From Saprospiraceae bacterium (GTDB lineage Bacteria; Bacteroidota; Bacteroidia; Chitinophagales; Saprospiraceae): a stretch of 64,000 nt of DNA. The translations under genes were made by a program, and so were the position numbers. The notes beneath the pieces are model-generated. The model made no database searches. It was not told the DNA's origin and saw only the letters and a list, made by a program, of their open reading frames with translations. Positions 1-64,000 of this stretch are shown here, piece after piece (position 1 is the first letter of the stretch; every line of letters starts with the position of its first letter). The DNA is taken from NCBI GenBank assembly GCA_013214355.1, contig JABSSL010000007.1:1-64000 (forward strand). Reading direction: 5' to 3'.

Positions 1-2
1 AC

Positions 3-83
3 GTTTTTGTTACAACGAAAGAGGCGCAGATGGCTTATGAGTCTCGCCAGACACAATTAGAAGGAGTTGATGATATGGACTAG
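3..83 (+). CDS. 3' end of an unidentified gene (partial)
   Basis: The window opens inside a reading frame that runs from base 3 to a TAG at 81-83 and gives 26 residues ending in QLEGVDDMD. The acidic, soluble-looking tail and the strong terminator at 121-155 support a real gene end. Too little is present to name a family. The neighbouring frame also closes early (TAG at 58-60), so the frame choice is an inference. Confidence 0.45.
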   Translation, partial: VFVTTKEAQMAYESRQTQLEGVDDMD

Positions 84-120
84 TCTCGCCTAGAACACAT
101 CGTCTCTTAGATAAAATGAG

Positions 121-155
121 AAAAGCCTTTGAAGAGCAATCTTCAAAGGCTTTTT
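121..155 (+). terminator. Intrinsic terminator after the leading partial gene
   Basis: A perfect 12-bp stem (AGCCTTTGAAGA at 124-135 with its complement at 140-151) closes a GCAA tetraloop. It is preceded by A's and followed by a T-run at 151-155. The A/T flanks would let it work in both directions, so it could also stop read-through from ribE on the minus strand. Confidence 0.85.
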
Positions 156-189
156 CAGTTTATGGTACTGAATATATTAATTGTTTGCT

Positions 190-365
190 GTCACACTACT
201 TAAGCAGTGTGACAATAGACTCTCCGGCTTTTTGGCTGCAGCTTTTGCCATTACACTTCGTTGCTCAAAGCCTTGGGTAGCTTAGGCTATCCGCGGTTTT
301 CGCGCCTCTTGTAACAACAAAATCTGCTAACCAAAATTGCCCGATTACCATTGTCACACTACTTA
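190..365. repeat. Segment flanked by 13-bp direct repeats, with terminal hairpin
   Basis: GTCACACTACTTA occurs at 190-202 and again at 353-365, where it overlaps the ribE stop codon. The first copy also forms a hairpin with AGTGTGAC at 206-213. The interior (about 150 bp) is GC-richer than its flanks and has no convincing gene. The sequence around 301-321 is also a near inverted copy of bases 5-27. It could be a small inserted element or the remains of one; no transposase is present. Confidence 0.45.
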
Positions 366-986
366 TGATTTTACGAGTAACGTTTTTTCAGCTCCCTTAC
401 CGTAAACGGCCATGTACCTGGCGATATATTTACCAATTACATCAAACTCTAGGTTTACTCGGTCGCCAGATTGTAAGTGCTTGAAGGTGGTATGTTCAAA
501 GGTATAAGGTATAATGGCCACGGAGAACTGAGCCCCCTTGGCTTGCACCACAGTAAGGCTTACACCATTGATACAGATAGAGCCTTTATCCACTAGCAAA
601 TGCTCGGGGGTAGGTTCGTATTCAAAGTGATAGTACCAGCTCCCATCTAGCTCCTCTACTTTTGTACATAGCCCGGTAGTATCTACATGCCCCTGCACCA
701 TATGTCCGTCTAGCCGGCTGCCCGCTACCATAGCTCGTTCTAAGTTCACTTCATCTCCTACCTTCAATTGTCCCAGATTTGATTTATCTAAAGTCTCCTG
801 AATAGCTGTCAAGGTATGTTGTTGCGGATTCAAAGCTACTACCGTTAAGCAAACTCCATTATGAGAAACACTCTGATCAATCTTTAATTCATCAGAGATA
901 GAGGAGGAGAAGGTAAAGTGTACATTGCTTCCTTCTTTCTCTATTTTTTCGACTTTCCCCAAAGCTTCAATAATACCAGTAAACAT
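363..986 (-). CDS. ribE: Riboflavin synthase, alpha subunit
   Basis: Catalyses the dismutation of two 6,7-dimethyl-8-ribityllumazine molecules to riboflavin, the last step of vitamin B2 synthesis, in the cytoplasm. At 207 residues it has the usual length, and it starts with the family hallmark MFTGIIE. Two lumazine-binding repeats are visible: SHNGVCLTV near residue 41 in the first half and ICINGVSLTV near 138 in the second, with QGHVD at the junction near 98. The ATG at 986 is the only sensible start. It stands alone here, with no other rib genes and no FMN riboswitch recognised upstream. Confidence 0.95.
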   Translation of the reverse strand: MFTGIIEALGKVEKIEKEGSNVHFTFSSSISDELKIDQSVSHNGVCLTVVALNPQQHTLTAIQETLDKSNLGQLKVGDEVNLERAMVAGSRLDGHMVQGHVDTTGLCTKVEELDGSWYYHFEYEPTPEHLLVDKGSICINGVSLTVVQAKGAQFSVAIIPYTFEHTTFKHLQSGDRVNLEFDVIGKYIARYMAVYGKGAEKTLLVKS

Positions 987-1099
987 ATTTTTATATCGTA
1001 TGATTTGTGAATGGTGGCTAGGTGTCCGGTTCTACTTTGTTTCTTTAAGAGGACCTGGAATAATTTGCCTAGCTTTTAAAGGATAGTTAACCTATAAAT

Positions 1100-1141
1100 G
1101 AATAAACCAGTGCAATCGTTCAAAGATACACTGGCTTATTC
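1100..1141. other. Intergenic inverted repeat between two minus-strand genes
   Basis: GAATAAACCAGTG at 1100-1112 pairs with CACTGGCTTATTC at 1129-1141 (12 of 13 positions) around a 16-nt loop. It lies downstream of the T9SS protein gene, which ends at 1203, and upstream of ribE. The likely role is termination of the former, although no clean T-run follows on the minus strand. Confidence 0.5.
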
Positions 1142-1202
1142 ACTATAATCACGGGTTTATTAAATCAGTTAAAGATCCATATCCCGCATCCATGATTTAT
1201 TA

Positions 1203-3995
1203 TCAATTTCCTCGCAGTAATTCTATGTATCCACTCAGAATGTCAGGAGATTCAGTAATACCTGATACCCGTCTTTCAAAGATAACACAAGTATAGTAGT
1301 AGGTACCGCTCGCCAGTTCATCTCCGGCCTCATTACTACCATCCCAATTTAGGTTAGGATCGGTCGTTTCGAACACCAGCTGTCCCCACCGGTTGAAAAC
1401 CTTAAATTGAACGCTTTCAATGAAACAGAATGGATAAGGAACGAAAACATCATTTCTACCATCATTGTTCGGTGTGAAAGCATTGGGTAGACTATAGGTT
1501 GGGCAATTATCTACACAGAAGGTATTACTAAATTCACTTGTATTACCTAGCGAATCATAGGCCACCATCTTGTAACAGCCGGCAATGCCTACAGGCGGTT
1601 TATGCTCGTAGGAGGAAGTGAAGGAATCATCGATACGAACAATTTGCTCGAAAGTACCGTCCTCGGTTGGTGCGTAGAATAGGTCATAGCCCGCTACATC
1701 TCCTCCCACCTCTGGGCAAAGTTCAGCAGGACTAATCCAACTTAATGTATTGAATAAGAGCTCCTCATCCGTACAGTCGATTTCCGTATCACATACGTTG
1801 GAGACAGTTAGTTCCGGTGGGCAGGGCGGGACGTCATCCATCGGAATGGAACAGACCTCCTGTGAATTATTTACAATGGGCGAAATCACGCCATCTACCC
1901 CATAAGAGCCAACGCTTACGATCTTATAGCAGTACTCAGTTCCATTAGAGAGCCCTGTATCCAAGAAGTTGGGTTCTGTGGTGGTACCAATGGTGTCAAA
2001 GGTTCCCATCGTATTTTCCCTCAAAACGAGATACTGGAAGTTATCCCATGGAACCAATTCTGTCCAACTAAGATTATTGGCATTATCCGTGGGGGAAATA
2101 CTGAGATAAACGGAGGAAGCACCATTCGTAGAGCCCAGCAAATCATCCTCATTGATGTAGAAGTTGATTTTGTAGCTGTAAGACTCATCAACAGTATTCA
2201 GACCTTGATCCACAAAACAGGTATCATTGGCCTGAGCAAAAAACTGACTGGTAAATTGCACCCCAATTGATTGGAAATCTGCATCATTCTCCGTCTGACC
2301 TGTAGCTCGAAGTACCTCGTAGACGTATGGGCCAGGATTCAGTAGTGTATCCAAATCGCCAACCTTGGGTTTGGACCAACAGACTTCCATAAGACCATCG
2401 GCTGTAGAAGTAGTCTGTACATCGACATTGGTAATCAATGGTACATCTCTATTCAATTGCACACAAACTTCCGCTGAAGGTAAACTCTGTGCGCCATTAA
2501 AGGTGTATAGTCCTCCGGGCGTAGTTTGAGCAAATTCTCCTAATACTCTGTAGCAGTAGGTTCTGCCTCGATCTACGGTGGCATCTAGGAAGTAGTACCT
2601 GCCGTCTACTACATCCTGGATCGGCACTGGGGTGAGTTTTGTATAACCTTTACCCTCTAGACCAGGATCACAAGTGTCCAAGGGGAAGTTATTACTCCCC
2701 TCTCGACGCCAAACGGTAAATCCACGGAAGTAATCGTCGGTGGCATCCTCACAATCATAAGGTAGTTCCCAGGTTACCTCTACTTCACCGTTTCCAGCTA
2801 CGGCACGAACATCTTCTGGAGGAGGCCCTACCACCTTTATGCGAACCGTCTTTAAGGTTGCCAAGCCGGTGGTGTCGCCGAAGAAGTTGTCTACCGCTCG
2901 AAAAACCACTGAATAGTATTGATCAAATATGTGATCACAGGTAGTCTGCCAAACAAAAGTTTTGGTGACCGGATCGTTCTGGAAGGTATTATTATCTGGC
3001 AAGAAGGTGGCTGGAGAGTTTGGGACTTCAAAAGGCCCACCCAATGCAGTTAATCGAACCCGCTGATCGGTTTCAAAGAGCGGAGCTGTCGCGACTACTT
3101 CAATCTCTACCAATTCACCTGCGACCACGCAGATCTCCTCTACGGAAGTAACAATCTCTGGTGGCTCATTTTCACACTCCTCAATGAGGATCTGCATATC
3201 TCTAATGATCGTATCTAGTGGAATACCATTCCGATATTCGACGATAATCATCGCGTAGTTGTACTCCCCAGCACGTTGCGGGGCATCCCAAACGATATCT
3301 CCCGTTACCTCATCAATGGTGAAGTTATTATTCACCCCTCCACTGATGTCTTCTGGAAAATCATAGTTAGGAACAGGTAAACGTACATCTTGCTGAGGAA
3401 TGAAGGTGTGGTAGGATAAACTATCACCATCCACATCAAAAGCATTCGGATTATGGGTAAATACCTTGCCTACACAGCCAATATCGATCGGAGGTTGTAG
3501 CAAAACAGGTGTGTTATTACAGCCTTGGAACTGTGGATTTGGGAAAGTATATCTCGTTTCTATATGGAATTTTACTTGATCGGAATTTGGGAAATTCACA
3601 TTGAGAATACCTGCATTCCGGTTCGGGTCAGTCATGGAGAGGACGTAGGAACCCCGGGATAGATAGGTGTGAAAAGCCTGGTAAATATTGAATTTTGTGT
3701 CATTCTCAAGAATGATTCCTTGAGGGGGATTTCCGGGACCGTTTGCACGTGCCACCCGCTCACACTGTCCATCTCCCCAGCATAAGGTAAGCGTGTCGCG
3801 ATCCGCGGGCCGACTACTTGCCTTAGTATAGGTGACGATGGTAGCCCTAATGGTCAAACTTTCTGTACAATCCCCGATCTGTTCTACGGTGATTTCACCG
3901 GCCCTGTTGTGCGTAGCCCAAGATGGAGCTATCGCAATAAACAGACACAGAACGGTAGATAGTGTAAGGCGTAGTATATTCTCTTTTGGCATCAT
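1203..3995 (-). CDS. Secreted type B T9SS protein with fibronectin-like repeats (paralogue 1)
   Basis: A 930-residue exported protein of unknown activity. The start is placed at the ATG of MMPKENILR (3995), which gives a clean signal peptide ending near SWA; an upstream in-frame start only adds a basic extension. The body is beta-rich, with cysteine-containing segments and several fibronectin type III-like modules (blocks such as GTEYCYKIVSVGSYG). The C-terminus carries LPNAFTPNNDGRNDVF and ends in SGYIELLRGN, the signature of gliding-motility-associated (CHU_C, type B) sorting domains. It would be exported by Sec, then moved through the type IX system to the cell surface. A paralogue of identical length lies directly upstream. 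Confidence 0.85.
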   Translation of the reverse strand: MMPKENILRLTLSTVLCLFIAIAPSWATHNRAGEITVEQIGDCTESLTIRATIVTYTKASSRPADRDTLTLCWGDGQCERVARANGPGNPPQGIILENDTKFNIYQAFHTYLSRGSYVLSMTDPNRNAGILNVNFPNSDQVKFHIETRYTFPNPQFQGCNNTPVLLQPPIDIGCVGKVFTHNPNAFDVDGDSLSYHTFIPQQDVRLPVPNYDFPEDISGGVNNNFTIDEVTGDIVWDAPQRAGEYNYAMIIVEYRNGIPLDTIIRDMQILIEECENEPPEIVTSVEEICVVAGELVEIEVVATAPLFETDQRVRLTALGGPFEVPNSPATFLPDNNTFQNDPVTKTFVWQTTCDHIFDQYYSVVFRAVDNFFGDTTGLATLKTVRIKVVGPPPEDVRAVAGNGEVEVTWELPYDCEDATDDYFRGFTVWRREGSNNFPLDTCDPGLEGKGYTKLTPVPIQDVVDGRYYFLDATVDRGRTYCYRVLGEFAQTTPGGLYTFNGAQSLPSAEVCVQLNRDVPLITNVDVQTTSTADGLMEVCWSKPKVGDLDTLLNPGPYVYEVLRATGQTENDADFQSIGVQFTSQFFAQANDTCFVDQGLNTVDESYSYKINFYINEDDLLGSTNGASSVYLSISPTDNANNLSWTELVPWDNFQYLVLRENTMGTFDTIGTTTEPNFLDTGLSNGTEYCYKIVSVGSYGVDGVISPIVNNSQEVCSIPMDDVPPCPPELTVSNVCDTEIDCTDEELLFNTLSWISPAELCPEVGGDVAGYDLFYAPTEDGTFEQIVRIDDSFTSSYEHKPPVGIAGCYKMVAYDSLGNTSEFSNTFCVDNCPTYSLPNAFTPNNDGRNDVFVPYPFCFIESVQFKVFNRWGQLVFETTDPNLNWDGSNEAGDELASGTYYYTCVIFERRVSGITESPDILSGYIELLRGN

Positions 3996-4242
3996 TCCCT
4001 TGTCTTTTGTCGAGCTGAGCTTTAATGCATGTTTGGAGGAGAAGCTTTGCAAGGTGATAAGCAATGGGAACTCAGCCGTAAAAAGGGCATCACTCCTGCT
4101 GGCTTTAGCCTGTGCTCAGCTATCCGACAAATTAGTTAAACTTACGGAAAAACGCTAACGTTTCTCATGGCATGTCCTTTTTCAGAACGCAGAATCGCTT
4201 GAAATTGTTTCTAGCAGACACTAATATCAGTTGTCGTCCAAA

Positions 4243-7035
4243 CTACTCAGCTCGAAGGAGTTCAATGAACCCGCTCAGCAGAATTGGAGGCTGTTCTGTA
4301 CCAGAAAAACGATTTTCAAAGACAGAACAGGTATAGTAATAGGTGCCACTGGCTAGTGCTTGTCCATTCAAGTTTGTTCCATCCCAGTTGATACTCGGAT
4401 CAGCGGTCTCAAATACCAGCTGTCCCCAACGGTTGAAAACTTTGAATTGAATACGACTAATGAAGCAATAGGGATAGGGTTTATATATATCGTTCTGGCC
4501 ATCACCATTTGGGGTGAAGGCGTTTGGAAGATCATAAAATGGACAATTATCTACACAAATCGTATTACTGAATTCACTCTCATTTCCCAGGGTATCCCGA
4601 GCTAAGATTTTGTAGCAGCCTGCCAAACCTGTGGCGGGCTGATGCTCGAACTTGTCCGCGTTGGGATCATCAATCGAGGCAATTCGTTCGAAAGTAGCCT
4701 CAGGTTCGGGAGCATAATAGATATCAAAACCAGCCAGGTCTCCACTTTCTGAGGGGCAGACGCTAAAGGGAGATTCCCAGGTTAGGGTATTGAAAAGCTC
4801 TTCCTCGTTCTTACAGTCAAAGCCACTGTCGCAAACATTAGAAACCGCTAAAGTAGGCGGACAGGTTGGGACATCATCAAAGGGACTAGGACAAACCTCT
4901 TGAGAGAAATTGATCAGGGGTTCGGCAATATTATCGATTCCGTAACTCCCCTTTCCTTCAACCTTGTAGCAGTATACTAATCCATTTGTCAATCCCTCAT
5001 CGCGATAGCTGGATGAGATCGTGGTGGCGATGGAGTCAAAACTACCGCTTGCATTCTGACGATATATCGTATACTCATAATTATCCCAGGGCACCAGGGC
5101 TGTCCAACTCAGTTGACTAGCTTCGTTCGTCGGGGCCACTGAGAGATAGATACTCGAAGCGGGTGGTGTTGGACCCAAAAGCTGATTACCTGCTACATAG
5201 AAGTTTATCTTATAGCTGTAGGGGTTGTCGATGGTGTTTAGATTACTGTCGGTGAAGCAGGTGTCATTCGCATTGGCGAAGAATGGACTAGTGAATGTTA
5301 CGCCTGTAGTTTGGAAGTCAGCATCACTTTCTGTTTGGCCCGTTGCGCGGAGCACTTCATAAGTGTAGGGTCCCGGATTATTGATGGTATCCAGGTCTTC
5401 CAGTTGGGGCTTAGCCCAACAAACCTCGATATCCCCAGCAGTACCAGAAGTGCTTAGTACATCAACCTTAGTCAATAAGGGTACATCCTGATCCGATTGT
5501 ACACAGACTTCTGCGGAAGGTAGGCTTTCCACAGGATTGAAGGAATAGAGTCCCCCAGGGGTAGTCTGAGCAAAGCGAGCCAATATCCGATAACAATAGG
5601 TCCTGCCTGCCTCAATATCCTCATCCAAATAACTGTAGCGGGCATCTGTCACCGTTTGAATAGGGAGTTGGGTAAGACGAGTATAGCCACGCCCATCCAA
5701 ACCTGGTTCACATACATCCAATTCAAAATTATTGCTACCCTCACGCCGCCATACCGTGAACCCTTGAAAGAAATTGTCCGCAGCTTGGTCACAAGCATAA
5801 GGTAATTCCCAGGTGATTAAATTGGTGCCCATGTCGGCCTCCAATTGCACGCCTTCAGGAGGTGGACCAACCACTTTTATCCGTACGGTCTTCAGCGTAG
5901 CTAGACCCGTTCCATCCGGGAAAAAGTCATCTACAGCCCGGAATACGACAGTATAGAATTGATCAGAAACATGTTCACAGCTGGTTTGCCAGCGGAACAG
6001 TTTAGTTACCGGGTCGTCTTCAAAAGCATCGGATTCTGGAACAAAGGTAGCCGGAGAAATCGGTTCGGTAAAGGGTTTACCTGTGGCCGTTAATTTCACT
6101 CTCTGATCTGTTTCAAATACCGGCGCGCCTGCATTAACTTCTATCTCAACAAAGTCCCCCGCAATGACACAAATCTCCTCAACCGAAGTTCGAAGATCCG
6201 GTGGTTCATTATCACATTCCCTTACAAGGATCTGCATATCACGGAATACCGTGTCTAGTACGATGCCATTTCGATAGGACACAATAATAATAGCCAAGTT
6301 GTACTCTCCTGCCTTTTGCGGGGCGTCCCAAACAATGCTTCCAGTTTGATTATCAATCGTTAAGCGATTGTCAGGACCAGCATTGATTTCATCTGGAAAA
6401 CTATAGTTAGGTACGTCTATTCTTACATCCTGTTGTGGAATAGCAAAGTGATAGGACAAGCTATCATCATTACTATCAGAAGCAGCTGGATTATGCGTGA
6501 AGACTTTTCCCACACAGCCTATATCTACAGGGTCCTGCAATAAGACTGGGGTATCATTACAACCCTGAAATTGTGGATTGGGAAAGGTGTAGCGGGTTTC
6601 GATGTGGAAGCTTATCTGTTCAGAATTGGGAGGATTCACATTGAGAATACCGCCGTTCCGATTTTGATCCGTCATGGAGATCACATAGGATCCTCTTGAA
6701 ATATAGGTATGCGTAGTTCTGTAAATGTTTCTCTTGATATCGTTCTCCAGCAAGGTACCCTGCGGTGGGACACCTGGTCCATTGACACGACCCACCCTCT
6801 CACACTGTCCATCTCCCCAACAAACGGTCACGGAGTCTCGGTCAACATTCACGCGGCTAGCTTTGGTATAAGTAACGACACTAGCCTCGATCGTCAGACT
6901 TTCTGTACAATCACCAACTTGTCTGATGGATATTTCTCCCGCCCGATAGTGCGTGGCCTGGAGGTAATTTGGAATAGACAGTAGCACCCATGCAAAAAGA
7001 ATGCATAGAAAGTTTGGATGAAGGGCGTTTCGCAT
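4243..7035 (-). CDS. Secreted type B T9SS protein with fibronectin-like repeats (paralogue 2)
   Basis: Also 930 residues, and collinear with its downstream neighbour from the signal peptide (MRNALHPNFLCILFAW) through ATHYRAGEISIRQVGDC to the C-terminal LPNAFTPNGDGQND motif and final SGFIELLRAE. The same cysteine-flanked and fibronectin-like modules recur in the same order. The family resembles large surface proteins of gliding Bacteroidota; adhesion or matrix functions are plausible but not shown. The two genes are 247 bp apart on the same strand and clearly arose by tandem duplication. No enzyme motif was seen. Confidence 0.85.
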   Translation of the reverse strand: MRNALHPNFLCILFAWVLLSIPNYLQATHYRAGEISIRQVGDCTESLTIEASVVTYTKASRVNVDRDSVTVCWGDGQCERVGRVNGPGVPPQGTLLENDIKRNIYRTTHTYISRGSYVISMTDQNRNGGILNVNPPNSEQISFHIETRYTFPNPQFQGCNDTPVLLQDPVDIGCVGKVFTHNPAASDSNDDSLSYHFAIPQQDVRIDVPNYSFPDEINAGPDNRLTIDNQTGSIVWDAPQKAGEYNLAIIIVSYRNGIVLDTVFRDMQILVRECDNEPPDLRTSVEEICVIAGDFVEIEVNAGAPVFETDQRVKLTATGKPFTEPISPATFVPESDAFEDDPVTKLFRWQTSCEHVSDQFYTVVFRAVDDFFPDGTGLATLKTVRIKVVGPPPEGVQLEADMGTNLITWELPYACDQAADNFFQGFTVWRREGSNNFELDVCEPGLDGRGYTRLTQLPIQTVTDARYSYLDEDIEAGRTYCYRILARFAQTTPGGLYSFNPVESLPSAEVCVQSDQDVPLLTKVDVLSTSGTAGDIEVCWAKPQLEDLDTINNPGPYTYEVLRATGQTESDADFQTTGVTFTSPFFANANDTCFTDSNLNTIDNPYSYKINFYVAGNQLLGPTPPASSIYLSVAPTNEASQLSWTALVPWDNYEYTIYRQNASGSFDSIATTISSSYRDEGLTNGLVYCYKVEGKGSYGIDNIAEPLINFSQEVCPSPFDDVPTCPPTLAVSNVCDSGFDCKNEEELFNTLTWESPFSVCPSESGDLAGFDIYYAPEPEATFERIASIDDPNADKFEHQPATGLAGCYKILARDTLGNESEFSNTICVDNCPFYDLPNAFTPNGDGQNDIYKPYPYCFISRIQFKVFNRWGQLVFETADPSINWDGTNLNGQALASGTYYYTCSVFENRFSGTEQPPILLSGFIELLRAE

Positions 7036-7105
7036 TATTTCAGATTGAACTATACCTAAGTTATCTATTCTTACAAAATAATGCCAGGCGAGGTTCTTGA
7101 CTATT

Positions 7106-8017
7106 CTATGATATGTTTTTAGCTGACAAAGTTTCTGCTCGCAGCTGGATTAGGCATTCGCGAAGGCCGGTGCTCCAATGTGGGATGCCTATGCTAAAAT
7201 GATGTTTAATCTTTTCTTTATTCAAGACGCTGAAAGGTGGCCGTTTAGCGGGAGTAGGGTAGTCCTTGGATTCAATGGGATATACTTCGCAAGTAATTCC
7301 CTCCAACTGAAATATACTAACGGCAAAGTCATACCAGCTACATACTCCTTCATTACTGTAGTGAAAAATTCCGTTGATATCTTCGGCCTTGATCTGGCCT
7401 TGATGAATACGATCAAGAATTTGTAGCAATGTTCGGGCGAGATGCCGGGCGTATGTGGGGGTTCCGATCTGGTCGAAGACAATATTTAAGCATTCCCTTT
7501 CGCGGCCTAGACGCAACATCGTTTTGACAAAGTTATGGCCAAAGGAAGAGTAAACCCAGGAAGTACGGATGATCATAACTGGATTATGGGCTGCCAGCGC
7601 CACACCTTCTCCGGCCAATTTTGTTCGTGCATAGACGCTTTGGGGAGAAGTAGGTGCATCCTCTTTTATGGGCCTTGGCGAGTTGCCGTGGTAAACATAA
7701 TCGGTGGAAAGGTGGATGAATGGGATCTGCTTGCTTTGACAAGCTTTGGCTAGATGCCGAGGCCCTTCTATGTTGATTTGGCTAGCTTTATCAGTCTCGC
7801 TTTCCGCCTTGTCAACAGCCGTGTAAGCCGCACAATTGATACAGAAGTCGATTGCATTCTGGGCAAACCAATCTCGGACTGCCGGTTCATTGGTGATATC
7901 CAATTGACTCCGATCCAAGCCTATTAGTTGAAATTGCGGGAATTCGGCTGCTAGGTATAATAGTTCCTGCCCCACTTGCCCAGCCGCACCAGTAATAAGG
8001 ATTTGAGGCTTTCGCAT
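7106..8017 (-). CDS. rfbD: dTDP-4-dehydrorhamnose reductase
   Basis: NADPH-dependent last step of dTDP-L-rhamnose synthesis, feeding O-antigen or other surface polysaccharide. 303 residues. The Rossmann start ILITGAAGQVGQELL lies near residues 6-20. The catalytic Tyr-x-x-x-Lys is seen in VYARTKLAGE near 130, and STDYVYHG near 105 is typical of the family. It follows rfbC by 24 bp in the same direction, so the two are probably co-transcribed. rfbA and rfbB are not in this window. Confidence 0.93.
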   Translation of the reverse strand: MRKPQILITGAAGQVGQELLYLAAEFPQFQLIGLDRSQLDITNEPAVRDWFAQNAIDFCINCAAYTAVDKAESETDKASQINIEGPRHLAKACQSKQIPFIHLSTDYVYHGNSPRPIKEDAPTSPQSVYARTKLAGEGVALAAHNPVMIIRTSWVYSSFGHNFVKTMLRLGRERECLNIVFDQIGTPTYARHLARTLLQILDRIHQGQIKAEDINGIFHYSNEGVCSWYDFAVSIFQLEGITCEVYPIESKDYPTPAKRPPFSVLNKEKIKHHFSIGIPHWSTGLRECLIQLRAETLSAKNIS

Positions 8018-8041
8018 AGTAAAATTGGTATTAGGGAGTAA

Positions 8042-8608
8042 TTAACTAACTGATTCTGGACTTAAGAACTTACGGTGCTGATTGAAGAGGGGCTGTTTTT
8101 GATCTTTTTCTGAGATTAATAGATCGGTTTGCGGTGCTTTCCAGTCGATATTTAGCTGTGGATCATTGTATATAATTCCTCCCTCGTGTTCGGGAGAATA
8201 GAAGTTATCACATTTGTAGCAAAAGATCACGGTCTCACTGAGGCAAACATAGCCGTGGGCAAAACCCCGAGGGACAAAGAGTTGCTTTTTATTTTCTGCA
8301 CTTAGGATAATGCTGAAGGATTGTCCATAAGTGGGGGAATCTTCTCTAATATCTACTACTACATCTAGTACTTTCCCTTCCACTACTCGGACTAGCTTGG
8401 CCATGGCAAATGGGGGCACTTGATAATGTAAACCGCGCAACACTCCGTACGATGATTTGGCCTCATTATCCTGGACAAAGGTGACGTCTATACCTGCTTC
8501 CTGAAAGGTGTTTTGATTGAAACTTTCAAAGAAATATCCTCGATCGTCTCCCCACACTTTAGGGTCAAAAATAGTTAGACCGGGCAAGTCAGTTGCTGTA
8601 AATGGCAT
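8042..8608 (-). CDS. rfbC: dTDP-4-dehydrorhamnose 3,5-epimerase
   Basis: Epimerises dTDP-4-keto-6-deoxyglucose at C3 and C5, the step before RfbD. The open frame extends to 8680, but homology begins at the ATG at 8608 (MPFTATDLPGLTIFDP), giving 188 residues, the usual family length. Cupin-fold motifs are clear: DDRGYFFESFN, LRGLHYQ (catalytic His), the VVVDIREDSPTYGQ segment, and FVPRGFAHGYVCLSE. It lies 92 bp downstream of der and 24 bp upstream of rfbD on the same strand. Confidence 0.93.
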   Translation of the reverse strand: MPFTATDLPGLTIFDPKVWGDDRGYFFESFNQNTFQEAGIDVTFVQDNEAKSSYGVLRGLHYQVPPFAMAKLVRVVEGKVLDVVVDIREDSPTYGQSFSIILSAENKKQLFVPRGFAHGYVCLSETVIFCYKCDNFYSPEHEGGIIYNDPQLNIDWKAPQTDLLISEKDQKQPLFNQHRKFLSPESVS

Positions 8609-8700
8609 TGTGTACTTTTTTCCGAGAAGTTCATCCTCGGTTCGGTGAATTAATGTGTTCGTCCATGGATCAAAAACCATTCACAGCTAATCCCGGGATC

Positions 8701-10002
8701 TTATTTATTTCTAAAAAACACCGATATGGGAACACCTGTGAAATCAAAGTTTTTGCGAAGTTGATTTTCTAAATAATTGCGGTAACTCTCTTTGATGTGT
8801 TTCGGACTATTGCAAAAGAATGCAAAAGCCGGATAATACGTAGGCAACTGCGTTACGTATTTGATTTTTATAAATCGCCCTCTGTAGGCGGGAGGTGGTG
8901 TGCGTTCGATCGCTTCTAGCATTATTTCATTTAGTTCCGAAGTCTTGATCTTCCGTTGGCGGTTTTCATACACCGCTAAAGCAGCCTCGATGGCTTTGAA
9001 GATCCGCTGTTTTTCTAAAACAGAGGTGAAGATGATGGGAACATCATTGAAGGGAGCTAGACGATTGCGAACTTCTTTTTCAAAATCGCGCGCCGTATTG
9101 GTTTCCTTCTCCACTAAGTCCCACTTGTTTACGAGGATTACAACACCTTTGTTGCGTTTTATTGCTAGTCGGAAAATACTAAGATCCTGTGCTTCCACAC
9201 CCGTCTGCGCATCAATTAAAAGCATACAGACATCTGCCTCGTCCAATGCTTTGATGGCGCGCATTACGGAGTAAAATTCCAGGTTCTCATGCACCTTGGC
9301 CTTTTTCCGAATTCCCGCCGTATCAATTAGAAGGAATTCTTTGCCGAATTTATTGTATTTGGAATGTATGGAGTCACGGGTGGTCCCCGCTATATCGGTT
9401 ACAATATTGCGATCTTCGCCGAGAAGGGCATTTGTCAAGGATGACTTGCCGACATTCGGTTGTCCCAAAATAGCGATCTTAGGGGTGTCACTTTCGATTT
9501 CTTCCTCTTCCTCGATCTTCTCCGTGACGGCATCCAGTAGTTCTCCGGTGCCACTTCCGGTGACAGAGGAAAGAAAGTAAGTCTCTTCAAAGCCAAGACT
9601 CCAAAATTCGTTGGCCTCCAATTGTCGCTGATGATTGTCTACTTTATTGACGGCCAGGATCACCTCTTTATCCGATTTCCTCAGTAGTTCTGCTACCTGC
9701 TCATCTAAGTCTGTGATACCTGTGGTCACATCTACCATGAAGATTAAGAGGGTCGCCTCTTCAATCGCAATTCTGACTTGAGATCGAATAGCGGCTTCGA
9801 AAACATCTTCTGAATTTTGTACAAATCCTCCAGTATCGATGACGGTGAAATGCTTTCCATTCCAAAAGCTAGCGCCATATTGTCGATCCCGGGTCACCCC
9901 GCTGGTATCATCAATAATGGCTTGTCTTTCGCCGATGAGGCGATTATATAGGGTGGACTTTCCCACGTTCGGCCTTCCCACTATGGCTACAATATTACCC
10001 AT
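8701..10002 (-). CDS. der: Ribosome-associated GTPase Der (EngA)
   Basis: Essential tandem GTPase that assists maturation of the 50S ribosomal subunit. 433 residues, as expected. Two complete G domains are visible: the first begins IVAIVGRPNVGKSTL (P-loop, residues 4-18), with DTGG and NKVD; the second begins KIAILGQPNVGKSSL near 174, with DTAG and NKWDL. A KH-like C-terminal domain follows. A well-formed promoter lies just upstream, and rfbC-rfbD follow in the same direction, possibly by read-through. Confidence 0.97.
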   Translation of the reverse strand: MGNIVAIVGRPNVGKSTLYNRLIGERQAIIDDTSGVTRDRQYGASFWNGKHFTVIDTGGFVQNSEDVFEAAIRSQVRIAIEEATLLIFMVDVTTGITDLDEQVAELLRKSDKEVILAVNKVDNHQRQLEANEFWSLGFEETYFLSSVTGSGTGELLDAVTEKIEEEEEIESDTPKIAILGQPNVGKSSLTNALLGEDRNIVTDIAGTTRDSIHSKYNKFGKEFLLIDTAGIRKKAKVHENLEFYSVMRAIKALDEADVCMLLIDAQTGVEAQDLSIFRLAIKRNKGVVILVNKWDLVEKETNTARDFEKEVRNRLAPFNDVPIIFTSVLEKQRIFKAIEAALAVYENRQRKIKTSELNEIMLEAIERTPPPAYRGRFIKIKYVTQLPTYYPAFAFFCNSPKHIKESYRNYLENQLRKNFDFTGVPISVFFRNK

Positions 10003-10019
10003 GCTAATGATTTAGAGCG

Positions 10020-10050
10020 CAAAAATACGAAAAGGCTAGGTTGTAGGCAA
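10020..10050 (-). promoter_or_regulatory. Bacteroidota-type promoter for der
   Basis: On the minus strand TTG (10048-10050) is followed by 20 nt and TATTTTTG (10020-10027), matching the -33/-7 pattern of the Bacteroidota housekeeping sigma factor. The der start codon is 18 bp downstream. Confidence 0.7.
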
Positions 10051-10150
10051 TTTTTGCTTAAAAGTGACGCGTTTATCTGCACTTAGATTCAAGCTGTAAT
10101 TTTATACCTAAACCCTTATCTTGCCTTTGAAACCTAAAAATTGAAAATGT

Positions 10151-12184
10151 ATGAGACCTTTAATCCTAATGATGGCCCTAGCCATCACCTTGCCTGTATT
10201 AGCCCAGAATACAGAAAACAGCACCTGGAAGGTACCTGCCACCAACATTGATCCTGCCAATTATTATGGGGTGACCTGCGCTAACGGAATGATTGGTTTG
10301 GTTTCTTCTCCAAATCCAATGGAAGTGAGTGCAGTCGTACTCAATGGAGTGTATGATTATTACCAAAGAGGGCGAGTATCCAATATCCTCAAGGCTTTTA
10401 ACCATGTAAATATGTGGATGAATGTGGATGACCAACGTCTGGATCGATCCAATATCAGCAACTTTGCTCAAACCTTGGATATGAAAGAAGCGGCTTTGGT
10501 AACCACCTTTGATTATGGGGATAAACTAAGTGTCAAACACTCCTTAATGGCGCTGCGGCATTTGCCCTATACTGCTATGTCGATCGTTGAAGTGACTGCC
10601 AAAGAAGACTTGGAGATCACAGCTGCTAGTGTCATTCAGGCCCCCAATCACCTGAAAGATGTGCGGAATTATTATAGCGAGATCGATCGCCCACATGTGA
10701 AAATTCCGTTGCTGACCTCGGTTGCGGAGAGCCCTTCCGGTAAGCATAAGGTAGCTGCTTCGAACAGCTTTATTTTTCCGGAGCCTCATGGCAGTGAACC
10801 TCAACTGATACACGAAGATTGGGATTATGATATGCATTTGGCCAAATTTCGTAAGTCACTCAAGGCAGGAACCACGTATCGGTTTTGTGTGGTAGCGTCC
10901 ACTACCTCCACTGAACAGTACGAAGACCCCCACAATGAAGCAGAGCGCTTGACCATTTTTGCGGCTTTGGAGGGGAGTGATCGACTCTTGAAGAGACATC
11001 GTCAAGCCTGGGAAGAATTGTGGGAAAGTGACATCATTATTGAAGGAGATGATCAAGCCCAGAGAGATGTGCGTTTTGCCGTTTACCATTTGTACTCCTT
11101 TGCCCGGGCGGGGACAGCATACAGCCTTTCTCCGATGGGGCTGTCCGGCTTAGGGTATAACGGGCACGTCTTCTGGGATACAGAGATCTGGATGTATCCG
11201 CCGCTATTGGTACTACAGCCGGATATTGCTAGATCGATTCTTGAATATCGATTTGAGCGCTTGGAAGCAGCCAAACAGAATGCTTTTGCGCATGGCTACC
11301 AGGGGGCAATGTATCCCTGGGAGTCAGCGGGCGATGGGTCAGAAGATACTCCAGTCTGGGCTTTGACTGGACCCTTCCAGCACCATATCAGTGGGGACAT
11401 TGCCTGGGCTTGCTGGAAATATTATCAGGTAACCAAGGACAAAGACTGGCTAAAGACTCGAGGATATCCGATCCTGGAGGCGGTAGCTGATTTCTGGGTA
11501 AGCCGGGTGGAACCCAATGAGAAAGGGACCTACGATATCAAGAATGTGATCGGGGCTAACGAATGGGAGGAAAATATTGACAATAATGCCTATACCAATG
11601 GAATGGCAATCACCTGCCTACGGGATGCAGTGGCAGCTGCAGAGGAGTTAGGACTAGAGCCCGATCCAGCTTGGAGTCAAGTGGCGAATAACATTCCGAT
11701 TCTGAAATTCCCAGATGGCACAACTCGAGAAAATGCTACCTACGATGGCCAGATGATTAAGCAAGCGGATGTCAACTTACTAGCTTTCCCGATGAAGATT
11801 GTTTCGGAAGAAAGTCAGATTCGAAAAGACCTCGCCTATTACGAAAAACGCATGTCTCCTAATGGCCCAGCGATGGGATTCTCTGTTTTGGGCACTTTAT
11901 ACGGCCGTCTGGGCGAAGCGGAGAAGGCGCATCAGTACTTTATTCGAAGCTACAAGCCGAATGAAGTGCCACCTTTTGGCGTGATTTCGGAGACGGCTGG
12001 CGGAACGAATCCTTACTTTGCTACTGGGGCCGGTGGGATGCTTCAATCTGTACTTTTTGGATTAGGAGGTTTGGATATTGGGAACACTGGAATCGAACAG
12101 CAAAAAACTCGTCTGCCGTCTAAGTGGAAGTCCTTGACAATGAAAGGGTTGGGAGTAGAAAAAAAGACCTTTAGTGTGAAGTGA
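10151..12184 (+). CDS. Exported glycoside hydrolase family 65-like enzyme
   Basis: 677 residues with a signal peptide (MRPLILMMALAITLPVLAQ), so probably periplasmic. GH65 enzymes hydrolyse or phosphorolyse alpha-glucosides such as trehalose, maltose, kojibiose or glucosylgalactosyl units. The (alpha/alpha)6 core is recognised by GHVFWDTEIWMYPPLL near residue 337 and by ANEWEENIDNNAYTN near 467. The first Glu of EWEEN corresponds to the usual general acid of GPDEYH-type motifs. Export argues for hydrolysis over phosphorolysis (inference). The substrate cannot be told. It stands divergent from der. Confidence 0.85.
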   Translation: MRPLILMMALAITLPVLAQNTENSTWKVPATNIDPANYYGVTCANGMIGLVSSPNPMEVSAVVLNGVYDYYQRGRVSNILKAFNHVNMWMNVDDQRLDRSNISNFAQTLDMKEAALVTTFDYGDKLSVKHSLMALRHLPYTAMSIVEVTAKEDLEITAASVIQAPNHLKDVRNYYSEIDRPHVKIPLLTSVAESPSGKHKVAASNSFIFPEPHGSEPQLIHEDWDYDMHLAKFRKSLKAGTTYRFCVVASTTSTEQYEDPHNEAERLTIFAALEGSDRLLKRHRQAWEELWESDIIIEGDDQAQRDVRFAVYHLYSFARAGTAYSLSPMGLSGLGYNGHVFWDTEIWMYPPLLVLQPDIARSILEYRFERLEAAKQNAFAHGYQGAMYPWESAGDGSEDTPVWALTGPFQHHISGDIAWACWKYYQVTKDKDWLKTRGYPILEAVADFWVSRVEPNEKGTYDIKNVIGANEWEENIDNNAYTNGMAITCLRDAVAAAEELGLEPDPAWSQVANNIPILKFPDGTTRENATYDGQMIKQADVNLLAFPMKIVSEESQIRKDLAYYEKRMSPNGPAMGFSVLGTLYGRLGEAEKAHQYFIRSYKPNEVPPFGVISETAGGTNPYFATGAGGMLQSVLFGLGGLDIGNTGIEQQKTRLPSKWKSLTMKGLGVEKKTFSVK

Positions 12185-12253
12185 TATAAAGGAGGAAAAA
12201 GGAACTAAAACTCAGAAATATACGTTGATATTTATAGGGCGTCTACATTTGGA

Positions 12254-12267
12254 AAGGGGCGCCCCTT
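12254..12267. other. Perfect 14-bp GC palindrome
   Basis: AAGGGGCGCCCCTT lies between the GH65 gene and the OmpA-domain gene, upstream of the chosen ATG at 12309. It could be a weak hairpin or a protein-binding site. No T-run follows, so a terminator is doubtful. Confidence 0.4.
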
Positions 12268-12308
12268 CCTTCACTGCAACCACTATTTCTAAATACAAAC
12301 CCTCTTGT

Positions 12309-14561
12309 ATGATCATACTCAAACCCGCGCTCCAATCCGTCGTACGGATTAATCTTTTCTTATTCCTTGCCATCAACTTTACCTTTGCTCAACCCTCTGC
12401 CATCTTTAATCTATATTTTGATCTGAACCAGGATGAGCTGACCGGAGAGGCTACCCAACAGTTATACCAAGCGGTTGAGCAGCTAGCCAAGCTCCAAGCC
12501 TATCGAGCCGTGTTAATTGGCCATACCGATCAGCAAGGTAGTCTATCCTATAACCAGGATCTGTCTGAACGCCGAGCTGAAACCGTAAAAGCCTTTCTGA
12601 TTGAAAATGGTTTTATAGCTGAACAAGTAGAATATTCAGGTAAAGCCTTTTTGGATTTGATGGTTGATCAGGAAAACGAAGCCGCCTATGCGAAAAATCG
12701 AAGGGTTTCGGTAATTTTTGAGCAGGACTATCGAAATGTACCCTCCAACTATTACTACCTGTCTGCTCAGCAGTCTACTTCTATCAAGGATGCTAGATCT
12801 GGCACTCAAATTGAGATTCCGGAAGATGCTTTTGCTACTGTGGATGGAGAGACTTATGAAGGTGAGGTGGTATTGATGTACAGGGAGTTTCGAGACTTTG
12901 CCGATTTCATGGCTACGGATTTACCAATGAATTTTGACGGAGGGGAACGGGGTCAATACTATTTCAATTCCACCGGGATGTTTGAAATGAGAGCTTTTGA
13001 TCAGGAAGGGAATAATTTGACTTTACAAGAGGGGAAATCAGTCGGTATGGCCTATTCTCAATCACAATTAGCCGCTGGTTCACAGGTGTGGCAGTTCGAT
13101 GATGATGAGAATCGTTGGCGGAATGGAGAAGATGAAGTGGCCTTTACTGGTGAAGTAGAAAAAGTAACGGTACCTGTAGACACGATTGATAGATTATTGG
13201 ATAGCCTTTTTCTTGGCGTACATCCTGAAATGGCTATGCAATCTGATGCATTTCTAGAACAACTGAGCACTGCCTATGAGCAGATTCCTGAAATTATAAG
13301 TTCTACCGAAGCTTACCGTAATGGCTATTCACCGCTGCTAGATGGGAATGGCTTCAGAACTAGGTTCCGTGGGAGAAATGTGAGGGAGGTATATGCTGGG
13401 ACACATTATGTAGGACATTTGGATTCGTCAGAGGTGTATGATAATCCAAAGTACTATAACATCAGTGTCTCAGAAATAGAGGAGACACCTTCAGCTCACA
13501 TTGTCAAAATTGAAGACATTAGTGGAGAGAATCCCGAATGGGCGGCTCTGGCTGGAATCGCTTGGAAGATTCGCAAAAAGGATCTGAAGGCTAAGAAACT
13601 GAATAAAGAAAAGCTACTAGCGAAATTTGCTGACATTCGCGTATCTCATCAAAAGCGTATGCGACATTTTCGCGTACAGCTGAAGAGCGGTAACAAAATC
13701 ATCTCTCTCCCCCTTACCTTAACCAAGTTGAATGGAGAGCAGGCAAATCGCAAGGAGAGAGAATTGGCCTTTAACCAGTATCGAAAAGATCTTCGGGTTA
13801 GACGGAAGGCCTTTGACCAGGAAATCAAAGAACGATCAGAGGAATTAAACTACTATTTAACGGCCTTGACCCTATTGCTCCCCAAGGATTTAGGCTTAGA
13901 TAAGATGCAGCTTTCCTTTATGGAAATTGCAACTTCTGTACACTATATCCATTTGAGGGAATCTAGAATGAAGCGCTTCTACACAGATGTAGCAGGTAGA
14001 GATCCGATGCGATTGGGTGGCCGTTCCTTCCTAGTAGGACAGGCAGATTATTTGAATAAGCATTTTTTGAATCGCTCTATTTCTAAGGAAGAATGGATCG
14101 GATTGTTGAAAGGATTTGATCCACGAGTTGCTTATGATGAAGTGACATATGTTACTACTTACAAAGAGTTAGGAAATCCTGTTCCACGTTTCAATATCAG
14201 TACACTAGGTGTATTCAATTTTGACGTATTGAAGCGCTTTAAGGAGGAACAAGAGCTTATGGCGAAGTTCAAAGACGAAGCCGGTCAAGCTATTGATTTT
14301 GCGCGAGTGGAAGTGATCAATCATCGCTTGAATGGACTGCTACGCTACAAAAAGGGAAAGATTCATTTAGATGTAAAATCACCAAGCACGCTGGTAGTCT
14401 ATGCCAGAGATGGTCGCGTTTTCTATCTCAAAGCAAAAGACTTGATGAAGTTGGATCTCCGGAATAGAGAGACCTACGCTTTTACAGTTATGGATCTAGG
14501 GGACTATCGATCCAAACCATCCTTGTTTAGAGAATTATTGAGCTACAGTGGAAACGGATAA
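12309..14561 (+). CDS. Large OmpA-domain protein of unknown function
   Basis: 750 residues from the ATG at 12309, which begins a good signal peptide (LFLFLAINFTFAQ); the frame stays open to an upstream TTG at 12225 that adds only an unlikely leader. Residues about 30-140 form an OmpA/MotB-like peptidoglycan-binding domain (FDLNQDELTGEA, GHTDQQGSLSYN, LSERRAETVKAFL, KNRRVSVIF). The remaining 600 residues are not recognised. They are hydrophilic and rich in charged residues, with no membrane span. The OmpA domain is at the N-terminus, unlike most OmpA proteins, where it is at the C-terminus. A strong terminator follows. Confidence 0.8.
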   Translation: MIILKPALQSVVRINLFLFLAINFTFAQPSAIFNLYFDLNQDELTGEATQQLYQAVEQLAKLQAYRAVLIGHTDQQGSLSYNQDLSERRAETVKAFLIENGFIAEQVEYSGKAFLDLMVDQENEAAYAKNRRVSVIFEQDYRNVPSNYYYLSAQQSTSIKDARSGTQIEIPEDAFATVDGETYEGEVVLMYREFRDFADFMATDLPMNFDGGERGQYYFNSTGMFEMRAFDQEGNNLTLQEGKSVGMAYSQSQLAAGSQVWQFDDDENRWRNGEDEVAFTGEVEKVTVPVDTIDRLLDSLFLGVHPEMAMQSDAFLEQLSTAYEQIPEIISSTEAYRNGYSPLLDGNGFRTRFRGRNVREVYAGTHYVGHLDSSEVYDNPKYYNISVSEIEETPSAHIVKIEDISGENPEWAALAGIAWKIRKKDLKAKKLNKEKLLAKFADIRVSHQKRMRHFRVQLKSGNKIISLPLTLTKLNGEQANRKERELAFNQYRKDLRVRRKAFDQEIKERSEELNYYLTALTLLLPKDLGLDKMQLSFMEIATSVHYIHLRESRMKRFYTDVAGRDPMRLGGRSFLVGQADYLNKHFLNRSISKEEWIGLLKGFDPRVAYDEVTYVTTYKELGNPVPRFNISTLGVFNFDVLKRFKEEQELMAKFKDEAGQAIDFARVEVINHRLNGLLRYKKGKIHLDVKSPSTLVVYARDGRVFYLKAKDLMKLDLRNRETYAFTVMDLGDYRSKPSLFRELLSYSGNG

Positions 14562-14588
14562 TAGTAAAGAGATCCGCTAATCCCGAAT

Positions 14589-14622
14589 GGGTAGATCAAA
14601 ACTGTATCTGATCTACCCGTTT
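14589..14622 (+). terminator. Intrinsic terminator after the OmpA-domain gene
   Basis: Perfect 10-bp stem GGGTAGATCA (14589-14598) / TGATCTACCC (14609-14618), 10-nt loop, then GTTTTC. It lies 27 bp after the stop codon. Confidence 0.8.
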
Positions 14623-14731
14623 TCATTTGTTGGAGAATCCCCGATAAGGGAAAAACAGAAAAGAGGGTAATCCTAAACAAACTTCCTTAAATTCGCGGGG
14701 AATTACATTATTAATCAAATCACCGGTGTTT

Positions 14732-16057
14732 ATGAGGATTCTGTTTTTTTGCTTAGTGCTGGCAGGTCTGACGACGATGGGGTGCGAAAGTACTAATCCC
14801 AATTTTCAGGAAGAAGTAGCTGATCCAGCTTTTTTCCATCGTTCCATGAAGCAATTGACGGATGTCATCGTTCATGATATCTTTTCCCCTCCCGTAGCCA
14901 GTCGGATTTATGCCTATCCCTCGATCGCCGCCTATGAAATTGCGGCAAAAGGAGATAGCTCCTACCAAAGCCTAGTTGGCCAATTAACTGATCTAGATGC
15001 ATTGCCTCAACCCGAGGCGGATCAAGTGTACTGCTTTCCACTGGCTAGTGTTCATGCTTTCCTTTCCGTTGGAAAAGAATTGATCTTTTCGGTAGATAGT
15101 ATTTCTGCCTTTCAAGACAAGATTTATCAAGAGTTTCAGGCGGCCAAGATACCTAAGGCGGTCTATCGTCGATCCCTAGCATATGGAGATGCAGTGGCAT
15201 CGGCTATCATGGAGTGGGCCAAGAAGGATATGTATAATGAAACCAGAACTTATCCAAAATTTTCTATTCTAGATGAGCCCGCTCGCTGGCAACCTACACC
15301 GCCAGATTATATGGATGGTATTGAACCCCATTGGCGAGAGATTCGCCCCTTCGTAATTGATTCGGCCCAACAATTTTCTCCACCACCTCCCACCCCTTAC
15401 GATATGGATGAAAACAGCCTCTTCTATGAAGAGCTGATAGAGGTTTATACGGCCTTAAATGAGGAGAAAGAGGAACGTTTGGCTATCGCTGAGTTCTGGG
15501 ATTGTAATCCCTACGTTTCTCACCATACGGGGCATGTGATGTTTGCGACGAAAAAGATCACGCCGGGCGGGCATTGGATCGGTATTGCAAAGCTAGCTTG
15601 TGAGAAAAAGCAAACCGATTTCTTGCAGACTATTGAAGCTTATACCTTGACATCAATAGCCTTAGCCGATGCTTTCATTAGCTGTTGGGATGAAAAATAT
15701 CGAAGCAATTTAATTCGCCCTGAAACAGTGATCAATCGTCATTTGGATGAAGACTGGGCACCTGCTTTGCAGACTCCTCCTTTTCCCGAATACACCAGTG
15801 GTCACAGCGTAATTTCTAGAGCTGCTGCCATCGCATTAACCTCCTTGTTTGGAGATAATTTTGCTTTTGATGATACAACGGAAGAGGAGTATGGACTACC
15901 CATGCGCTCCTTCACTTCTTTCAAACACGCATCGGAGGAAGCTGCCGTTAGTCGTTTGTATGGAGGAATTCACTACCGGCCAGCCATTGACAATGGAGTA
16001 TCACAAGGTGAAAAAGTCGGCAAATTTATTGTCGCAAATTTGAAATTGAAACAGTAA
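14732..16057 (+). CDS. Vanadium haloperoxidase / PAP2-like lipoprotein
   Basis: About 441 residues. The ATG at 14732 is preferred to the GTG at 14726. The signal peptide ends with a lipobox (LTTMGC), so the mature protein is a lipoprotein. The phosphatase/haloperoxidase fold is shown by the anion-binding residues: Lys/Arg in EKYRSNLIRPETV near residue 325, PEYTSGHSVISR near 350 (the PSGH-type motif), and RLYGGIHYRPAID near 408 with the catalytic His. Proteins of this kind in Bacteroidota are annotated as vanadium-dependent haloperoxidases but may be acid phosphatases; the sequence alone does not decide. The next gene is a SLC13 carrier. Confidence 0.8.
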   Translation: MRILFFCLVLAGLTTMGCESTNPNFQEEVADPAFFHRSMKQLTDVIVHDIFSPPVASRIYAYPSIAAYEIAAKGDSSYQSLVGQLTDLDALPQPEADQVYCFPLASVHAFLSVGKELIFSVDSISAFQDKIYQEFQAAKIPKAVYRRSLAYGDAVASAIMEWAKKDMYNETRTYPKFSILDEPARWQPTPPDYMDGIEPHWREIRPFVIDSAQQFSPPPPTPYDMDENSLFYEELIEVYTALNEEKEERLAIAEFWDCNPYVSHHTGHVMFATKKITPGGHWIGIAKLACEKKQTDFLQTIEAYTLTSIALADAFISCWDEKYRSNLIRPETVINRHLDEDWAPALQTPPFPEYTSGHSVISRAAAIALTSLFGDNFAFDDTTEEEYGLPMRSFTSFKHASEEAAVSRLYGGIHYRPAIDNGVSQGEKVGKFIVANLKLKQ

Positions 16058-16067
16058 ACCTAAAGGT

Positions 16068-16144
16068 GGAAGTGGGAAATTGGAAAGCGGAAAATCTAAT
16101 ACCTGCCTTAATTTCCGAGTTCCCACTTTCGAATTCCCACTTCG
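16068..16144. repeat. GGAA-rich hairpin repeat, copy 1
   Basis: The left arm, beginning GGAAGTGGGAAATTGGAAAG near 16068, is mirrored by a right arm at 16110-16144 whose complement reads GAAGTGGGAATTCGAAAG. Related sequences occur at 23989-24064 and 52463-52560, also between genes. This looks like a dispersed intergenic repeat able to fold on either strand. Confidence 0.6.
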
Positions 16145-16149
16145 AATAA

Positions 16150-17595
16150 ATGCAATTGCAAAAAATTGGCCTTTTTCTCGGGCCTTTCCTGTTTATTCTT
16201 CTATTACTCCTTCCTGTTCCTAGTGGCTTGGCGCCGGTAGCATGGCGAGCTATAGCGATGGGAGCCTTTATGTTGGTGTGGTGGATAACGGAGGCGGTAC
16301 CCTTGCCAGTTACTGCACTATTGCCAATGGTCTTAATTCCTTTGCTAGGAATTAGTGATATGAAAACGGCAACCGCACCCTATGCAAATCCCATCGTCTT
16401 TTTATTTATGGGAGGATTCATGATTGCTATTGCAATGGAACGGTGGAATTTACATCGGCGGATTGCCTTGAATATTGTCAGAATTACCGGAACCAATGCC
16501 AATCGGATTGTACTTGGATTCTTGCTGGCAACGGGTGGCCTAAGTATGTGGATCAGTAATACCGCTACCACGGTGATGATGTTGCCCATCGCTGCATCCG
16601 TGATCGACCTGCTCACTAAAGGAGACGCAAAGGGAGAATACAGTCCAAAGCAGATCCGCAACTTTGCCCTGACGCTATTGCTGGGAATTGCCTATGCTGC
16701 CAATGTCGGTGGGACCGCTACGATTATTGGGACTCCACCAACTGTAGTGTTTGTTGGATTCATGAAGGATACCTATGGTGTGGAAGTAAGTTTTGCTAAA
16801 TGGTTGGTCCTTGGCTTGCCCTTTGCAGCTTTCATGATTGCCATCATTTATTGGGTTTTGGTCAAATTGTTATACCCAAATCATATGGGGCAATTCGGGC
16901 ATGCACAGCAATTGATCCGGGACGAGCTAGCCCGTTTGGGGAAGTTGACGAAAGGGGAAAAGAGAATTTTGGTCATCTTTATCAGTACGGCCTTGGCCTG
17001 GATTGTACGGCAACCTTTGGATAATTTACTACCAGGGATCTCAATCAGCGATACCCTTATTGCCATGGCGGCTACGATCTGCCTGTTTGTGGTGCCGGTA
17101 AATTTTGCAGCGGGAAAGTTTGTTTTAGATTGGAAGGATACAGAACGTCTACCCTGGGGGATTCTGCTTCTATTTGGAGGGGGATTGAGTTTGGCGGGGG
17201 CCTTGCAACGAACTGGTTTGATTGATTTGGTCGGGCAGCAGTTTGAAGCTGCTTCTGCGACGGCCTTTTGGATTCTGCTAGGACTAACAGCCGTTTCTCT
17301 ATTTCTGACGGAGGTTATGTCCAATTTGGCATTGGTCGTGGTATTTCTTCCTGTAGTGGGGGGAATTGCTATGGGGTTAGAGGCGGATCCGATTTTATAC
17401 TGTATCCCGGTTACGCTCGCGGCGAGTTGCGCTTTTATGCTGCCAATGTCAACGCCTCCTAATGCAATTGTCTTTGCTAGTGGTCATTTAAGGATCCCTG
17501 AGATGATGAAGGCTGGCATTGTTCTCAATACCATTGTGATCCTTTTGATTGCCCTCATGGCGAAGTACTTAATGCCGATACTTTTCGCGACTTGA
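16150..17595 (+). CDS. SLC13/DASS family sodium-coupled anion carrier
   Basis: 481 residues, almost entirely hydrophobic, with about 11-12 membrane spans. The two SNT-type substrate/sodium motifs of the family are visible: ISNTATTVMMLP near residue 135 in the first half, and the second-half counterpart around MSNLALVVVFLPV near 390 with MPMSTPPNAIVFASG near 430. Family members import dicarboxylates, citrate or sulfate with sodium. The neighbour is an unlinked phosphatase-like lipoprotein, so the substrate is open. The 3' end overlaps the convergent small gene 17569-17781 by 27 bp. Confidence 0.88.
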   Translation: MQLQKIGLFLGPFLFILLLLLPVPSGLAPVAWRAIAMGAFMLVWWITEAVPLPVTALLPMVLIPLLGISDMKTATAPYANPIVFLFMGGFMIAIAMERWNLHRRIALNIVRITGTNANRIVLGFLLATGGLSMWISNTATTVMMLPIAASVIDLLTKGDAKGEYSPKQIRNFALTLLLGIAYAANVGGTATIIGTPPTVVFVGFMKDTYGVEVSFAKWLVLGLPFAAFMIAIIYWVLVKLLYPNHMGQFGHAQQLIRDELARLGKLTKGEKRILVIFISTALAWIVRQPLDNLLPGISISDTLIAMAATICLFVVPVNFAAGKFVLDWKDTERLPWGILLLFGGGLSLAGALQRTGLIDLVGQQFEAASATAFWILLGLTAVSLFLTEVMSNLALVVVFLPVVGGIAMGLEADPILYCIPVTLAASCAFMLPMSTPPNAIVFASGHLRIPEMMKAGIVLNTIVILLIALMAKYLMPILFAT

Positions 17596-17781
17596 TCCCG
17601 TCCGATATGTAGCTTTCTTTAGCATAAACCAAACGAACGGGCTAAGTAGTAAGGCAAAGAGGAAAAAATATTCGGTATTCTGCTTCTGGATGAGCACCTC
17701 ATCATAAAATACTACTGTGAAGCCCAAAATAATGGAGACGAGTAGTATAGATAGTAAAAATGCCAGGAGATATAATTTCAT
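17569..17781 (-). CDS. Small two-span membrane protein
   Basis: 70 residues with two hydrophobic segments (about 3-25 and 38-55) and a basic C-terminal tail (KKATYRTGSSREKYRH). No family recognised. It is convergent with, and overlaps, the SLC13 gene by 27 bp. The gene density and clean hydrophobic pattern make it likely to be real, though codon evidence was not computed. Confidence 0.5.
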   Translation of the reverse strand: MKLYLLAFLLSILLVSIILGFTVVFYDEVLIQKQNTEYFFLFALLLSPFVWFMLKKATYRTGSSREKYRH

Positions 17782-17808
17782 AAGTTATTGTCTTAGACCA
17801 TGAACTGA

Positions 17809-17843
17809 TTACAAAGGCTACTCAATAAAGGTAGCCTTTGTAA
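17809..17843. terminator. Bidirectional hairpin terminator
   Basis: Perfect 12-bp stem TTACAAAGGCTA (17809-17820) / TAGCCTTTGTAA (17832-17843) with an 11-nt loop, just past the stop codon of the minus-strand lipoprotein gene at 17859. Confidence 0.75.
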
Positions 17844-17858
17844 TATACACTTTAGAAA

Positions 17859-18722
17859 CTAGAACTTACCATTTTCATTTTTCCATTCAGAGCGGGCAGG
17901 AATTTCTTCAATAGTATCCCAATGCTCTACGATTTTACCGTTTTCGATGCGGAATAAATCATAGAAGGCTACCGCTTTGTTCATAAACTTACCCTCAGAA
18001 CCTGTCAATACAAAGTTTCCTTCTCCTAAGACAAAGTGATTTTTGTGGTACTCCATTGGCATTCCCGTCTTAGCAAGTGCTTCGATCGCCTCTCCCAAGC
18101 CAGCCAAACCATCTTTCACGCCTGGGTTATGCTGAGCATATTCTTCCGTAGATACGTAATCGGTGATTTTGTCTGGCTGCTCACCCATCAAGATGTCTTT
18201 CATGAAGCCTTTGATGAAGGTCTTGTTCTCTTCTGTTTTCGCCAAATCGGTGGACGCTGTAGGGCCATCGATCTGAGTTCTCCCTGATGCCGTTTCTGTG
18301 GCTGTCTCTTGTAAGTTGTCCCAGTGTTCTACGATTAGACCATCCTCGAATCTAAAAACATCAAACCCGATTTTTGGTCCAAAGAAATCATATTCGGTGT
18401 GTGTAAAGACAAAATCACCATCTTCGAAAGCTCTGATCACCTTCGCCTTAAAGCCACCTGGAGGCGCTGCTGCTACCACTGCTCCGAATCCTGCTAGTCC
18501 GTCGCCTACGGCCAGATTGTGCTGGATGTATTTTTCAGGATTGATATAGGAAATTGGTGTTTGATCTCCCGTACTTAAACTGTTCAAAAGCGCCACGGCT
18601 TTTTCTTTGTTACTAATCGACATGTTTGTTTCTTTTTCAGTTGAAGAGTTTGATTGAGTGGTGCCACAGCTGAAAATCAGACCGAAAAGGGCTGTTATAG
18701 CTATGGTTTGTAATCCTTTCAT
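17859..18722 (-). CDS. Lipoprotein with two NTF2/SnoaL-like domains
   Basis: 287 residues with a lipobox (GLIFSCGTT), so anchored in a membrane facing the periplasm. Two homologous halves are visible, each of the SnoaL-like/NTF2 cone fold: YIQHNLAVGDGLAGF with VEHWDNLQE in the first, and YAQHNPGVKDGLAGL with VEHWDTIEE in the second. Family members are small-molecule isomerases, cyclases or binding proteins, and the conserved His/Asp pairs are kept here. Exact function unknown. The AraC regulator upstream on the same strand may control it. A promoter lies about 29 bp before the ATG. Confidence 0.8.
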   Translation of the reverse strand: MKGLQTIAITALFGLIFSCGTTQSNSSTEKETNMSISNKEKAVALLNSLSTGDQTPISYINPEKYIQHNLAVGDGLAGFGAVVAAAPPGGFKAKVIRAFEDGDFVFTHTEYDFFGPKIGFDVFRFEDGLIVEHWDNLQETATETASGRTQIDGPTASTDLAKTEENKTFIKGFMKDILMGEQPDKITDYVSTEEYAQHNPGVKDGLAGLGEAIEALAKTGMPMEYHKNHFVLGEGNFVLTGSEGKFMNKAVAFYDLFRIENGKIVEHWDTIEEIPARSEWKNENGKF

Positions 18723-18750
18723 GTTTGTGTTTTTGTTGTATTAGATGATA

Positions 18751-18782
18751 CAAAGGTAGGGTGAGGGGGTGGGGGAGAAAAG
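18751..18782 (-). promoter_or_regulatory. Promoter for the NTF2-like lipoprotein
   Basis: On the minus strand TACCTTTG (18751-18758) matches the TAnnTTTG -7 box. A weak T-rich -33 region lies about 19-20 nt upstream. Confidence 0.55.
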
Positions 18783-18899
18783 GTGAGAAAGTGCGTTTGG
18801 ACTGTAGAAATGGGAAAATTGCAATTAGTAGTGTTTAATGGATAATGTAGAAAGGAACACTTGTGGAATAAAGAATGGGGACTAGGGAGCAGGGCAAGG

Positions 18900-19778
18900 C
18901 TAGAGCTTATATTTTTGACGGAATTGTTCTGGGGAGACTTGTGTGTATTTCTTAAAGTACTTGAATAAGTTGCTGGGTTCCTCAAATCCCGCTTGGTAGG
19001 CGATCTCTTTGATCTGGAGGTCTGAATTTACGAGGAGCCGTTTTATTTGTTTGATCACGATTTCGTCAATGAAAGTCTTGGCGGACTTATGTAAGACACT
19101 CTGCACGATATTATTCAGTGTTTTGGTGGATACGCCCATTTTGATTGCGTAGTCCTTTACCCTTTTGGTTTGGAAGCAAGCTTGCTCTACCAGGTTTTGA
19201 AATTGTATAAAGGCCTCTAGGTACTTCTTGTCCTCTAAGATTTGGTTTTTGTTGGCCTTAAAACGATAAATCTTATTGAAAAGGATATGTAGAAGGCTAC
19301 GGATAATTGGTGAGGAGTATTGGTCACGATGAGAAAAGAACTCTTTATTCATTTCTTCAACTAGGTGTCGGACTTCAATAATCTCGGACTTCTGTAGCTG
19401 TACTAAAGGTGAACCCATTAACTCATTGAAGATTTGCAAGGTCTTGAGTACTTCGGCCTGGTCGAAGTAACTCACCACAAATTCTTCTGTAAATAATAAC
19501 ATATATCCCTCCGCCTCACCTCTCACAAAACGATGGATCTGGTCTTTGCGAATGGTCAAAAGTGCTCCAGCTTGCAGGTCGAATTGTTCAAAGTCAATTA
19601 CGTGCAGCCCTTTTCCCGATTCAATAAACAGTAGAATAAAGAATTCCACTCGATGTAAATCTTCTGGATTATGATCCAGACCTTTTCGTTGATACACTTC
19701 TTCCAGACGTAGCAGTTCGAAGGAGGGAGAAGCTCCCGCCTTTTGGTGAAACTTTATATTAATGATGGGGTTCGGCAT
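18900..19778 (-). CDS. AraC-family transcriptional regulator
   Basis: 292 residues. The N-terminal cupin-like sensor domain (about 1-165) includes FDLQAGALLTIRKDQIH. The C-terminal double helix-turn-helix (about 190-292) has IKEIAYQAGFEEPSNLFKYF and ends with the family signature SPEQFRQKYKL. It is likely to bind a small effector and control nearby genes; the adjacent NTF2-like lipoprotein is the obvious candidate target (inference). A TATCTTCG box at 19800-19807, overlapping the M14 gene's 3' flank, may be its promoter. Confidence 0.88.
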   Translation of the reverse strand: MPNPIINIKFHQKAGASPSFELLRLEEVYQRKGLDHNPEDLHRVEFFILLFIESGKGLHVIDFEQFDLQAGALLTIRKDQIHRFVRGEAEGYMLLFTEEFVVSYFDQAEVLKTLQIFNELMGSPLVQLQKSEIIEVRHLVEEMNKEFFSHRDQYSSPIIRSLLHILFNKIYRFKANKNQILEDKKYLEAFIQFQNLVEQACFQTKRVKDYAIKMGVSTKTLNNIVQSVLHKSAKTFIDEIVIKQIKRLLVNSDLQIKEIAYQAGFEEPSNLFKYFKKYTQVSPEQFRQKYKL

Positions 19779-19822
19779 GGCTAAGGAGATGTGTAAGCGC
19801 GAAGATAGCGGAATTTGTCTCC

Positions 19823-20782
19823 TTAATAAGCAATGTGAAATAAGGCGTCACCAGGACTAACCACTGGAGCATTATTGTGGCCTATGATATGCCCATCATG
19901 TGGAGAAAGTACATATACATCTGCTTCCATACCGAAGGGGTCGTTGATTCGTCCTAAGGGTTCTCCCTGCTTTACCGGATGACCGGATTGTTTCATCCAG
20001 AGGAACATCCCGCCATTGGAGGCCCTGACCCAAGTGGTTTGTTGGTAATGTATGGTAGGCGGAATCGCTGGGGCTTCACTTAGCATTTTATGATAATGCA
20101 ATACTCGTTGTATACCATCTAGTCCATTTTCTATCGATATCCCGTCATACCTAAGGTTTTCACCTCCTTCGAAAACCAAGATGGGTTTCTCCTGATCCAG
20201 CGCCACTTTCCGGAGGGATTTCCTAATGGTTTTCATCCCTAAAGTATATTTCGCACCAAACACCTTAGCCAGCTCTTGGGCTGTAGGGTCATTTTTGCTA
20301 TATCGAACTTGAGGGTAGTTGTAATGGCTATGCCCGCCGGTATGGAAATCTATCCCAAAATCCACCAAAGGAAGAATCTTTTTTGTCAGACTGCGAGCCA
20401 CGCGGGAGGCTAAGGAGCCTTTGGTAGTACCTGGGAAACTGCGATTGACATCCTTGCCATCGGGTACAGCTCTGGAGAAGTTGATAAAGCCATAGATGTT
20501 TAGAATGGGAATGGCGATAACACTTCCGCATTGTAGATCTTCGTATAAACCTTTCTGGATTGATCGCCGGACAATCTCTACTCCATTGATCTCGTCTCCA
20601 TGGACCCCTCCTAGGATCAAAACCGTCGGACCAGGATTGGTGCTACGATAGACGTGTGCTCGGATGCTAATCTTGGTGCCGGACGGGAGTTCTCCAACCG
20701 GTAAGCGGATGGTTTTCTGCTCACCGGGTTCTACCGCAATACTATTTATGATAAAGGTCGAAGGTTCGCTAGGTTCGGTCAT
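19823..20782 (-). CDS. Succinylglutamate desuccinylase/aspartoacylase-type M14 metallohydrolase
   Basis: 319 residues from the ATG at 20782; an in-frame ATG at 20824 would overlap the upstream gene by 29 bp. The zinc site is complete: GGVHGDEINGVE (His and Glu), then DFHTGG (third ligand). A C-terminal beta domain with VLSPHDGHIIGHN follows. Family members cleave amide-linked acyl or amino acid groups. In many Bacteroidota this type sits directly beside rimK, suggesting removal or processing of ligated glutamate. Here rimK lies 2 kb upstream on the same strand, separated by a padR cassette. Confidence 0.85.
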   Translation of the reverse strand: MTEPSEPSTFIINSIAVEPGEQKTIRLPVGELPSGTKISIRAHVYRSTNPGPTVLILGGVHGDEINGVEIVRRSIQKGLYEDLQCGSVIAIPILNIYGFINFSRAVPDGKDVNRSFPGTTKGSLASRVARSLTKKILPLVDFGIDFHTGGHSHYNYPQVRYSKNDPTAQELAKVFGAKYTLGMKTIRKSLRKVALDQEKPILVFEGGENLRYDGISIENGLDGIQRVLHYHKMLSEAPAIPPTIHYQQTTWVRASNGGMFLWMKQSGHPVKQGEPLGRINDPFGMEADVYVLSPHDGHIIGHNNAPVVSPGDALFHIAY

Positions 20783-20795
20783 GTATTTCGTACGG

Positions 20796-21479
20796 TCAGT
20801 TTGAGAGACGTAGGCCTTTGCCATTTCGATGCCAAAGCACGAAGAACAGGCCTATGGATAACAGGTACGAAATTAGCATTATAATATTGGAATTCATTAT
20901 TGCTTTGCCAACTATCGAAATATAGACATCATGATTATGCCTCATTCCGAAGGAATATAGCATGGGCGTCGAGATGAGTCCCAAAATACTCATAAAGGGG
21001 ATCGCCCAAAGTAGCCACTTGCTAATTCTCCCTCTCTTTAAACCAAAATAGATACAGGAAAATAGGATAATTAGCAAGCTTGCCTTTAGTCCAAGGTCAA
21101 CGACATTAGCCGTTTTCATGGACACATTGAATTTGTTGATCAATAGGAACATGATCGCTGAGCAATGAGATATCACCACCTCAACTAGTCGTACAGAAAA
21201 GAAGAGTAGCAGGCCCACCATGAGATATCGAGAGATCATCTTCATGGGCTTAGCCTTATGAAATTCCGTTTGGATCAACTGTCTTTCCCCAAACCGCATT
21301 TTGCTCACCTCAAATGCTTCTGCTTCACTTAAGCCTAGTTCTGAAAGTTCCTCTACCTGACAATGAAAATGATCTCGTAATTCATCAGTTTCTTCGCCAT
21401 TTAGCAGAAGGTTATTGTCTAACCGGTTGATGTAAGTGTCAACTTCTATTCTAAGATCAAAGGGTTTTGTCGGCGCCAT
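20796..21479 (-). CDS. PadR-associated membrane protein (HAAS/permease-prefix-like), copy 2
   Basis: 227 residues. The soluble N-terminus of about 70 residues (FDLRIEVDTYINRL, ELRDHFHCQVEELSELGLSE, FEVSKMRFGE) resembles the helical domain found next to PadR repressors in DUF1700/HAAS and permease-prefix proteins. Four hydrophobic spans follow. It is a paralogue of 21575-22264, with a nearly identical N-terminus and a diverged membrane part. Immediately upstream is a relic of the padR 3' end, so this copy arose by tandem duplication. Probably a membrane partner or target of the PadR system; activity unknown. Confidence 0.7.
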   Translation of the reverse strand: MAPTKPFDLRIEVDTYINRLDNNLLLNGEETDELRDHFHCQVEELSELGLSEAEAFEVSKMRFGERQLIQTEFHKAKPMKMISRYLMVGLLLFFSVRLVEVVISHCSAIMFLLINKFNVSMKTANVVDLGLKASLLIILFSCIYFGLKRGRISKWLLWAIPFMSILGLISTPMLYSFGMRHNHDVYISIVGKAIMNSNIIMLISYLLSIGLFFVLWHRNGKGLRLSN

Positions 21480-21525
21480 ACTTTTTACATGATTTCATGA
21501 AGAGATTACCACTCGGATTGGAGCA
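21446..21525 (-). pseudogene. Relic of the padR 3' end at a duplication junction
   Basis: Read on the minus strand from about 21525, this stretch reproduces the last codons of the intact padR (22231-22578): the reading Q-S-E-W, then stop, S-L-H-E-I-M, then stop, K-V-W-R-R-Q-N-P-L-I-L-E and the final TAG at 21446. Two in-frame stops replace glutamine codons (CAA to TAA). It overlaps the start of the downstream gene exactly as the intact padR does. Similarity fades upstream of 21525. Confidence 0.75.
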
Positions 21526-21574
21526 GAATTTTAGGCAGTAAGCTTTTGAGGATCAAAGTATTTATCTGTCTCGC

Positions 21575-22264
21575 TTAAGTGGTTCTTAAGTTATAATTTA
21601 GATACTTTTCTTTTCGCCAGAGTAAAACAAACAACACGATCAAGAATAAGTAATAACATAAAATGAGATAAGAGGAATTATCGAAAAGTTGGCGATAAAC
21701 TCCAGAGCCTGTACCATTGTAGCGTTCAAATAGAAATGTTCCGACTGTTAAGAAAAACACTTCTGAAAAAAGACTCAAAAATGGAATGCTAAATAGTAGC
21801 ACCTTATTTAGCTTTTGCCTCTTTAGGTGTCTGAAGATTATCCAGGTTGCCCAGGCTACAAAGAGTGTTTTGAGTCCTAAGTCGAAGTATCTTAGTAAAG
21901 CCGTATGGATGTTGAATTCTAATGTGCACATCAAGCTTACACTAGATAAGAAGTGAAAGCTGTTGATTACTATCCGAGTGAAGAAGAGCAATAGAATTGC
22001 TACTATCAAGTATCTACTCAATTCGCCGAAAGGCTTAATCTTTTTATACTCTTCCCGTACTATCGATTGTTTACCGAACCGCATTTTACTGACCTCGAAT
22101 GCTTCTTTATCACTTAAACCTAGTTTCGCCAATTCTTCCACTTGACAATGGAAATGATCTCGCAGCTCATTGGATTCTTCGCTGTTCAATAAAAAATTAT
22201 CGCCCAATCGACTGACGTAAGTGTCAACTTCTATTCTAAGATCAAAGGGTTTTGCGGACGCCAT
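21575..22264 (-). CDS. PadR-associated membrane protein (HAAS/permease-prefix-like), copy 1
   Basis: 229 residues from the ATG at 22264, chosen because the paralogue starts at the equivalent MAPTKPFDLR; an upstream start at 22297 lies inside padR. The N-terminal helical domain carries FDLRIEVDTYVSRL and ELRDHFHCQVEELAKLGLSD, followed by four probable membrane spans. The gene starts within the last 34 bp of padR, so translation is probably coupled. Function unknown; the arrangement matches PadR-regulated membrane-protein pairs. Confidence 0.7.
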   Translation of the reverse strand: MASAKPFDLRIEVDTYVSRLGDNFLLNSEESNELRDHFHCQVEELAKLGLSDKEAFEVSKMRFGKQSIVREEYKKIKPFGELSRYLIVAILLLFFTRIVINSFHFLSSVSLMCTLEFNIHTALLRYFDLGLKTLFVAWATWIIFRHLKRQKLNKVLLFSIPFLSLFSEVFFLTVGTFLFERYNGTGSGVYRQLFDNSSYLILCYYLFLIVLFVLLWRKEKYLNYNLRTT

Positions 22265-22578
22265 ATTTTTTGCATGATTTCGTGAAGAGATTGCCACTCG
22301 GATTGGAGTTGTACTAGGAAACTCTTGCCGGTGTCATTGAGCGAGTAATATTTGCGATTGCGACCATTTTCGGTTTTGATGTAGGAAGAGATAAGTTTGT
22401 TTTTCTCCAATTTAGTCAAAACGGGATATAGAGACCCTTCCTTCCAGTTGAGTGCTCCTTCAGAGATCTCTTGTACTTCCTTGATGATCTTGTAGCCGTA
22501 GTTATCTCCGCGTTTAAGAATGGAAAGCACTATGGGAATGGTAGAAGCCGCGATCAATTCTTTGGAATAATTTTGCAT
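22231..22578 (-). CDS. PadR-family transcriptional repressor
   Basis: 115 residues, the short (single winged-helix plus dimer helix) PadR class. Visible are ILKRGDNYGYKIIKEVQ near residue 20, the wing region NWKEGSLYPVLTKLEKNKLI near 45, and the C-terminal helix SEWQSLHEIMQKIW. It typically represses its own operon and responds to small molecules or envelope stress. The first gene of a padR-membrane protein-membrane protein-M14 run on the minus strand, overlapping the next gene by 34 bp. Confidence 0.88.
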   Translation of the reverse strand: MQNYSKELIAASTIPIVLSILKRGDNYGYKIIKEVQEISEGALNWKEGSLYPVLTKLEKNKLISSYIKTENGRNRKYYSLNDTGKSFLVQLQSEWQSLHEIMQKIWRPQNPLILE

Positions 22579-22696
22579 ACTTAGATATTCTAGGCGTAAA
22601 TATACTTAGAAGTTCTGGGTATGTCAAGTGAGGTGGTAATTTAGGTATGATTATGGCTAGGGTGTCAGGGAAAGCTTGGGCTTCTCTATTCCCTGT

Positions 22697-22931
22697 CTGC
22701 TGTTGAGCTTTTCTCACCAACAGCATAGGGCAGGGGAGTCATGGAATGTTGTGGGGCCGAAGACCAACAACGGTGGGAGAGGCTGAGCCCCCTGGGTTGC
22801 TGTTGAGTGTTTTCCACCAACAGCAGGAGGGGGGAGTCATGGGGTGTTGTGGGTCACAAGACCAACAACGGCGGGAGAGGCTGAGCCCCCTAGGTTGCTG
22901 TTGAGTGTTTTCCACCAACAGCACGGGGGGG
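22697..22931. repeat. Tandem ~100-bp hairpin repeat between rimK and padR
   Basis: Three copies of a hairpin with arms GCTGTTG/CAACAGC start at 22699, 22799 and 22897 (periods 100 and 98). Between them lie two copies of a unit with a second hairpin (GTTGT...ACAAC arms, near 22747 and 22845) and the shared run GGGAGAGGCTGAGCCCCCT. The second hairpin's inner pairs differ between copies in ways that largely keep the pairing. The array abuts the rimK stop codon. Open frames here are low-complexity by-products. Confidence 0.75.
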
Positions 22932-23837
22932 CTATCGCAATTTCGCTTGGGCGCGCCGGCGTTCTCTTACCTTTTTCTCTATAAACTGAATAATCCTTGC
23001 AGCAACGTTGATACCTGTAATGGTTTCAATGCCCTCTAGGCCGGGTGAGGCATTGACCTCCATCACTAAAGGACCGCGTTCAGAACGCAGAAGATCCACA
23101 CCGGCAATGCTAAGCCCCACTGCTTTTGCGGCACGAACTACAATGTTTACTTCTGCTTGGGTGAGCTTTTCAGGACTAGCGCTTGCTCCTCGATGAAGAT
23201 TGGAACGAAACTCGCCTTCTTGTGCCTGGCGTTTCATAGCTGCCACTACCTCACCTGCTACGACTAGGGCCCGGATATCGGTTCCGCTTGATTCCTTAAT
23301 AAACTCCTGCATGATTACTCGTTCCTTCAAACGTTGGAAAGCTTCTACGGTGGATTCTGTTTGTTGCATACCATCGCAAAGGATGACGCCAATGCCATGG
23401 GTGCCTTCGAGAAGTTTAATGACTACCGGAAAACCATCCAGGGCATTTACGGCTGACCAAAGGTCGGCGTGTTGCCCTAATGCTACGGTTTTAGGTGTAG
23501 ATAATCCCTGGCGTTGTAGCTGTTGTAAGCAGCGGAGTTTGTCTCTCCCCAACAAGAGAGCGTTGGCACGAGCTGCGGTGAAGACGTTCATAAGCTCGAA
23601 ATGCGTGATCACGGCAGCTCCTTGTTGAGTAACAGAAGCCCCTATCCTGGGAATGACCGCATCGAAATGACGAATGGGTTGTCCTTCGTAATAGATCTCA
23701 GGATGACCATCTTCGATCACTAAATTGCATAGGGTATGATCGATTATAGACATATTATGGCCTCTAGTTCTCCCTGCTTTGTATAAGCTTTGTGTGGAGT
23801 ATAACTGTGGCCCTCGGGATAAGATAGCGATATCCAT
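22932..23837 (-). CDS. rimK: RimK-type alpha-L-glutamate ligase (ATP-grasp)
   Basis: 301 residues. RimK enzymes add glutamate to the C-terminus of ribosomal protein S6 or make poly-glutamate chains using ATP. Family features: the N-terminal MDIAILSRGPQLYST start, VIPRIGASVTQQGAAV, the ATP-grasp lid VIKLLEGTHGIGV near 140, QEFIKESSGTDIRALVV near 180, and the metal-binding VMEVNASPGLEGIE near 260. The C-terminal tail is strongly basic. The minus-strand order rimK ... padR cassette ... M14 hydrolase suggests an ancestral rimK-M14 pair that has been separated. Confidence 0.92.
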   Translation of the reverse strand: MDIAILSRGPQLYSTQSLYKAGRTRGHNMSIIDHTLCNLVIEDGHPEIYYEGQPIRHFDAVIPRIGASVTQQGAAVITHFELMNVFTAARANALLLGRDKLRCLQQLQRQGLSTPKTVALGQHADLWSAVNALDGFPVVIKLLEGTHGIGVILCDGMQQTESTVEAFQRLKERVIMQEFIKESSGTDIRALVVAGEVVAAMKRQAQEGEFRSNLHRGASASPEKLTQAEVNIVVRAAKAVGLSIAGVDLLRSERGPLVMEVNASPGLEGIETITGINVAARIIQFIEKKVRERRRAQAKLR

Positions 23838-24210
23838 AACTAGGACAAGATACGATATTTTACCTATATTGGCACTGTAAAGTATTGGTAACCAAAATGG
23901 TGAAGTATTTTGATGGGGGATATCACCAATTTCTCATGTAGTATGTTTACTTGGAACCTAGGTAAAGAAGTCCTAGCGAAGCGTACCCGAAAGTGGGAAA
24001 TGGGAAGTCAGAAATCGGAAAATAGGCCAGTAATGCCTTTGTTCCGTCTTCCAAATTCGCACCTGTCTGTTCTGGCGAATACTAGGTAGGTTTCCGACTG
24101 CACATAAGAAATGACTGGGACGATATGTAGTGAATGTATAGAAATAATTTCTGTTCATTGTCCTTTTCTCCTCCTATTCTATTCATTAATCGCTATTCAT
24201 TATTTGATAC
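23838..24210. other. 373-bp divergent intergenic region
   Basis: Separates rimK (minus) from the MFS gene (plus). A TATCTTGT box on the minus strand (23845-23852) may be the rimK -7 element. The middle holds GGAA-rich hairpin repeat copy 2. Nothing else recognised. Confidence 0.5.
23989..24064. repeat. GGAA-rich hairpin repeat, copy 2
   Basis: The left arm, GAAAGTGGGAAATGGGAAG onwards from about 23989, faces a right arm (24037-24064) whose complement contains GAATTTGGAAGACGGAAC. It is related to the repeats at 16068 and 52463. Confidence 0.55.
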
Positions 24211-25506
24211 ATGGATATCTCGAACGCACCGCTGTCTCCGCAGCTAAATGATAAGAAAGTGATCAATGCCTGGGCACTTTTTGACTGGGCTAATTCTGCT
24301 TTTGCTCTTGTGATCACCGTGGCCATCTTCCCCGCTTACTTCACTTCTGTTACTGCAGATACGGTATCCGTTTTTGGGTATGAAATGTATAATTCTACAC
24401 TGTTCGCCTGGGCCATTTCTGGTTCTTACTTCCTGATTGCTTTGTTTTCGCCCTTGCTGTCGGGCATTGCCGATTCTGGTGGAAAAAAGAAGTTCTTCCT
24501 GAAGTTCTTCACCATCTTTGGATCCATCGGCTGTATATCTCTGTTCTTCTATGATACAGGAAGCCCCGTGGCCTTGGGGGTCATTGGCTTTATGATGGGT
24601 ATGATCGGTTTTGCTGGCGGGCTGGTATTCTACAATTCTTATCTGCCTGAGATTGCTACAGAAGATCGTTATGATAGTGTTAGTGCCAAAGGGTTTTCCT
24701 ACGGGTATATCGGGAGTGTCTTGTTGTTAATCGTTAATCTGTTGATCATCCAGAAGCCAGAATGGTTTGGCGTAGCGGACAAAGGTACCTTGGCAGCTCG
24801 GATTTCTTTTTTAATGGTTGGACTTTGGTGGATCGGTTTTGCGATGATTCCTTTCCGAGTGTTGCCACCAGATCCCAAGGATAAGCCACAATCGGGCTTG
24901 CTGGGCCGTGGAATGGAGGAGCTGAAGAAGGTCTGGCGTGAACTGAAAGAGCAGAGTAGTACCAAGGCCTTTCTGTTTTCTTTCTTCTGCTATAGTGCTG
25001 GTGTACAAACGGTGTTGTTTCTAGCCTCTATTTTTGCCGAAAAGGAGCTAGATTTTGATGCCGGCAAGCTGATTATTGTGGTATTGGTATTACAGTTGGT
25101 GGCCATCGCCGGCGCTTATTTATTCGCTAAGATTTCGGACCGACTGGGAAATATTGCCTCCATCTTCATTATGCTTTTTATCTGGGTGGGGATTTGTGTG
25201 CTGGCTTATTTTGTACAGAACCAAGCCCAATTCTTCTTAGTTGCCGCTTCTGTGGGCCTAGTGATGGGGGGGATCCAATCTCTATCTCGTTCTACCTATT
25301 CTAAATTGATCCCGGAGGACACCGAGGACACCACTTCATATTTTAGTTTCTATGATGTAGTGGAGAAAGTGGCGATCATTGTTGGGACCTTTAGTTTTGG
25401 TTTTATTGAGCAGATTACGGGAAGTATGCGGATCAGCGTTCTAGTATTAGCCCTGTTTTTTATTATTAGTCTACTGATTCTGACCAGGGTACGGGTTAAA
25501 AGTTAA
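24211..25506 (+). CDS. MFS transporter of the UMF1/Atg22-like family
   Basis: 431 residues with about 12 membrane spans. The start VINAWALFDWANSAFALVI is the hallmark of this family, in which bacterial members are uncharacterised permeases related to vacuolar amino acid exporters. GIQSLSRSTYSKLIPED near residue 353 is the usual second-half signature. A central loop (about 215-255) is hydrophilic. It lies 42 bp before the small membrane gene at 25549 and may be co-transcribed with it. Substrate unknown. Confidence 0.88.
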   Translation: MDISNAPLSPQLNDKKVINAWALFDWANSAFALVITVAIFPAYFTSVTADTVSVFGYEMYNSTLFAWAISGSYFLIALFSPLLSGIADSGGKKKFFLKFFTIFGSIGCISLFFYDTGSPVALGVIGFMMGMIGFAGGLVFYNSYLPEIATEDRYDSVSAKGFSYGYIGSVLLLIVNLLIIQKPEWFGVADKGTLAARISFLMVGLWWIGFAMIPFRVLPPDPKDKPQSGLLGRGMEELKKVWRELKEQSSTKAFLFSFFCYSAGVQTVLFLASIFAEKELDFDAGKLIIVVLVLQLVAIAGAYLFAKISDRLGNIASIFIMLFIWVGICVLAYFVQNQAQFFLVAASVGLVMGGIQSLSRSTYSKLIPEDTEDTTSYFSFYDVVEKVAIIVGTFSFGFIEQITGSMRISVLVLALFFIISLLILTRVRVKS

Positions 25507-25548
25507 GGCTTTTTCCTAAGTTTGTGGCTGTAATTGCTTAATCTATCC

Positions 25549-25992
25549 ATGGAAGAATATATAGCACAGGCCCAGGAGTTGGCTGAACAACTCACCCCCG
25601 AAGAATGGGCTTATATCGGAGGAGGTTTTCTTTTGTTTCTGATCATCGTCATGGCGATCAGGAGAAGCCGTAAAAGTAGGAAAGTACGGGTCAAGAAGGC
25701 TTCCAATATTCGTTTGCATTCCTTTCAAATTGCTCCACTTGGACGTGATGCCTTTGTCAAAATCCGTAATACTGGAGAACCTGCCGTATTGAGTGATCTT
25801 AAGATCTTAGGTAGAGATGATATGATCATTAAAAATGCTTTTGCTGGACAAAAAATTGATCAGAACAAAGAATATGGCATCTTTCTCGAGGTGAACGGGA
25901 AAGAAAAAATCCAAGCTGGCTTCCAACTTGAAGTAACCGTATTGGGACCCAACGGGCAAGTTCAAAAAAGCACTTTGAAGGTAGCCAACTAA
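25549..25992 (+). CDS. Single-span membrane protein of unknown function
   Basis: 147 residues from the ATG at 25549; the frame is open to a TTG at 25534. A short acidic N-terminus is followed by one span (about 24-42, YIGGGFLLFLIIVMAI), a basic stretch (RRSRKSRKVRVKK) and a soluble beta-rich domain of about 95 residues with KIRNTGEPAVLSDLKI and QLEVTVLGPNGQV. The basic stretch places the beta domain in the cytoplasm by the positive-inside rule. No family recognised. Confidence 0.65.
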   Translation: MEEYIAQAQELAEQLTPEEWAYIGGGFLLFLIIVMAIRRSRKSRKVRVKKASNIRLHSFQIAPLGRDAFVKIRNTGEPAVLSDLKILGRDDMIIKNAFAGQKIDQNKEYGIFLEVNGKEKIQAGFQLEVTVLGPNGQVQKSTLKVAN

Positions 25993-26094
25993 GGGGGCCC
26001 TAGGTGTTTCTCTCCGTAATGCAGAACTTTTTACCCTGACACTAGTTGTAAGAAGAAAGTGAGTAAATAGTTAGCATCTACCAAATGTTCCATT

Positions 26095-26598
26095 ATGAGC
26101 GCAAATGACAAATCCATACACCAATTCAAGGTGAACGATATTGAAGGCAAGGAAGTAAACCTTGCTGACTATGAGGGTAAGGTTTTGATGGTGGTAAATA
26201 CTGCTTCCAAGTGTGGGTTTACGCCACAGCTGGATGATATGGAAGATCTATATCGAGAGTTTAGAGAAGAAGGCTTTGAAATACTGGCTTTTCCTTCTAA
26301 TGATTTTGCTGGACAAGAGCCTTTGGAAGGAAAGGAAATTCAGCAGTTCTGCCAAATCAAATATGAAGCCTCCTATCCCATCTTGGAGAAAGTTCATGTA
26401 AAGGGAGGAAAGGCACATCCTGTCTTTAATTTTCTTTCTAAGCGATCGGAGAACGGAAATGTCTCCTCGACTCCACGTTGGAATTTCCATAAGTACCTTA
26501 TCGACAAAGAAGGGCAGGTAAGAACCTTTTTCTATACCTTTACGCGGCCCAACGCCAGCAAAGTGAAAAAGGCTATCCGCCAATTAATCGAGGAATAG
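26095..26598 (+). CDS. Glutathione peroxidase-family thiol peroxidase
   Basis: 167 residues. Reduces hydroperoxides through a peroxidatic cysteine at position 40 (NTASKCGFTPQL), with the partner glutamine in FPSNDFAGQEP near 75 and tryptophan in RWNFHKYLID near 128. The codon at position 40 is TGT, so this is the cysteine form and not a selenoprotein. A second cysteine (QFCQIKYEAS, near 88) is where thioredoxin-dependent members keep the resolving residue. bshB1 of bacillithiol synthesis lies 29 bp downstream, fitting a thiol-redox operon. Confidence 0.92.
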   Translation: MSANDKSIHQFKVNDIEGKEVNLADYEGKVLMVVNTASKCGFTPQLDDMEDLYREFREEGFEILAFPSNDFAGQEPLEGKEIQQFCQIKYEASYPILEKVHVKGGKAHPVFNFLSKRSENGNVSSTPRWNFHKYLIDKEGQVRTFFYTFTRPNASKVKKAIRQLIEE

Positions 26599-26627
26599 GG
26601 GGCGCATTACTAGTCTAAATTGCTTAC

Positions 26628-27359
26628 ATGAAAGTAGATATCCTAGCTATCGGGGTGCATCCTGATGACGTAGAGTTGGCTTGTTCCGGAACTTTACTCC
26701 GGCATATTGATGAAGGTAAAAGCGTAGGATTACTAGACCTGACCCGAGGGGAATTGGGAACCCGAGGTACGCCGGAAATTAGAGACCGGGAAGCTGCGGA
26801 ATCTGCTCAGAAGATGGGGGCTTCCTTTCGGAAGAATCTAGCTATGGCTGATGGCTTTTTTCAATACACGCCCGAGAATATCAAGGCGATTATGCGAATC
26901 ATCCGTATGCACCAGCCAGATATCGTCTTAGCCAATGCGATTAATGATCGACATCCCGATCATGGCCGCGCTGCTAAGCTCACGGCTGATGCCTGCTATT
27001 ATGCTGGTTTGGCCAAAGTTGAGACGGTGGACGAGGAGGGCAATCCTCAAGAGCGCTGGCGCCCTGCTGCAGTTTATCACTACATTCAAGATTACAATTT
27101 AGAGCCCGATTTAGTGGTGGACATCACCGGCTATATGGAACGTAAAATGGAGCTCATTAAGACCTTTAGTTCTCAGTTTTTCGTTCCAGAAGCTAAGGAG
27201 TACGAGAAGGAAATGAGTTCTCCGATTTCCGGTGCCGACTTTATGGCTTTCCTAACGGCTAAGGCACGCTCTTATGGCCGTCCTGCTGGGTTTGAGTTTG
27301 GAGAAGGATTTACCGTCAGCCGTACGATTGGCGTAAAGAACCTCTTTAACCTTTCCTAA
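26628..27359 (+). CDS. bshB1: Bacillithiol biosynthesis deacetylase BshB1
   Basis: 243 residues. Removes the acetyl group from GlcNAc-malate, the second step of bacillithiol synthesis. The zinc site of the LmbE/PIG-L fold is plain: GVHPDDVELACSG (His11, Asp14) and NDRHPDHGRAA near 108. LDLTRGELGTRGTPEIR near 37 is typical of BshB1. The neighbour upstream is the thiol peroxidase. BshA and BshC are not in this window. Confidence 0.93.
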   Translation: MKVDILAIGVHPDDVELACSGTLLRHIDEGKSVGLLDLTRGELGTRGTPEIRDREAAESAQKMGASFRKNLAMADGFFQYTPENIKAIMRIIRMHQPDIVLANAINDRHPDHGRAAKLTADACYYAGLAKVETVDEEGNPQERWRPAAVYHYIQDYNLEPDLVVDITGYMERKMELIKTFSSQFFVPEAKEYEKEMSSPISGADFMAFLTAKARSYGRPAGFEFGEGFTVSRTIGVKNLFNLS

Positions 27360-27391
27360 AGTTTTCTTTTCTACAAGTGACTAATTGCCAT

Positions 27392-27409
27392 CTTCCTAAA
27401 CCAAGGAAG
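27392..27409. terminator. Short hairpin between convergent genes
   Basis: CTTCCT (27392-27397) pairs with AGGAAG (27404-27409), between the ends of bshB1 and the minus-strand gene at 27411. A short stem without a good T-run, so only a possible terminator. Confidence 0.35.
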
Positions 27410-27410
27410 G

Positions 27411-27797
27411 CTAATTTCCCAGTTGCTGCTGCAATTTTCCATATTTGCCTTCACGGTTTTCGGCGTACTGTACCTCTCCTAATCGAAATTTAATGGGAAG
27501 GTTGGTAGCCTTTTCTAGTTTTACTTCCAGTTTACAAAAGAAAGCAAGATCCTGATAGGACCAGGCGCGGGGCTGCTGACTTGGGCCTTCTAGCATAGCT
27601 TTTTCCAAAGGAATGCCAGCATTCTCAGCGGGTGTTGCTAATCGTAAGAATAGAACCGATTGGCTGAGGGAAAGATTCGGCGAAAGCAGAGTCTGCGACT
27701 GACGTAGTTCAGGTAAGGAGTGCCCGGCAATCGTCAATTGCTGAGCTTGGCTCAGTAGAGGCATAGACAAAAGTAGAACTACGATTAGATGCTTCAT
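27411..27797 (-). CDS. Small secreted protein of unknown function
   Basis: 128 residues with a signal peptide (MKHLIVVLLLSMPLLSQA). The mature part is soluble, with no cysteine pair or known motif; it ends in a Gln/Gly-rich tail (EGKYGKLQQQLGN). It overlaps the stop of the upstream methyltransferase gene by 4 bp, indicating translational coupling, so the two share a transcript. No function can be offered. Confidence 0.65.
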   Translation of the reverse strand: MKHLIVVLLLSMPLLSQAQQLTIAGHSLPELRQSQTLLSPNLSLSQSVLFLRLATPAENAGIPLEKAMLEGPSQQPRAWSYQDLAFFCKLEVKLEKATNLPIKFRLGEVQYAENREGKYGKLQQQLGN

Positions 27798-28957
27798 TCC
27801 TCAATTGTATTTGCTGAGGTTCCTTTACTTTTCTTAGAACCTCTATACATCTCAAATTTATGGAATTTGCATTCTAAAGCTCCATTGTACAGCGTGATTT
27901 TTCTGGAAGGTCGGAGACCTATATGCTTTAAAGCTGATTTATTGGAGGAAATAATCCATGCTTCCCAACCGGAATAATCTTGTTTGAGCTTATCGCCTAT
28001 CTTTTGGTATAATTCATTGATATCAGTGCGCTCAAGTCGTTCATCGTAGGGAGGGTTAATGATTAGTAAACCAGGCTGGGGTAGGGGCGTAACCTCTTCA
28101 AACTCAGCTTGAACTACTTGTACTCTATTTAGTAGATTGAGGGAGCGGAGGTTGGTTTTGATGGCTTGAATTGCATCTATTTCACGATCACTCGCCCAAA
28201 TCTGGTGAGCAGATTCCCGAATTTGCCGTTCCGCTTCTTTACGAATCTTTCGCCACAGGCCTCCATCAAAGTCCTTCCACTTCATGAAGCCAAATTGCCG
28301 GCGCAACCACTGCGGCGGAATTCGGTTGGCAATTAGCGCTGCTTCTATAGGTAGCGTTCCAGAACCACACATAGCATCCATAAAGGAGCTATTCCCATCC
28401 CAGTCTGCCAATAGAATCATTCCTGCTGCTAGTACTTCATTGATCGGGGCAGGAACCGTTTCTTGCCGATAACCCCGTTTATGCAAAGAATCACCAGAGC
28501 TATCTAGGAGGATAGTTCCCCAATCATTCCTAATATGAAGGTGTAGACGAAGATTGGGCGATTGCACATCGATACTCGGTCGGCGACCAGTCTTTTTGCG
28601 GAATTGATCCACAATGGCATCCTTAGTTTTTAAGGCTGCGTAATGGGAATGGCGAATAAAAGCAGAGTTGGTTACGGCATCGATCGCAAAAGTATCTGAT
28701 AAGCTTAAATATTCGGACCAGTCTACCTTCTGCACCTTCTTGTAGAGCTCATTCTGATGCTTTACACGGAAGCGATGAATAGGAACCAGTACACGCAGAG
28801 CCGTGCGTAGATGAAGATTGCTTTTATAGAGCAAAGCCTTATCACCCTGGTATCTCACCATGCGATTGCCAACCTCAATCTGCTCCGCTCCTAAGTCTTT
28901 CAACTCCTTGGCCAATACTTCTTCCAGCCCTGCTAAAGTCTTTGCTAAATAATCCAA
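27794..28957 (-). CDS. THUMP-domain class I rRNA methyltransferase (RlmL/YpsC-like)
   Basis: 387 residues starting with TTG (28957), the only start compatible with the promoter only a few bases upstream. The N-terminal ferredoxin-like/THUMP domain (about 1-155) begins DYLAKTLAGLEEVLAKEL. The SAM-binding domain has MDAMCGSGTLPIEAAL near 190. The catalytic NPPYDER near 290 marks N-methylation of guanine. By family this is probably a 23S rRNA m2G methyltransferase like the N-terminal half of RlmL; the specific target base is inferred. Confidence 0.88.
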   Translation of the reverse strand: MDYLAKTLAGLEEVLAKELKDLGAEQIEVGNRMVRYQGDKALLYKSNLHLRTALRVLVPIHRFRVKHQNELYKKVQKVDWSEYLSLSDTFAIDAVTNSAFIRHSHYAALKTKDAIVDQFRKKTGRRPSIDVQSPNLRLHLHIRNDWGTILLDSSGDSLHKRGYRQETVPAPINEVLAAGMILLADWDGNSSFMDAMCGSGTLPIEAALIANRIPPQWLRRQFGFMKWKDFDGGLWRKIRKEAERQIRESAHQIWASDREIDAIQAIKTNLRSLNLLNRVQVVQAEFEEVTPLPQPGLLIINPPYDERLERTDINELYQKIGDKLKQDYSGWEAWIISSNKSALKHIGLRPSRKITLYNGALECKFHKFEMYRGSKKSKGTSANTIEE

Positions 28958-28973
28958 TAGATGAAATTTTTGA

Positions 28974-28981
28974 CAAAGATA
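28974..28981 (-). promoter_or_regulatory. -7 box for the THUMP methyltransferase
   Basis: On the minus strand TATCTTTG matches TAnnTTTG. A CTG 19 nt further upstream is the best -33 match. Transcription would start close to base 28967, leaving only a roughly 10-nt leader before the TTG codon, which supports that start. Confidence 0.6.
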
Positions 28982-29060
28982 AAAAGTGTAAGGATAACTA
29001 CAGTTTCGATTCGGAAAACCCGTTGACAGTCTCTACTTCCTTATTGTGCTCGAACAATCT

Positions 29061-29255
29061 ATCGTTTTTTACGGATTTCAGAGCAAGTCAAAGCTAAAAT
29101 GAAAATGCCAGGCTCCTTGATCTCCCCTCCCTTGACAGCCATTACCCGGCCGTCGACAATCGGTCTCCCGACCGTTGTCTTCTCCTTGTCCCGCCAAAAA
29201 CTCCAGCCCTCTTCCGCCGTCGAAAGCCCGTTTCCCTCGCCCCGCTGTCACTCCC
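29061..29255. repeat. Palindromic repeat block, copy A
   Basis: This block of about 195 bp recurs at 29462-29736 with only scattered differences. It contains a single hairpin unit (GACAATCGGTC-TCC-CGACCGTTGTC type, 29155-29179) and a GC-rich tail. No convincing coding content: the open frames on both strands are rich in Arg/Gly/Pro/Ser and follow the repeat. The stretch 29256-29461 between the copies shows nothing recognisable. Confidence 0.75.
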
Positions 29256-29461
29256 CATCCCTCCAATTAAGCTACCTTCGGTGACCTCTTTTCCTGGATG
29301 AAAAGAGGCAAAAATCATGGCTTTATTCATTTTTTAACGCCTTGATTTCCTCTGAAATCCTAAACGCTTGAAACTCGCTTTTTGAAGATCGTCAACACTG
29401 GCGATGGCAGATCACTGAATAGTAGCATTTCATTCAAGCTATTGTTAGGCTCAAACAGTCA

Positions 29462-29736
29462 ATCGTTTTTTACGGATTTCAGAGCAAGTCAAAGCTAAAA
29501 TGAAAAAGGCCAGGCCCCTTGATCTCCCCTCACTTGACAGCCATTGCCCGGCCGTCGACAATCGGTCTCCCGACCGCTGTCCCCTGTTGACAATCGGTCT
29601 CCCGACCGCTGTCCCCCGTTGACAATCGGTCTCCCGACCGTTGTCTCCTCCTTGTCCCGCCAAAAACTCCAGCCCTTTTCCGCCGTCGAAAGCCCGTTTC
29701 CCAGTCGCCGTCCCCTCGCCCCGCTATCACTCCCTT
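29462..29736. repeat. Palindromic repeat block, copy B, with three tandem hairpin units
   Basis: Near-duplicate of 29061-29255, but the 25-nt hairpin unit is present three times, at 29557, 29589 and 29621 (exact 32-bp period, 7-nt linkers CCCTGTT and CCCCGTT). Each unit folds on CGGTC/GACCG arms with outer GACA/TGTC pairing. The units resemble REP-type palindromes; no transposase gene of any kind is in the window. Confidence 0.75.
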
Positions 29737-29782
29737 CCCGCCTACTCCTACTGCCCTTTTCAATGTCCTTATAGAACCTATA

Positions 29783-29865
29783 TTTTTATATTTTATACTT
29801 TTAAGGTAAAAATAATCAGCGCTTCTCTTGACACGTCTTTTTATATTTTATACTTTTAAGGTAAA
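29783..29865 (+). promoter_or_regulatory. Duplicated 28-bp operator-like repeat before padR-permease operon
   Basis: An identical 28-base sequence, containing TTTATACTTTTAAGGTAAA, occurs at 29783-29810 and 29838-29865, 55 bp apart. Its core TACTTTTAAGGTA is an imperfect dyad (10 of 12 paired positions agree). The second copy ends 10 bp before the padR ATG. Position and symmetry fit binding sites through which PadR would repress its own operon (inference). Confidence 0.6.
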
Positions 29866-29875
29866 TATTGGTGAG

Positions 29876-30205
29876 ATGAGTAAACATAAACTAGGAGAAT
29901 TAGAAGAAATAGTGCTGTTGGTAGTGGCGATATTACATGGGGAAGCCTATGGTATTGCGATTATCAATGAAATGCGCGAGCGGTTAGATCGAAAGATTAG
30001 TATCGGCTCTTTGCAGACGGTATTGCGACGTCTGGAGCAAAAAGGATATGTGGTTTCTGAGCTAGGGGAGGCCACCAAAGTCCGAGGTGGTAAACGTAAG
30101 CGTTTCTTTACCATTACGAATTTTGGCAAGGACGCTTTACAAGAAACCCGTGATCAAAGGTTGGGCCTTTGGAACGCTATTCCCGGAATCATATTTGACA
30201 ATTAG
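29876..30205 (+). CDS. PadR-family transcriptional repressor
   Basis: 109 residues from the ATG at 29876; the frame is open further upstream but only across the repeated operator-like DNA. The winged helix is clear: LEEIVLLVVAILHGEAYGIAIINEM, then KISIGSLQTVLRRLEQKGYV and the wing TKVRGGKRKRFFTIT. It is followed after a single base by the FtsX-type permease gene, the standard Bacteroidota pairing in which PadR controls a permease with a prefix domain. It is from a different PadR subgroup than the protein at 22231-22578. Confidence 0.9.
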   Translation: MSKHKLGELEEIVLLVVAILHGEAYGIAIINEMRERLDRKISIGSLQTVLRRLEQKGYVVSELGEATKVRGGKRKRFFTITNFGKDALQETRDQRLGLWNAIPGIIFDN

Positions 30206-30206
30206 T

Positions 30207-32870
30207 ATGAAAAAAGATAAGCATTTATCCCCGCCACAGCTATTCATGCGCTTTTTTCGATGGTTTTGTAGACGTGACTATCTTGAAGACATCGAAGGTG
30301 ACCTGAATGAGCGATTTGACCAACTGATTGAAGAATTTGGACTGCGTGGCGCGAAGCGCCGCTTTGCCTGGGAAGTACTGTTATTGTTTCGTCCGGGGAT
30401 GATCCGATCCCTAGACTCTTTTCCAATTTTAAATCGCCCGAATATGTTAAAACAAAATTTAAAAATCGGCTTCCGAAGCCTCATGAAGGATAAGACCTAT
30501 GCTGTCATCAAAATTGGTGGCTTTGCGATAGGGATCACGGCCTTTCTTCTGATTGCCTTGTTAATCCAAGATGAAACAAGTTATGATCAACATTATGTAG
30601 AAAAAGACAGGATATATCGACTGCTAAATGTGACCAGTAATCCAGATTTTGACATCAAAAGTTGGACGGCTTTCCAACCACAAACAAAACAGTTATTGGA
30701 GGAGGATTATCCCGAAGTTGAAATGGCTGGGCGTATGATCTTGCGGGACTGGTACTTGGCTGGGGACAATCAATTCCGCAAGTCGGAGGAGAAGATTAAT
30801 ACTTACGAGGATGATTTCGCCTATGCCGACCCTGAAATGCTAGAAATCTTGGAGATTCCTATGCTTTATGGTAGTCGAGAGACCGCCTTATCAGATCCCC
30901 TCACCATCGTACTTTCCAAGCGCAAGGCCGAACAATATTTTCCTGGCGAGGACCCGGTAGGCCGGACGGTGGTGTTAAATGATAATGATGAACGACTGTT
31001 TACTATTGGAGGAGTGATGGATGAGTTGCCTAACTCTCACGTGAAGTTTGAATTCTTGATCACCTTGGTTGATGTTGAGTTTTGGCGTGGTGAACAGACG
31101 GATTGGTGTTGTAACAACTATGATACCTATGTGCGCTTGAAACCGGGGGTGGACACAGAGGAGTTGGAAGACAAACTATTGGCTATCAGAGATAACTATA
31201 TGATCCGCTTTTTTGAGGATCGGGAAGAGGCATTTGCTGGAATTCTCCGTAAATACCGGACTTTTGATCTAGAGCCAATTGGTCAGATCTACTTAAATAC
31301 GGAAACTTTTGCGGATAAAAATGAGAGTGGTGATCGCCGGATAGTAAAGCTGTTTGGATTGATAGCTATTTGTATTTTACTACTGGCCTGTGTTAACTTC
31401 ATCAATCTCTTTACGGCCAAATCTGCCAATCGAGCTAAAGAGATAGGTGTACGAAAAGTGGTAGGTTCATTCCGCTTAGATCTTGTCCGACAATTCCTGA
31501 CAGAATCGGTTCTCTACAGTGTTTTTTCAGTAATCCTAGGTGCTTTGACCGCAGCTGTGGTCTTACCCTACTTTAACCAATTAATAGACAAAGAGCTGGT
31601 TATGCCTTTTGGAAGCTGGTGGTTAATACCAGGTCTTACTGGACTAGCTCTAATCATTGGGGTGGTGGCAGGAATATATCCCTCTCTGTATTTATCTTCT
31701 TTTCGTCCGATCGACATTTTACGGGGGAAATTGAGCAAGGGGAGTAGGCGTCCTTTGCTGCGTAATGGTCTAGTTACCTTCCAGTTTACAACTTCCATTG
31801 TATTGGTGATTAGTGCCTTGGTTGTGTATCAGCAGATGCAATACATTTTGAATAAGGATGTAGGCTTCAATAAGGACCAGGTGGTGCTTATTCAAGGTGC
31901 ATTTACACTTGGAGACAAAACGGATGCTTTCAAGCAAGAGTTAACCGCGCTCCCAATGGTGGAGGAGGTTACCAATAGCAACTACTTTCCTGTGGCAGGC
32001 ACCAACCGCGATGGGAATGGTTTTTGGATAGATGGGCGAGAAAAAATAGACAACTCAGTTGGAGGGCAAGCGTGGTTTGTAGCTGAAAATTATGTACCCA
32101 CCATGAAAATGGAATTGGTAGCGGGTCGAAACTTCAATTCAAAAATGGCTACAGATACGGCTGCGGTGATTATCAATGAAACCCTAGCTCGCAAACTAGG
32201 ATTAGATGATCCCATTGGGGCACGTATCCGGAATTATCGAGCCTGGAATGTGGTAGGGGTGGTAAAAGATTTCCACTATGAAGATATGAAGCAAGAAATT
32301 AGGCCGCTGGCGCTCTTTCGTGGAAGAGGAAGTGCTTCGGTAGTAGCCGTACGATTAAAGGCTGAGCATACTTCTTCTACCGTTGCTGCGATTCAAAAAG
32401 TGTGGGATGATTTCATGCCCAATCAGCCCATCCGCTACGATTACATGGATGAATCCTATGCGGCTATGTATGAGGAAGTAGACCGAACAAGTAATGTATT
32501 TGCTGCGTGTGCGGTACTCGCAATACTAATTGCCTGTTTGGGATTGTTTGGCCTATCTACTTTTATGGTGGAGCAGCGGAGTAAAGAAATTAGCGTGAGA
32601 AAAGTGTTGGGTGCATCGGTGCAACACTTGTTTGGCATTTTAACGGCCAATTACCTGCGATTGATCTTCCTGTCTCTGCTCTTGGGTGGGCCTTTGGCCT
32701 GGTACATCATGCAATCTTGGCTGGAAAATTATACCTATGGAATAGATTTAGAATGGTGGTTTTTTGCAGTGGCTGGATTGCTGGTGGCGGGTATAGCCTT
32801 GTTGACTGTTAGTCGACAGGTCCTACGATTGTCCTTGTCCAATCCCACGGAGTTCCTGAAGGCCGAATAG
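30207..32870 (+). CDS. FtsX/MacB-type ABC transporter permease with prefix domain
   Basis: 887 residues; the ATG at 30207 follows the padR stop by one base. The N-terminal prefix domain (about 1-75: LFMRFFRWFCRRDYLEDIEGDLNERFD) is the permease-prefix type linked to PadR. Then come two MacB-like units, each with a periplasmic core and FtsX spans: RAKEIGVRKVVGSFRLDLVRQFL near 410 and RSKEISVRKVLGASVQHLF near 790 are the paired coupling segments. No ATPase domain is present and none is encoded nearby. By family it exports or extracts hydrophobic or peptide substrates, or signals across the membrane. Confidence 0.9.
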   Translation: MKKDKHLSPPQLFMRFFRWFCRRDYLEDIEGDLNERFDQLIEEFGLRGAKRRFAWEVLLLFRPGMIRSLDSFPILNRPNMLKQNLKIGFRSLMKDKTYAVIKIGGFAIGITAFLLIALLIQDETSYDQHYVEKDRIYRLLNVTSNPDFDIKSWTAFQPQTKQLLEEDYPEVEMAGRMILRDWYLAGDNQFRKSEEKINTYEDDFAYADPEMLEILEIPMLYGSRETALSDPLTIVLSKRKAEQYFPGEDPVGRTVVLNDNDERLFTIGGVMDELPNSHVKFEFLITLVDVEFWRGEQTDWCCNNYDTYVRLKPGVDTEELEDKLLAIRDNYMIRFFEDREEAFAGILRKYRTFDLEPIGQIYLNTETFADKNESGDRRIVKLFGLIAICILLLACVNFINLFTAKSANRAKEIGVRKVVGSFRLDLVRQFLTESVLYSVFSVILGALTAAVVLPYFNQLIDKELVMPFGSWWLIPGLTGLALIIGVVAGIYPSLYLSSFRPIDILRGKLSKGSRRPLLRNGLVTFQFTTSIVLVISALVVYQQMQYILNKDVGFNKDQVVLIQGAFTLGDKTDAFKQELTALPMVEEVTNSNYFPVAGTNRDGNGFWIDGREKIDNSVGGQAWFVAENYVPTMKMELVAGRNFNSKMATDTAAVIINETLARKLGLDDPIGARIRNYRAWNVVGVVKDFHYEDMKQEIRPLALFRGRGSASVVAVRLKAEHTSSTVAAIQKVWDDFMPNQPIRYDYMDESYAAMYEEVDRTSNVFAACAVLAILIACLGLFGLSTFMVEQRSKEISVRKVLGASVQHLFGILTANYLRLIFLSLLLGGPLAWYIMQSWLENYTYGIDLEWWFFAVAGLLVAGIALLTVSRQVLRLSLSNPTEFLKAE

Positions 32871-32882
32871 TTTACAATCGTT

Positions 32883-33893
32883 TCATATACCGGAAATTCC
32901 GACAAAGAGGGTGCGTTTAGGGTCATTGGCGACCCAACGCTTCCCTTTTCCTGTCTTTTTGATCTTATGCCATTTAATGCGGAAGCTAGGGAGTCCCCCC
33001 AGTTGTAGGGCTTCGTTGATTTCCTCTTTGAATAAGGAGGCACCACGACTGGGAGTAGCCAAATGTAGTTTAGCCTTGGGAGAACGACTCAACATACGGC
33101 CAATATCCCAAAGGGGCAAGGTGGTGTAGTAATAGCAAGAATCTTCATCGATAATGAAATCCCGCTTTGGCATGTCGGCCGGGTCTAAAGCTAACTTCTG
33201 AGTTTCTTGGTATACGAAACTCGTAATGGATTCGGCGTCCATCTGCGGTGGTAAGCGAGGAGAATGAATTGCCTTTTGCTCCACTTGATAGATAGGGGAA
33301 ATTAAATCGACAAACACCCCCCCATTATAAGCTGATTCTTCATCATTTTCGTACCAAGCTTCCAGCATTATTCCGGGAATCTCGGTGCCTGGGGTAAATT
33401 CGAAATAGGTCAACTTCCAATCATGATGCGTAATGAGTTCCGTCTCACCCAGTAACTCTATCTTCTCGCAATGTTTTACGCCCCATAGCCGCAAGCGAAT
33501 AGCCCGTGTGAATGAGTCCGGGCGCATGGTTGAACGGCTTATGCTGCGGTATACCTCAGGTTTTGCTGTATAACATTGAACACGATAGGTTTTTCCACTC
33601 ACTAAAGGGGTGGACAGTCGTTGGGATATTTTCTCGGTTGTTCCATTGTCCCTGACCACCAAGCCCATATAAGTCAACCCATGAGCTGCTTTCTTTTGTA
33701 CTCCAAAGGCCCCAGAGGGATGTACATCCGGAGGTGTTTCTAGTGGCGGGCCACAAAAATGCCAATAGTTGGGTGTCTTTGCTGGCCCAGGAAGGGCCTC
33801 CAAGGAAGGGTTGCGCAGCGGGATAATCTCTTGTCCATAGGCGAAGATGAACTGGAATAAAAACATTGACAAGTACCTCCATTTGCACTGCAT
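32883..33893 (-). CDS. Secreted protein with jelly-roll-like N-terminus, unknown function
   Basis: 336 residues with a signal peptide (LFQFIFAYGQ). Residues about 25-190 resemble the carbohydrate-binding-like jelly roll often fused to OmpA domains in Bacteroidota (opening NPSLEALPGPAKTPNYWHFC, then VSGKTYRVQCYTAK). The C-terminal 110 residues (PLWDIGRMLSRSPKAKLHLA, EEINEALQLGGLPSFRIKWHK) look like a diverged OmpA-type fold but lack the classic peptidoglycan-binding motif. Convergent with the permease gene, 12 bp between stops. Assignment of both domains is tentative. Confidence 0.65.
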   Translation of the reverse strand: MQCKWRYLSMFLFQFIFAYGQEIIPLRNPSLEALPGPAKTPNYWHFCGPPLETPPDVHPSGAFGVQKKAAHGLTYMGLVVRDNGTTEKISQRLSTPLVSGKTYRVQCYTAKPEVYRSISRSTMRPDSFTRAIRLRLWGVKHCEKIELLGETELITHHDWKLTYFEFTPGTEIPGIMLEAWYENDEESAYNGGVFVDLISPIYQVEQKAIHSPRLPPQMDAESITSFVYQETQKLALDPADMPKRDFIIDEDSCYYYTTLPLWDIGRMLSRSPKAKLHLATPSRGASLFKEEINEALQLGGLPSFRIKWHKIKKTGKGKRWVANDPKRTLFVGISGI

Positions 33894-33981
33894 ATCAAGA
33901 TAAATTAGAACCTATTGATCACACTGGCCTTCCTATCGTGAAGAGATTGCTAGAGCGCGCCAAAAGAGCGTTTTAAAATGA

Positions 33982-34113
33982 TTAGAAGCATTGGCCAATT
34001 CCTAAGAATATGGCCACCCACACCAGCCCTTTGATCAAGAAGAAGAGGAATCCTGCTACACCAATTCTCTTGAGCCAGGCTTTGAACGTCTTAGGTTCGG
34101 CTGGTTGTGTCAT
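33982..34113 (-). CDS. 43-residue single-span membrane protein
   Basis: A short frame with ATG at 34113 and TAA at 33982. It reads MTQPAEPKTFKAWLKRIGVA, then a hydrophobic run (GFLFFLIKGLVWVAIFLGIG) and ends QCF. One membrane span with a basic amphipathic N-terminus. It starts 19 bp after the stop of the acyl-CoA carboxylase gene on the same strand and so probably shares its transcript. Very similar tiny proteins occur in other Bacteroidota as far as I can recall, but I cannot confirm this here. Function unknown. Confidence 0.7.
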   Translation of the reverse strand: MTQPAEPKTFKAWLKRIGVAGFLFFLIKGLVWVAIFLGIGQCF

Positions 34114-34132
34114 AAGGGATAAGGGGGTGTTA

Positions 34133-35767
34133 TTAAGTCTGTATCACACCGGGATTAAATTTAGCTACTGGCGCATTGTTGGCAGCTTCTATACCGGCTG
34201 AAATCCAGGATCTGGTTTCTAGTGGATTAATGATGGCATCTACCCAAAGTCGCGCGGCTGCGTAATAGGGCGTAGTCTGTTTATCATACCGCCCTTTAAT
34301 TTCTTCGAATAGGCGCTTCTCCTCTTCGGGATCTGGTGCTTTCCCTTGAGCTTTCAAGGAAGCTACCCGAATCTGCGTCAAGGTTTTAGCCGCTTGCGCT
34401 CCTCCCATCACGGCTACTTTGGCCGTTGGCCAGGCTACGATTAACCGAGGATCATAGGCTTTCCCACACATCGCATAATTACCAGCGCCATAAGAATTAC
34501 CCATCACAACGGTAAACTTAGGAACGGTGGAATTAGAAACCGCATTGACCATTTTCGCACCATCCTTGATAATACCGCCATGCTCGGATCGCGTACCGAC
34601 CATAAATCCGGTAACATCATGAAGGAATACGAGTGGTATCTTTTTTTGGTTGCAATTTAAGATGAAGCGAGTGGCTTTGTCCGCAGAATCGGAGTAGATG
34701 ACACCTCCAAATTGCATTTCTCCCTTCTTGTTTTTTATGACCTCCCGATTGTTAGCCACAATGCCTACCGACCAGCCATCGATACGGGCATAAGCACAAA
34801 TGATGGTCTTGCCGTAGTCTTTTTTATACAACGTTAGTTTGGACTCATCTACCAAACGTTTCAAAATTTCGATGGTATTGTAAGGCTTTGTCCGTGCTTC
34901 TGGAAATATCTGGAGGATCTCCTCTTCGGCTTCCTTGGGAGGTAGGGCAGGGGCTCGATTAAAGCCTGCATTTTCGAAAGTTCCCATCTTGTCCACCAAG
35001 TCTCGGATGGTCTCTAGGCATGTCTGATCATCTGGCATCTTATAATCCGTCACACCCGAAATCTCTGATTGCGTGGTTGCTCCACCTAGAGTTTCTTTGT
35101 CCACATCTTCCCCAATAGCGGCCTTCACCAGGTAGGGGCCTGCTAAGAAAATAGAGCCTGTTCCATCCACAATCAATGCCTCGTCGGACATGATGGGCAA
35201 ATAAGCTCCACCCGCTACACAGCTGCCCATGATCGCAGCGATCTGTGGAATGCCCATACTAGACATCTGAGCATTGTTGCGGAAAATGCGTCCGAAATGC
35301 TCCTTGTCCGGAAAGATTTCATCTTGCAAAGGCAGAAATACGCCCGCACTGTCCACCAGGTAAATGATGGGCAAACGATTTTCCATCGCAATCTCCTGCG
35401 CTCGCAAATTCTTCTTGCCAGAAATGGGAAACCACGCGCCAGCTTTTACAGTAGCATCATTGGCAACAATCATGCACTGTCTACCACTGACATGGCCAAT
35501 TCCTACTACCACGCCTCCAGCGGGGCAGCCGCCATATTCCTCGTACATATCATAGCCGACGAAGGCCCCAATTTCAAGAAAAGGCTTGTCTTTATCGATC
35601 AGGTATTCAACTCGTTCGCGAGCGGTGAGTTTTCCTTTGCTATGTTGCTTGGCAATTTTGTTTTCTCCTCCACCTAGCTTAATTTTTTCCAGGCGGTAGT
35701 TCATCTGAGAGAGTAGGAGCTTCAAACTATCTTCGTTCTTGCTCTTTTCAAGATCAATTTTCGTCAT
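34133..35767 (-). CDS. Acyl-CoA carboxylase, carboxyltransferase (beta) subunit, methylcrotonyl-CoA type
   Basis: 544 residues. Transfers carboxyl from carboxybiotin to an acyl-CoA. The crotonase-like double domain is complete: GKLTARERVEYLID near 45, the VAGGAYLPIMSDEA oxyanion region in the first half, and MGNSYGAGNYAMCGKAYDP in the second. The segment FLPLQDEIFPDKEHFGRIF is more like 3-methylcrotonyl-CoA carboxylase (leucine breakdown) than propionyl-CoA carboxylase, but the family call from sequence by eye is not certain. No biotin carboxylase subunit gene is next to it. Confidence 0.88.
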   Translation of the reverse strand: MTKIDLEKSKNEDSLKLLLSQMNYRLEKIKLGGGENKIAKQHSKGKLTARERVEYLIDKDKPFLEIGAFVGYDMYEEYGGCPAGGVVVGIGHVSGRQCMIVANDATVKAGAWFPISGKKNLRAQEIAMENRLPIIYLVDSAGVFLPLQDEIFPDKEHFGRIFRNNAQMSSMGIPQIAAIMGSCVAGGAYLPIMSDEALIVDGTGSIFLAGPYLVKAAIGEDVDKETLGGATTQSEISGVTDYKMPDDQTCLETIRDLVDKMGTFENAGFNRAPALPPKEAEEEILQIFPEARTKPYNTIEILKRLVDESKLTLYKKDYGKTIICAYARIDGWSVGIVANNREVIKNKKGEMQFGGVIYSDSADKATRFILNCNQKKIPLVFLHDVTGFMVGTRSEHGGIIKDGAKMVNAVSNSTVPKFTVVMGNSYGAGNYAMCGKAYDPRLIVAWPTAKVAVMGGAQAAKTLTQIRVASLKAQGKAPDPEEEKRLFEEIKGRYDKQTTPYYAAARLWVDAIINPLETRSWISAGIEAANNAPVAKFNPGVIQT

Positions 35768-35818
35768 GTGTAATTTGTGGTGATGTCAGTTTAGGACTGG
35801 GTACTAGGGCACGATTGA

Positions 35819-37249
35819 TTAATCAATGGGGAAAGCATAGTAGTAGGAGCCAGGATAATGCTCGTAGATTCCTTCTAGCATAACTTTACCGGAGGCTTCC
35901 TCCAGTTCACGGATTAATTCCTTAACAGAACCAATTCGACGATTATCCAAATTGGTAATGATAAAGCCGGGATCCATATTGGTCCTTTCAATCTTACTGC
36001 CGCGATAAATGCTGATCACTTTTACCCCATCGACTTGCATGCGCTTCTTTTCTTCTTTGGTAAGGTTACGCAATTCGAACCCAAGGGTGCGTAGAATAGC
36101 TTCCTCTGAGGAGGAAATCGAAGCTACACTATTGGTTTTGTCTTTGAGGATGATCTCAACTTTGTATGATTTTCCTTTGCGAAGATATTCTACTTGCAGG
36201 AGGTTGCCGGGGCGATATCTACCCAATAGCTCTTGCATTTCAGGTAAAGTCCTAGTCTTTACACCATTGATGCTAATGATCACATCATTCTTCTCTATCC
36301 CAGCGTCTTCCGCGCTTCCGCCTGGACTGATTCGAGTAATGAGTACACCTTCGACGCTGGGTAGTCCCAACTCCTTGGCTTTTCGATTAGTGATTTCATC
36401 AATGTAAACCCCCATAATACCGCGCTGGACCACTCCATAGTCTCTAAGGTCTTTAATTACCTTGCGAACCAAATTGGCTGGGACAGCGAAGGAATAGCCT
36501 TCGTATCGTCCAGATCGAGTGATAATTGCCGTATTTATGCCAATCAATTCTCCATTCGTATTTACTAGAGCCCCTCCACTATTCCCTGGATTAACGGCAG
36601 CATCGGTTTGAATAAAGGACTCAATTCGATCCTGGCCTTCCAGAATATCTATGTTACGTGCTTTGGCACTTACAATACCTGCAGTCACAGTGGATTCTAG
36701 ATCAAATGGACTCCCGACAGCCAATACCCATTCACCAACACGTAAGGAGTCACTGTTGCCAAAAATTAGGTAAGGGAGGTTGTTGCCTTTGATCTTGATC
36801 AAGGCCATGTCCGTAGACGGATCCGTGCCAATCACTTTAGCCTCAAACTCTCGCTTATCGTTTAAGGTCACTTCGATGTCATCTCCTTCCTCTATTACAT
36901 GATTGTTGGTGACGATGTAACCATCCGGGGAGATAATTACTCCAGATCCTGAAGAAGAACTCAGGTTGCTGTTTGATCCCCATAGATCAAAATTTCCACC
37001 TTGTATGGTTCGGATATTTACAACAGCTGGTGTTACGGCTTCTGCGGCGGCGGTAAAGTTAGTTGGTGCAGATGAAAGGAAGAGACGCTCCCTGGAACTG
37101 TTCAGGGGGTCGTCAGAATAAGCTGTATATTTTGCTGGTTGAGAATCCCGAATAAGTATTTCCCGGGGTTCTTCAAAGACGCGGTAGATAAATACAGCAA
37201 TGATCGCACTTAAAATCGAACTAACCGCTATTACACCATATTGCTTCAT
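35819..37249 (-). CDS. HtrA/Deg-family periplasmic serine protease
   Basis: 476 residues, anchored by an N-terminal membrane span (residues 5-23). The catalytic triad is intact: His117 (TNNHVIEEG), Asp147 (DPSTDMALIKI) and Ser224 (NPGNSGGAL). A PDZ domain follows (about 280-375; GVLITRISPGGSAEDAGIEKNDVIISING), then a second, more diverged PDZ-like region to the end. Degrades or refolds misfolded envelope proteins. Monocistronic as far as can be seen. Confidence 0.95.
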   Translation of the reverse strand: MKQYGVIAVSSILSAIIAVFIYRVFEEPREILIRDSQPAKYTAYSDDPLNSSRERLFLSSAPTNFTAAAEAVTPAVVNIRTIQGGNFDLWGSNSNLSSSSGSGVIISPDGYIVTNNHVIEEGDDIEVTLNDKREFEAKVIGTDPSTDMALIKIKGNNLPYLIFGNSDSLRVGEWVLAVGSPFDLESTVTAGIVSAKARNIDILEGQDRIESFIQTDAAVNPGNSGGALVNTNGELIGINTAIITRSGRYEGYSFAVPANLVRKVIKDLRDYGVVQRGIMGVYIDEITNRKAKELGLPSVEGVLITRISPGGSAEDAGIEKNDVIISINGVKTRTLPEMQELLGRYRPGNLLQVEYLRKGKSYKVEIILKDKTNSVASISSSEEAILRTLGFELRNLTKEEKKRMQVDGVKVISIYRGSKIERTNMDPGFIITNLDNRRIGSVKELIRELEEASGKVMLEGIYEHYPGSYYYAFPID

Positions 37250-37564
37250 AAAATCGGGATTACAGATGTTGCACTAAAATAAGCATACGCCATCAATTAA
37301 ACGAAAGTGAAATCAAGAATATCCCTACCGTACAAGCTTTTTTCGATAGAGCAGTAAGTGCCTATCTACAGCATTTAGTCCTGACTAGAGAAAGTCGCTT
37401 GCGCAAAGGGCTTAGTTCTTTAGACGCTAAAATCGCGAGTATATAACGTTTTCCTGCTGTCAAAATTTCATTGACTTGCGGGTATGTTGCTTCTGAAAGA
37501 CGGGATTAAAGCATACTTTTGTGCCTACTTAAAAACAAAGAACTGATTAATAAGTTGTCGAAAT
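37250..37564. other. 315-bp divergent intergenic region
   Basis: Lies between htrA (minus) and the dapF operon (plus). The only clear signal is the plus-strand box listed separately. No small gene or structured RNA recognised. Confidence 0.5.
37514..37521 (+). promoter_or_regulatory. -7 box of the dapF operon
   Basis: TACTTTTG matches TAnnTTTG, 43 bp before the first ATG. The best TTG upstream is 24 nt away (37487-37489), a longer gap than usual. Confidence 0.5.
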
Positions 37565-37807
37565 ATGAGCAAAGAACAGCAGGATGAACGCAAGGATCCA
37601 TTCGATGGGGAGTACATCGGGAATATTTGGGGCTGGCGAAACTCTTTTATCGGCTTAGGTGTAATTCTCTTTATGTTTGTTGTATTAGGTATTAGGGCTG
37701 TGACGATGGATCCCCTCCCAGAAGAAGGAGAGAGCGTGGAATCTACCGATATTCAGGAGACTACGCAAGCTCAGGATACCACGGCTGTACCCCTCAAAAA
37801 CGAATAA
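37565..37807 (+). CDS. Small single-span membrane protein, first gene of dapF operon
   Basis: 80 residues: a hydrophilic N-terminus with GEYIGNIWGWRNSF, one span (about 28-47, FIGLGVILFMFVVLGIRAV), then an acidic Thr/Gln-rich tail of about 30 residues. No family recognised. Only 2 bp separate it from dapF, so it is co-transcribed and probably translationally linked. The tail composition suggests a disordered segment. Confidence 0.65.
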   Translation: MSKEQQDERKDPFDGEYIGNIWGWRNSFIGLGVILFMFVVLGIRAVTMDPLPEEGESVESTDIQETTQAQDTTAVPLKNE

Positions 37808-37809
37808 CT

Positions 37810-38607
37810 ATGGAAATACCTTTTTATAAATATCAAGGTACTGGCAATGACTTTGTCATCATTGATAATCGTGCGCATCCGTATGTGAGTCTCACGGATC
37901 ACAAATTAGTGGAACGTCTTTGTGATCGGAAGTTCGGTGTCGGAGCAGATGGACTTATGCTACTGCAAAACAACCCGGACTATGATTTCGAGATGGTATA
38001 TTTTAATGCGGACGGGTATGAAGGAAGTATGTGTGGGAATGGTGGTCGATGTATTGTTGCCTTTGCACATTTTCTCGGGGCAATAGGAGAGGAATGTCGA
38101 TTTATTGCAGTAGATGGTCCTCATGATGCCAAGGTGCTCTCTGATGGATGGGTAGAACTTAAGATGGTAGATGTAGCGGAAGTAGAAGAAGGAGAGGGCT
38201 TTTATTTCCTAGATACAGGTTCTCCCCACTATGTGGCTTTTGCTCCGGATGTGGCTGAGATTGATGTGGTAGAACAGGGGCGAGCCATTCGATATTCTGA
38301 GCGATTTAAAGCGGAAGGGACAAATGTGAATTTTGTTCAAGCGGATGCGAATCAACTTATCGTAGCAACTTATGAAAGAGGAGTAGAGGATGAAACTTTA
38401 AGTTGTGGTACGGGAGTAACAGCCGCTGCGCTGGCAGCTTCATTACAATCTGGGCAAGCAAATGAAAAGGAAGGGATAACGGATATCCAGGCAAAAGGCG
38501 GAAAGTTGCAAATCAAGTTCACGAAAACCGATAATGGCTTTGAAAATGTCTGGCTTTGTGGGCCAGCTACGCAGGTCTTTCAAGGTACAATTTCAATCGA
38601 AGCATAA
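37810..38607 (+). CDS. dapF: Diaminopimelate epimerase
   Basis: Converts LL- to meso-diaminopimelate for lysine and peptidoglycan. 265 residues. Both catalytic cysteines are present: Cys75 in [10 protein letters not shown] and Cys199 in [12 protein letters not shown]. The start [14 protein letters not shown] is typical. It sits between a small membrane protein (2 bp upstream) and a threonine aldolase (6 bp downstream), a tight three-gene operon. Confidence 0.96.
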
Positions 38608-38613
38608 ACTACT

Positions 38614-39636
38614 ATGATCAACTTAATAAGTGATACCGTAACCAAGCCCACTCCAGGCATGCTAGATGCAATGCTATCTGCGGAGGTAGGCGATGACGTT
38701 TTTAGGGAAGATCCGACCGTAAACGCTTTAGAGGCCAAAGGAGCTGCTCTTTTTGGCAAAGCGGCCGCCCTGTATTGCCCCTCAGGTACGATGACCAACC
38801 AGATTGCTATCAAAGTCCATACTCAGCCTTTAGATGAGGTGATCTGTGATGAATACTCTCATGTCTACCAGTACGAAACCGGTGGCTATGCCTTTAACTC
38901 AGGTGTGAGCATGAATCTGATCAAAGGAACCAACGGTAAAATCACCGCTGATCAGGTGGCTGCAGCCATCAAACCTGTCTATGATTGGCTACCTATAAGT
39001 AAGTTGGTTGTCTTAGAGAATACCTGCAATAAGGGTGGAGGAAGTTACTATTCCCTGGACGAGATTGCTCCCATCACAAACCTTTGCAAGGATCGTGGAT
39101 TGCGTCTACATCTGGATGGAGCTAGATTGTTTAATGCCTTGGTGGAGACTGGCGAATCAACGCAGGCAGTAGGTGACCACTTCGATAGTATTTCCATTTG
39201 TTTATCAAAAGGTTTGGGAGCGCCTGTGGGTTCCCTACTCATTGGTGAGGAGGAGTTTATTCGCCAAGCACGCCGCTTCCGTAAGGTCATGGGAGGCGGG
39301 ATGAGGCAAGCCGGTTTCTTAGCTGCGGCTGGCATCTATGCTTTGGATCACCAAGTGGATCGACTAAAGGAGGACAATGCTAGAGCGAAGGAGATGGGTC
39401 AGGTGTTGGAAGGATTATCCTACGTTGGCGATGTACGCCCGGTGCAATCCAATATCGTCATCTTCGATGTCAAAGCCCCTTGGAGCGCCGCTAGTTTCTT
39501 AGAAAAACTTTCGGAAAAAGGAATTAATGCCTCTCCTTTTGGACCACAAACGGTTCGTTTTGTGATTCATCTGGATGTGAGCCGAGCAATGATTGATCAG
39601 AGTTTGGAGATCCTCAGATCGCTGGATGCCCAATAG
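38614..39636 (+). CDS. PLP-dependent threonine aldolase (GntG/LtaE-like)
   Basis: 340 residues. Cleaves L-threonine or L-allo-threonine to glycine and acetaldehyde. The PLP lysine is Lys199 in [27 protein letters not shown] near 164 holds the cofactor-binding Asp. It opens with [15 protein letters not shown] as in low-specificity enzymes. Last gene of the dapF operon. Confidence 0.9.
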
Positions 39637-39654
39637 CCCTTAGATAAGCTTGAT

Positions 39655-40914
39655 TTAGTTGGACCTATCTTCGATTCGCTTACGTTGCTCCTCGCTAAGT
39701 CCAAACTGGAAGTTGATATTGGGGTGATTGAAAATATCACTTTCCTTCATGGCTGGATCATGCCAATCCAGGCTTAGGTCGCAGTCAAAACGTGCCAAGA
39801 TGCTATGGCTTTTACCTTCAGCAAGGCCGATGTTTCTAAAGTGGCAAAGCCCCCAGGTGATCCCCCTGCCATTACCATTGTCCTCAAAAGCATCGGGCAC
39901 GTAAGCCCCCGGTGCAATGGGGAACAAGCTCGATATAGCTGCCACCTCAAAATTTACGCCATCTGGGGCATACTGGATGGTGTTGTGCTCTAAACCATCT
40001 CTACTGACTAAGGCTGCGATACCTTCCTTAAAATGGAATAGTGCTGTTTCATGCCCCGAGTTGATTACTGGATTCAAAGGGTGTTTTTTGAAGGGGCCAA
40101 AGGGGTGGTCTGCTATAGCTAATCCTTGGGCTCGGACTTTGGGAGAACCACCCATTTCCCCCTTGTAATAGACGTAGATTTTACCTTTGTACGCCAGGGC
40201 GTAGGGATCATGAATGACATACTGATCCCAGGTGCCGGCTGGACCGTTTTTGATTACCACCTGATTGGACGGGGTCCAGGGACCATCCGGTGAATCCGCT
40301 ACGGAACAGCCAACTGGACAGTCGTCGCCCTTGGTTCCCGGGCCACCAGGCATCTTGGTATATGCCTGATAATAGAGGTAATATTTCCCCTTCCAGAAGA
40401 GAATACCCGGAGTGGAGACGGATCTCCATCCTGCATAAGGCTTTTCTAGTCGAGGTATGGCAACTCCCTGCTCTTCCCACACGAAGCCATCCTCACTGGT
40501 GGCATACCAAATCTCTGCCAAATCCCAATCTCGTGAGGGGATAGTATCATTGGCTTCTTCAGAACTTCTAGGTGGGGTGGAGGTATTACGACGGGTATAC
40601 CATACGTAGTATTTCCCATTAATTCGCATAATTTTTGTAGCATCCCGACGGGATAAGGTGCCATCCCCATTGCGATAGTCTAGCCCCTCAAGGGGGGTAT
40701 ATTTGAAATTGGAAAAAAGCTCATTGGTAGCTACTTCTAGGGAACCGTAGCTACCCTCGTAGACTCGGTCAAGTGCAGCACTCAAGGGTTGATCTGGTTT
40801 GTTTCTTGGCAAATTGCCGTAGGGAAACCATTCTGCTGCTGCTGGTTCCGCTGGTGCTTGGCAACTCCCCAATAGTAGAATCCACCCAAATACTATCAAT
40901 CTAGCTAAGGACAT
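39655..40914 (-). CDS. GH117-family 3,6-anhydro-L-galactosidase-like lipoprotein, copy 1
   Basis: 419 residues with a lipobox (LLLGSC). GH117 enzymes are five-bladed beta-propellers that remove 3,6-anhydro-L-galactose from the non-reducing end of neoagaro-oligosaccharides. Family markers: NELFSNFKYTPLEGLDYRNGDG, SRRDATKIMRINGKYYVWYTRR near 95 (the likely catalytic Asp region), DWDLAEIWYATSEDGFVWEEQG, a GWRSVSTPGILFWKGKYYLYY blade, and INSGHETALF near 290. Last of a three-gene cassette GH117-DUF5060-GH117. The specificity for agar-type substrate is by family only. Confidence 0.85.
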   Translation of the reverse strand: MSLARLIVFGWILLLGSCQAPAEPAAAEWFPYGNLPRNKPDQPLSAALDRVYEGSYGSLEVATNELFSNFKYTPLEGLDYRNGDGTLSRRDATKIMRINGKYYVWYTRRNTSTPPRSSEEANDTIPSRDWDLAEIWYATSEDGFVWEEQGVAIPRLEKPYAGWRSVSTPGILFWKGKYYLYYQAYTKMPGGPGTKGDDCPVGCSVADSPDGPWTPSNQVVIKNGPAGTWDQYVIHDPYALAYKGKIYVYYKGEMGGSPKVRAQGLAIADHPFGPFKKHPLNPVINSGHETALFHFKEGIAALVSRDGLEHNTIQYAPDGVNFEVAAISSLFPIAPGAYVPDAFEDNGNGRGITWGLCHFRNIGLAEGKSHSILARFDCDLSLDWHDPAMKESDIFNHPNINFQFGLSEEQRKRIEDRSN

Positions 40915-40951
40915 GGTGTTGATTTAGATACGACTTGCTGTATTATACCTA

Positions 40952-42766
40952 TCACATTTTCTTAATCCAGACCACCCAGTCGTTTTCTTGGTCAGCAGGT
41001 GGTAAACTGAGTTCAATGCCTTTGCTAGCAGATACTTTTTGTGGCTGACCAGCAAACTGCCCCGTTTTTGGGTTGTACCAGCGGATAGCATAATGGCCTG
41101 ATAGTTTACCTAATTCGGTCTTCGTTTTTGGCCCCCTTTTCTGATAAATAACTAGGTCACTGTCCCCTTTGGCTAGGACAAAATCATCGTTTTCGGTCCA
41201 ATTGTCCTTAGCTTCCATTTCCCAGTAGGGTATGTCATTTTCTCTAAAGAAATTCAGGGCATGGAGGCATTGATCCCACATCTTGTCCCGGCTTCGCCAA
41301 TCTTCGCAGGTGAGATCGGAATGTTCATGTTCATATCCAAAGTACCACTCGATACCCCAAGCTCCGGCCATCAAAGCCCCCCAGAGGGCATTCTGTCGGG
41401 CGTTGTCATGATCAGGATTGATGTTGTCCGGGACTAAGGAATAGCGATGGTCGCCGGGTTCATCCACGGCGATGGCCCAAGTTTTCTTTCCCGCCTTGGC
41501 TAGTCGGTGCCAGCGCAATACGGCTCCATGGACATTGGCGAAGTCCTCTCGGTTGGTTTGTACGGATAAGCCGGTGTATTTAGATTCTGGCCCTAGGAGA
41601 TCATAGAATTGTTGCCCATTATGGATGACCACATGGTGTCGGTACGGGTCGTTGTCATAAAAATATTGAGCGCAAGCAAGACGTTGAGTGGTGGTCTGCC
41701 ATGGGGTGATGTCCTTTTTCATCCACAAACCGTTTTCCTCTCCGATATTCCAGTTTAAGGCTAGGTGATGACCAAAGCGAGCAATGAGTTCTCGATAGTA
41801 TAATTTTCTTTGGGGACCTACATCTCCGTTATCTAATAAACCTTGGTTCTCCGCTTCTGAAGTTTTGAAATGGAGGAATAAACCCAATTGATCGGCATGT
41901 TCAAAGATGATTTCCCATTGATCTAGTTTGGAAACATCCATCCGTTCATAGTTATCATAGTGCACGTAAGGAAAAACATTCTGATCATCTCCGGCAATAT
42001 TGAGGGTCAAGAAAGAAAATGCATTCAGCCCTTTTGCTGCTAGATAATTCAATGCCCCGATCAAACCTTTCCCTTTTCCACTTTTCCAGCTAGGATCACC
42101 TGCTTTCCAATCCGGCACGTGCGCTTCCCATTTCTTAATAAAATTATCTTTATGACCATCCGTTTTGAAATCCCCATCAAAGTCTTCGTAGGCAAAGACG
42201 TTTTCTGGGGCATCGACACCTGCCTTCAGAAAATATTCTCCGCTTCCAGCAAAGCGCAAGAATGTCCTATTGACGAACTGCAACCGTCCTTTACCTCTAA
42301 AATCTCTTCCCTTTTTATCAGTGTCCGCGACTTGAAAGCTTCCTTTTTGTCCGTCCATAAAACCAGCGCTTTGGCCCGGCCATCGATGTTCTGATACAGC
42401 AATATTTCCTCCTTTACGGAAGGAAACCTCATACTGCCATTCTCCGGTTTCATCTGGAGCAAAATGTACGCGCCATTTATTTCCTTTTGTGGCGGAGGAT
42501 TCCCCGGCATTGCCATCGGCAGCGAAGTAGCCGGGTACTAGGTACTGCCTGTCTCCCTTGCGAAAGATTACCTCCAGGCGATAATTCAGGAAAGGATTGT
42601 AGGTGTGCATTTCTGCCGTTTCTGGTCCATCGAAGGTGAGTGTGATTTTGTGCCACTTTTTGGTTTCTCCGGTGATCTTTGCTGCGGAACTTTGGGCTTC
42701 CATAGGAGTTGGTGCCAACAGGCACAGACCAAGTAAAAGTAGACTAAGTGTGGATAGGAATTTCAT
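40952..42766 (-). CDS. Exported DUF5060-domain glycoside hydrolase-like protein
   Basis: 604 residues from the ATG at 42766 (one could also start at 42784), with a signal peptide ending near MEAQ. An N-terminal beta domain of about 100 residues (KITLTFDGPETAEMHTYNPFLNYRLEVIF, FAPDETGEWQYEVSF) matches DUF5060. A TIM-barrel-like catalytic domain follows (AALNYLAAKGLNAFSFLT-type start, NWNIGEENGLW near 340 with a candidate acid/base Glu, IAVDEPGDHRYS near 430). A C-terminal beta domain ends with DWVVWIKKM. It is sandwiched between two GH117 genes, so a role in marine polysaccharide breakdown is likely. Confidence 0.8.
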   Translation of the reverse strand: MKFLSTLSLLLLGLCLLAPTPMEAQSSAAKITGETKKWHKITLTFDGPETAEMHTYNPFLNYRLEVIFRKGDRQYLVPGYFAADGNAGESSATKGNKWRVHFAPDETGEWQYEVSFRKGGNIAVSEHRWPGQSAGFMDGQKGSFQVADTDKKGRDFRGKGRLQFVNRTFLRFAGSGEYFLKAGVDAPENVFAYEDFDGDFKTDGHKDNFIKKWEAHVPDWKAGDPSWKSGKGKGLIGALNYLAAKGLNAFSFLTLNIAGDDQNVFPYVHYDNYERMDVSKLDQWEIIFEHADQLGLFLHFKTSEAENQGLLDNGDVGPQRKLYYRELIARFGHHLALNWNIGEENGLWMKKDITPWQTTTQRLACAQYFYDNDPYRHHVVIHNGQQFYDLLGPESKYTGLSVQTNREDFANVHGAVLRWHRLAKAGKKTWAIAVDEPGDHRYSLVPDNINPDHDNARQNALWGALMAGAWGIEWYFGYEHEHSDLTCEDWRSRDKMWDQCLHALNFFRENDIPYWEMEAKDNWTENDDFVLAKGDSDLVIYQKRGPKTKTELGKLSGHYAIRWYNPKTGQFAGQPQKVSASKGIELSLPPADQENDWVVWIKKM

Positions 42767-42805
42767 TTCGTTTTGCTTTACCATTTATATAATCTGTTCC
42801 AGTTT

Positions 42806-44044
42806 CTACTGAGCTTCTAGGATTCGTTTCCGTTGCTTGGCATTGAGCCCTTGTCGATAGTATACATCGGGTTGATGTACTACTCTATGCTTCTTCATAT
42901 CTGGATCGTGTATATCTTGACTCAGATCACAATCGAATCGAACTAGTTTGGAACTAAACTTATTCCAATTGCTAGTCACATTAATAAAATGAGCCAAGCC
43001 CCAGGTGATGCCACGTCCATCCTTCGTGTCTGAGAAGGCATCTGGTACGTAGGGGGCTGCAGCGTAGGGCATGAGTTCCGTGATGGATGCGATTTCAAAA
43101 TTTACCCAATCCCGAGCGTACTGAATTGTATTATGTTCTGGACCGTCCTTGTAGACTAGTGCTGCTACTCCTTCTTTAAACGGGAACAATGATGTTTCAT
43201 GTCCAGAAGTGATTACCGGGTTCAATGGATGTTTGGTAAATGGTCCAAGAGGATCTTCTGCTATCGCTAAGCCTTGCATACGAACGAGATGCGGTTTCTC
43301 CCCAAAATCCGATTTATAATAGAGGTAGATCTTCCCATTGTGTACTAAGGGGTAGGGGTCATGGATGGAATATTGATCCCATTCCCCCTCCGCACCATTC
43401 GGGATGACGATCTGGTTATGTGGCGTCCAGGGGCCATCGGGAGAGTCCGCATAGGATACAGCGACGGGGCAATCATCACCGCGCTTACCACTGGCTTCCA
43501 TAAAGCCTTGATAATAGAGGTAATACTTACCTTCCCATTCCAGGATATCCGTAGTGGTGACGGAGCGCCAACCGACCAAAGGCTTCTCTGGGCGTTGAAT
43601 GGCCACACCTTGTTCCTCCCAAGTGAAGCCATCTTTAGAAGTGGCGTACCAAATTTCTGAGAGATCCCAGTCGGAAGAAGGAATGGTGTCATTAGATTTA
43701 GCTGCTCCTTGGGGTGGAGTAGGGGTTTGGCGATGAGTATACCAGACGTAATATTTGTCGTTATAGCGAAGTATTTTCGAAGGATCTCTACGGGAAATGG
43801 TCCCATCATGGTCATGGTAATCGAAGCCTTCTAATTCTGTGTATTTAAACTGACTGAATAGTTCATTGTTCTGGGGTTGCGGGGCGGTATAATCGGTGTA
43901 AATCCGCTCCATCGCTGCGCTCATTTTTCGATCTGGTTTTTCAGTAGGCAGATGGAAGGGGAAACCTGTAGTTGGATCAGGCTTTTTCTGCTGGCAGGAG
44001 AACAAGGTTGCAGTACTTATCAATAGAATAACTAATCTTGGCAT
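42806..44044 (-). CDS. GH117-family 3,6-anhydro-L-galactosidase-like lipoprotein, copy 2
   Basis: 412 residues; lipobox ATLFSC. Collinear with the copy at 39655-40914: NELFSQFKYTELEGFDYHDHDG, SRRDPSKILRYNDKYYVWYTHR, DWDLSEIWYATSKDGF, IHDPYPLVHNGKIYLYY and ITSGHETSLF all recur. The ending differs (Gln-rich QRKRILEAQ). First gene of the cassette, with a promoter about 200 bp upstream. Two paralogues may cover different linkages or chain lengths (inference). Confidence 0.85.
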   Translation of the reverse strand: MPRLVILLISTATLFSCQQKKPDPTTGFPFHLPTEKPDRKMSAAMERIYTDYTAPQPQNNELFSQFKYTELEGFDYHDHDGTISRRDPSKILRYNDKYYVWYTHRQTPTPPQGAAKSNDTIPSSDWDLSEIWYATSKDGFTWEEQGVAIQRPEKPLVGWRSVTTTDILEWEGKYYLYYQGFMEASGKRGDDCPVAVSYADSPDGPWTPHNQIVIPNGAEGEWDQYSIHDPYPLVHNGKIYLYYKSDFGEKPHLVRMQGLAIAEDPLGPFTKHPLNPVITSGHETSLFPFKEGVAALVYKDGPEHNTIQYARDWVNFEIASITELMPYAAAPYVPDAFSDTKDGRGITWGLAHFINVTSNWNKFSSKLVRFDCDLSQDIHDPDMKKHRVVHQPDVYYRQGLNAKQRKRILEAQ

Positions 44045-44045
44045 A

Positions 44046-44452
44046 CTTGCGTTTGTTTACGTCTCAAGATGGTTTTGAAAGCTACGGTTGGACGAAACAG
44101 AGCTGTAAAGCAGCAGCCAAGGTGCTTCTTCGCTGGCAGGTAAGTCACGAAGTAAGCAGGTAGCAGGAGCGGCTTCCCGATCCCGGATACTAGTCTAAGG
44201 TTAGTTGTTGCCTTTGTTAATTCGTTTCGTCTTATCGGTCCAAATATATGGGGTATGGACAGCATCCAAAGATAGCTTTTCACTATCCAGGCCGTACACA
44301 AAGTTACTCATACAAAAACTAGACAATGACCCAATTAATGCCTCATATAGGTATAAATATTGGTCATTTGTGTTTGTAGACCATTTAATGTATTGGTGTC
44401 ATTGAAAATTTTAGAGGTGGGCTTTATGGTACCAGCAGATTAGAATTGAGCC
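44046..44452. other. 407-bp intergenic region with the GH cassette promoter
   Basis: Between the divergent GH117 gene and the broken ORF at 44453. Apart from the promoter listed separately, no gene is convincing. The leader of the GH117 transcript would be about 190 nt, long enough for post-transcriptional control, but no known riboswitch fold was recognised. Confidence 0.5.
44241..44270 (-). promoter_or_regulatory. Promoter of the GH117-DUF5060-GH117 cassette
   Basis: On the minus strand TTTG (44267-44270), 18 nt, TATATTTG (44241-44248): both boxes match the Bacteroidota consensus. A second overlapping box, TATCTTTG (44268-44275), lies just upstream. Confidence 0.65.
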
Positions 44453-44935
44453 ATGATTGTCTTTTTTCTAGTTCTGATTGCTATGGACGTCTGGATTTTG
44501 CTTAGGACTATCAGAGCTTGGCAAATGGCTTGGCAACACGGCATCATGAAAGCTAATTTTCAAAAAGGTCTTTATCGCCCTGGGGATATAGTGCAATTGG
44601 CTGCCCAAGATCAAGTATCTAAGGATTCACAAATTCGATACCGGGTCCATTTGAATTTTATCGATGCTCGAAAACGTACGATGGGAAGGGGGAAACGGAA
44701 AAGGTCATACCTAGAACGGACCTATCTACATGCTCAATATCAAGATGTTAGTCCTCGGTAATTACAGCAAGGGTTGTCATTTACCTTGCCAGAGGTTACC
44801 ATGGGGCAAAGTTGGAATACTACTCTTTGGAACCATGCCCATTTTTGCTTTTGGGAGGTCTTAGTCGAAGAGCATGAGGGAATTTTCTATGCCCCATTTT
44901 GGATAAAGGTTGAGGATGCTTTTATGCCGGCTTAA
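44453..44935 (+). pseudogene. Membrane protein ORF split by one in-frame stop
   Basis: A frame starting at ATG 44453 codes for one N-terminal span (IVFFLVLIAMDVWILL) and a hydrophilic part, and stops at TAA 44759-44761 after 102 residues. The same frame then runs on without a break for another 57 codons (LQQGLSFTLPEVTMGQSWN ... IFYAPFWIKVEDAFMPA) to TAA 44933-44935. The continuation has the beta-strand pattern expected of a folded domain and no start codon of its own near its beginning. Likely a recent nonsense mutation in a 160-residue gene; sequencing error or read-through cannot be excluded. Family not recognised. Confidence 0.6.
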
Positions 44936-45131
44936 TCTCCGGCATTTTACACTCCTCTTCAGGCTTCTTACCACAAACCGTACACTCCCCAATCTCTGAC
45001 TTGAGCATGGGATTATTGGTGGCGCAGGTGCCTCTAAACTCATTCCCGGTGAAAATATGGCGGATATTGATCAGGGCAAATGACAAAATGAAAGTGCCGA
45101 AAACCAATCCCAAAACAACTAAAAACTCCAT
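44922..45131 (-). CDS. Small membrane protein with Cys-rich tail
   Basis: 69 residues: an N-terminal span (EFLVVLGLVFGTFILSFALI), then FRGTCATNNPML, GECTVCGKKPEEEC and a short tail. Four cysteines in CATNNP, C-x-x-C and EEEC could form a metal or disulfide site. Proteins of this layout are, from memory, common in Bacteroidota and annotated only as membrane or secreted protein. Its 3' end overlaps the converging broken ORF by 14 bp. Function unknown. Confidence 0.75.
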   Translation of the reverse strand: MEFLVVLGLVFGTFILSFALINIRHIFTGNEFRGTCATNNPMLKSEIGECTVCGKKPEEECKMPEIKPA

Positions 45132-45232
45132 GTTCGTTATTTTCCTTTATAAATGAAACAAGCAAAGGTCTAATTTGGTTATTAGTCGTGTATAAGATCA
45201 TGCAAAAATTACGGTTTCTGCCAATGCCAGTC

Positions 45233-45240
45233 TATTTTTG
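45233..45240 (+). promoter_or_regulatory. -7 box for mazG
   Basis: TATTTTTG matches TAnnTTTG. It coincides with an upstream GTG that would otherwise be an alternative mazG start, so the ATG at 45288 is favoured. Confidence 0.55.
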
Positions 45241-45287
45241 TGATCCGACACGCTAATTCGGGCGCAAAAATACTCAATTATCAAATA

Positions 45288-46046
45288 ATGCAGCAAAAAA
45301 CGGAAGCTTTTGGTCGCCTTTTACAGATCATGGATGAATTGCGGGAGAAATGCCCTTGGGACCGAAAACAAACGCTCCAGAGTTTACGTAATCTCACAAT
45401 TGAAGAAACGTATGAATTGGCCGATGCCATTTTAGAGGATGATTTGGAAGGGATCAAGGAAGAGATAGGAGATCTACTGCTACACATGGTATTTTATGCC
45501 AAAATAGCGGAAGAAAAAGAGGCTTTTGACATCGCCGATGCCTTGCATGCGGTATGTGAGAAGTTAATTAAGCGCCATCCGCATATCTATGGCGACTTAG
45601 AGGTAGAGAATGAGGAGCAAGTGAAGCAGAATTGGGAAAAACTCAAGCTGAAAGAAGGGAAAAAATCCGTGTTGGCTGGTGTTCCCAAGTCTTTACCAGC
45701 GATGGTGAAGGCCTATCGAATGCAAGAAAAGACGAAGCAGGTAGGCTTTGAATGGGAGAATAGTGCCCAGGTATGGGATAAGGTGGAGGAAGAATTGGGT
45801 GAATTTAAAGAGACGCTGGAGAAGGGGATGAGCCAGGCCAAGAAAGAAGAAGAGTTCGGTGATGTGCTATTTTCTTTGATCAATTATGCCCGTTTTGAGG
45901 GAATTGATCCAGAAACAGCGCTAGAGAAAGTCAACCAAAAGTTTAAAAAACGGTTTGAATATATTGAGTCGCAAGCCACAAAAAGCTTGGAGGAGATGAG
46001 TCTAGCAGAAATGGACGAGCTTTGGAATGCGGCTAAAGCCCTTTAA
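45288..46046 (+). CDS. mazG: Nucleoside triphosphate pyrophosphohydrolase MazG
   Basis: 252 residues. Hydrolyses (d)NTPs, including damaged ones, to monophosphate and pyrophosphate. Two MazG domains: the first has CPWDRKQTLQSLRNLTIEETYELADAI with the metal-binding ExxE, followed by EEIGDLLLHMVFYA; the second has VEEELGEFKETLE and EEFGDVLFSLINYAR. This two-domain layout is that of the E. coli-type enzyme. The start was set by the promoter box just upstream. Confidence 0.95.
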   Translation: MQQKTEAFGRLLQIMDELREKCPWDRKQTLQSLRNLTIEETYELADAILEDDLEGIKEEIGDLLLHMVFYAKIAEEKEAFDIADALHAVCEKLIKRHPHIYGDLEVENEEQVKQNWEKLKLKEGKKSVLAGVPKSLPAMVKAYRMQEKTKQVGFEWENSAQVWDKVEEELGEFKETLEKGMSQAKKEEEFGDVLFSLINYARFEGIDPETALEKVNQKFKKRFEYIESQATKSLEEMSLAEMDELWNAAKAL

Positions 46047-46062
46047 TTGAAAAGTATTTTAC

Positions 46063-46070
46063 TACTTTTG
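46063..46070 (+). promoter_or_regulatory. -7 box for the BFN nuclease gene
   Basis: TACTTTTG fits TAnnTTTG and lies 74 bp before the ATG at 46145. No well-spaced TTG is visible upstream, so the assignment is weak. A small GCAC/GTGC stem follows at 46071-46085. Confidence 0.4.
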
Positions 46071-46144
46071 TGCACTTCGCGTGCATTTGAATGTTAATTG
46101 ATTTAGTTGTAAATTAACCGAGAAGGATAATATTTTCCCGATCT

Positions 46145-46738
46145 ATGAAGAAAATACCTTTAGATATAGTCGCACTTTCGCACAGCGTACCGCAGTCTCA
46201 AAACTTCGCTGTGGTATTGGGTGAGCAAGATGGTATACGCAGATTACCTATTGTGATTGGTAGTTTTGAGGCCCAGGCGATTGCTGTTGCTATGGAACGG
46301 ATGAACCCCAACCGACCGCTAACGCACGATCTTTTCAAGAACACCTTGGAAACCTTCAATATTAGCCTTAAGGAAGTTATCATCAATAATCTATTGGACG
46401 GTATCTTTTACGCCCGTCTGGTTTGTCTCAAAGACGGCGAATTGATAGATATAGATTCTCGCACCTCGGACGCCCTCGCTTTGGCGGTTCGGTTTAAGTG
46501 CCCCATTTTCACGTACGAGTTTATCCTAGATGCGGCTGGAGTAGTGATCGACGAAAACGAGGAGGCTGCCACGGTAGAGCCTGAGGCGAAGAAAGCCAAA
46601 CCTAGCAAGAAAGGCTCTTTATCTACTTATTCGGTTGAAGATCTTTCCCAGCTATTGAATGAAGTATTGGCGGAAGAGAATTATGAGCGGGCTGCCGAAA
46701 TTCGCGATGAGCTCAATCGCAGAAAGGATAAATCCTAA
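46145..46738 (+). CDS. Bifunctional nuclease (BFN/DUF151) domain protein with UVR motif
   Basis: 197 residues. The BFN domain (about 1-135) shows PLDIVALSHSVPQSQNFAVVLGEQ, RRLPIVIGSFEAQAIAVAME and DSRTSDALALAVRFKCPIF. A Lys/Ala-rich linker leads to a C-terminal UVR-like helical hairpin (LNEVLAEENYERAAEIRDELNRR), which in UvrB/UvrC mediates protein contacts. Related proteins have RNase/DNase activity in vitro; the cellular role in Bacteroidota is not established. Confidence 0.9.
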   Translation: MKKIPLDIVALSHSVPQSQNFAVVLGEQDGIRRLPIVIGSFEAQAIAVAMERMNPNRPLTHDLFKNTLETFNISLKEVIINNLLDGIFYARLVCLKDGELIDIDSRTSDALALAVRFKCPIFTYEFILDAAGVVIDENEEAATVEPEAKKAKPSKKGSLSTYSVEDLSQLLNEVLAEENYERAAEIRDELNRRKDKS

Positions 46739-46788
46739 ATACCTCGGCTTTCTCTAGTATTAAGTCTGATCAGAAGGGAATGTTGCCG

Positions 46789-47148
46789 CTAGTACTGTCC
46801 AGTAGCTAGCATTACTAAGGTACAGGCAATTTCAACCTCTATTCCTTTTTCCCGTGCCAAGCGCATGAGTTCTGGGTTTTCTGTGCCTGGATTGAAAATA
46901 ATCCGCTTGGGATTGAGACCGAGGATATAGTCATACTGATCCACCTGTCTTCGCGGATTCATGTAAAGCGTGATGGTATCAATATCTTCCAGCTCCGGAT
47001 GGCCATGCTGGATGTCTATACCCGCTACATCTCCATGCTTAATACCCACCAGCACAGGTTCATGGCCGTCGTTCAACAAACGATGTACGGCTTGATTAGA
47101 AGCTCTACTGGGGTTCGTGGAAGCGCCTAATACCAAGGTCTTTTTCAT
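46789..47148 (-). CDS. CoA-binding (YccU-like) domain protein
   Basis: 119 residues, a lone Rossmann-type CoA-binding domain: TLVLGASTNPSRASNQAVHRLL at the start, YMNPRRQVDQYDYIL in the middle and IIFNPGTENPELMRLAREKGIE near 85. Members bind CoA but have no proven enzymatic activity. Convergent with the BFN nuclease gene. Confidence 0.88.
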   Translation of the reverse strand: MKKTLVLGASTNPSRASNQAVHRLLNDGHEPVLVGIKHGDVAGIDIQHGHPELEDIDTITLYMNPRRQVDQYDYILGLNPKRIIFNPGTENPELMRLAREKGIEVEIACTLVMLATGQY

Positions 47149-47163
47149 ACAAGCAGGATTAAG

Positions 47164-47225
47164 AAAGCCCTGAAACCTATACTTTTAGTCTCACTCTGGT
47201 GAAAAAGTAAAGGCATCAGGGCTTT
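47164..47225. terminator. Nested hairpin terminator after the E2 gene
   Basis: Outer arms AAAGCCCTGA (47164-47173) and TCAGGGCTTT (47216-47225) pair perfectly. An inner TACTTTT/AAAAGTA stem fills the loop. It lies 21 bp past the E2 stop codon. Confidence 0.65.
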
Positions 47226-47245
47226 AGCAGTTTATCTTTTATGAA

Positions 47246-48535
47246 CTATACCAACAAACGAATAGGATCTTCTAGAATCTCTTGGAACGTCTGTAGGAAT
47301 TGAGCACCAGTGGCACCATCTACGACACGGTGGTCACAGCTCAAGGTTACTTTCATCATATTACCGACTACAATCTGACCATCCTTAACGATTGGCTTCT
47401 GCACGATAGTTCCAACGGCCAGTATACAAGCATCAGGTGGATTGATAATAGCAGTGAATTCTTCTATACCGAACATCCCCAAGTTGGAGATGGTAAAGGT
47501 ATTACCCTGCATTTCCGCCGGTTGCAATTTCTTGTCTTTGGCTTTGCCAGCAAGGTGTCGTACCTCACTGTTGATTTGAGACAAGGTCTTCATGTTTGCA
47601 TAGCGAATAACGGGCACCAGTAGTCCATCAGGAACGGCTACCGCTACTCCGATATGGATATCTTGGTGGGTTCGGATGCTATCGCCCAACCAGCTAGAGT
47701 TGATAGCCGGATGCTCTCTCAATGCCGCTGCCGCTGCCTTGATCACCAAGTCGTTGAAGGATACCTTAGCAGGAGAGACCTCTTTCAGGCGCTTGCGTAA
47801 GGCAACTGCCTTGTCCATATTGATATCTATCGTCAGATAGAAGTGCGGAGCGGTGAACTTGCTCTCTCCTAAGCGACGAGCGATCGTTTTGCGCATCTGA
47901 GAGACGGGCGTGTCCTCGTAATTGGCCTCGCCACCACCGAAGGTGAAAGGTACAACGGGTGGAGGAGCTGCTTTCTCTTCCTTGGCAGCGGGTGCCGCGG
48001 CAGGTGCAGGTGCGGGCGCTGCAGGTGGATTGGCAATGGCCGCTTCCACGTCTTTTTTCACGATGCGTCCTTGATCGCCACTACCTTGTAGGGTACTGAT
48101 ATCTATTCCAGCCTCTTTTGCCATGCTCTTGGCCAAAGGACTAGCTTTTAATCTCTTGTCATCTCCAGCGGCTGTGCTGGCTGCTGGAGCGGGCGCCGCT
48201 GTTTCAGCAGGCTTAGGTGCTTCTTCGGTGGCGGGTGCTTCTGCTTCCGCTGATCCATTGCTAGATCCAGCTGCTGCGATGGCTGCTTGCCAGTCTTCCC
48301 CTTTTTCTCCTACCACCGCAATAACACCATCGATCGGCACTGGACCCTCCTTCACCGCTATATGTAGCAAAACGCCATCCACAAAACTATCTAGCTCCAT
48401 GGTAGCTTTATCGGTTTCAACTTCGGCAATCGTTTCGCCAGCCTCTATCACTTCTCCTTCCTCTTTGAGCCAACCTACAATATTGCCCTCTTCCATTGTA
48501 TCACTCATCCTGGGCATGCGTATGACTTCAGCCAT
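47246..48535 (-). CDS. pdhC: Pyruvate dehydrogenase E2 (dihydrolipoamide acetyltransferase)
   Basis: 429 residues from the ATG at 48535, where homology starts (AEVIRMPRMSDTMEEGN); the frame is open upstream to 48637. Domains in order: lipoyl domain with the modified Lys43 (VETDKATMELDSF); an Ala/Pro-rich swinging arm; the E1/E3-binding domain (KASPLAKSMAKEAGIDISTLQGS); a second Ala/Pro linker; and the catalytic chloramphenicol-acetyltransferase-like domain ending with SCDHRVVDGATGAQFL (catalytic His and Asp). The E1 genes are not in the window. Confidence 0.95.
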   Translation of the reverse strand: MAEVIRMPRMSDTMEEGNIVGWLKEEGEVIEAGETIAEVETDKATMELDSFVDGVLLHIAVKEGPVPIDGVIAVVGEKGEDWQAAIAAAGSSNGSAEAEAPATEEAPKPAETAAPAPAASTAAGDDKRLKASPLAKSMAKEAGIDISTLQGSGDQGRIVKKDVEAAIANPPAAPAPAPAAAPAAKEEKAAPPPVVPFTFGGGEANYEDTPVSQMRKTIARRLGESKFTAPHFYLTIDINMDKAVALRKRLKEVSPAKVSFNDLVIKAAAAALREHPAINSSWLGDSIRTHQDIHIGVAVAVPDGLLVPVIRYANMKTLSQINSEVRHLAGKAKDKKLQPAEMQGNTFTISNLGMFGIEEFTAIINPPDACILAVGTIVQKPIVKDGQIVVGNMMKVTLSCDHRVVDGATGAQFLQTFQEILEDPIRLLV

Positions 48536-48800
48536 TTTTCTTTCTCTTTTAAGTTTTATAAATGGGTCCAAATGATATGCGGGGCAAAGTTGCAAATAAT
48601 TTATGTAAAATTGCTCCTGTCTTAGTGTAAAAAACAAACCAAGTAAAGGCAGTCTTCACTTTGCATTTGCCAAAGCTTTCAAACTGCTTGCAAGGAGAAC
48701 AAATTTGTGGAGCCATTGGTTTTGATTTGGATGCTTTCTTTGCCCCTGATAAATTCAAGGGATTTAGAGTACTCTTAAACTTATTCATTAATTTGGCAAC

Positions 48801-49412
48801 ATGAATTTTTCATCCAAACTGATAGAGGAGGCGGTTAACGCTTTTGCGAGCCTGCCGGGTATCGGGAAAAAGACGGCACTTCGACTGGTTTTGCACCTGG
48901 TGGGGCAGGAAGAGGAGGTGAGTGAGAACTTTGCGAACGCGATCGTGAAAATGCGTAAAGGGATCAAGGAATGTAGCATATGCCATAATATTTCTGATGA
49001 TGATATCTGTCAGGTTTGTGCCAATAAGAGCCGTGATCACAGTTTAGTTTGTGTGGTGGAAAGTATTCGTGATGTCATGGCCATTGAAGATACCGGACAA
49101 TTCAGAGGGGTTTATCATGTTCTGGGCGGCGTGATTTCGCCGATTGAAGGGGTTGGACCTTCAGACCTAAACATTAGTTCTTTGGTTCATCGTGTCCAGC
49201 AAGGGGAGATAAAGGAGTTGATTATGGCTATCAGTCCCACGATTGAAGGAGACACGACGATATTCTTTATTTCCAAACAACTCGCCGATCATGAAGTAAA
49301 GGTGAGTACTATTGCGAGAGGTATCTCCTTCGGGGGAGAGTTAGAGTATGCGGATGAATTGACCCTAGGGCGGTCGATTGTCTCCCGAATTCCCTATCGT
49401 GTCCGGGAGTAG
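48801..49412 (+). CDS. recR: Recombination mediator RecR
   Basis: 203 residues. Works with RecO/RecF to load RecA on gapped DNA. The helix-hairpin-helix ([19 protein letters not shown]) is at the N-terminus, then the Cys4 zinc site ([16 protein letters not shown]), the Toprim domain ([18 protein letters not shown]) and the Walker-like C-terminal motif ([18 protein letters not shown]). Normal length. Divergent from pdhC. Confidence 0.97.
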
Positions 49413-49458
49413 TTGAAGGCTCTCCTTCCACAAATCCCATGTTCCAGATCTATTCTAG

Positions 49459-51411
49459 ATGAAGTTATCCGTCATTATTGTCAATTACAACGTAAAATAC
49501 TTCCTGGAGCAGGCACTTTTGTCCGTTCGCAGAGCAGGCGTTGGTATAGATATGGAAGTATGGGTGGTGGATAACAATTCTGTAGATGAATCGGTAGGGA
49601 TGGTAAGGGAGAAATTTCCGGAAGTACAACTCATTGCTAATACCGATAATCCAGGTTTTTCCATCGCTAATAACCAGGCCATCGCCCATTGCCAAGGCGA
49701 GTATATCCTTCTCTTGAATCCAGATACCGTAGTCAATGAGGATACCTTTCGTACCTGTATCCACTTTATGGATGCTCATCCTGAGGCGGGGGGATTAGGG
49801 GTGCGCATGATCGATGGCTCCGGTGCTTTTTTGCCTGAATCCAAGCGTGGCTTTCCCGATCCGTGGGTGGCTTTTGCTAAGACCTTCGGATTGGCTCGTC
49901 TTTTTCCCAAAAGTAGATTGTTCAATCATTATCATTTGGGGTATTTGGATGAGCACGAAACGCATGAGGTGGAAGTACTCGCTGGCGCTTTCATGTGGTT
50001 GCGGAAAAGTGTGATAGATGAGATTGGGGGCTTGGACGAGCGTTTCTTTATGTATGGCGAGGACATAGATCTATCCTACCGCATTGTCCAGGCAGGTTAC
50101 AAGAACTACTACCTACCGACGACTACCATTATTCATTATAAAGGAGAAAGTACTAAGAAAGGCAGCCTCAACTATGTGCGCACTTTTTATAAGGCCATGA
50201 TCATTTTTGCTCGAAAGCATATGGGCAAGCAGGCTAGTTTGTTTGTTTTGATGTTGCAGTTCGCTATCTATTTCCGTGCCTTTCTGACCTTGGTTTCGAA
50301 TTTCTTCAAAAGGGCTTATATGCCCTTGCTAGATGCTCTTTCTATCTACATCGGGCTTTACTTTTTACGAAGTTTTTGGGCCTCCTATCATTTTAAAGAT
50401 CCTGATTATTACGACGAGCTCGTCTTGTATTTCAATTTCCCTTTGTACATCCTGATCTGGTTGGTCACAGTTTATTTCAGTGGAGGATATGACGATCGTT
50501 TTGGGCTGCGTAGATTGGCTAGAGGCTTATTAGTGGGTACGGTCATCTTAGCTGCTGTTTATGGTTTTCTGAGTTTGGAGTATCGATCCTCTCGAGCGTT
50601 GATCCTATTAGGAGCCGCATGGGCCTTATTCATTACCATTCTATTGCGATTTGTCCAGCACTTTATCCAGTTTGGAAATTTTGAGCTAGGGCGAGAAATT
50701 CAACAGAATCTCGTAATTATTGGAGATAAGGAAGAAAGTGAACGAGTACAAAGCTTACTGCGGCAGGCCGAAGTGAATAAGAATTTAATTGGCACAGTTA
50801 GCCCGGGACAGGAAGCTTCTGATGCGGAGTATTTGAGCCCTTTGCGGCAGCTAGACGAAGTGGTGCAGATTTATAAGATTAATGAACTAATCTTCTGTTC
50901 AAAGGATGTGAGTAGCCAAGACATCATGTATTGGATGAATCACCTGGGCCCCGCCCTGGATTACAAGATTGTCCCAGAAGAAAGTATGAGTATCATTGGG
51001 AGTAGTTCAAAAAATACAGCGGGAGAATTATACACCATCGAAATCCGCTTCCAACTCGCCGAACCGATGAATCGCCGCAGCAAGCGCTTCTTGGATATCT
51101 TACTAGCCCTTTGGCTGCTCTTGACTTTTCCTTTGCAGGCTTTGATTGTAAGGAGTGCCATGGGCTTGCTCAAGAATATTTGGCAGGTTTTAAGCGGACA
51201 GAAGACCTGGGTCGCCTACGTACCGCAAGATCAGGAGCAGGGGAAATTACCCGCTTTGGTGGCAGGAGTACTTAGCCCCTTGAGCCCACTATCCATCAAA
51301 GAAGTCACCTCGCGTACCGTGCAACGAATTAACCTCCTCTATGCCAAGGATTATCAATGGCAAACAGACGTAGATATTATTTGGAAGGCTTACCGTAAAT
51401 TGGGAGGCTAG
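49459..51411 (+). CDS. GT2 glycosyltransferase fused to a membrane/Rossmann region with degenerate sugar-phosphotransferase tail
   Basis: 650 residues. The GT2 domain (1-255) has SVIIVNYNVKYFLEQAL, the metal-binding LLNPDTVV and FMYGEDIDLSYRI. A middle part with about five membrane spans (about 265-410) is followed by a nucleotide-binding-like segment (NLVIIGDKEESERVQSLLRQA near 425), as in polyprenyl glycosylphosphotransferases. The tail has RSKRFLDILLALWLLLTFPLQ and YAKDYQWQTDVDIIWKAYRKLGG, the ends of such a transferase. The catalytic core between them appears shortened, with no DEP or PRP motif. Probably a cell-surface polysaccharide enzyme in which only the GT2 part is active (inference). 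Confidence 0.85.
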   Translation: MKLSVIIVNYNVKYFLEQALLSVRRAGVGIDMEVWVVDNNSVDESVGMVREKFPEVQLIANTDNPGFSIANNQAIAHCQGEYILLLNPDTVVNEDTFRTCIHFMDAHPEAGGLGVRMIDGSGAFLPESKRGFPDPWVAFAKTFGLARLFPKSRLFNHYHLGYLDEHETHEVEVLAGAFMWLRKSVIDEIGGLDERFFMYGEDIDLSYRIVQAGYKNYYLPTTTIIHYKGESTKKGSLNYVRTFYKAMIIFARKHMGKQASLFVLMLQFAIYFRAFLTLVSNFFKRAYMPLLDALSIYIGLYFLRSFWASYHFKDPDYYDELVLYFNFPLYILIWLVTVYFSGGYDDRFGLRRLARGLLVGTVILAAVYGFLSLEYRSSRALILLGAAWALFITILLRFVQHFIQFGNFELGREIQQNLVIIGDKEESERVQSLLRQAEVNKNLIGTVSPGQEASDAEYLSPLRQLDEVVQIYKINELIFCSKDVSSQDIMYWMNHLGPALDYKIVPEESMSIIGSSSKNTAGELYTIEIRFQLAEPMNRRSKRFLDILLALWLLLTFPLQALIVRSAMGLLKNIWQVLSGQKTWVAYVPQDQEQGKLPALVAGVLSPLSPLSIKEVTSRTVQRINLLYAKDYQWQTDVDIIWKAYRKLGG

Positions 51412-52310
51412 TCCGCAACAATGGCAATCTTGTAGCTATCGCTGATGGCTAGGCGTGTGATGTTCCGGATATCGTAATAGCGCAAATCTGCAATTTCAAT
51501 CCAGTTTTCATCAATAAAGCGATTGAACTTGAACAGCTTACTGCCCCGGGCCATGATGAATGTTCCATCAGGTAATAGCGCAAAATCCTCACTACCAGGA
51601 AGTGTCTCGATAATCTTCTGAGGCGCGGCTCCACGGGAGAACAAGTTGAACTCCATGATTAATCCCGTACTGCTATTTGGTGCCTTCTGGATATAGGCTA
51701 GGTTCTCATTGGGGAGTTTGGCGAAGCTGCGGCCAGGGTTGGTGGCTAGAGGCGTGACTTCATCAGATCTGATATCTGCAATTCCCAAATAGTTGTTGTT
51801 GGGTTCTACGATGTATACGGCTATCTGGTAACTATTCAACCACTCATAATAGCCAATGCCCTGAATGTATTTGAAAACAGGCTTGCCATTAGTAGTCCGA
51901 TCAACCGGGAATTGCCAAAGTCTCAGGACGGTATCCGTACCGTGAACTTCTTGTCGAACAGCTGAAAAGAAATAGCTATTCTCCATAGGCTTTGGGGAGA
52001 ATTCACCATCAGGGGTTTCGGTCACCTTGGTCTTGGTTTTTTCTTCCAAGTTTAAGGCGTAAAGGTCGGTTTGATTGGCGCCGGGTTGTTGAACAGAAAT
52101 ATATAACTCCGCATCATTAAAGAAGTAAGGATGGTTGTTGTAACCATTAGGGTTGAATGATGTGAGATATTGTGGATTGTTGAATTGAAAATTGCTATCG
52201 GAAACCTGTTCCAGGTCGAACAAATAGATGTTCGATTTAGGATAGGTCTGGGCTTTGAGGGGAAGAGCAAGACCGATCAGACATGCAAATATGAATGTGA
52301 TTCTTAACAT
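51408..52310 (-). CDS. Secreted TolB-like beta-propeller protein
   Basis: 300 residues with a signal peptide (ITFIFACLIGLALPLKA). Repeated beta-strand blocks (YPKSNIYLFDLEQVSD, DAELYISVQQPGANQTDLYAL, LWQFPVDRTTNGKPVFKYI) suggest a six-bladed TolB/WD40-type propeller. No catalytic motif. Its stop overlaps the convergent GT2 gene by 4 bp. Function unknown. Confidence 0.7.
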   Translation of the reverse strand: MLRITFIFACLIGLALPLKAQTYPKSNIYLFDLEQVSDSNFQFNNPQYLTSFNPNGYNNHPYFFNDAELYISVQQPGANQTDLYALNLEEKTKTKVTETPDGEFSPKPMENSYFFSAVRQEVHGTDTVLRLWQFPVDRTTNGKPVFKYIQGIGYYEWLNSYQIAVYIVEPNNNYLGIADIRSDEVTPLATNPGRSFAKLPNENLAYIQKAPNSSTGLIMEFNLFSRGAAPQKIIETLPGSEDFALLPDGTFIMARGSKLFKFNRFIDENWIEIADLRYYDIRNITRLAISDSYKIAIVAD

Positions 52311-52655
52311 CGTCGTGTTGCTTTTAGGGCTAAATTTAGGAAAATATGTTGGATTTGTTTAGGCTAGTCAATTTTGGCCTTTTTCCATCATCTGTCCATT
52401 ATTCTTTTTAACTTGACCCAAAAAAGTAATATATCTTACTATCAATAAGGTCTTGTTTCCTTGATTCCGCCTTCCTACTTCGCAAATTCGGAAATAGGAA
52501 ACCGGAAATGGGAAAGCCATGGCGCATGATTCCGCCTTACCACTTCGTTTTTCCCTCTTCTAATGAGGAACAACTGCCGATAACTATTCCCCACAGAACA
52601 ACACTGTCCTTCTCAAGTACTTATGATCTATTTTTATTGATACACGATTCAATTA
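52311..52655. other. 345-bp divergent intergenic region
   Basis: Lies between the TolB-like gene (minus) and the sugar dehydrogenase (plus). Holds GGAA-rich hairpin repeat copy 3; otherwise nothing recognised. Confidence 0.5.
52463..52560. repeat. GGAA-rich hairpin repeat, copy 3
   Basis: Two 20-nt direct copies (GATTCCGCCTT-C/A-C-T/C-ACTTCG) lie at 52463-52482 and 52528-52547. The first can pair with the GGAAATAGGAAACCGGAA stretch at 52490-52507. Same style as the repeats at 16068 and 23989. Confidence 0.5.
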
Positions 52656-54512
52656 ATGACTATGAAGCAATCAACGCCTTTTATATTATTGTTAGTATGC
52701 TGTCTCTTAAGTACCAAGACCATCCTTGGCCAAGACAGAATTCAGCTGGAAGAATTCGCTAGCGGTTTAACTCGGCCGGTAGATATTGCTAATGCAGGTG
52801 ACGAACGACTATTTGTGGTGGAAAAACAGGGCTTTGTTCGGATTCTTTTGGCTGATGGTAGCCTTTTGGAAAAAGCATTTTTGGATATCGATAGTTTGGT
52901 AGACAGTGGAGCATCAGAGGAGGGGCTGCTTGGGATAGCATTCCATCCTAACTATGTGGAGAATGGGTATTTTTTCGTCAATTACACTGATAATAATGGG
53001 AGTACCCAGGTGTCTCGGTTCTCGGTCAGTGCAGACAACCCTGACGTAGCTGATGCTGCTTCACAAAAGAAGATTTTGAATATCGCACAGCCCTATGAAA
53101 ACCACAATGGCGGGGATCTCGCTTTTGGCCCCGATGGGTACTTGTACATTGGAACCGGAGATGGAGGTCTAGGAGGGGATCCTGAAAACTCCGGACAGAC
53201 TCGTACCTCCTTGCTTGGTAAAATGCTACGTATTGATATCGATACGGATGAACCTTATGCGATTCCAGAGGATAATCCTTTCGCAAACACTGACTTCACG
53301 CTGGATGAGGTTTGGGCACTAGGATTGCGCAATCCATGGCGCTACAGTTTTGATCGATTGACAGGTGACCTATGGATTGGCGATGTCGGTCAGGGAGAAT
53401 GGGAAGAGATAGATCTCCAGTTGGCCAATAGTCCAGGCGGAGAAAACTATGGCTGGCGTTGCTATGAAGGAAATGCCACTTTTAATACGAATGGTTGTGA
53501 AGATGCCAGTACGCTTACTTTCCCAATACATGATTACACGAGCAATTTTAGTGTAGGTTGCTCCGTCACAGGAGGCTACGTATACCGGGGAACTGATTTT
53601 CCGGACTTATATGGTCATTATGTCTATACGGACTTCTGCTCAGGCCGAATCTGGTCATTGTATCCCGATGGTGCAGATGGTTGGACGAATACCGAATGGT
53701 ACAATGGCGCCAACAGTCAGTATAGTACTTTCGGAGAGGATAAAGATGGAGAACTGTACCTAGCAGCCTATAGCGCAGGTCAGATTTTCCGCGTGGTAGA
53801 CCGATGTCCTGAATTATCAGTGGATGGCATGGTAGAATTCGTCAGTTGTACTGGAGCGAATGATGGAGAGATTACCTTGGCGGTTCAGGATCCTTCCGCT
53901 GGATATACTGTAAAATGGTCTACCGGAGCGGAGGGAGATGCCTTGCAGGACTTAGGGCCGGGAGAGTATAGTTATACTTTGACTAACGATTGGGGATGTA
54001 CCCGCACGGATGCTTTGTTCATTATGGAACCCTTCCCGGAAATGGTAACGATCGAGGCAAATGGTACCTTGCTGTCGGTAGCGGAGAACTTCGAATCGTA
54101 TCAATGGTTGCTAAATGGCGATACTATTCCTGATGCAATAGAGCCAAAGTATACAGCGGTGGCTTCGGGTGATTATACTGTGGTGGTTAGCGATGGATCA
54201 GGTTGCTCATTTGTTTCTCAAGTGTTGACGGTGATGGTAAATAGCGTGGCAGATCAATTGAATCTGCCTGGTCTGGTGCTGAGCCCCAATCCTACTTCTT
54301 CTCGTTTTTGGATTCGCTTCAATGGCTGGTCTGGAGGTAACTTACAGATTCGAATATTAGATAAATTGGGTAGAACGCATTTTCGCCAAGTATTGAGCGA
54401 TTCCAACCCACAGAATCTCGAAGTTTCACTAGAAAAACTGCCGAGCGGCATCTACTTCGTTAATTTTGAAGCGAATGGCCAACGACTAAGCCGTAAGATT
54501 TTGAAAGAATAG
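52656..54512 (+). CDS. Secreted PQQ-dependent sugar dehydrogenase (GSDH family) with type A T9SS domain
   Basis: 618 residues; signal peptide FILLLVCCLLSTKTILGQ. The six-bladed propeller of soluble glucose/aldose dehydrogenases fills about 25-395: GLTRPVDIANAGDERLFVVE, GLLGIAFHPNY, HNGGDLAFGPDGYLYIGTGDGG (PQQ/catalytic His), VWALGLRNPWRYSFD and NYGWRCYEG. An Ig/PKD-like segment (about 395-530) follows. A C-terminal sorting domain ends the protein (LSPNPTSSRFWIRF, LPSGIYFVNFEANGQRLSRKILKE). Probably oxidises sugars at the cell surface; the electron acceptor is unknown. Confidence 0.9.
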   Translation: MTMKQSTPFILLLVCCLLSTKTILGQDRIQLEEFASGLTRPVDIANAGDERLFVVEKQGFVRILLADGSLLEKAFLDIDSLVDSGASEEGLLGIAFHPNYVENGYFFVNYTDNNGSTQVSRFSVSADNPDVADAASQKKILNIAQPYENHNGGDLAFGPDGYLYIGTGDGGLGGDPENSGQTRTSLLGKMLRIDIDTDEPYAIPEDNPFANTDFTLDEVWALGLRNPWRYSFDRLTGDLWIGDVGQGEWEEIDLQLANSPGGENYGWRCYEGNATFNTNGCEDASTLTFPIHDYTSNFSVGCSVTGGYVYRGTDFPDLYGHYVYTDFCSGRIWSLYPDGADGWTNTEWYNGANSQYSTFGEDKDGELYLAAYSAGQIFRVVDRCPELSVDGMVEFVSCTGANDGEITLAVQDPSAGYTVKWSTGAEGDALQDLGPGEYSYTLTNDWGCTRTDALFIMEPFPEMVTIEANGTLLSVAENFESYQWLLNGDTIPDAIEPKYTAVASGDYTVVVSDGSGCSFVSQVLTVMVNSVADQLNLPGLVLSPNPTSSRFWIRFNGWSGGNLQIRILDKLGRTHFRQVLSDSNPQNLEVSLEKLPSGIYFVNFEANGQRLSRKILKE

Positions 54513-54543
54513 TACGTTTTTACCTGGGGCGCAGTAGAGCCTT

Positions 54544-54972
54544 TTACTGCGCCTTAATCAAACGATAGATACGTATAATATCACCAGATTTTTGACATAA
54601 CCTCAGGTAATAGGTCCCCTTTGGTTCTTGGCTTAAATCCAGTTGAATCTTCTTAGCATTTATGGTGCTGAGGCTAGGTTTTACCTCTCCCGTCTTTTGT
54701 GAGATGAGCTTGAATCCTAATTGATTGATAGCGTAGTTGGTAGAAGTGAGCGTGAAGGTGGCCTTACCCGCATCAACTTCATAACTCAAATCATAAATAT
54801 GTACCGGTGCCTCCTGTGACACTTCCATCCGAACTTCTTCCACTACAAGTTTCGGTAAAGGGTCTATTGCTAAATCAGACCCACAAGCTCCTGTCTGGAG
54901 GTCAAGATTATTGGCTGCCAACACAGAAGATATTCCTAATAATACCACGAACAGTAACCACCCTTTCATCAA
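54544..54972 (-). CDS. Small secreted beta-rich protein
   Basis: 142 residues with a signal peptide (MMKGWLLFVVLLGISSVLA). The C-terminal half (IQLDLSQEPKGTYYLRLCQKSGDIIRIYRLIKAQ in part) looks like a shortened type A T9SS sorting domain (LPxGxYxLxL pattern). One disulfide could form between Cys30 and the Cys near 122. Convergent with the sugar dehydrogenase gene. Function unknown. Confidence 0.65.
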   Translation of the reverse strand: MMKGWLLFVVLLGISSVLAANNLDLQTGACGSDLAIDPLPKLVVEEVRMEVSQEAPVHIYDLSYEVDAGKATFTLTSTNYAINQLGFKLISQKTGEVKPSLSTINAKKIQLDLSQEPKGTYYLRLCQKSGDIIRIYRLIKAQ

Positions 54973-55874
54973 AGTAGAATTTAATTGACGATAAAATTGG
55001 CAAAGTGGATTGATGAAAATCTACTTCAGTTGTGGAACTGATTTAAACTCATTCATCTGGACTGCGACCTGAAGCCTTGAATCTCCTAGTCTTCAGCTTT
55101 TTCTCGTCCCAGATCTGCCAGGCCCCGTTCCGGGGTTAACGGAATATGAGACGAGAAAAGAGCTTCGCTAGTAAATCCAATGCTTTGGCCTCGTCAGCAG
55201 CTAATAAGCTTAAATCTGTTCCTAGACTAAGTTGAAGGTGGTGAAGGAAGAGTCCTTTCCTGTTCTTAAGCTACCGAAATATCAGTAGGGGAAGGAAAGC
55301 AGAAGGGTCGTCTGACTTCACTACCTCTAATAATGGTCCAGGGGCAATTGGATAACGATCTAAGGTATGCAATATGTTGTTCATGGGTAATAAACCTACG
55401 TTCAAGATTCATAGTGGCTCAGCTGATTTCCCGCCTACAGACGGAGACCACGCTACTGTGAACTATTGCTCTTGAAAGGTTTATTTCTTGGGTTGGAGGA
55501 ATCCTAAATGTGAGACTATGAACGTTGAAAAGAAGGGATCGGGAAAGCATTGTTTAGTTCCTTTTCCCATCGATGCTGTAAATTTAGTAAAAGATTATGA
55601 TTTTTCAAATTTGTTTTTTCTGATCAACAATTTTTCTTGGGAGGCTTCCATTTCTGTGAAATTCTGTATTTTCATTGTCACATCCGTCCACCCGTTCGTA
55701 GTCCCATTAATATACCAATGGAACTGTTTCTAGTTCCTTCACCCATTTTCCCTAAAACTGTTCCTAGAAGACAAATTCTCCTTACGGGAAGATAGTCGTC
55801 TGTGGAATACAAGTTGGTCTCATACATTCTTCTTTGTTTGGAACGAAGGGGCCGACTTCCGATAACCGATAACT
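54973..55874. other. 0.9-kb stretch without a recognisable gene
   Basis: The only notable structures are an inverted repeat AGCTTTTTCTCGTC (55095-55108) / GACGAGAAAAGAGCT (55150-55164) enclosing a small CCCCG-TTC-CGGGG hairpin (55123-55135). The longest frame (55488-55733, plus) has no start context, motif or sensible composition. It may be decayed DNA or a non-coding RNA; neither can be shown. Confidence 0.4.
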
Positions 55875-57158
55875 ATGAGATCCTTCATGCTATGGGGAGT
55901 CTTCTGCCTCCTGATCCTATTTTCTACGCCTTCTTTCTCGCCGCCTAATACCATTACCATTGATTTTGAACCCATTGGGAGAATTTGTACTCCACCTAAT
56001 GAAGGCTGTGATCTAACTATTCAGTACAGTTTCGTAGCGCAGTCAGTGGACACGGTAGGTTGGTCTATTTCTTATCGATTCTTTGGTTCACAAGGCATAC
56101 CGATGATCGATCCCTTTGGCTCTCTGGAAGGAGAGTATCCCAATTACGTTGTCAGTGGGACCTATCCCATTGGAGATTATACTTTTCTAGTAGAGGTGAG
56201 CAACGCAGCTGGGGAAGAGTTGCAGGTAGAATTGCCCTTGGAGATTGTTGATTGCGCTGCACCCATTATGACCTGGATTGATACCCTCTATGTGCCTCGG
56301 GAGCCTATTGATCTAGATTTGAACGGTAGGCCGGATTATGTTGGTTTGCGAATTAATGCAGAGGATTTTTCTTCTACGGTTCCTTTTGAAGAATGCTCAG
56401 GGAACCCTTATTTCAGTATAGTAGAGCCTGGTGCAGCGCCTAGGGAATTAGATTCTTTAACTATGATGTGCTGGGATAGCTTTCCTGCTCATTTTCAAGT
56501 ATGGACATGGGATGGAGCTGATAACCCCAGTGCACTACAGCCCGATAGTTCAGTCGGAGGCCCCAATTACACTCGGCGTGAAGTGGTGGTTATTCCCCAA
56601 GGAGGAACACCTTGCGATAGCTTGCCGATTGTAAATGGGCGAGTACGTACGGAAAATGGTAAAGTCTTTTCTGGACTCGGGATCAATGCCGAGGGGGATG
56701 TGCAAATCCAAACGAGCACCAATGAAGCAGGGGAGTATCTATTGAAAGAATTTACCCCTGACGTGACTTATCGATTTACGGTGGATACCATCATGGATAA
56801 TCCAGCCAATGGCGTTTCTATCTTGGATGTATCCCTGCTGGCCCGCCATATCCTGAACATCAATCCCTTAAGCTCTCCCTACAAGATCATTGCTGGTGAT
56901 GTGAATAATTCGGGAAGTTTAACCACCTTAGACATTGTATTAATCCGCTTGATGATCATTGGCGAATTAGCGGAGTTTCCAGGAGGTACGCCCAGTTGGC
57001 GATTTGTACCAAGTGATTATTCCTTCCCACCAGGCACCACTCCTTTTAATCCACCCTTCCGAGAGTATCGTTTACTCAACAATTTGCGTGGCTTCAATGA
57101 GATTGACTTTGTAGCGATTAAAATGGGTGATCTTAACTGTAGTGCTGTGATGCCTTAG
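55875..57158 (+). CDS. Secreted protein with dockerin-type repeat
   Basis: 427 residues; signal peptide LWGVFCLLILFSTPSFS. An Ig-like domain (about 25-125) is followed by a segment with DLDLNGRPDYVGLRI and a carboxypeptidase-regulatory-like beta sandwich (NGRVRTENGKVFSGLGINA near 255). The C-terminus has two Ca-binding dockerin-like repeats (SILDVSLLARHILNINPL; AGDVNNSGSLTTLDIVLIRLMI) and FNEIDFVAIKMGDLNCS. No T9SS sorting domain follows, so its surface attachment, if any, is by another route. Confidence 0.75.
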   Translation: MRSFMLWGVFCLLILFSTPSFSPPNTITIDFEPIGRICTPPNEGCDLTIQYSFVAQSVDTVGWSISYRFFGSQGIPMIDPFGSLEGEYPNYVVSGTYPIGDYTFLVEVSNAAGEELQVELPLEIVDCAAPIMTWIDTLYVPREPIDLDLNGRPDYVGLRINAEDFSSTVPFEECSGNPYFSIVEPGAAPRELDSLTMMCWDSFPAHFQVWTWDGADNPSALQPDSSVGGPNYTRREVVVIPQGGTPCDSLPIVNGRVRTENGKVFSGLGINAEGDVQIQTSTNEAGEYLLKEFTPDVTYRFTVDTIMDNPANGVSILDVSLLARHILNINPLSSPYKIIAGDVNNSGSLTTLDIVLIRLMIIGELAEFPGGTPSWRFVPSDYSFPPGTTPFNPPFREYRLLNNLRGFNEIDFVAIKMGDLNCSAVMP

Positions 57159-57269
57159 TATATTGTTGTTAAGGCTACAGTTGAATTAGCAATTATTTAC
57201 AAACAAACCTTTGTTCGTGTAAAATATATATTGAGGAAGGCGTTTTTTTGAAAAAATTGCAAAAGGTTC

Positions 57270-57300
57270 TTGTTTGCTGTTGAATTAATCTTTAGGTTTG
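57270..57300 (+). promoter_or_regulatory. Promoter of the aromatic amino acid operon
   Basis: TTG (57270-57272), 20 nt, TAGGTTTG (57293-57300) matches the Bacteroidota consensus. Transcription should begin near 57307, about 12 nt before the first leader peptide. Confidence 0.7.
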
Positions 57301-57318
57301 TGCTCAGATAATTGAATT

Positions 57319-57384
57319 ATGAAGACGATTTCCGTTCAACCTTATTTTTACTTTTTTAGCTTTTACTTTTATGGTCGACCATAA
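57319..57384 (+). CDS. Phe/Tyr leader peptide 1
   Basis: 21 codons, ATG 57319 to TAA 57382-57384, giving MKTISVQPYFYFFSFYFYGRP in which 9 of 10 residues in the run from position 9 to 18 are Tyr (4) or Phe (5). Such runs are regulatory codons: ribosomes stall there when charged tRNA-Phe or tRNA-Tyr is short. The early codons (CGTTCAACCT, 57332-57341) are perfectly complementary to 57402-57411. A terminator and antiterminator follow. Confidence 0.85.
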   Translation: MKTISVQPYFYFFSFYFYGRP

Positions 57385-57385
57385 A

Positions 57386-57455
57386 GGGGCTACTGATTTT
57401 AGGTTGAACGTGTCACGATAAAATTTAGAGTCCCGCAAGACGGGACTTTTTTTTT
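57386..57455 (+). terminator. Attenuator terminator 1 with antiterminator segment
   Basis: Terminator: AGTCCCG (57429-57435), CAAGA loop, CGGGACT (57441-57447), then nine T's (57447-57455). The competing segment GGGGCT (57386-57391), directly after the leader stop codon, can pair with AGTCCC (57429-57434, one G-U). A ribosome that reaches the stop codon would cover this segment and so allow termination; a ribosome stalled upstream would leave it free. Confidence 0.85.
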
Positions 57456-57475
57456 GGACTGAATTATAGAAAAGA

Positions 57476-57544
57476 ATGAGCCCTAGCCAAACCACCACCA
57501 AGTTTTACTTTTTTTATTTCTTTTTCTTTTATGAACGATCATAA
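57476..57544 (+). CDS. Phe/Tyr leader peptide 2
   Basis: 22 codons, ATG 57476 to TAA 57542-57544, giving MSPSQTTTKFYFFYFFFFYERS with an uninterrupted run of ten aromatic residues (7 Phe, 3 Tyr, positions 10-19). The 3' part is clearly homologous to leader 1 (TTTTACTTTTTT ... CTTTTATG ... CGA ... CATAA) while the first nine codons differ. Its early GAGCCCT (57478-57484) can pair with AGGGACTC (57544-57551) with one bulge. Confidence 0.85.
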   Translation: MSPSQTTTKFYFFYFFFFYERS

Positions 57545-57608
57545 GGGACTCTTAGCGTTTTTCAACTGATAAAGAACACCAAAGAAGTCCCGCACAAGGG
57601 ACTTTTTT
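57545..57608 (+). terminator. Attenuator terminator 2 with antiterminator segment
   Basis: Terminator: AAGTCCC (57585-57591), GCACAA loop, GGGACTT (57598-57604), T-run 57603-57608. The competing segment GGGACTCTT (57545-57553), right after the second leader stop, is complementary to AAGAAGTCCC (57582-57591) with a single bulge. pheA starts 28 bp after the T-run. Confidence 0.85.
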
Positions 57609-57635
57609 ATTTGTACAGACAAAAATACCTTAGTC

Positions 57636-58523
57636 ATGACACACGCATTGCCTTCCACTGAATCTGATGAGATCTCGCAACGTACTTTGCGAGTAGGTAT
57701 ACAAGGGTATGCCGGGGCTTTTCACGAGATTGCTGCTCGCTTATGTTTCAAAGAGATTGATTTAGACATCGTGCCCGCTCATACTTTTCCAGAACTCGTA
57801 CAAGCTATCGAATCTGGTGAATTTATGGATCTTGGTTTGATGGCAATCGAAAATACTTTGGCCGGTAGCCTCATGGCTAATTACCACCTGCTGAAAGCAT
57901 CTAATCTGAAGATTGTTGGTGAAACCTTCTTACGGATTAAACAAAATCTACTGGTTTTGCCAGGGCAGAAAATTGAAGATCTAGAAGAGGTACACTCCCA
58001 TCCCATCGCCATCGCCCAGTGCCGCAAATACTTCCGACAGTATCCACATATTCGCTTGATTGAAACCGTTGATACAGCGCTAAGTGCAAAACGTGTCCGG
58101 GAAGAAAATCTTACCAAGGTAGGAGCCATCGCGAGTACCTTGGCTGCGGAATTGTATGAGCTGGAGGTCTTGGCTGCGGGAATTGAAACGAACAAAAAGA
58201 ATCATACGCGTTTCTTGGTGCTCCGAAAGGAAGAAGAGGTGAAAAGCTTGGACGGCGCCAATAAAGCCTCCCTTTGTTTTTCTACCGGACACGAACCGGG
58301 AAGCCTTTACAAAGTGTTGGCTGTATTAGCTGCCTACAATGTTAACCTCACCAAGATTCAATCGGCTCCCATCATCGGCAAGCCATGGGAATATATGTTT
58401 TTTGTTGACTTTGTAGCAGAGGGGCAGATTAGCATCAGCCAGGCTATTGAAGCTATTCGACCCTTAACACACGAATTGGATTTGATGGGGGTGTATCAGC
58501 AAGGAGAACATCACGAATACTAA
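57636..58523 (+). CDS. pheA: Prephenate dehydratase
   Basis: 295 residues. Converts prephenate to phenylpyruvate, the committed step to phenylalanine. The periplasmic-binding-like catalytic part starts LRVGIQGYAGAFHEIAA; MAIENTLAGSL near 69 and the catalytic NHTRFLVLRK near 186 are typical. A C-terminal ACT domain (GSLYKVLAVLAAYNVNLTKIQS) gives feedback inhibition by phenylalanine. It has no chorismate mutase domain; in this operon that activity is fused to DAHP synthase. First gene after the double attenuator. Confidence 0.95.
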   Translation: MTHALPSTESDEISQRTLRVGIQGYAGAFHEIAARLCFKEIDLDIVPAHTFPELVQAIESGEFMDLGLMAIENTLAGSLMANYHLLKASNLKIVGETFLRIKQNLLVLPGQKIEDLEEVHSHPIAIAQCRKYFRQYPHIRLIETVDTALSAKRVREENLTKVGAIASTLAAELYELEVLAAGIETNKKNHTRFLVLRKEEEVKSLDGANKASLCFSTGHEPGSLYKVLAVLAAYNVNLTKIQSAPIIGKPWEYMFFVDFVAEGQISISQAIEAIRPLTHELDLMGVYQQGEHHEY

Positions 58524-58571
58524 GTCATTTCCGGAAACACTTTCAGAGAAATCGAATAAATAGACAAAAGC

Positions 58572-59747
58572 ATGTCGTTAGATCCGATTATACAGGCTGC
58601 AAGTAGAATGGGGGAAGTAAAAGAATACTACTTTTCCCGCAAGCTCAGAGAGATAGCTCAGATGCGAGCCGAGGGCAAAACAATCCTCAATTTAGGGATT
58701 GGTAGCCCAGACTTGCCTCCTTCTATGGAGGTAATTGAAGAACTACAAGCACATAGCGTTATGCCTACTAGCCATGGTTATCAAGGATATGTAGGTATTC
58801 CAGAGTTGAGATCGGCCTTTGCTGATTGGTATCAGAAGTGGTTTAAGGTCAGCTTGGATCCCAATGGTGAGATCCTACCCTTGATTGGTTCCAAGGAGGG
58901 GATTATGCATATTTCCATGACCTATTTGGAGCCGGGTGATGAGGTGTTAGTGCCCAATCCGGGCTACCCAGCTTACCGGGCAGTGGCTAATCTTACTGGC
59001 GCAACGATTCGTGAGTATAAATTGGAAGAATCCTTGGGCTGGACAGTAGATCTAGATGCCCTAGCCAAGACGGACCTTAGTAAGGTGAAGCTCATGTGGG
59101 TTAATTATCCTAATATGCCGACTGGTGCACAGGGACAACAAGCTTACTACGAGCGACTGGTAAAATTTGCCAAGGAACATAAGTTGTTGATCTGTAACGA
59201 CAATCCCTATGGGTTTATCTTGAATGATGAGCCCATGAGTTTACTCAGTGTGCCCGGAGCGAAGGATGTTGTGCTGGAATTGAATTCTTTGTCTAAGTCG
59301 CACAATATGGCTGGCTGGCGGATCGGGATGTTGGCAGGAGCGGCTCCTTATCTAAGCACCATACTACGATTCAAAAGTAATATGGATTCTGGTATGTTCC
59401 GACCTTTGCAGTTAGCAGCTGTCAAGGCCCTACAGCAGGACGGGGACTGGTATACATCTATCAATAGTATTTATCGAGAGCGACGAGACCGTGTATATGA
59501 TCTGTTGAATCTTCTAGCTTGTACCTACGATGAAAATCAAGTGGGCATGTTTGTCTGGGCGAAGATCCCTGATCATTATGAGTCTGGCTTCGCCCTATCC
59601 GATGCTGTACTCTATCAGGCGAATGTCTTTATTACCCCTGGTGGGATTTTTGGCAGTCAAGGTGAAAACTATATAAGAGTTTCTCTATGTAGTGAAACTG
59701 CTGTTTTTGAGGAGGCTATCCGCAAGATTGAAAATGTGAAATTATGA
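58572..59747 (+). CDS. Class I/II aminotransferase of the aromatic operon
   Basis: 391 residues, fold type I PLP enzyme. ILNLGIGSPDLPPS near 37, NPGYPAYRAV near 129, YPNMPTGAQG near 178 and the PLP lysine in LNSLSKSHNMAGWRIG near 240. Placed between pheA and tyrA and overlapping tyrA by 4 bp, it very likely transaminates phenylpyruvate and 4-hydroxyphenylpyruvate (or prephenate) to the amino acids. Specificity is inferred from context. Confidence 0.9.
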   Translation: MSLDPIIQAASRMGEVKEYYFSRKLREIAQMRAEGKTILNLGIGSPDLPPSMEVIEELQAHSVMPTSHGYQGYVGIPELRSAFADWYQKWFKVSLDPNGEILPLIGSKEGIMHISMTYLEPGDEVLVPNPGYPAYRAVANLTGATIREYKLEESLGWTVDLDALAKTDLSKVKLMWVNYPNMPTGAQGQQAYYERLVKFAKEHKLLICNDNPYGFILNDEPMSLLSVPGAKDVVLELNSLSKSHNMAGWRIGMLAGAAPYLSTILRFKSNMDSGMFRPLQLAAVKALQQDGDWYTSINSIYRERRDRVYDLLNLLACTYDENQVGMFVWAKIPDHYESGFALSDAVLYQANVFITPGGIFGSQGENYIRVSLCSETAVFEEAIRKIENVKL

Positions 59748-60589
59748 CGATTGCAATTGTAGGGATTGGACTTATTGGCGGGTCACTTGCTATTACCCTA
59801 AAAGAAAATGGTTTTGCTACAAAAGTACTAGGTGTCGATATTCGCCCCGATAATATAGATAAAGCGATACGGAGAAGATTGATTGATGAGGAGAGAAGCT
59901 TGGAAGAAGCCATTGAGGAATCAGATATCATTGTTTTGGCAACTCCTGTAGATGCGATGCTCAACCTTTTACCGATTATCCTAGACCGTGTCGATAAACA
60001 AGTTATTATCGATGTGGGGTCCACAAAGGCACAATTGTTGGATAAAGTGAGGAACCATCCCAAACGAGGTCGGTACGTCGCTACCCACCCAATGGCCGGT
60101 ACAGAATACAGCGGACCAGAGGCCGCCATTCCGAACTTGTTTGATGAGAAATGTACCGTTTTGGTGGATGTAGATGATAGTGATGCAGATGCAGTAGAAC
60201 TGACTCGGCGTCTATTTGATTCCATTCCCATGCGCCAGGTAAATTTGGATCGCCAATCGCACGATATTCATACGGCTTACGTCTCCCACATTTCCCACAT
60301 CAGCTCCTTTGCCTTGGCATTGACGGTGTTGGAGAAGGAGCAAGATGAGGACCGGATATTTGAGTTGGCAAGTGGTGGTTTTAGTTCCACCGTTCGGTTG
60401 GCAAAAAGTTCGCCGGATATGTGGATACCGATATTTCGGCAGAATAGAGATAATGTACTAGATGTCTTGGATGAGCATATCAATCAATTGGCTCGATTTC
60501 GGAGCCTATTGATCAAGAAAGATTTTGACACTTTTTATAAATTAATAGAAGAATCTAATCAAATACGTAAAATCTTGAGTAGCGACTAA
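59744..60589 (+). CDS. tyrA: Prephenate dehydrogenase
   Basis: 281 residues. Oxidises prephenate to 4-hydroxyphenylpyruvate for tyrosine. The NAD-binding start is TIAIVGIGLIGGSLAITL; ATHPMAGTEYSGPEAA near 108 and SHISHISSFALAL near 182 (catalytic His region) follow the family. No ACT domain is present. ATGA overlap with the preceding gene indicates coupled translation. Confidence 0.95.
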   Translation: MTIAIVGIGLIGGSLAITLKENGFATKVLGVDIRPDNIDKAIRRRLIDEERSLEEAIEESDIIVLATPVDAMLNLLPIILDRVDKQVIIDVGSTKAQLLDKVRNHPKRGRYVATHPMAGTEYSGPEAAIPNLFDEKCTVLVDVDDSDADAVELTRRLFDSIPMRQVNLDRQSHDIHTAYVSHISHISSFALALTVLEKEQDEDRIFELASGGFSSTVRLAKSSPDMWIPIFRQNRDNVLDVLDEHINQLARFRSLLIKKDFDTFYKLIEESNQIRKILSSD

Positions 60590-60636
60590 TCTCGGTTTTC
60601 CGAGTTTGAGGATCTACTAATCCTAAATTTTTTATC

Positions 60637-61725
60637 ATGGAAATGAATATTAAACCAATTCTAGGGCAAGCTAAGAAAACGCCGATTGTGATCGCTGGCC
60701 CTTGTAGTGCGGAGACAGAAGAGCAAGTACTAGCTACAGCTCATGGTTTGAAAGATGCCGGTATCGATTTATTCAGAGCGGGTATCTGGAAACCTAGAAC
60801 ACGCCCAGGTTCTTTCGAAGGAGTAGGAACCGAAGGTCTTAGCTGGTTGAAAAAAGTGAAAGAGGAGACGGGCATGAAGGTGACTACTGAAGTTGCCAAT
60901 ACACAGCACGTTTTCGAAGCCCTGAAATATGGCGTTGATGTAGTTTGGTTAGGCGCTAGAACTACGGTTAATCCGTTTTCTGTTCAGGAAGTTGCTGATG
61001 CCTTGAAAGGGGTTAAGATTCCTGTGATGATCAAAAATCCAATCAATCCTGACTTCAAATTGTGGGTGGGAGCGATTGAAAGAATCTACAAGGCCGGTAT
61101 CGAAAATATCGCTGTAATCCACCGTGGCTTTTCTTACCATGGACAAACAAAATACAGAAACGTACCACGCTGGCAAATTCCTATTGACCTAAAGCGTCAA
61201 TTTCCAAACTTGGAAATCATTTGTGACAATAGCCATATTTGCGGTCGGAGAGATACATTGTTTGATGTAGCTCAAAAGGCAATGGATTTGGACTTCGACG
61301 GTATTATGACCGAAGTACACCCAACTCCTGATGATGCATGGAGTGATGCCAAACAACAGATCACGCCCAATCAATTCATCGATCTAAAGGATCGACTCAA
61401 GCAGAGAGAAGCTTCTACCGATGATATCGAATTCTGGGAGCACATGGATCATTTGCGCCATGAGATTGATGAGATAGACGAGGAGATCATGAACATGATG
61501 GTGAAGAGAATGCAATTGTCGGATAGCATTGGTCAATACAAAAAGCGCAATAACATTGCGGTTCTTCAGCCAGACCGTTGGAATGAAATCCTAGAACGTG
61601 CAGTAGCACAAGGAAAGGCAAAGGACTTGAGCCCACAGTTTGTGGAGGCACTGCTGAAAGCGGTTCACCAGGAATCTATCAACCGCCAGGTAGCCATCCT
61701 AGAAAACAAAAAGGCACAGGCCTAA
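60637..61725 (+). CDS. Bifunctional DAHP synthase / chorismate mutase
   Basis: 362 residues. The N-terminal type I-beta DAHP synthase (about 1-262) shows IVIAGPCSAETEEQV, AGIWKPRTRPGSFEGVG, WLGARTT and CDNSHICGRRD. The C-terminal AroQ-type chorismate mutase (about 270-355) has HEIDEIDEEIMNMMVKRMQLSDSIGQYKKRNN. It thus provides the first step of the shikimate pathway and the branch step to prephenate used by PheA and TyrA in the same operon. Last gene of the operon. Confidence 0.95.
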   Translation: MEMNIKPILGQAKKTPIVIAGPCSAETEEQVLATAHGLKDAGIDLFRAGIWKPRTRPGSFEGVGTEGLSWLKKVKEETGMKVTTEVANTQHVFEALKYGVDVVWLGARTTVNPFSVQEVADALKGVKIPVMIKNPINPDFKLWVGAIERIYKAGIENIAVIHRGFSYHGQTKYRNVPRWQIPIDLKRQFPNLEIICDNSHICGRRDTLFDVAQKAMDLDFDGIMTEVHPTPDDAWSDAKQQITPNQFIDLKDRLKQREASTDDIEFWEHMDHLRHEIDEIDEEIMNMMVKRMQLSDSIGQYKKRNNIAVLQPDRWNEILERAVAQGKAKDLSPQFVEALLKAVHQESINRQVAILENKKAQA

Positions 61726-61796
61726 TAGCTGTATACTTATAAGTCTAAGGCTACCCGCCATTAGGCTTAATTAGATAAAAGATTTAGGAATTGGAC

Positions 61797-61843
61797 AGGA
61801 ACAGAGTGTTGTCATCCATTGCTGATGGTTTCTCTCTGTTCCT
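61797..61843 (+). terminator. Probable terminator of the aromatic operon
   Basis: AGGAACAGAG (61797-61806) pairs perfectly with CTCTGTTCCT (61834-61843), with an inner CATC/GATG stem. The T-run is poor, so the call rests on stem strength and position. Confidence 0.5.
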
Positions 61844-61866
61844 CGCCTGATCCTACTGAAATTTGC

Positions 61867-61874
61867 TATTTTTG
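61867..61874 (+). promoter_or_regulatory. -7 box for the enoyl-CoA hydratase
   Basis: TATTTTTG matches TAnnTTTG and lies 21 bp before the ATG at 61896. It excludes the in-frame upstream start at 61863. Confidence 0.55.
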
Positions 61875-61895
61875 CCCCATCACAAAATAGCAAAT

Positions 61896-62678
61896 ATGGA
61901 CTATCAAAACCTTCAACTTACCTCCTCTGATGGGATCTTAATTCTAACTATTAGTCGCGAAAAGGCCCTCAATGCCTTGAATGGTCAAACCATGCAAGAA
62001 TTGAAACACTTCTTTGGTACACATCTACCGGCACAGGAAGACGTGAAAGGGGTAGTGGTTACGGGAGCCGGATCAAAGGCATTTGTAGCTGGCGCCGATA
62101 TCAAGGAGTTTCTCGCCTTGGATGAAGATAAAGGGGCTGAGATGGGGCAGCGAGGACATGATGTCTTTTTCTTGATAGAACGAGCCAGTGTCCCCGTCGT
62201 GGCAGCTGTGAATGGGTTTGCTTTAGGTGGCGGGTGTGAGTTGGCGATGGCTTGCCATATGCGCATTGCGGGAGAAAATGCTCGCTTTGGACAACCAGAA
62301 GTCAACCTTGGAATCATTCCCGGATACGGAGGAACACAACGCCTACTACAATATATCGGTAAGAGCAAGGCCATCGAACTGATGATGACGGCTGACATGA
62401 TTAATGCGGAGGAGGCATACCGATTGGGTTTGGTGAATTATGTGGTTCCAGCGGGGGAAGAGGTGACTAAAGCCACTGAGCTTATTCAGAAGATTGCTAA
62501 GAAAGGGCCCATTGCTATCAGTAAAATCATTGAAACCGTAAATGCTTTCTACCAATACAATGAGGATGGTTTCGCAAGGGAAGTAAAGGCCTTTGGGGAG
62601 ACTACTGGAACCGAGGACTTTAAAGAAGGCGCTGCGGCCTTTATTGAAAAGCGGAAAGCTGATTTTAAAGGCAAATAG
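61896..62678 (+). CDS. Enoyl-CoA hydratase/isomerase
   Basis: 260 residues, crotonase family. Hydrates 2-enoyl-CoA in fatty acid or amino acid breakdown. Oxyanion-hole segments AFVAGADIKEF near 65 and ALGGGCELAMACHM near 106; the two catalytic glutamates are expected in GGGCELA and GQPEVNLGIIPGYGGTQRL near 130, both present. By eye it resembles short-chain enoyl-CoA hydratase more than dehydratases with special substrates. Monocistronic between two terminators. Confidence 0.93.
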   Translation: MDYQNLQLTSSDGILILTISREKALNALNGQTMQELKHFFGTHLPAQEDVKGVVVTGAGSKAFVAGADIKEFLALDEDKGAEMGQRGHDVFFLIERASVPVVAAVNGFALGGGCELAMACHMRIAGENARFGQPEVNLGIIPGYGGTQRLLQYIGKSKAIELMMTADMINAEEAYRLGLVNYVVPAGEEVTKATELIQKIAKKGPIAISKIIETVNAFYQYNEDGFAREVKAFGETTGTEDFKEGAAAFIEKRKADFKGK

Positions 62679-62702
62679 AGCTGATCGTACTATTCCAAAT
62701 AC

Positions 62703-62740
62703 ACAAAGCCGCTTCTGGATCACTCCGGAAGCGGCTTTGT
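62703..62740. terminator. Strong bidirectional terminator
   Basis: A 16-bp stem (ACAAAGCCGCTTCTGG at 62703-62718 with its complement at 62725-62740, one G-U) and a 6-nt loop, between convergent genes. A/T flanks favour function on both strands. Confidence 0.85.
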
Positions 62741-62765
62741 CATTTCAATATCTTAGCTTACGAGC

Positions 62766-63332
62766 TTAGAACTTCATAGTAGCTCCTATAGTCAGGACTG
62801 AGATACCATATCCGATCTCGGCAAAAGCACCGATGTTTTCGTTGATGTCGTAGCGACCACCGATGTAGGCGGATAAGCTAAGACCACTGGCCGCAAAGCT
62901 GGCGTCATCTAGGTAGGGGTTAGTGGAGTCCCATTTGGCAGAGGCTACAGCGTAACCGAGCATCAAGCCACCGTAAGTATCCATTTTATCCCACACATTG
63001 AAGTGGTAAGAACCTCTAGCACCGATGATTACGAAAGAGTACTTTACTACATCAAAATCATCAAGAAAACCGAAGCGGTCTTTAGTGGACGTATAACCGA
63101 GGTAACCACCAACACTGATTTTGTCGGTTACACCTAATTCAGCACTTACACTTACTGGAGGTACTACTCCGCGGTGAGAACCGTAGAAGGTTCTTATTAA
63201 ACCAATACCGGCATTCACATCCCACTGGCCTTTAGAGAAGTTAGGATTTCCTGCAGTGATCGTTTGTGCGTTTACTTGGCTTGTAGCTAGAAGGCTAGCG
63301 GCGAAAAGGATTAAGAAACAAAGCTTTTTCAT
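62766..63332 (-). CDS. Outer-membrane beta-barrel protein
   Basis: 188 residues from the ATG at 63332, where a signal peptide begins (KKLCFLILFAASLLATSQVNAQ); the frame is open upstream but across the promoter. Eight amphipathic strands can be picked out (WDVNAGIGLIRTFYG, VSVSAELGVTDKISVGGYLGYT, FVIIGARGSYHF and so on), ending in a terminal aromatic residue (GATMKF), the usual signal for barrel insertion. OmpX/OmpW-like size. Function unknown. Confidence 0.8.
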   Translation of the reverse strand: MKKLCFLILFAASLLATSQVNAQTITAGNPNFSKGQWDVNAGIGLIRTFYGSHRGVVPPVSVSAELGVTDKISVGGYLGYTSTKDRFGFLDDFDVVKYSFVIIGARGSYHFNVWDKMDTYGGLMLGYAVASAKWDSTNPYLDDASFAASGLSLSAYIGGRYDINENIGAFAEIGYGISVLTIGATMKF

Positions 63333-63424
63333 GATCATTTGAGTTTTGGGGGGGAGAAGGAACTTGGGTTTTAGTTGATTTTGCTTCTCCCTTGAGGTGA
63401 ATAATTTTTGTTGTTTTGTTGATA

Positions 63425-63455
63425 CAAATGTAGGCTGGGATTCGCCGCTTAGCAA
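63425..63455 (-). promoter_or_regulatory. Promoter of the beta-barrel gene
   Basis: On the minus strand TTG (63453-63455), 20 nt, TACATTTG (63425-63432): a full match to the Bacteroidota pattern. The leader is about 85 nt. Confidence 0.75.
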
Positions 63456-63620
63456 TCAGATTGCAGTGAGCTGGGAAAAAGACAGGGTGAGGTGAGCGAT
63501 CTACGGAGTCTGATAAACTGTGCCTTTGAAAATCTCATCTCACAAGAATATATGAGAACTGCCAAAAATAGCTGTGGACCGCCTAAAGTGTTGATTAAGA
63601 CAGTTGTATGTGGTTTTTGA

Positions 63621-63651
63621 TTTGTATCCTAACCTCAAATCCTTAACTTTG
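63621..63651 (+). promoter_or_regulatory. Promoter upstream of the last gene
   Basis: TTTG (63621-63624), 19 nt, TAACTTTG (63644-63651): both boxes and spacing fit the consensus. The next good ATG is nearly 280 bp downstream, so the transcript has a long leader unless a short frame at 63670 is used. Confidence 0.7.
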
Positions 63652-63935
63652 CCTTGTCAGTTTCCGAAAATGTCTCCTCAGCTGACCAATCCTCCAATCA
63701 CCTTTTGTAAGGTGGTTTATATCTCCTTATTATTATTTTCCAGAAGTCTAATGTGCTGGTATTTGACGAGTATCCTTGCTACAGGAATGATCGATTCCCG
63801 TAGATACATTTGTCCTCTCCGACAGTTCAGTCCAAGGCGCCCAATTAGCGTTGTACTGAGCTAGACTGCCCTATAACTCGGGGCAAGTCAACCTAGAACT
63901 ATTATGTATTGCTTAATTGATACAGGATTGAGGCC
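63652..63935 (+). other. Long leader region without a recognised gene
   Basis: Contains a 64-codon frame (ATG 63670 to TAG 63862-63864) of odd composition with no recognisable motif. No known riboswitch or attenuator was seen. It may simply be the 5' untranslated region of the gene starting at 63936. Confidence 0.4.
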
Positions 63936-64000
63936 ATGAGTAATGGAACTTTCCGGGTCAATCCCGATGAACTAGCTGATGAATTTGTGAATGATAATAG
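63936..64000 (+). CDS. 5' end of an unidentified gene (partial)
   Basis: An ATG at 63936 opens a frame that continues past the window end: MSNGTFRVNPDELADEFVND and on. Acidic, soluble-looking N-terminus, not recognised. GAGG at 63929-63932 (4 nt before the ATG) could be a ribosome-binding site. The strong promoter at 63621 points to this gene. Confidence 0.5.
   Translation, partial: MSNGTFRVNPDELADEFVNDN

Follow-up and report, generated by a model that had tools for sequence, protein, structure and literature searches.

Two predicted phenylalanine/tyrosine attenuators in series upstream of an aromatic amino acid operon in Saprospiraceae

In the enterobacterial pheA (pheL) and trp leaders, a short peptide rich in the end product of the pathway is encoded before the biosynthetic gene, together with competing anti-antiterminator, antiterminator and terminator helices. 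Leader-peptide attenuation of this kind has been documented mostly from Proteobacteria and Actinobacteria. According to the accessible part of a 2010 survey, no case had been shown outside these two groups before the survey's own Firmicutes example, the atypical ermC aside; the same text describes the rimP-leader of some Gammaproteobacteria, in which two premature terminators stand in tandem before one gene (PMC2965389). In the mgtCBR leader of Salmonella, as presented in the available text, two leader ORFs read different signals (ATP and proline) and act additively, and this leader is contrasted with one having two intrinsic terminators (PMC3641672). Tandem T-boxes and riboswitches are described, in the portion available, as serial sensors of the same ligand with their own platforms, for which a pseudo-cooperative response is expected (PMC12452182).

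For Bacteroidota, the accessible text of one study reports that pheA of Flavobacteriaceae is preceded by a structured 5' element and that there are strong clues to leader-peptide attenuation before amino-acid operons (PMC9723704), and the available part of another mentions leader-like small ORFs (PMC7366714). Beyond these two sources, nothing on Bacteroidota attenuators appeared in the partly accessible literature that we searched. That literature, with subscription papers mostly outside it, also offered no example of a biosynthetic operon preceded by two leader-peptide attenuators for the same signal, and no such tandem from Saprospiraceae. Here, we describe a locus at which two ribosome-mediated attenuators of the phe/trp/his kind very probably lie one after the other on a single transcript and check the same signal before an aromatic operon, a reading based on comparative sequence analysis and folding models.

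Organization of the locus and its two modules

The window (the whole 64-kb stretch of DNA that was analysed) belongs to a genome of 11.2 Mb, and the closest relatives that carry a name are Saprospiraceae and uncultured Lewinella MAGs. Its + strand carries, in 5' to 3' order, a promoter, leader 1, terminator 1, leader 2, terminator 2 and, from 57636, pheA. The operon consists of pheA, encoding prephenate dehydratase with an ACT domain (57636..58523; Pfam PF00800, E 4.4e-53, and PF01842), a class I/II aminotransferase (58572..59747; PF00155), tyrA, encoding prephenate dehydrogenase (59744..60589; PF02153 and PF20463, and NF006307 above its cut-off), and a DAHP synthase fused to chorismate mutase type II (60637..61725; PF00793 and PF01817), all on the + strand. 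The gene upstream of the promoter (55875-57158) has a weak resemblance to dockerin over one stretch, where PF00404 scores below its cut-off.

The earlier note on this DNA had placed a consensus promoter ahead of the leaders, which is borne out as a motif match of the Bacteroidota type, TTG-N20-TAGGTTTG (57270..57300, + strand). The Bacteroidota consensus for the -33/-7 elements is TTTG/TANNTTTG, and the accessible part of the same source gives a -7 element revised to TAHHTTTG for F. johnsoniae, which the window's TAGGTTTG does not fit (PMC6847099). Many relatives have TAGGTTTG or TACGTTTG as their -7 element. Of 43 deduplicated tandem loci, 41 have the promoter motif upstream of module 1; among shuffled upstream segments, 28/2150 contain it. 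Module 2 could in principle be the leader of a second, internal promoter instead of a serial second stage. We found nothing in its favour and regard it as highly improbable: a Bacteroidota-type motif lies between the modules in 0/43 of the same loci, as does the -7 element alone (0/43), and in the window just 20 bases (57456-57475) separate the T-run of terminator 1 from leader 2. With the motif before module 1 and none between the modules, the terminators are therefore expected to act in series, and a transcript starting from the promoter at 57270-57300 must pass both of them to reach pheA. The arrangement thus appears to be one of two complete sensors of the same signal, each with its own terminator, on one transcript.

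Both leaders agree with their first description. Leader peptide 1 (MKTISVQPYFYFFSFYFYGRP*, 21 codons, 57319..57384, + strand), a reading frame with similar leaders in relatives, has a run at 57343-57372 of five Phe, four Tyr and one Ser codons (9/10 Phe/Tyr). The reading frame of leader peptide 2 (MSPSQTTTKFYFFYFFFFYERS*, 22 codons, 57476..57544, + strand) has a run at 57503-57532 of seven Phe and three Tyr codons (10/10). In both modules of the window, a short ORF thus encodes a leader whose codon run specifies the product of the operon. The terminators noted after each leader were also recovered, as intrinsic terminator 1 (57427..57455, with its stem at 57427-57449 and a T-run) and intrinsic terminator 2 (57582..57612, with its stem at 57582-57607 and a T-rich tail), both on the + strand. 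A generic terminator scan of this strand listed the first and missed the second.

To assess chance occurrence, we required at least six aromatic codons in ten close to a stop, with a terminator downstream. This combination was found twice on the + strand of the 64 kb, both times at this locus, and was absent from the - strand of the window and from 20 mononucleotide shuffles of it (one strand each). Relative to dinucleotide shuffles, the leader-plus-terminator segments fold with z scores of -2.25 to -5.42 and the post-run fragments with z scores of -3.0 and -4.8. The window has no match to an Rfam family at the gathering threshold.

Competing helices and the predicted switch

In each module, the final codons of the control run serve as region 1, the stop codon marks the start of region 2, and regions 3 and 4 form the terminator. 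A hairpin that we call P2, absent from the earlier description, pairs the last Phe-Tyr codons of module 1 with the stop codon and the following GG (57366..57387, + strand; 57366-57374 with 57379-57387; CTTTTATGG-NNNN-CCATAAAGG). Its counterpart in module 2, identified by pairing and by alignment counts, spans 57525..57548 (57525-57534 with 57539-57548, + strand). Overlapping P2 are the antiterminator strands, GGGGCT in module 1 (57386..57391, + strand), which pairs with 57429-57434 and shows covariation, and GGGACT in module 2 (57545..57550, + strand), which pairs with 57586-57591. Further upstream in module 1, the codons directly before the run form a 10-bp helix, P1, between 57333..57342 and 57401..57410 (+ strand); this pairing had been proposed before and is supported, with both strands corrected by one base.

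We aligned 42 well-formed modules, leaving out poorly fitting modules and minus-strand loci (alignment A1). The antiterminator helix is paired in 83.4% of cells, 6/9 of its pairs vary on both sides, and its covariation score (0.289, against a shuffled mean of 0.198) was reached by 0/500 shuffles and exceeds that of all slides; its outer three pairs are unpaired in 12-22 of the 42 modules. P2 is paired in 96.2% of cells and varies on both sides at 4/9 pairs; for P2 and the terminator together, 96.1% of cells are paired and 10/19 pairs vary on both sides. Compensating antiterminator examples are GGAGCT/AGCTCC (L036 module 1), GGAACT/AGTTCC (L012 module 1) and GGGACT/AGTCCC (module 2 of the window).

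These shuffles leave the relatedness of the sequences in, and a second line of evidence came from comparing the pairing of each strand with its own partner and with partners from other species, in 35 deduplicated tandem loci outside family f20. The antiterminator strand prefers its own terminator in 29/35 loci for module 1 (p=1.6e-5) and in 25/35 for module 2 (p=2.6e-5). The proposal that the bases just past the leader stop pair with the 5' arm of the terminator is thus supported both by covariation and by own-partner fit. For P1, own partners score 16.8 against 12.4 in module 1 (better in 30/35, p=1.4e-7) and 11.5 against 10.2 in module 2 (better in 24/35, p=0.01), which argues for P1 in module 1 and weakly for it in module 2. 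Within the tandem-bearing genus of f20 (g146; 12 loci), neither an own-partner preference of P1 (module 1 p=0.51, module 2 p=0.87) nor a significant antiterminator fit in module 2 (p=0.27) was seen. The pairing 57478-57484/57544-57551 that had been suggested for leader 2 amounts to four uninterrupted pairs (CCCT/AGGG) and three more beyond a bulge; over the 35 tandem loci it scores 10.7 with its own and 10.4 with other species' partners (p=0.31), and we rejected it as a conserved element.

Taken together, each module is predicted to hold an intrinsic terminator with a competing antiterminator, and an anti-antiterminator that uses the control codons is present as P2, joined in module 1 by P1. 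That the leaders might act by some other route (a T-box, binding of a protein to the leader, or trans-acting peptides) has nothing specific in its favour and is scarcely credible: the window is without an Rfam family at the gathering threshold, the pattern of covariation is that of switch helices linked to the stop codon, and the letters before the run vary widely, the kept tail (often GQP) being explained by P2.

The signal read by these attenuators would be the charging of tRNA-Phe and tRNA-Tyr, sensed while RNA polymerase is still upstream of the common aromatic operon. When Phe and Tyr are ample, the ribosome would reach the stop codon and cover the antiterminator strand, and the terminator would form; once the ribosome has left, P2 (with P1 in module 1) could hold the antiterminator strand. 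When either is scarce, since Phe and Tyr codons are mixed throughout both runs, either shortage could stall either ribosome in its run, and the free antiterminator strand would pair with the 5' arm of the terminator. A polymerase that had passed module 1 would then meet a second, separately translated copy. We infer both the termination and the ribosome stalling in the cell. By this analysis readthrough probabilities should multiply, which would give a tighter shut-off or lower leak and a steeper response, the behaviour expected of same-ligand riboswitches in tandem (PMC12452182), and the sharper response that the earlier note had anticipated would fit two same-signal stages in series.

The same note had read the pair as two inputs, with leader 2 weighted to Phe. 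Such a gate, in which the leaders weigh Phe and Tyr differently and the operon answers two signals, would agree with the ratios of the window (5:4 and 7:3 Phe:Tyr), which are a trait of its close relatives and do not extend beyond its genus: in 41 tandem loci outside f20 (not deduplicated), the mean Phe fractions of modules 1 and 2 are 0.59 and 0.60 (p=0.46), and module 2 has the higher fraction in 23 loci, the lower in 14 and an equal one in 4. A Phe-weighted leader 2 was accordingly rejected as a conserved trait. The g146 loci offer some support for two inputs, with a Trp codon in module 1 in 12/12 and in module 2 in 0/12, and with Phe fractions of 0.53 and 0.59 (p=0.03, for 12 related loci that become 8 after deduplication). 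Overall we consider a two-input gate unlikely; the lack of a Phe:Tyr difference between the modules outside f20 speaks for two checks of one signal, and codon content there gives the same Phe/Tyr mix in both leaders, which would set the pair apart from a tandem of the mgtCBR kind reading different signals. The Trp codon of g146 module 1 lies near the end of the run (L138, L141, L155, L161, L168 and others; e.g., FGYFYGFYFFWYQ), and might mean that all three aromatic amino acids are read there.

We modelled the switch for the 35 loci by masking the ribosome footprint codon by codon, cutting the RNA before the 3' arm of the terminator and computing partition functions. When the ribosome stands 5-9 codons ahead of the stop, the mean antiterminator probability exceeds 0.5 in 34/35 first and 22/35 second modules (13/35 second modules fail), and with the ribosome on the stop codon it does so in 2/35 first and 2/35 second modules, figures into which the model partly builds the switch because region 2 sits at the stop codon. 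In the f20 genus, first modules pass in 8/8 and second modules in 0/8, where the chosen region 2 does not fit module 2 because the leader continues past the likely pairing strand. For naked RNA in the window's genus, the model gives the antiterminator 0.00-0.12 in module 1 and 0.97-0.99 in module 2; as a general trait this contrast was rejected (p=0.58 over 35 loci).

The weaker modelled antitermination of second modules, together with the fact that some lineages keep a single module, would be expected if only one copy worked as a switch and the other were a decaying or redundant duplicate. Against this, both copies keep the leader, P2, the antiterminator complementarity and the terminator across genera, and we think it quite unlikely. 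Two working attenuators in series remain our preferred reading.

Distribution and history of the tandem

The pheA gene was found in 242/396 Chitinophagales genomes, and 93 upstream regions were chosen among the matches listed. With a strict detector, 83/93 of these loci have at least one module before pheA and 17 have two (controls: shuffles 0/465, reverse strands 1/93). A relaxed detector applied to 162 loci, a set that includes near-duplicates and 16 loci chosen by RNA-model match, found two modules in 59, one in 89 and none in 14, among which L028 and L043 had only 117 and 99 upstream bases (controls: shuffles 0/486, reverse strands 1/162). Module counts differ between the scans because the revised detectors used different thresholds. 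Twenty loci, mostly from other phyla (L060-L079), had no module, and these and six duplicates were left out of later counts. One f12 match (L167) is ~700 bases away from pheA and may be associated with a different gene.

Two modules were found in many Saprospiraceae. Cultured relatives that have both include Flavilitoribacter nigricans (L034) and Phaeodactylibacter xiamenensis (L047). They also occur in genus g146 of f20, in 14/14 sampled genomes with the relaxed and 12/14 with the strict detector, and in 0/42 of the other f20 genomes sampled. At class level outside the order, a single module is present at 15/20 fetched loci and two modules at none, and 30 further phylum-wide loci, many of them from one family, have no module. 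Since there are lineages in which one module or none was detected, two are not essential. The check on relatives proposed earlier thus came out positively, with conserved leader runs and alternate pairings and with both one- and two-module loci, and conservation and covariation together lend strong support both to ribosome-mediated attenuation and to the serial arrangement.

Genomes were also searched with an RNA model (R1). Within its own genome R1 matches only the two window copies at E <1e-11, with the next match at 0.29. It matches 172/396 genomes of the order (E<=0.01) and 31/296 genomes of the class, the own genome included (E<=0.001), and among the class genomes no close same-strand pair was found other than that of the window.

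The nearest neighbour of module 1 copies is another module 1 in 21/21 cases, and that of module 2 copies is a module 2 in 14/17 and a module 1 in three. In no case (0/38) is a module closest to the partner at its own locus, which means that the pairs did not arise by recent duplication genome by genome. Mean identity is 0.686 between the two modules of one locus, 0.691 among first modules, 0.686 among second modules, and 0.664 between first and second modules of different loci. A quickly built PheA tree has 106 rows, 97 of them labelled, and long branches make parts of it unsure; on this tree the two/one label changes 15 times against 32.5 in shuffles (0/500 as low), with at least six of the changes on starred branches. 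Seven g146 rows adjoin 14 single-module f20 rows, a placement that suggests a separate origin of the tandem in g146; the alternative is an old presence followed by losses.

In module 2 of L046, L047 and L049 the stop codon is further downstream (tail GYPPKGLPLSACA), and the pairing strand may be in frame. Leader peptides of f20 loci (L124, L130, L151, L165 and others) share end tails such as RPGMLLL, which may reflect an in-frame antiterminator strand instead of a function of the peptide.

Other amino-acid operons have comparable leaders. In the genome that carries the window, trpE, hisG and one ilvD are each preceded by one leader of fitting codons (Trp, L247 on C170; His, L259 on C112; Ile/Val, L265 on C90), and leader-peptide attenuation seems usual there. 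Among scanned loci, a leader precedes trpE in 12/16 (two in none; L249 is doubtful by eye), hisG in 9/12 (two in one, L253) and ilvD-family genes in 7/18 (two in one, L272); shuffle controls gave 0/160, 0/120 and 0/180, and reverse strands 0, 0 and 1, respectively. The tandem His leaders (G018 hisG) and tandem Ile/Val leaders (G006 ilvD) lie on the minus strand of their loci, each leader with its own terminator. No promoter motif was found in the 900 bases upstream of either, so a one-transcript series is only putative at these two loci.

Significance and comparison with known systems

A single module of this locus is ordinary attenuation of a known kind, little documented in Bacteroidota. In the Chitinophagales sampled here, such attenuators frequently precede pheA, and the window's own genome has trp, his and ilv leaders besides. 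What seems unusual is a kept series of two switches for one signal, common to many relatives. We lean, by a small measure, toward a broader view in which same-signal attenuators in series recur in Chitinophagales, with separate pheA origins in Saprospiraceae and a single genus of another family and further cases at his and ilv, and form a protein-free, multi-stage filter that would lower leak and steepen the response. Lineages with one and two copies provide a natural comparison, which makes the gain from a second stage (leak, range and steepness) directly testable.

As in enterobacterial pheA (pheL) and trp, a leader rich in codons for the product and a set of competing helices lie upstream of a biosynthetic gene. 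Here, unlike in those leaders, there are two modules in series, the run mixes Phe and Tyr before a joint pheA-tyrA-DAHPS operon, region 1 consists of the last Phe-Tyr codons with region 2 starting at the stop codon, and there is no Rfam match at the gathering threshold. The pheA element of Flavobacteriaceae concerns the same phylum and gene, and no tandem is named for it in the accessible text (PMC9723704); among three Flavobacteriales loci retrieved by name, one module is present in L057 and in L059, and L058 has none. For the rimP-leader, the available text names no leader peptide run, unlike the arrangement described here (PMC2965389). Tandem T-boxes and riboswitches, as described in the portion available, differ in that here a translating ribosome would do the sensing, with no aptamer (PMC12452182). 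Finally, the locus resembles mgtCBR, as far as the accessible text describes it, in having two leader ORFs in one leader RNA that act on transcription of one operon, and differs from it in that both leaders would read Phe/Tyr, each with its own intrinsic terminator (PMC3641672).
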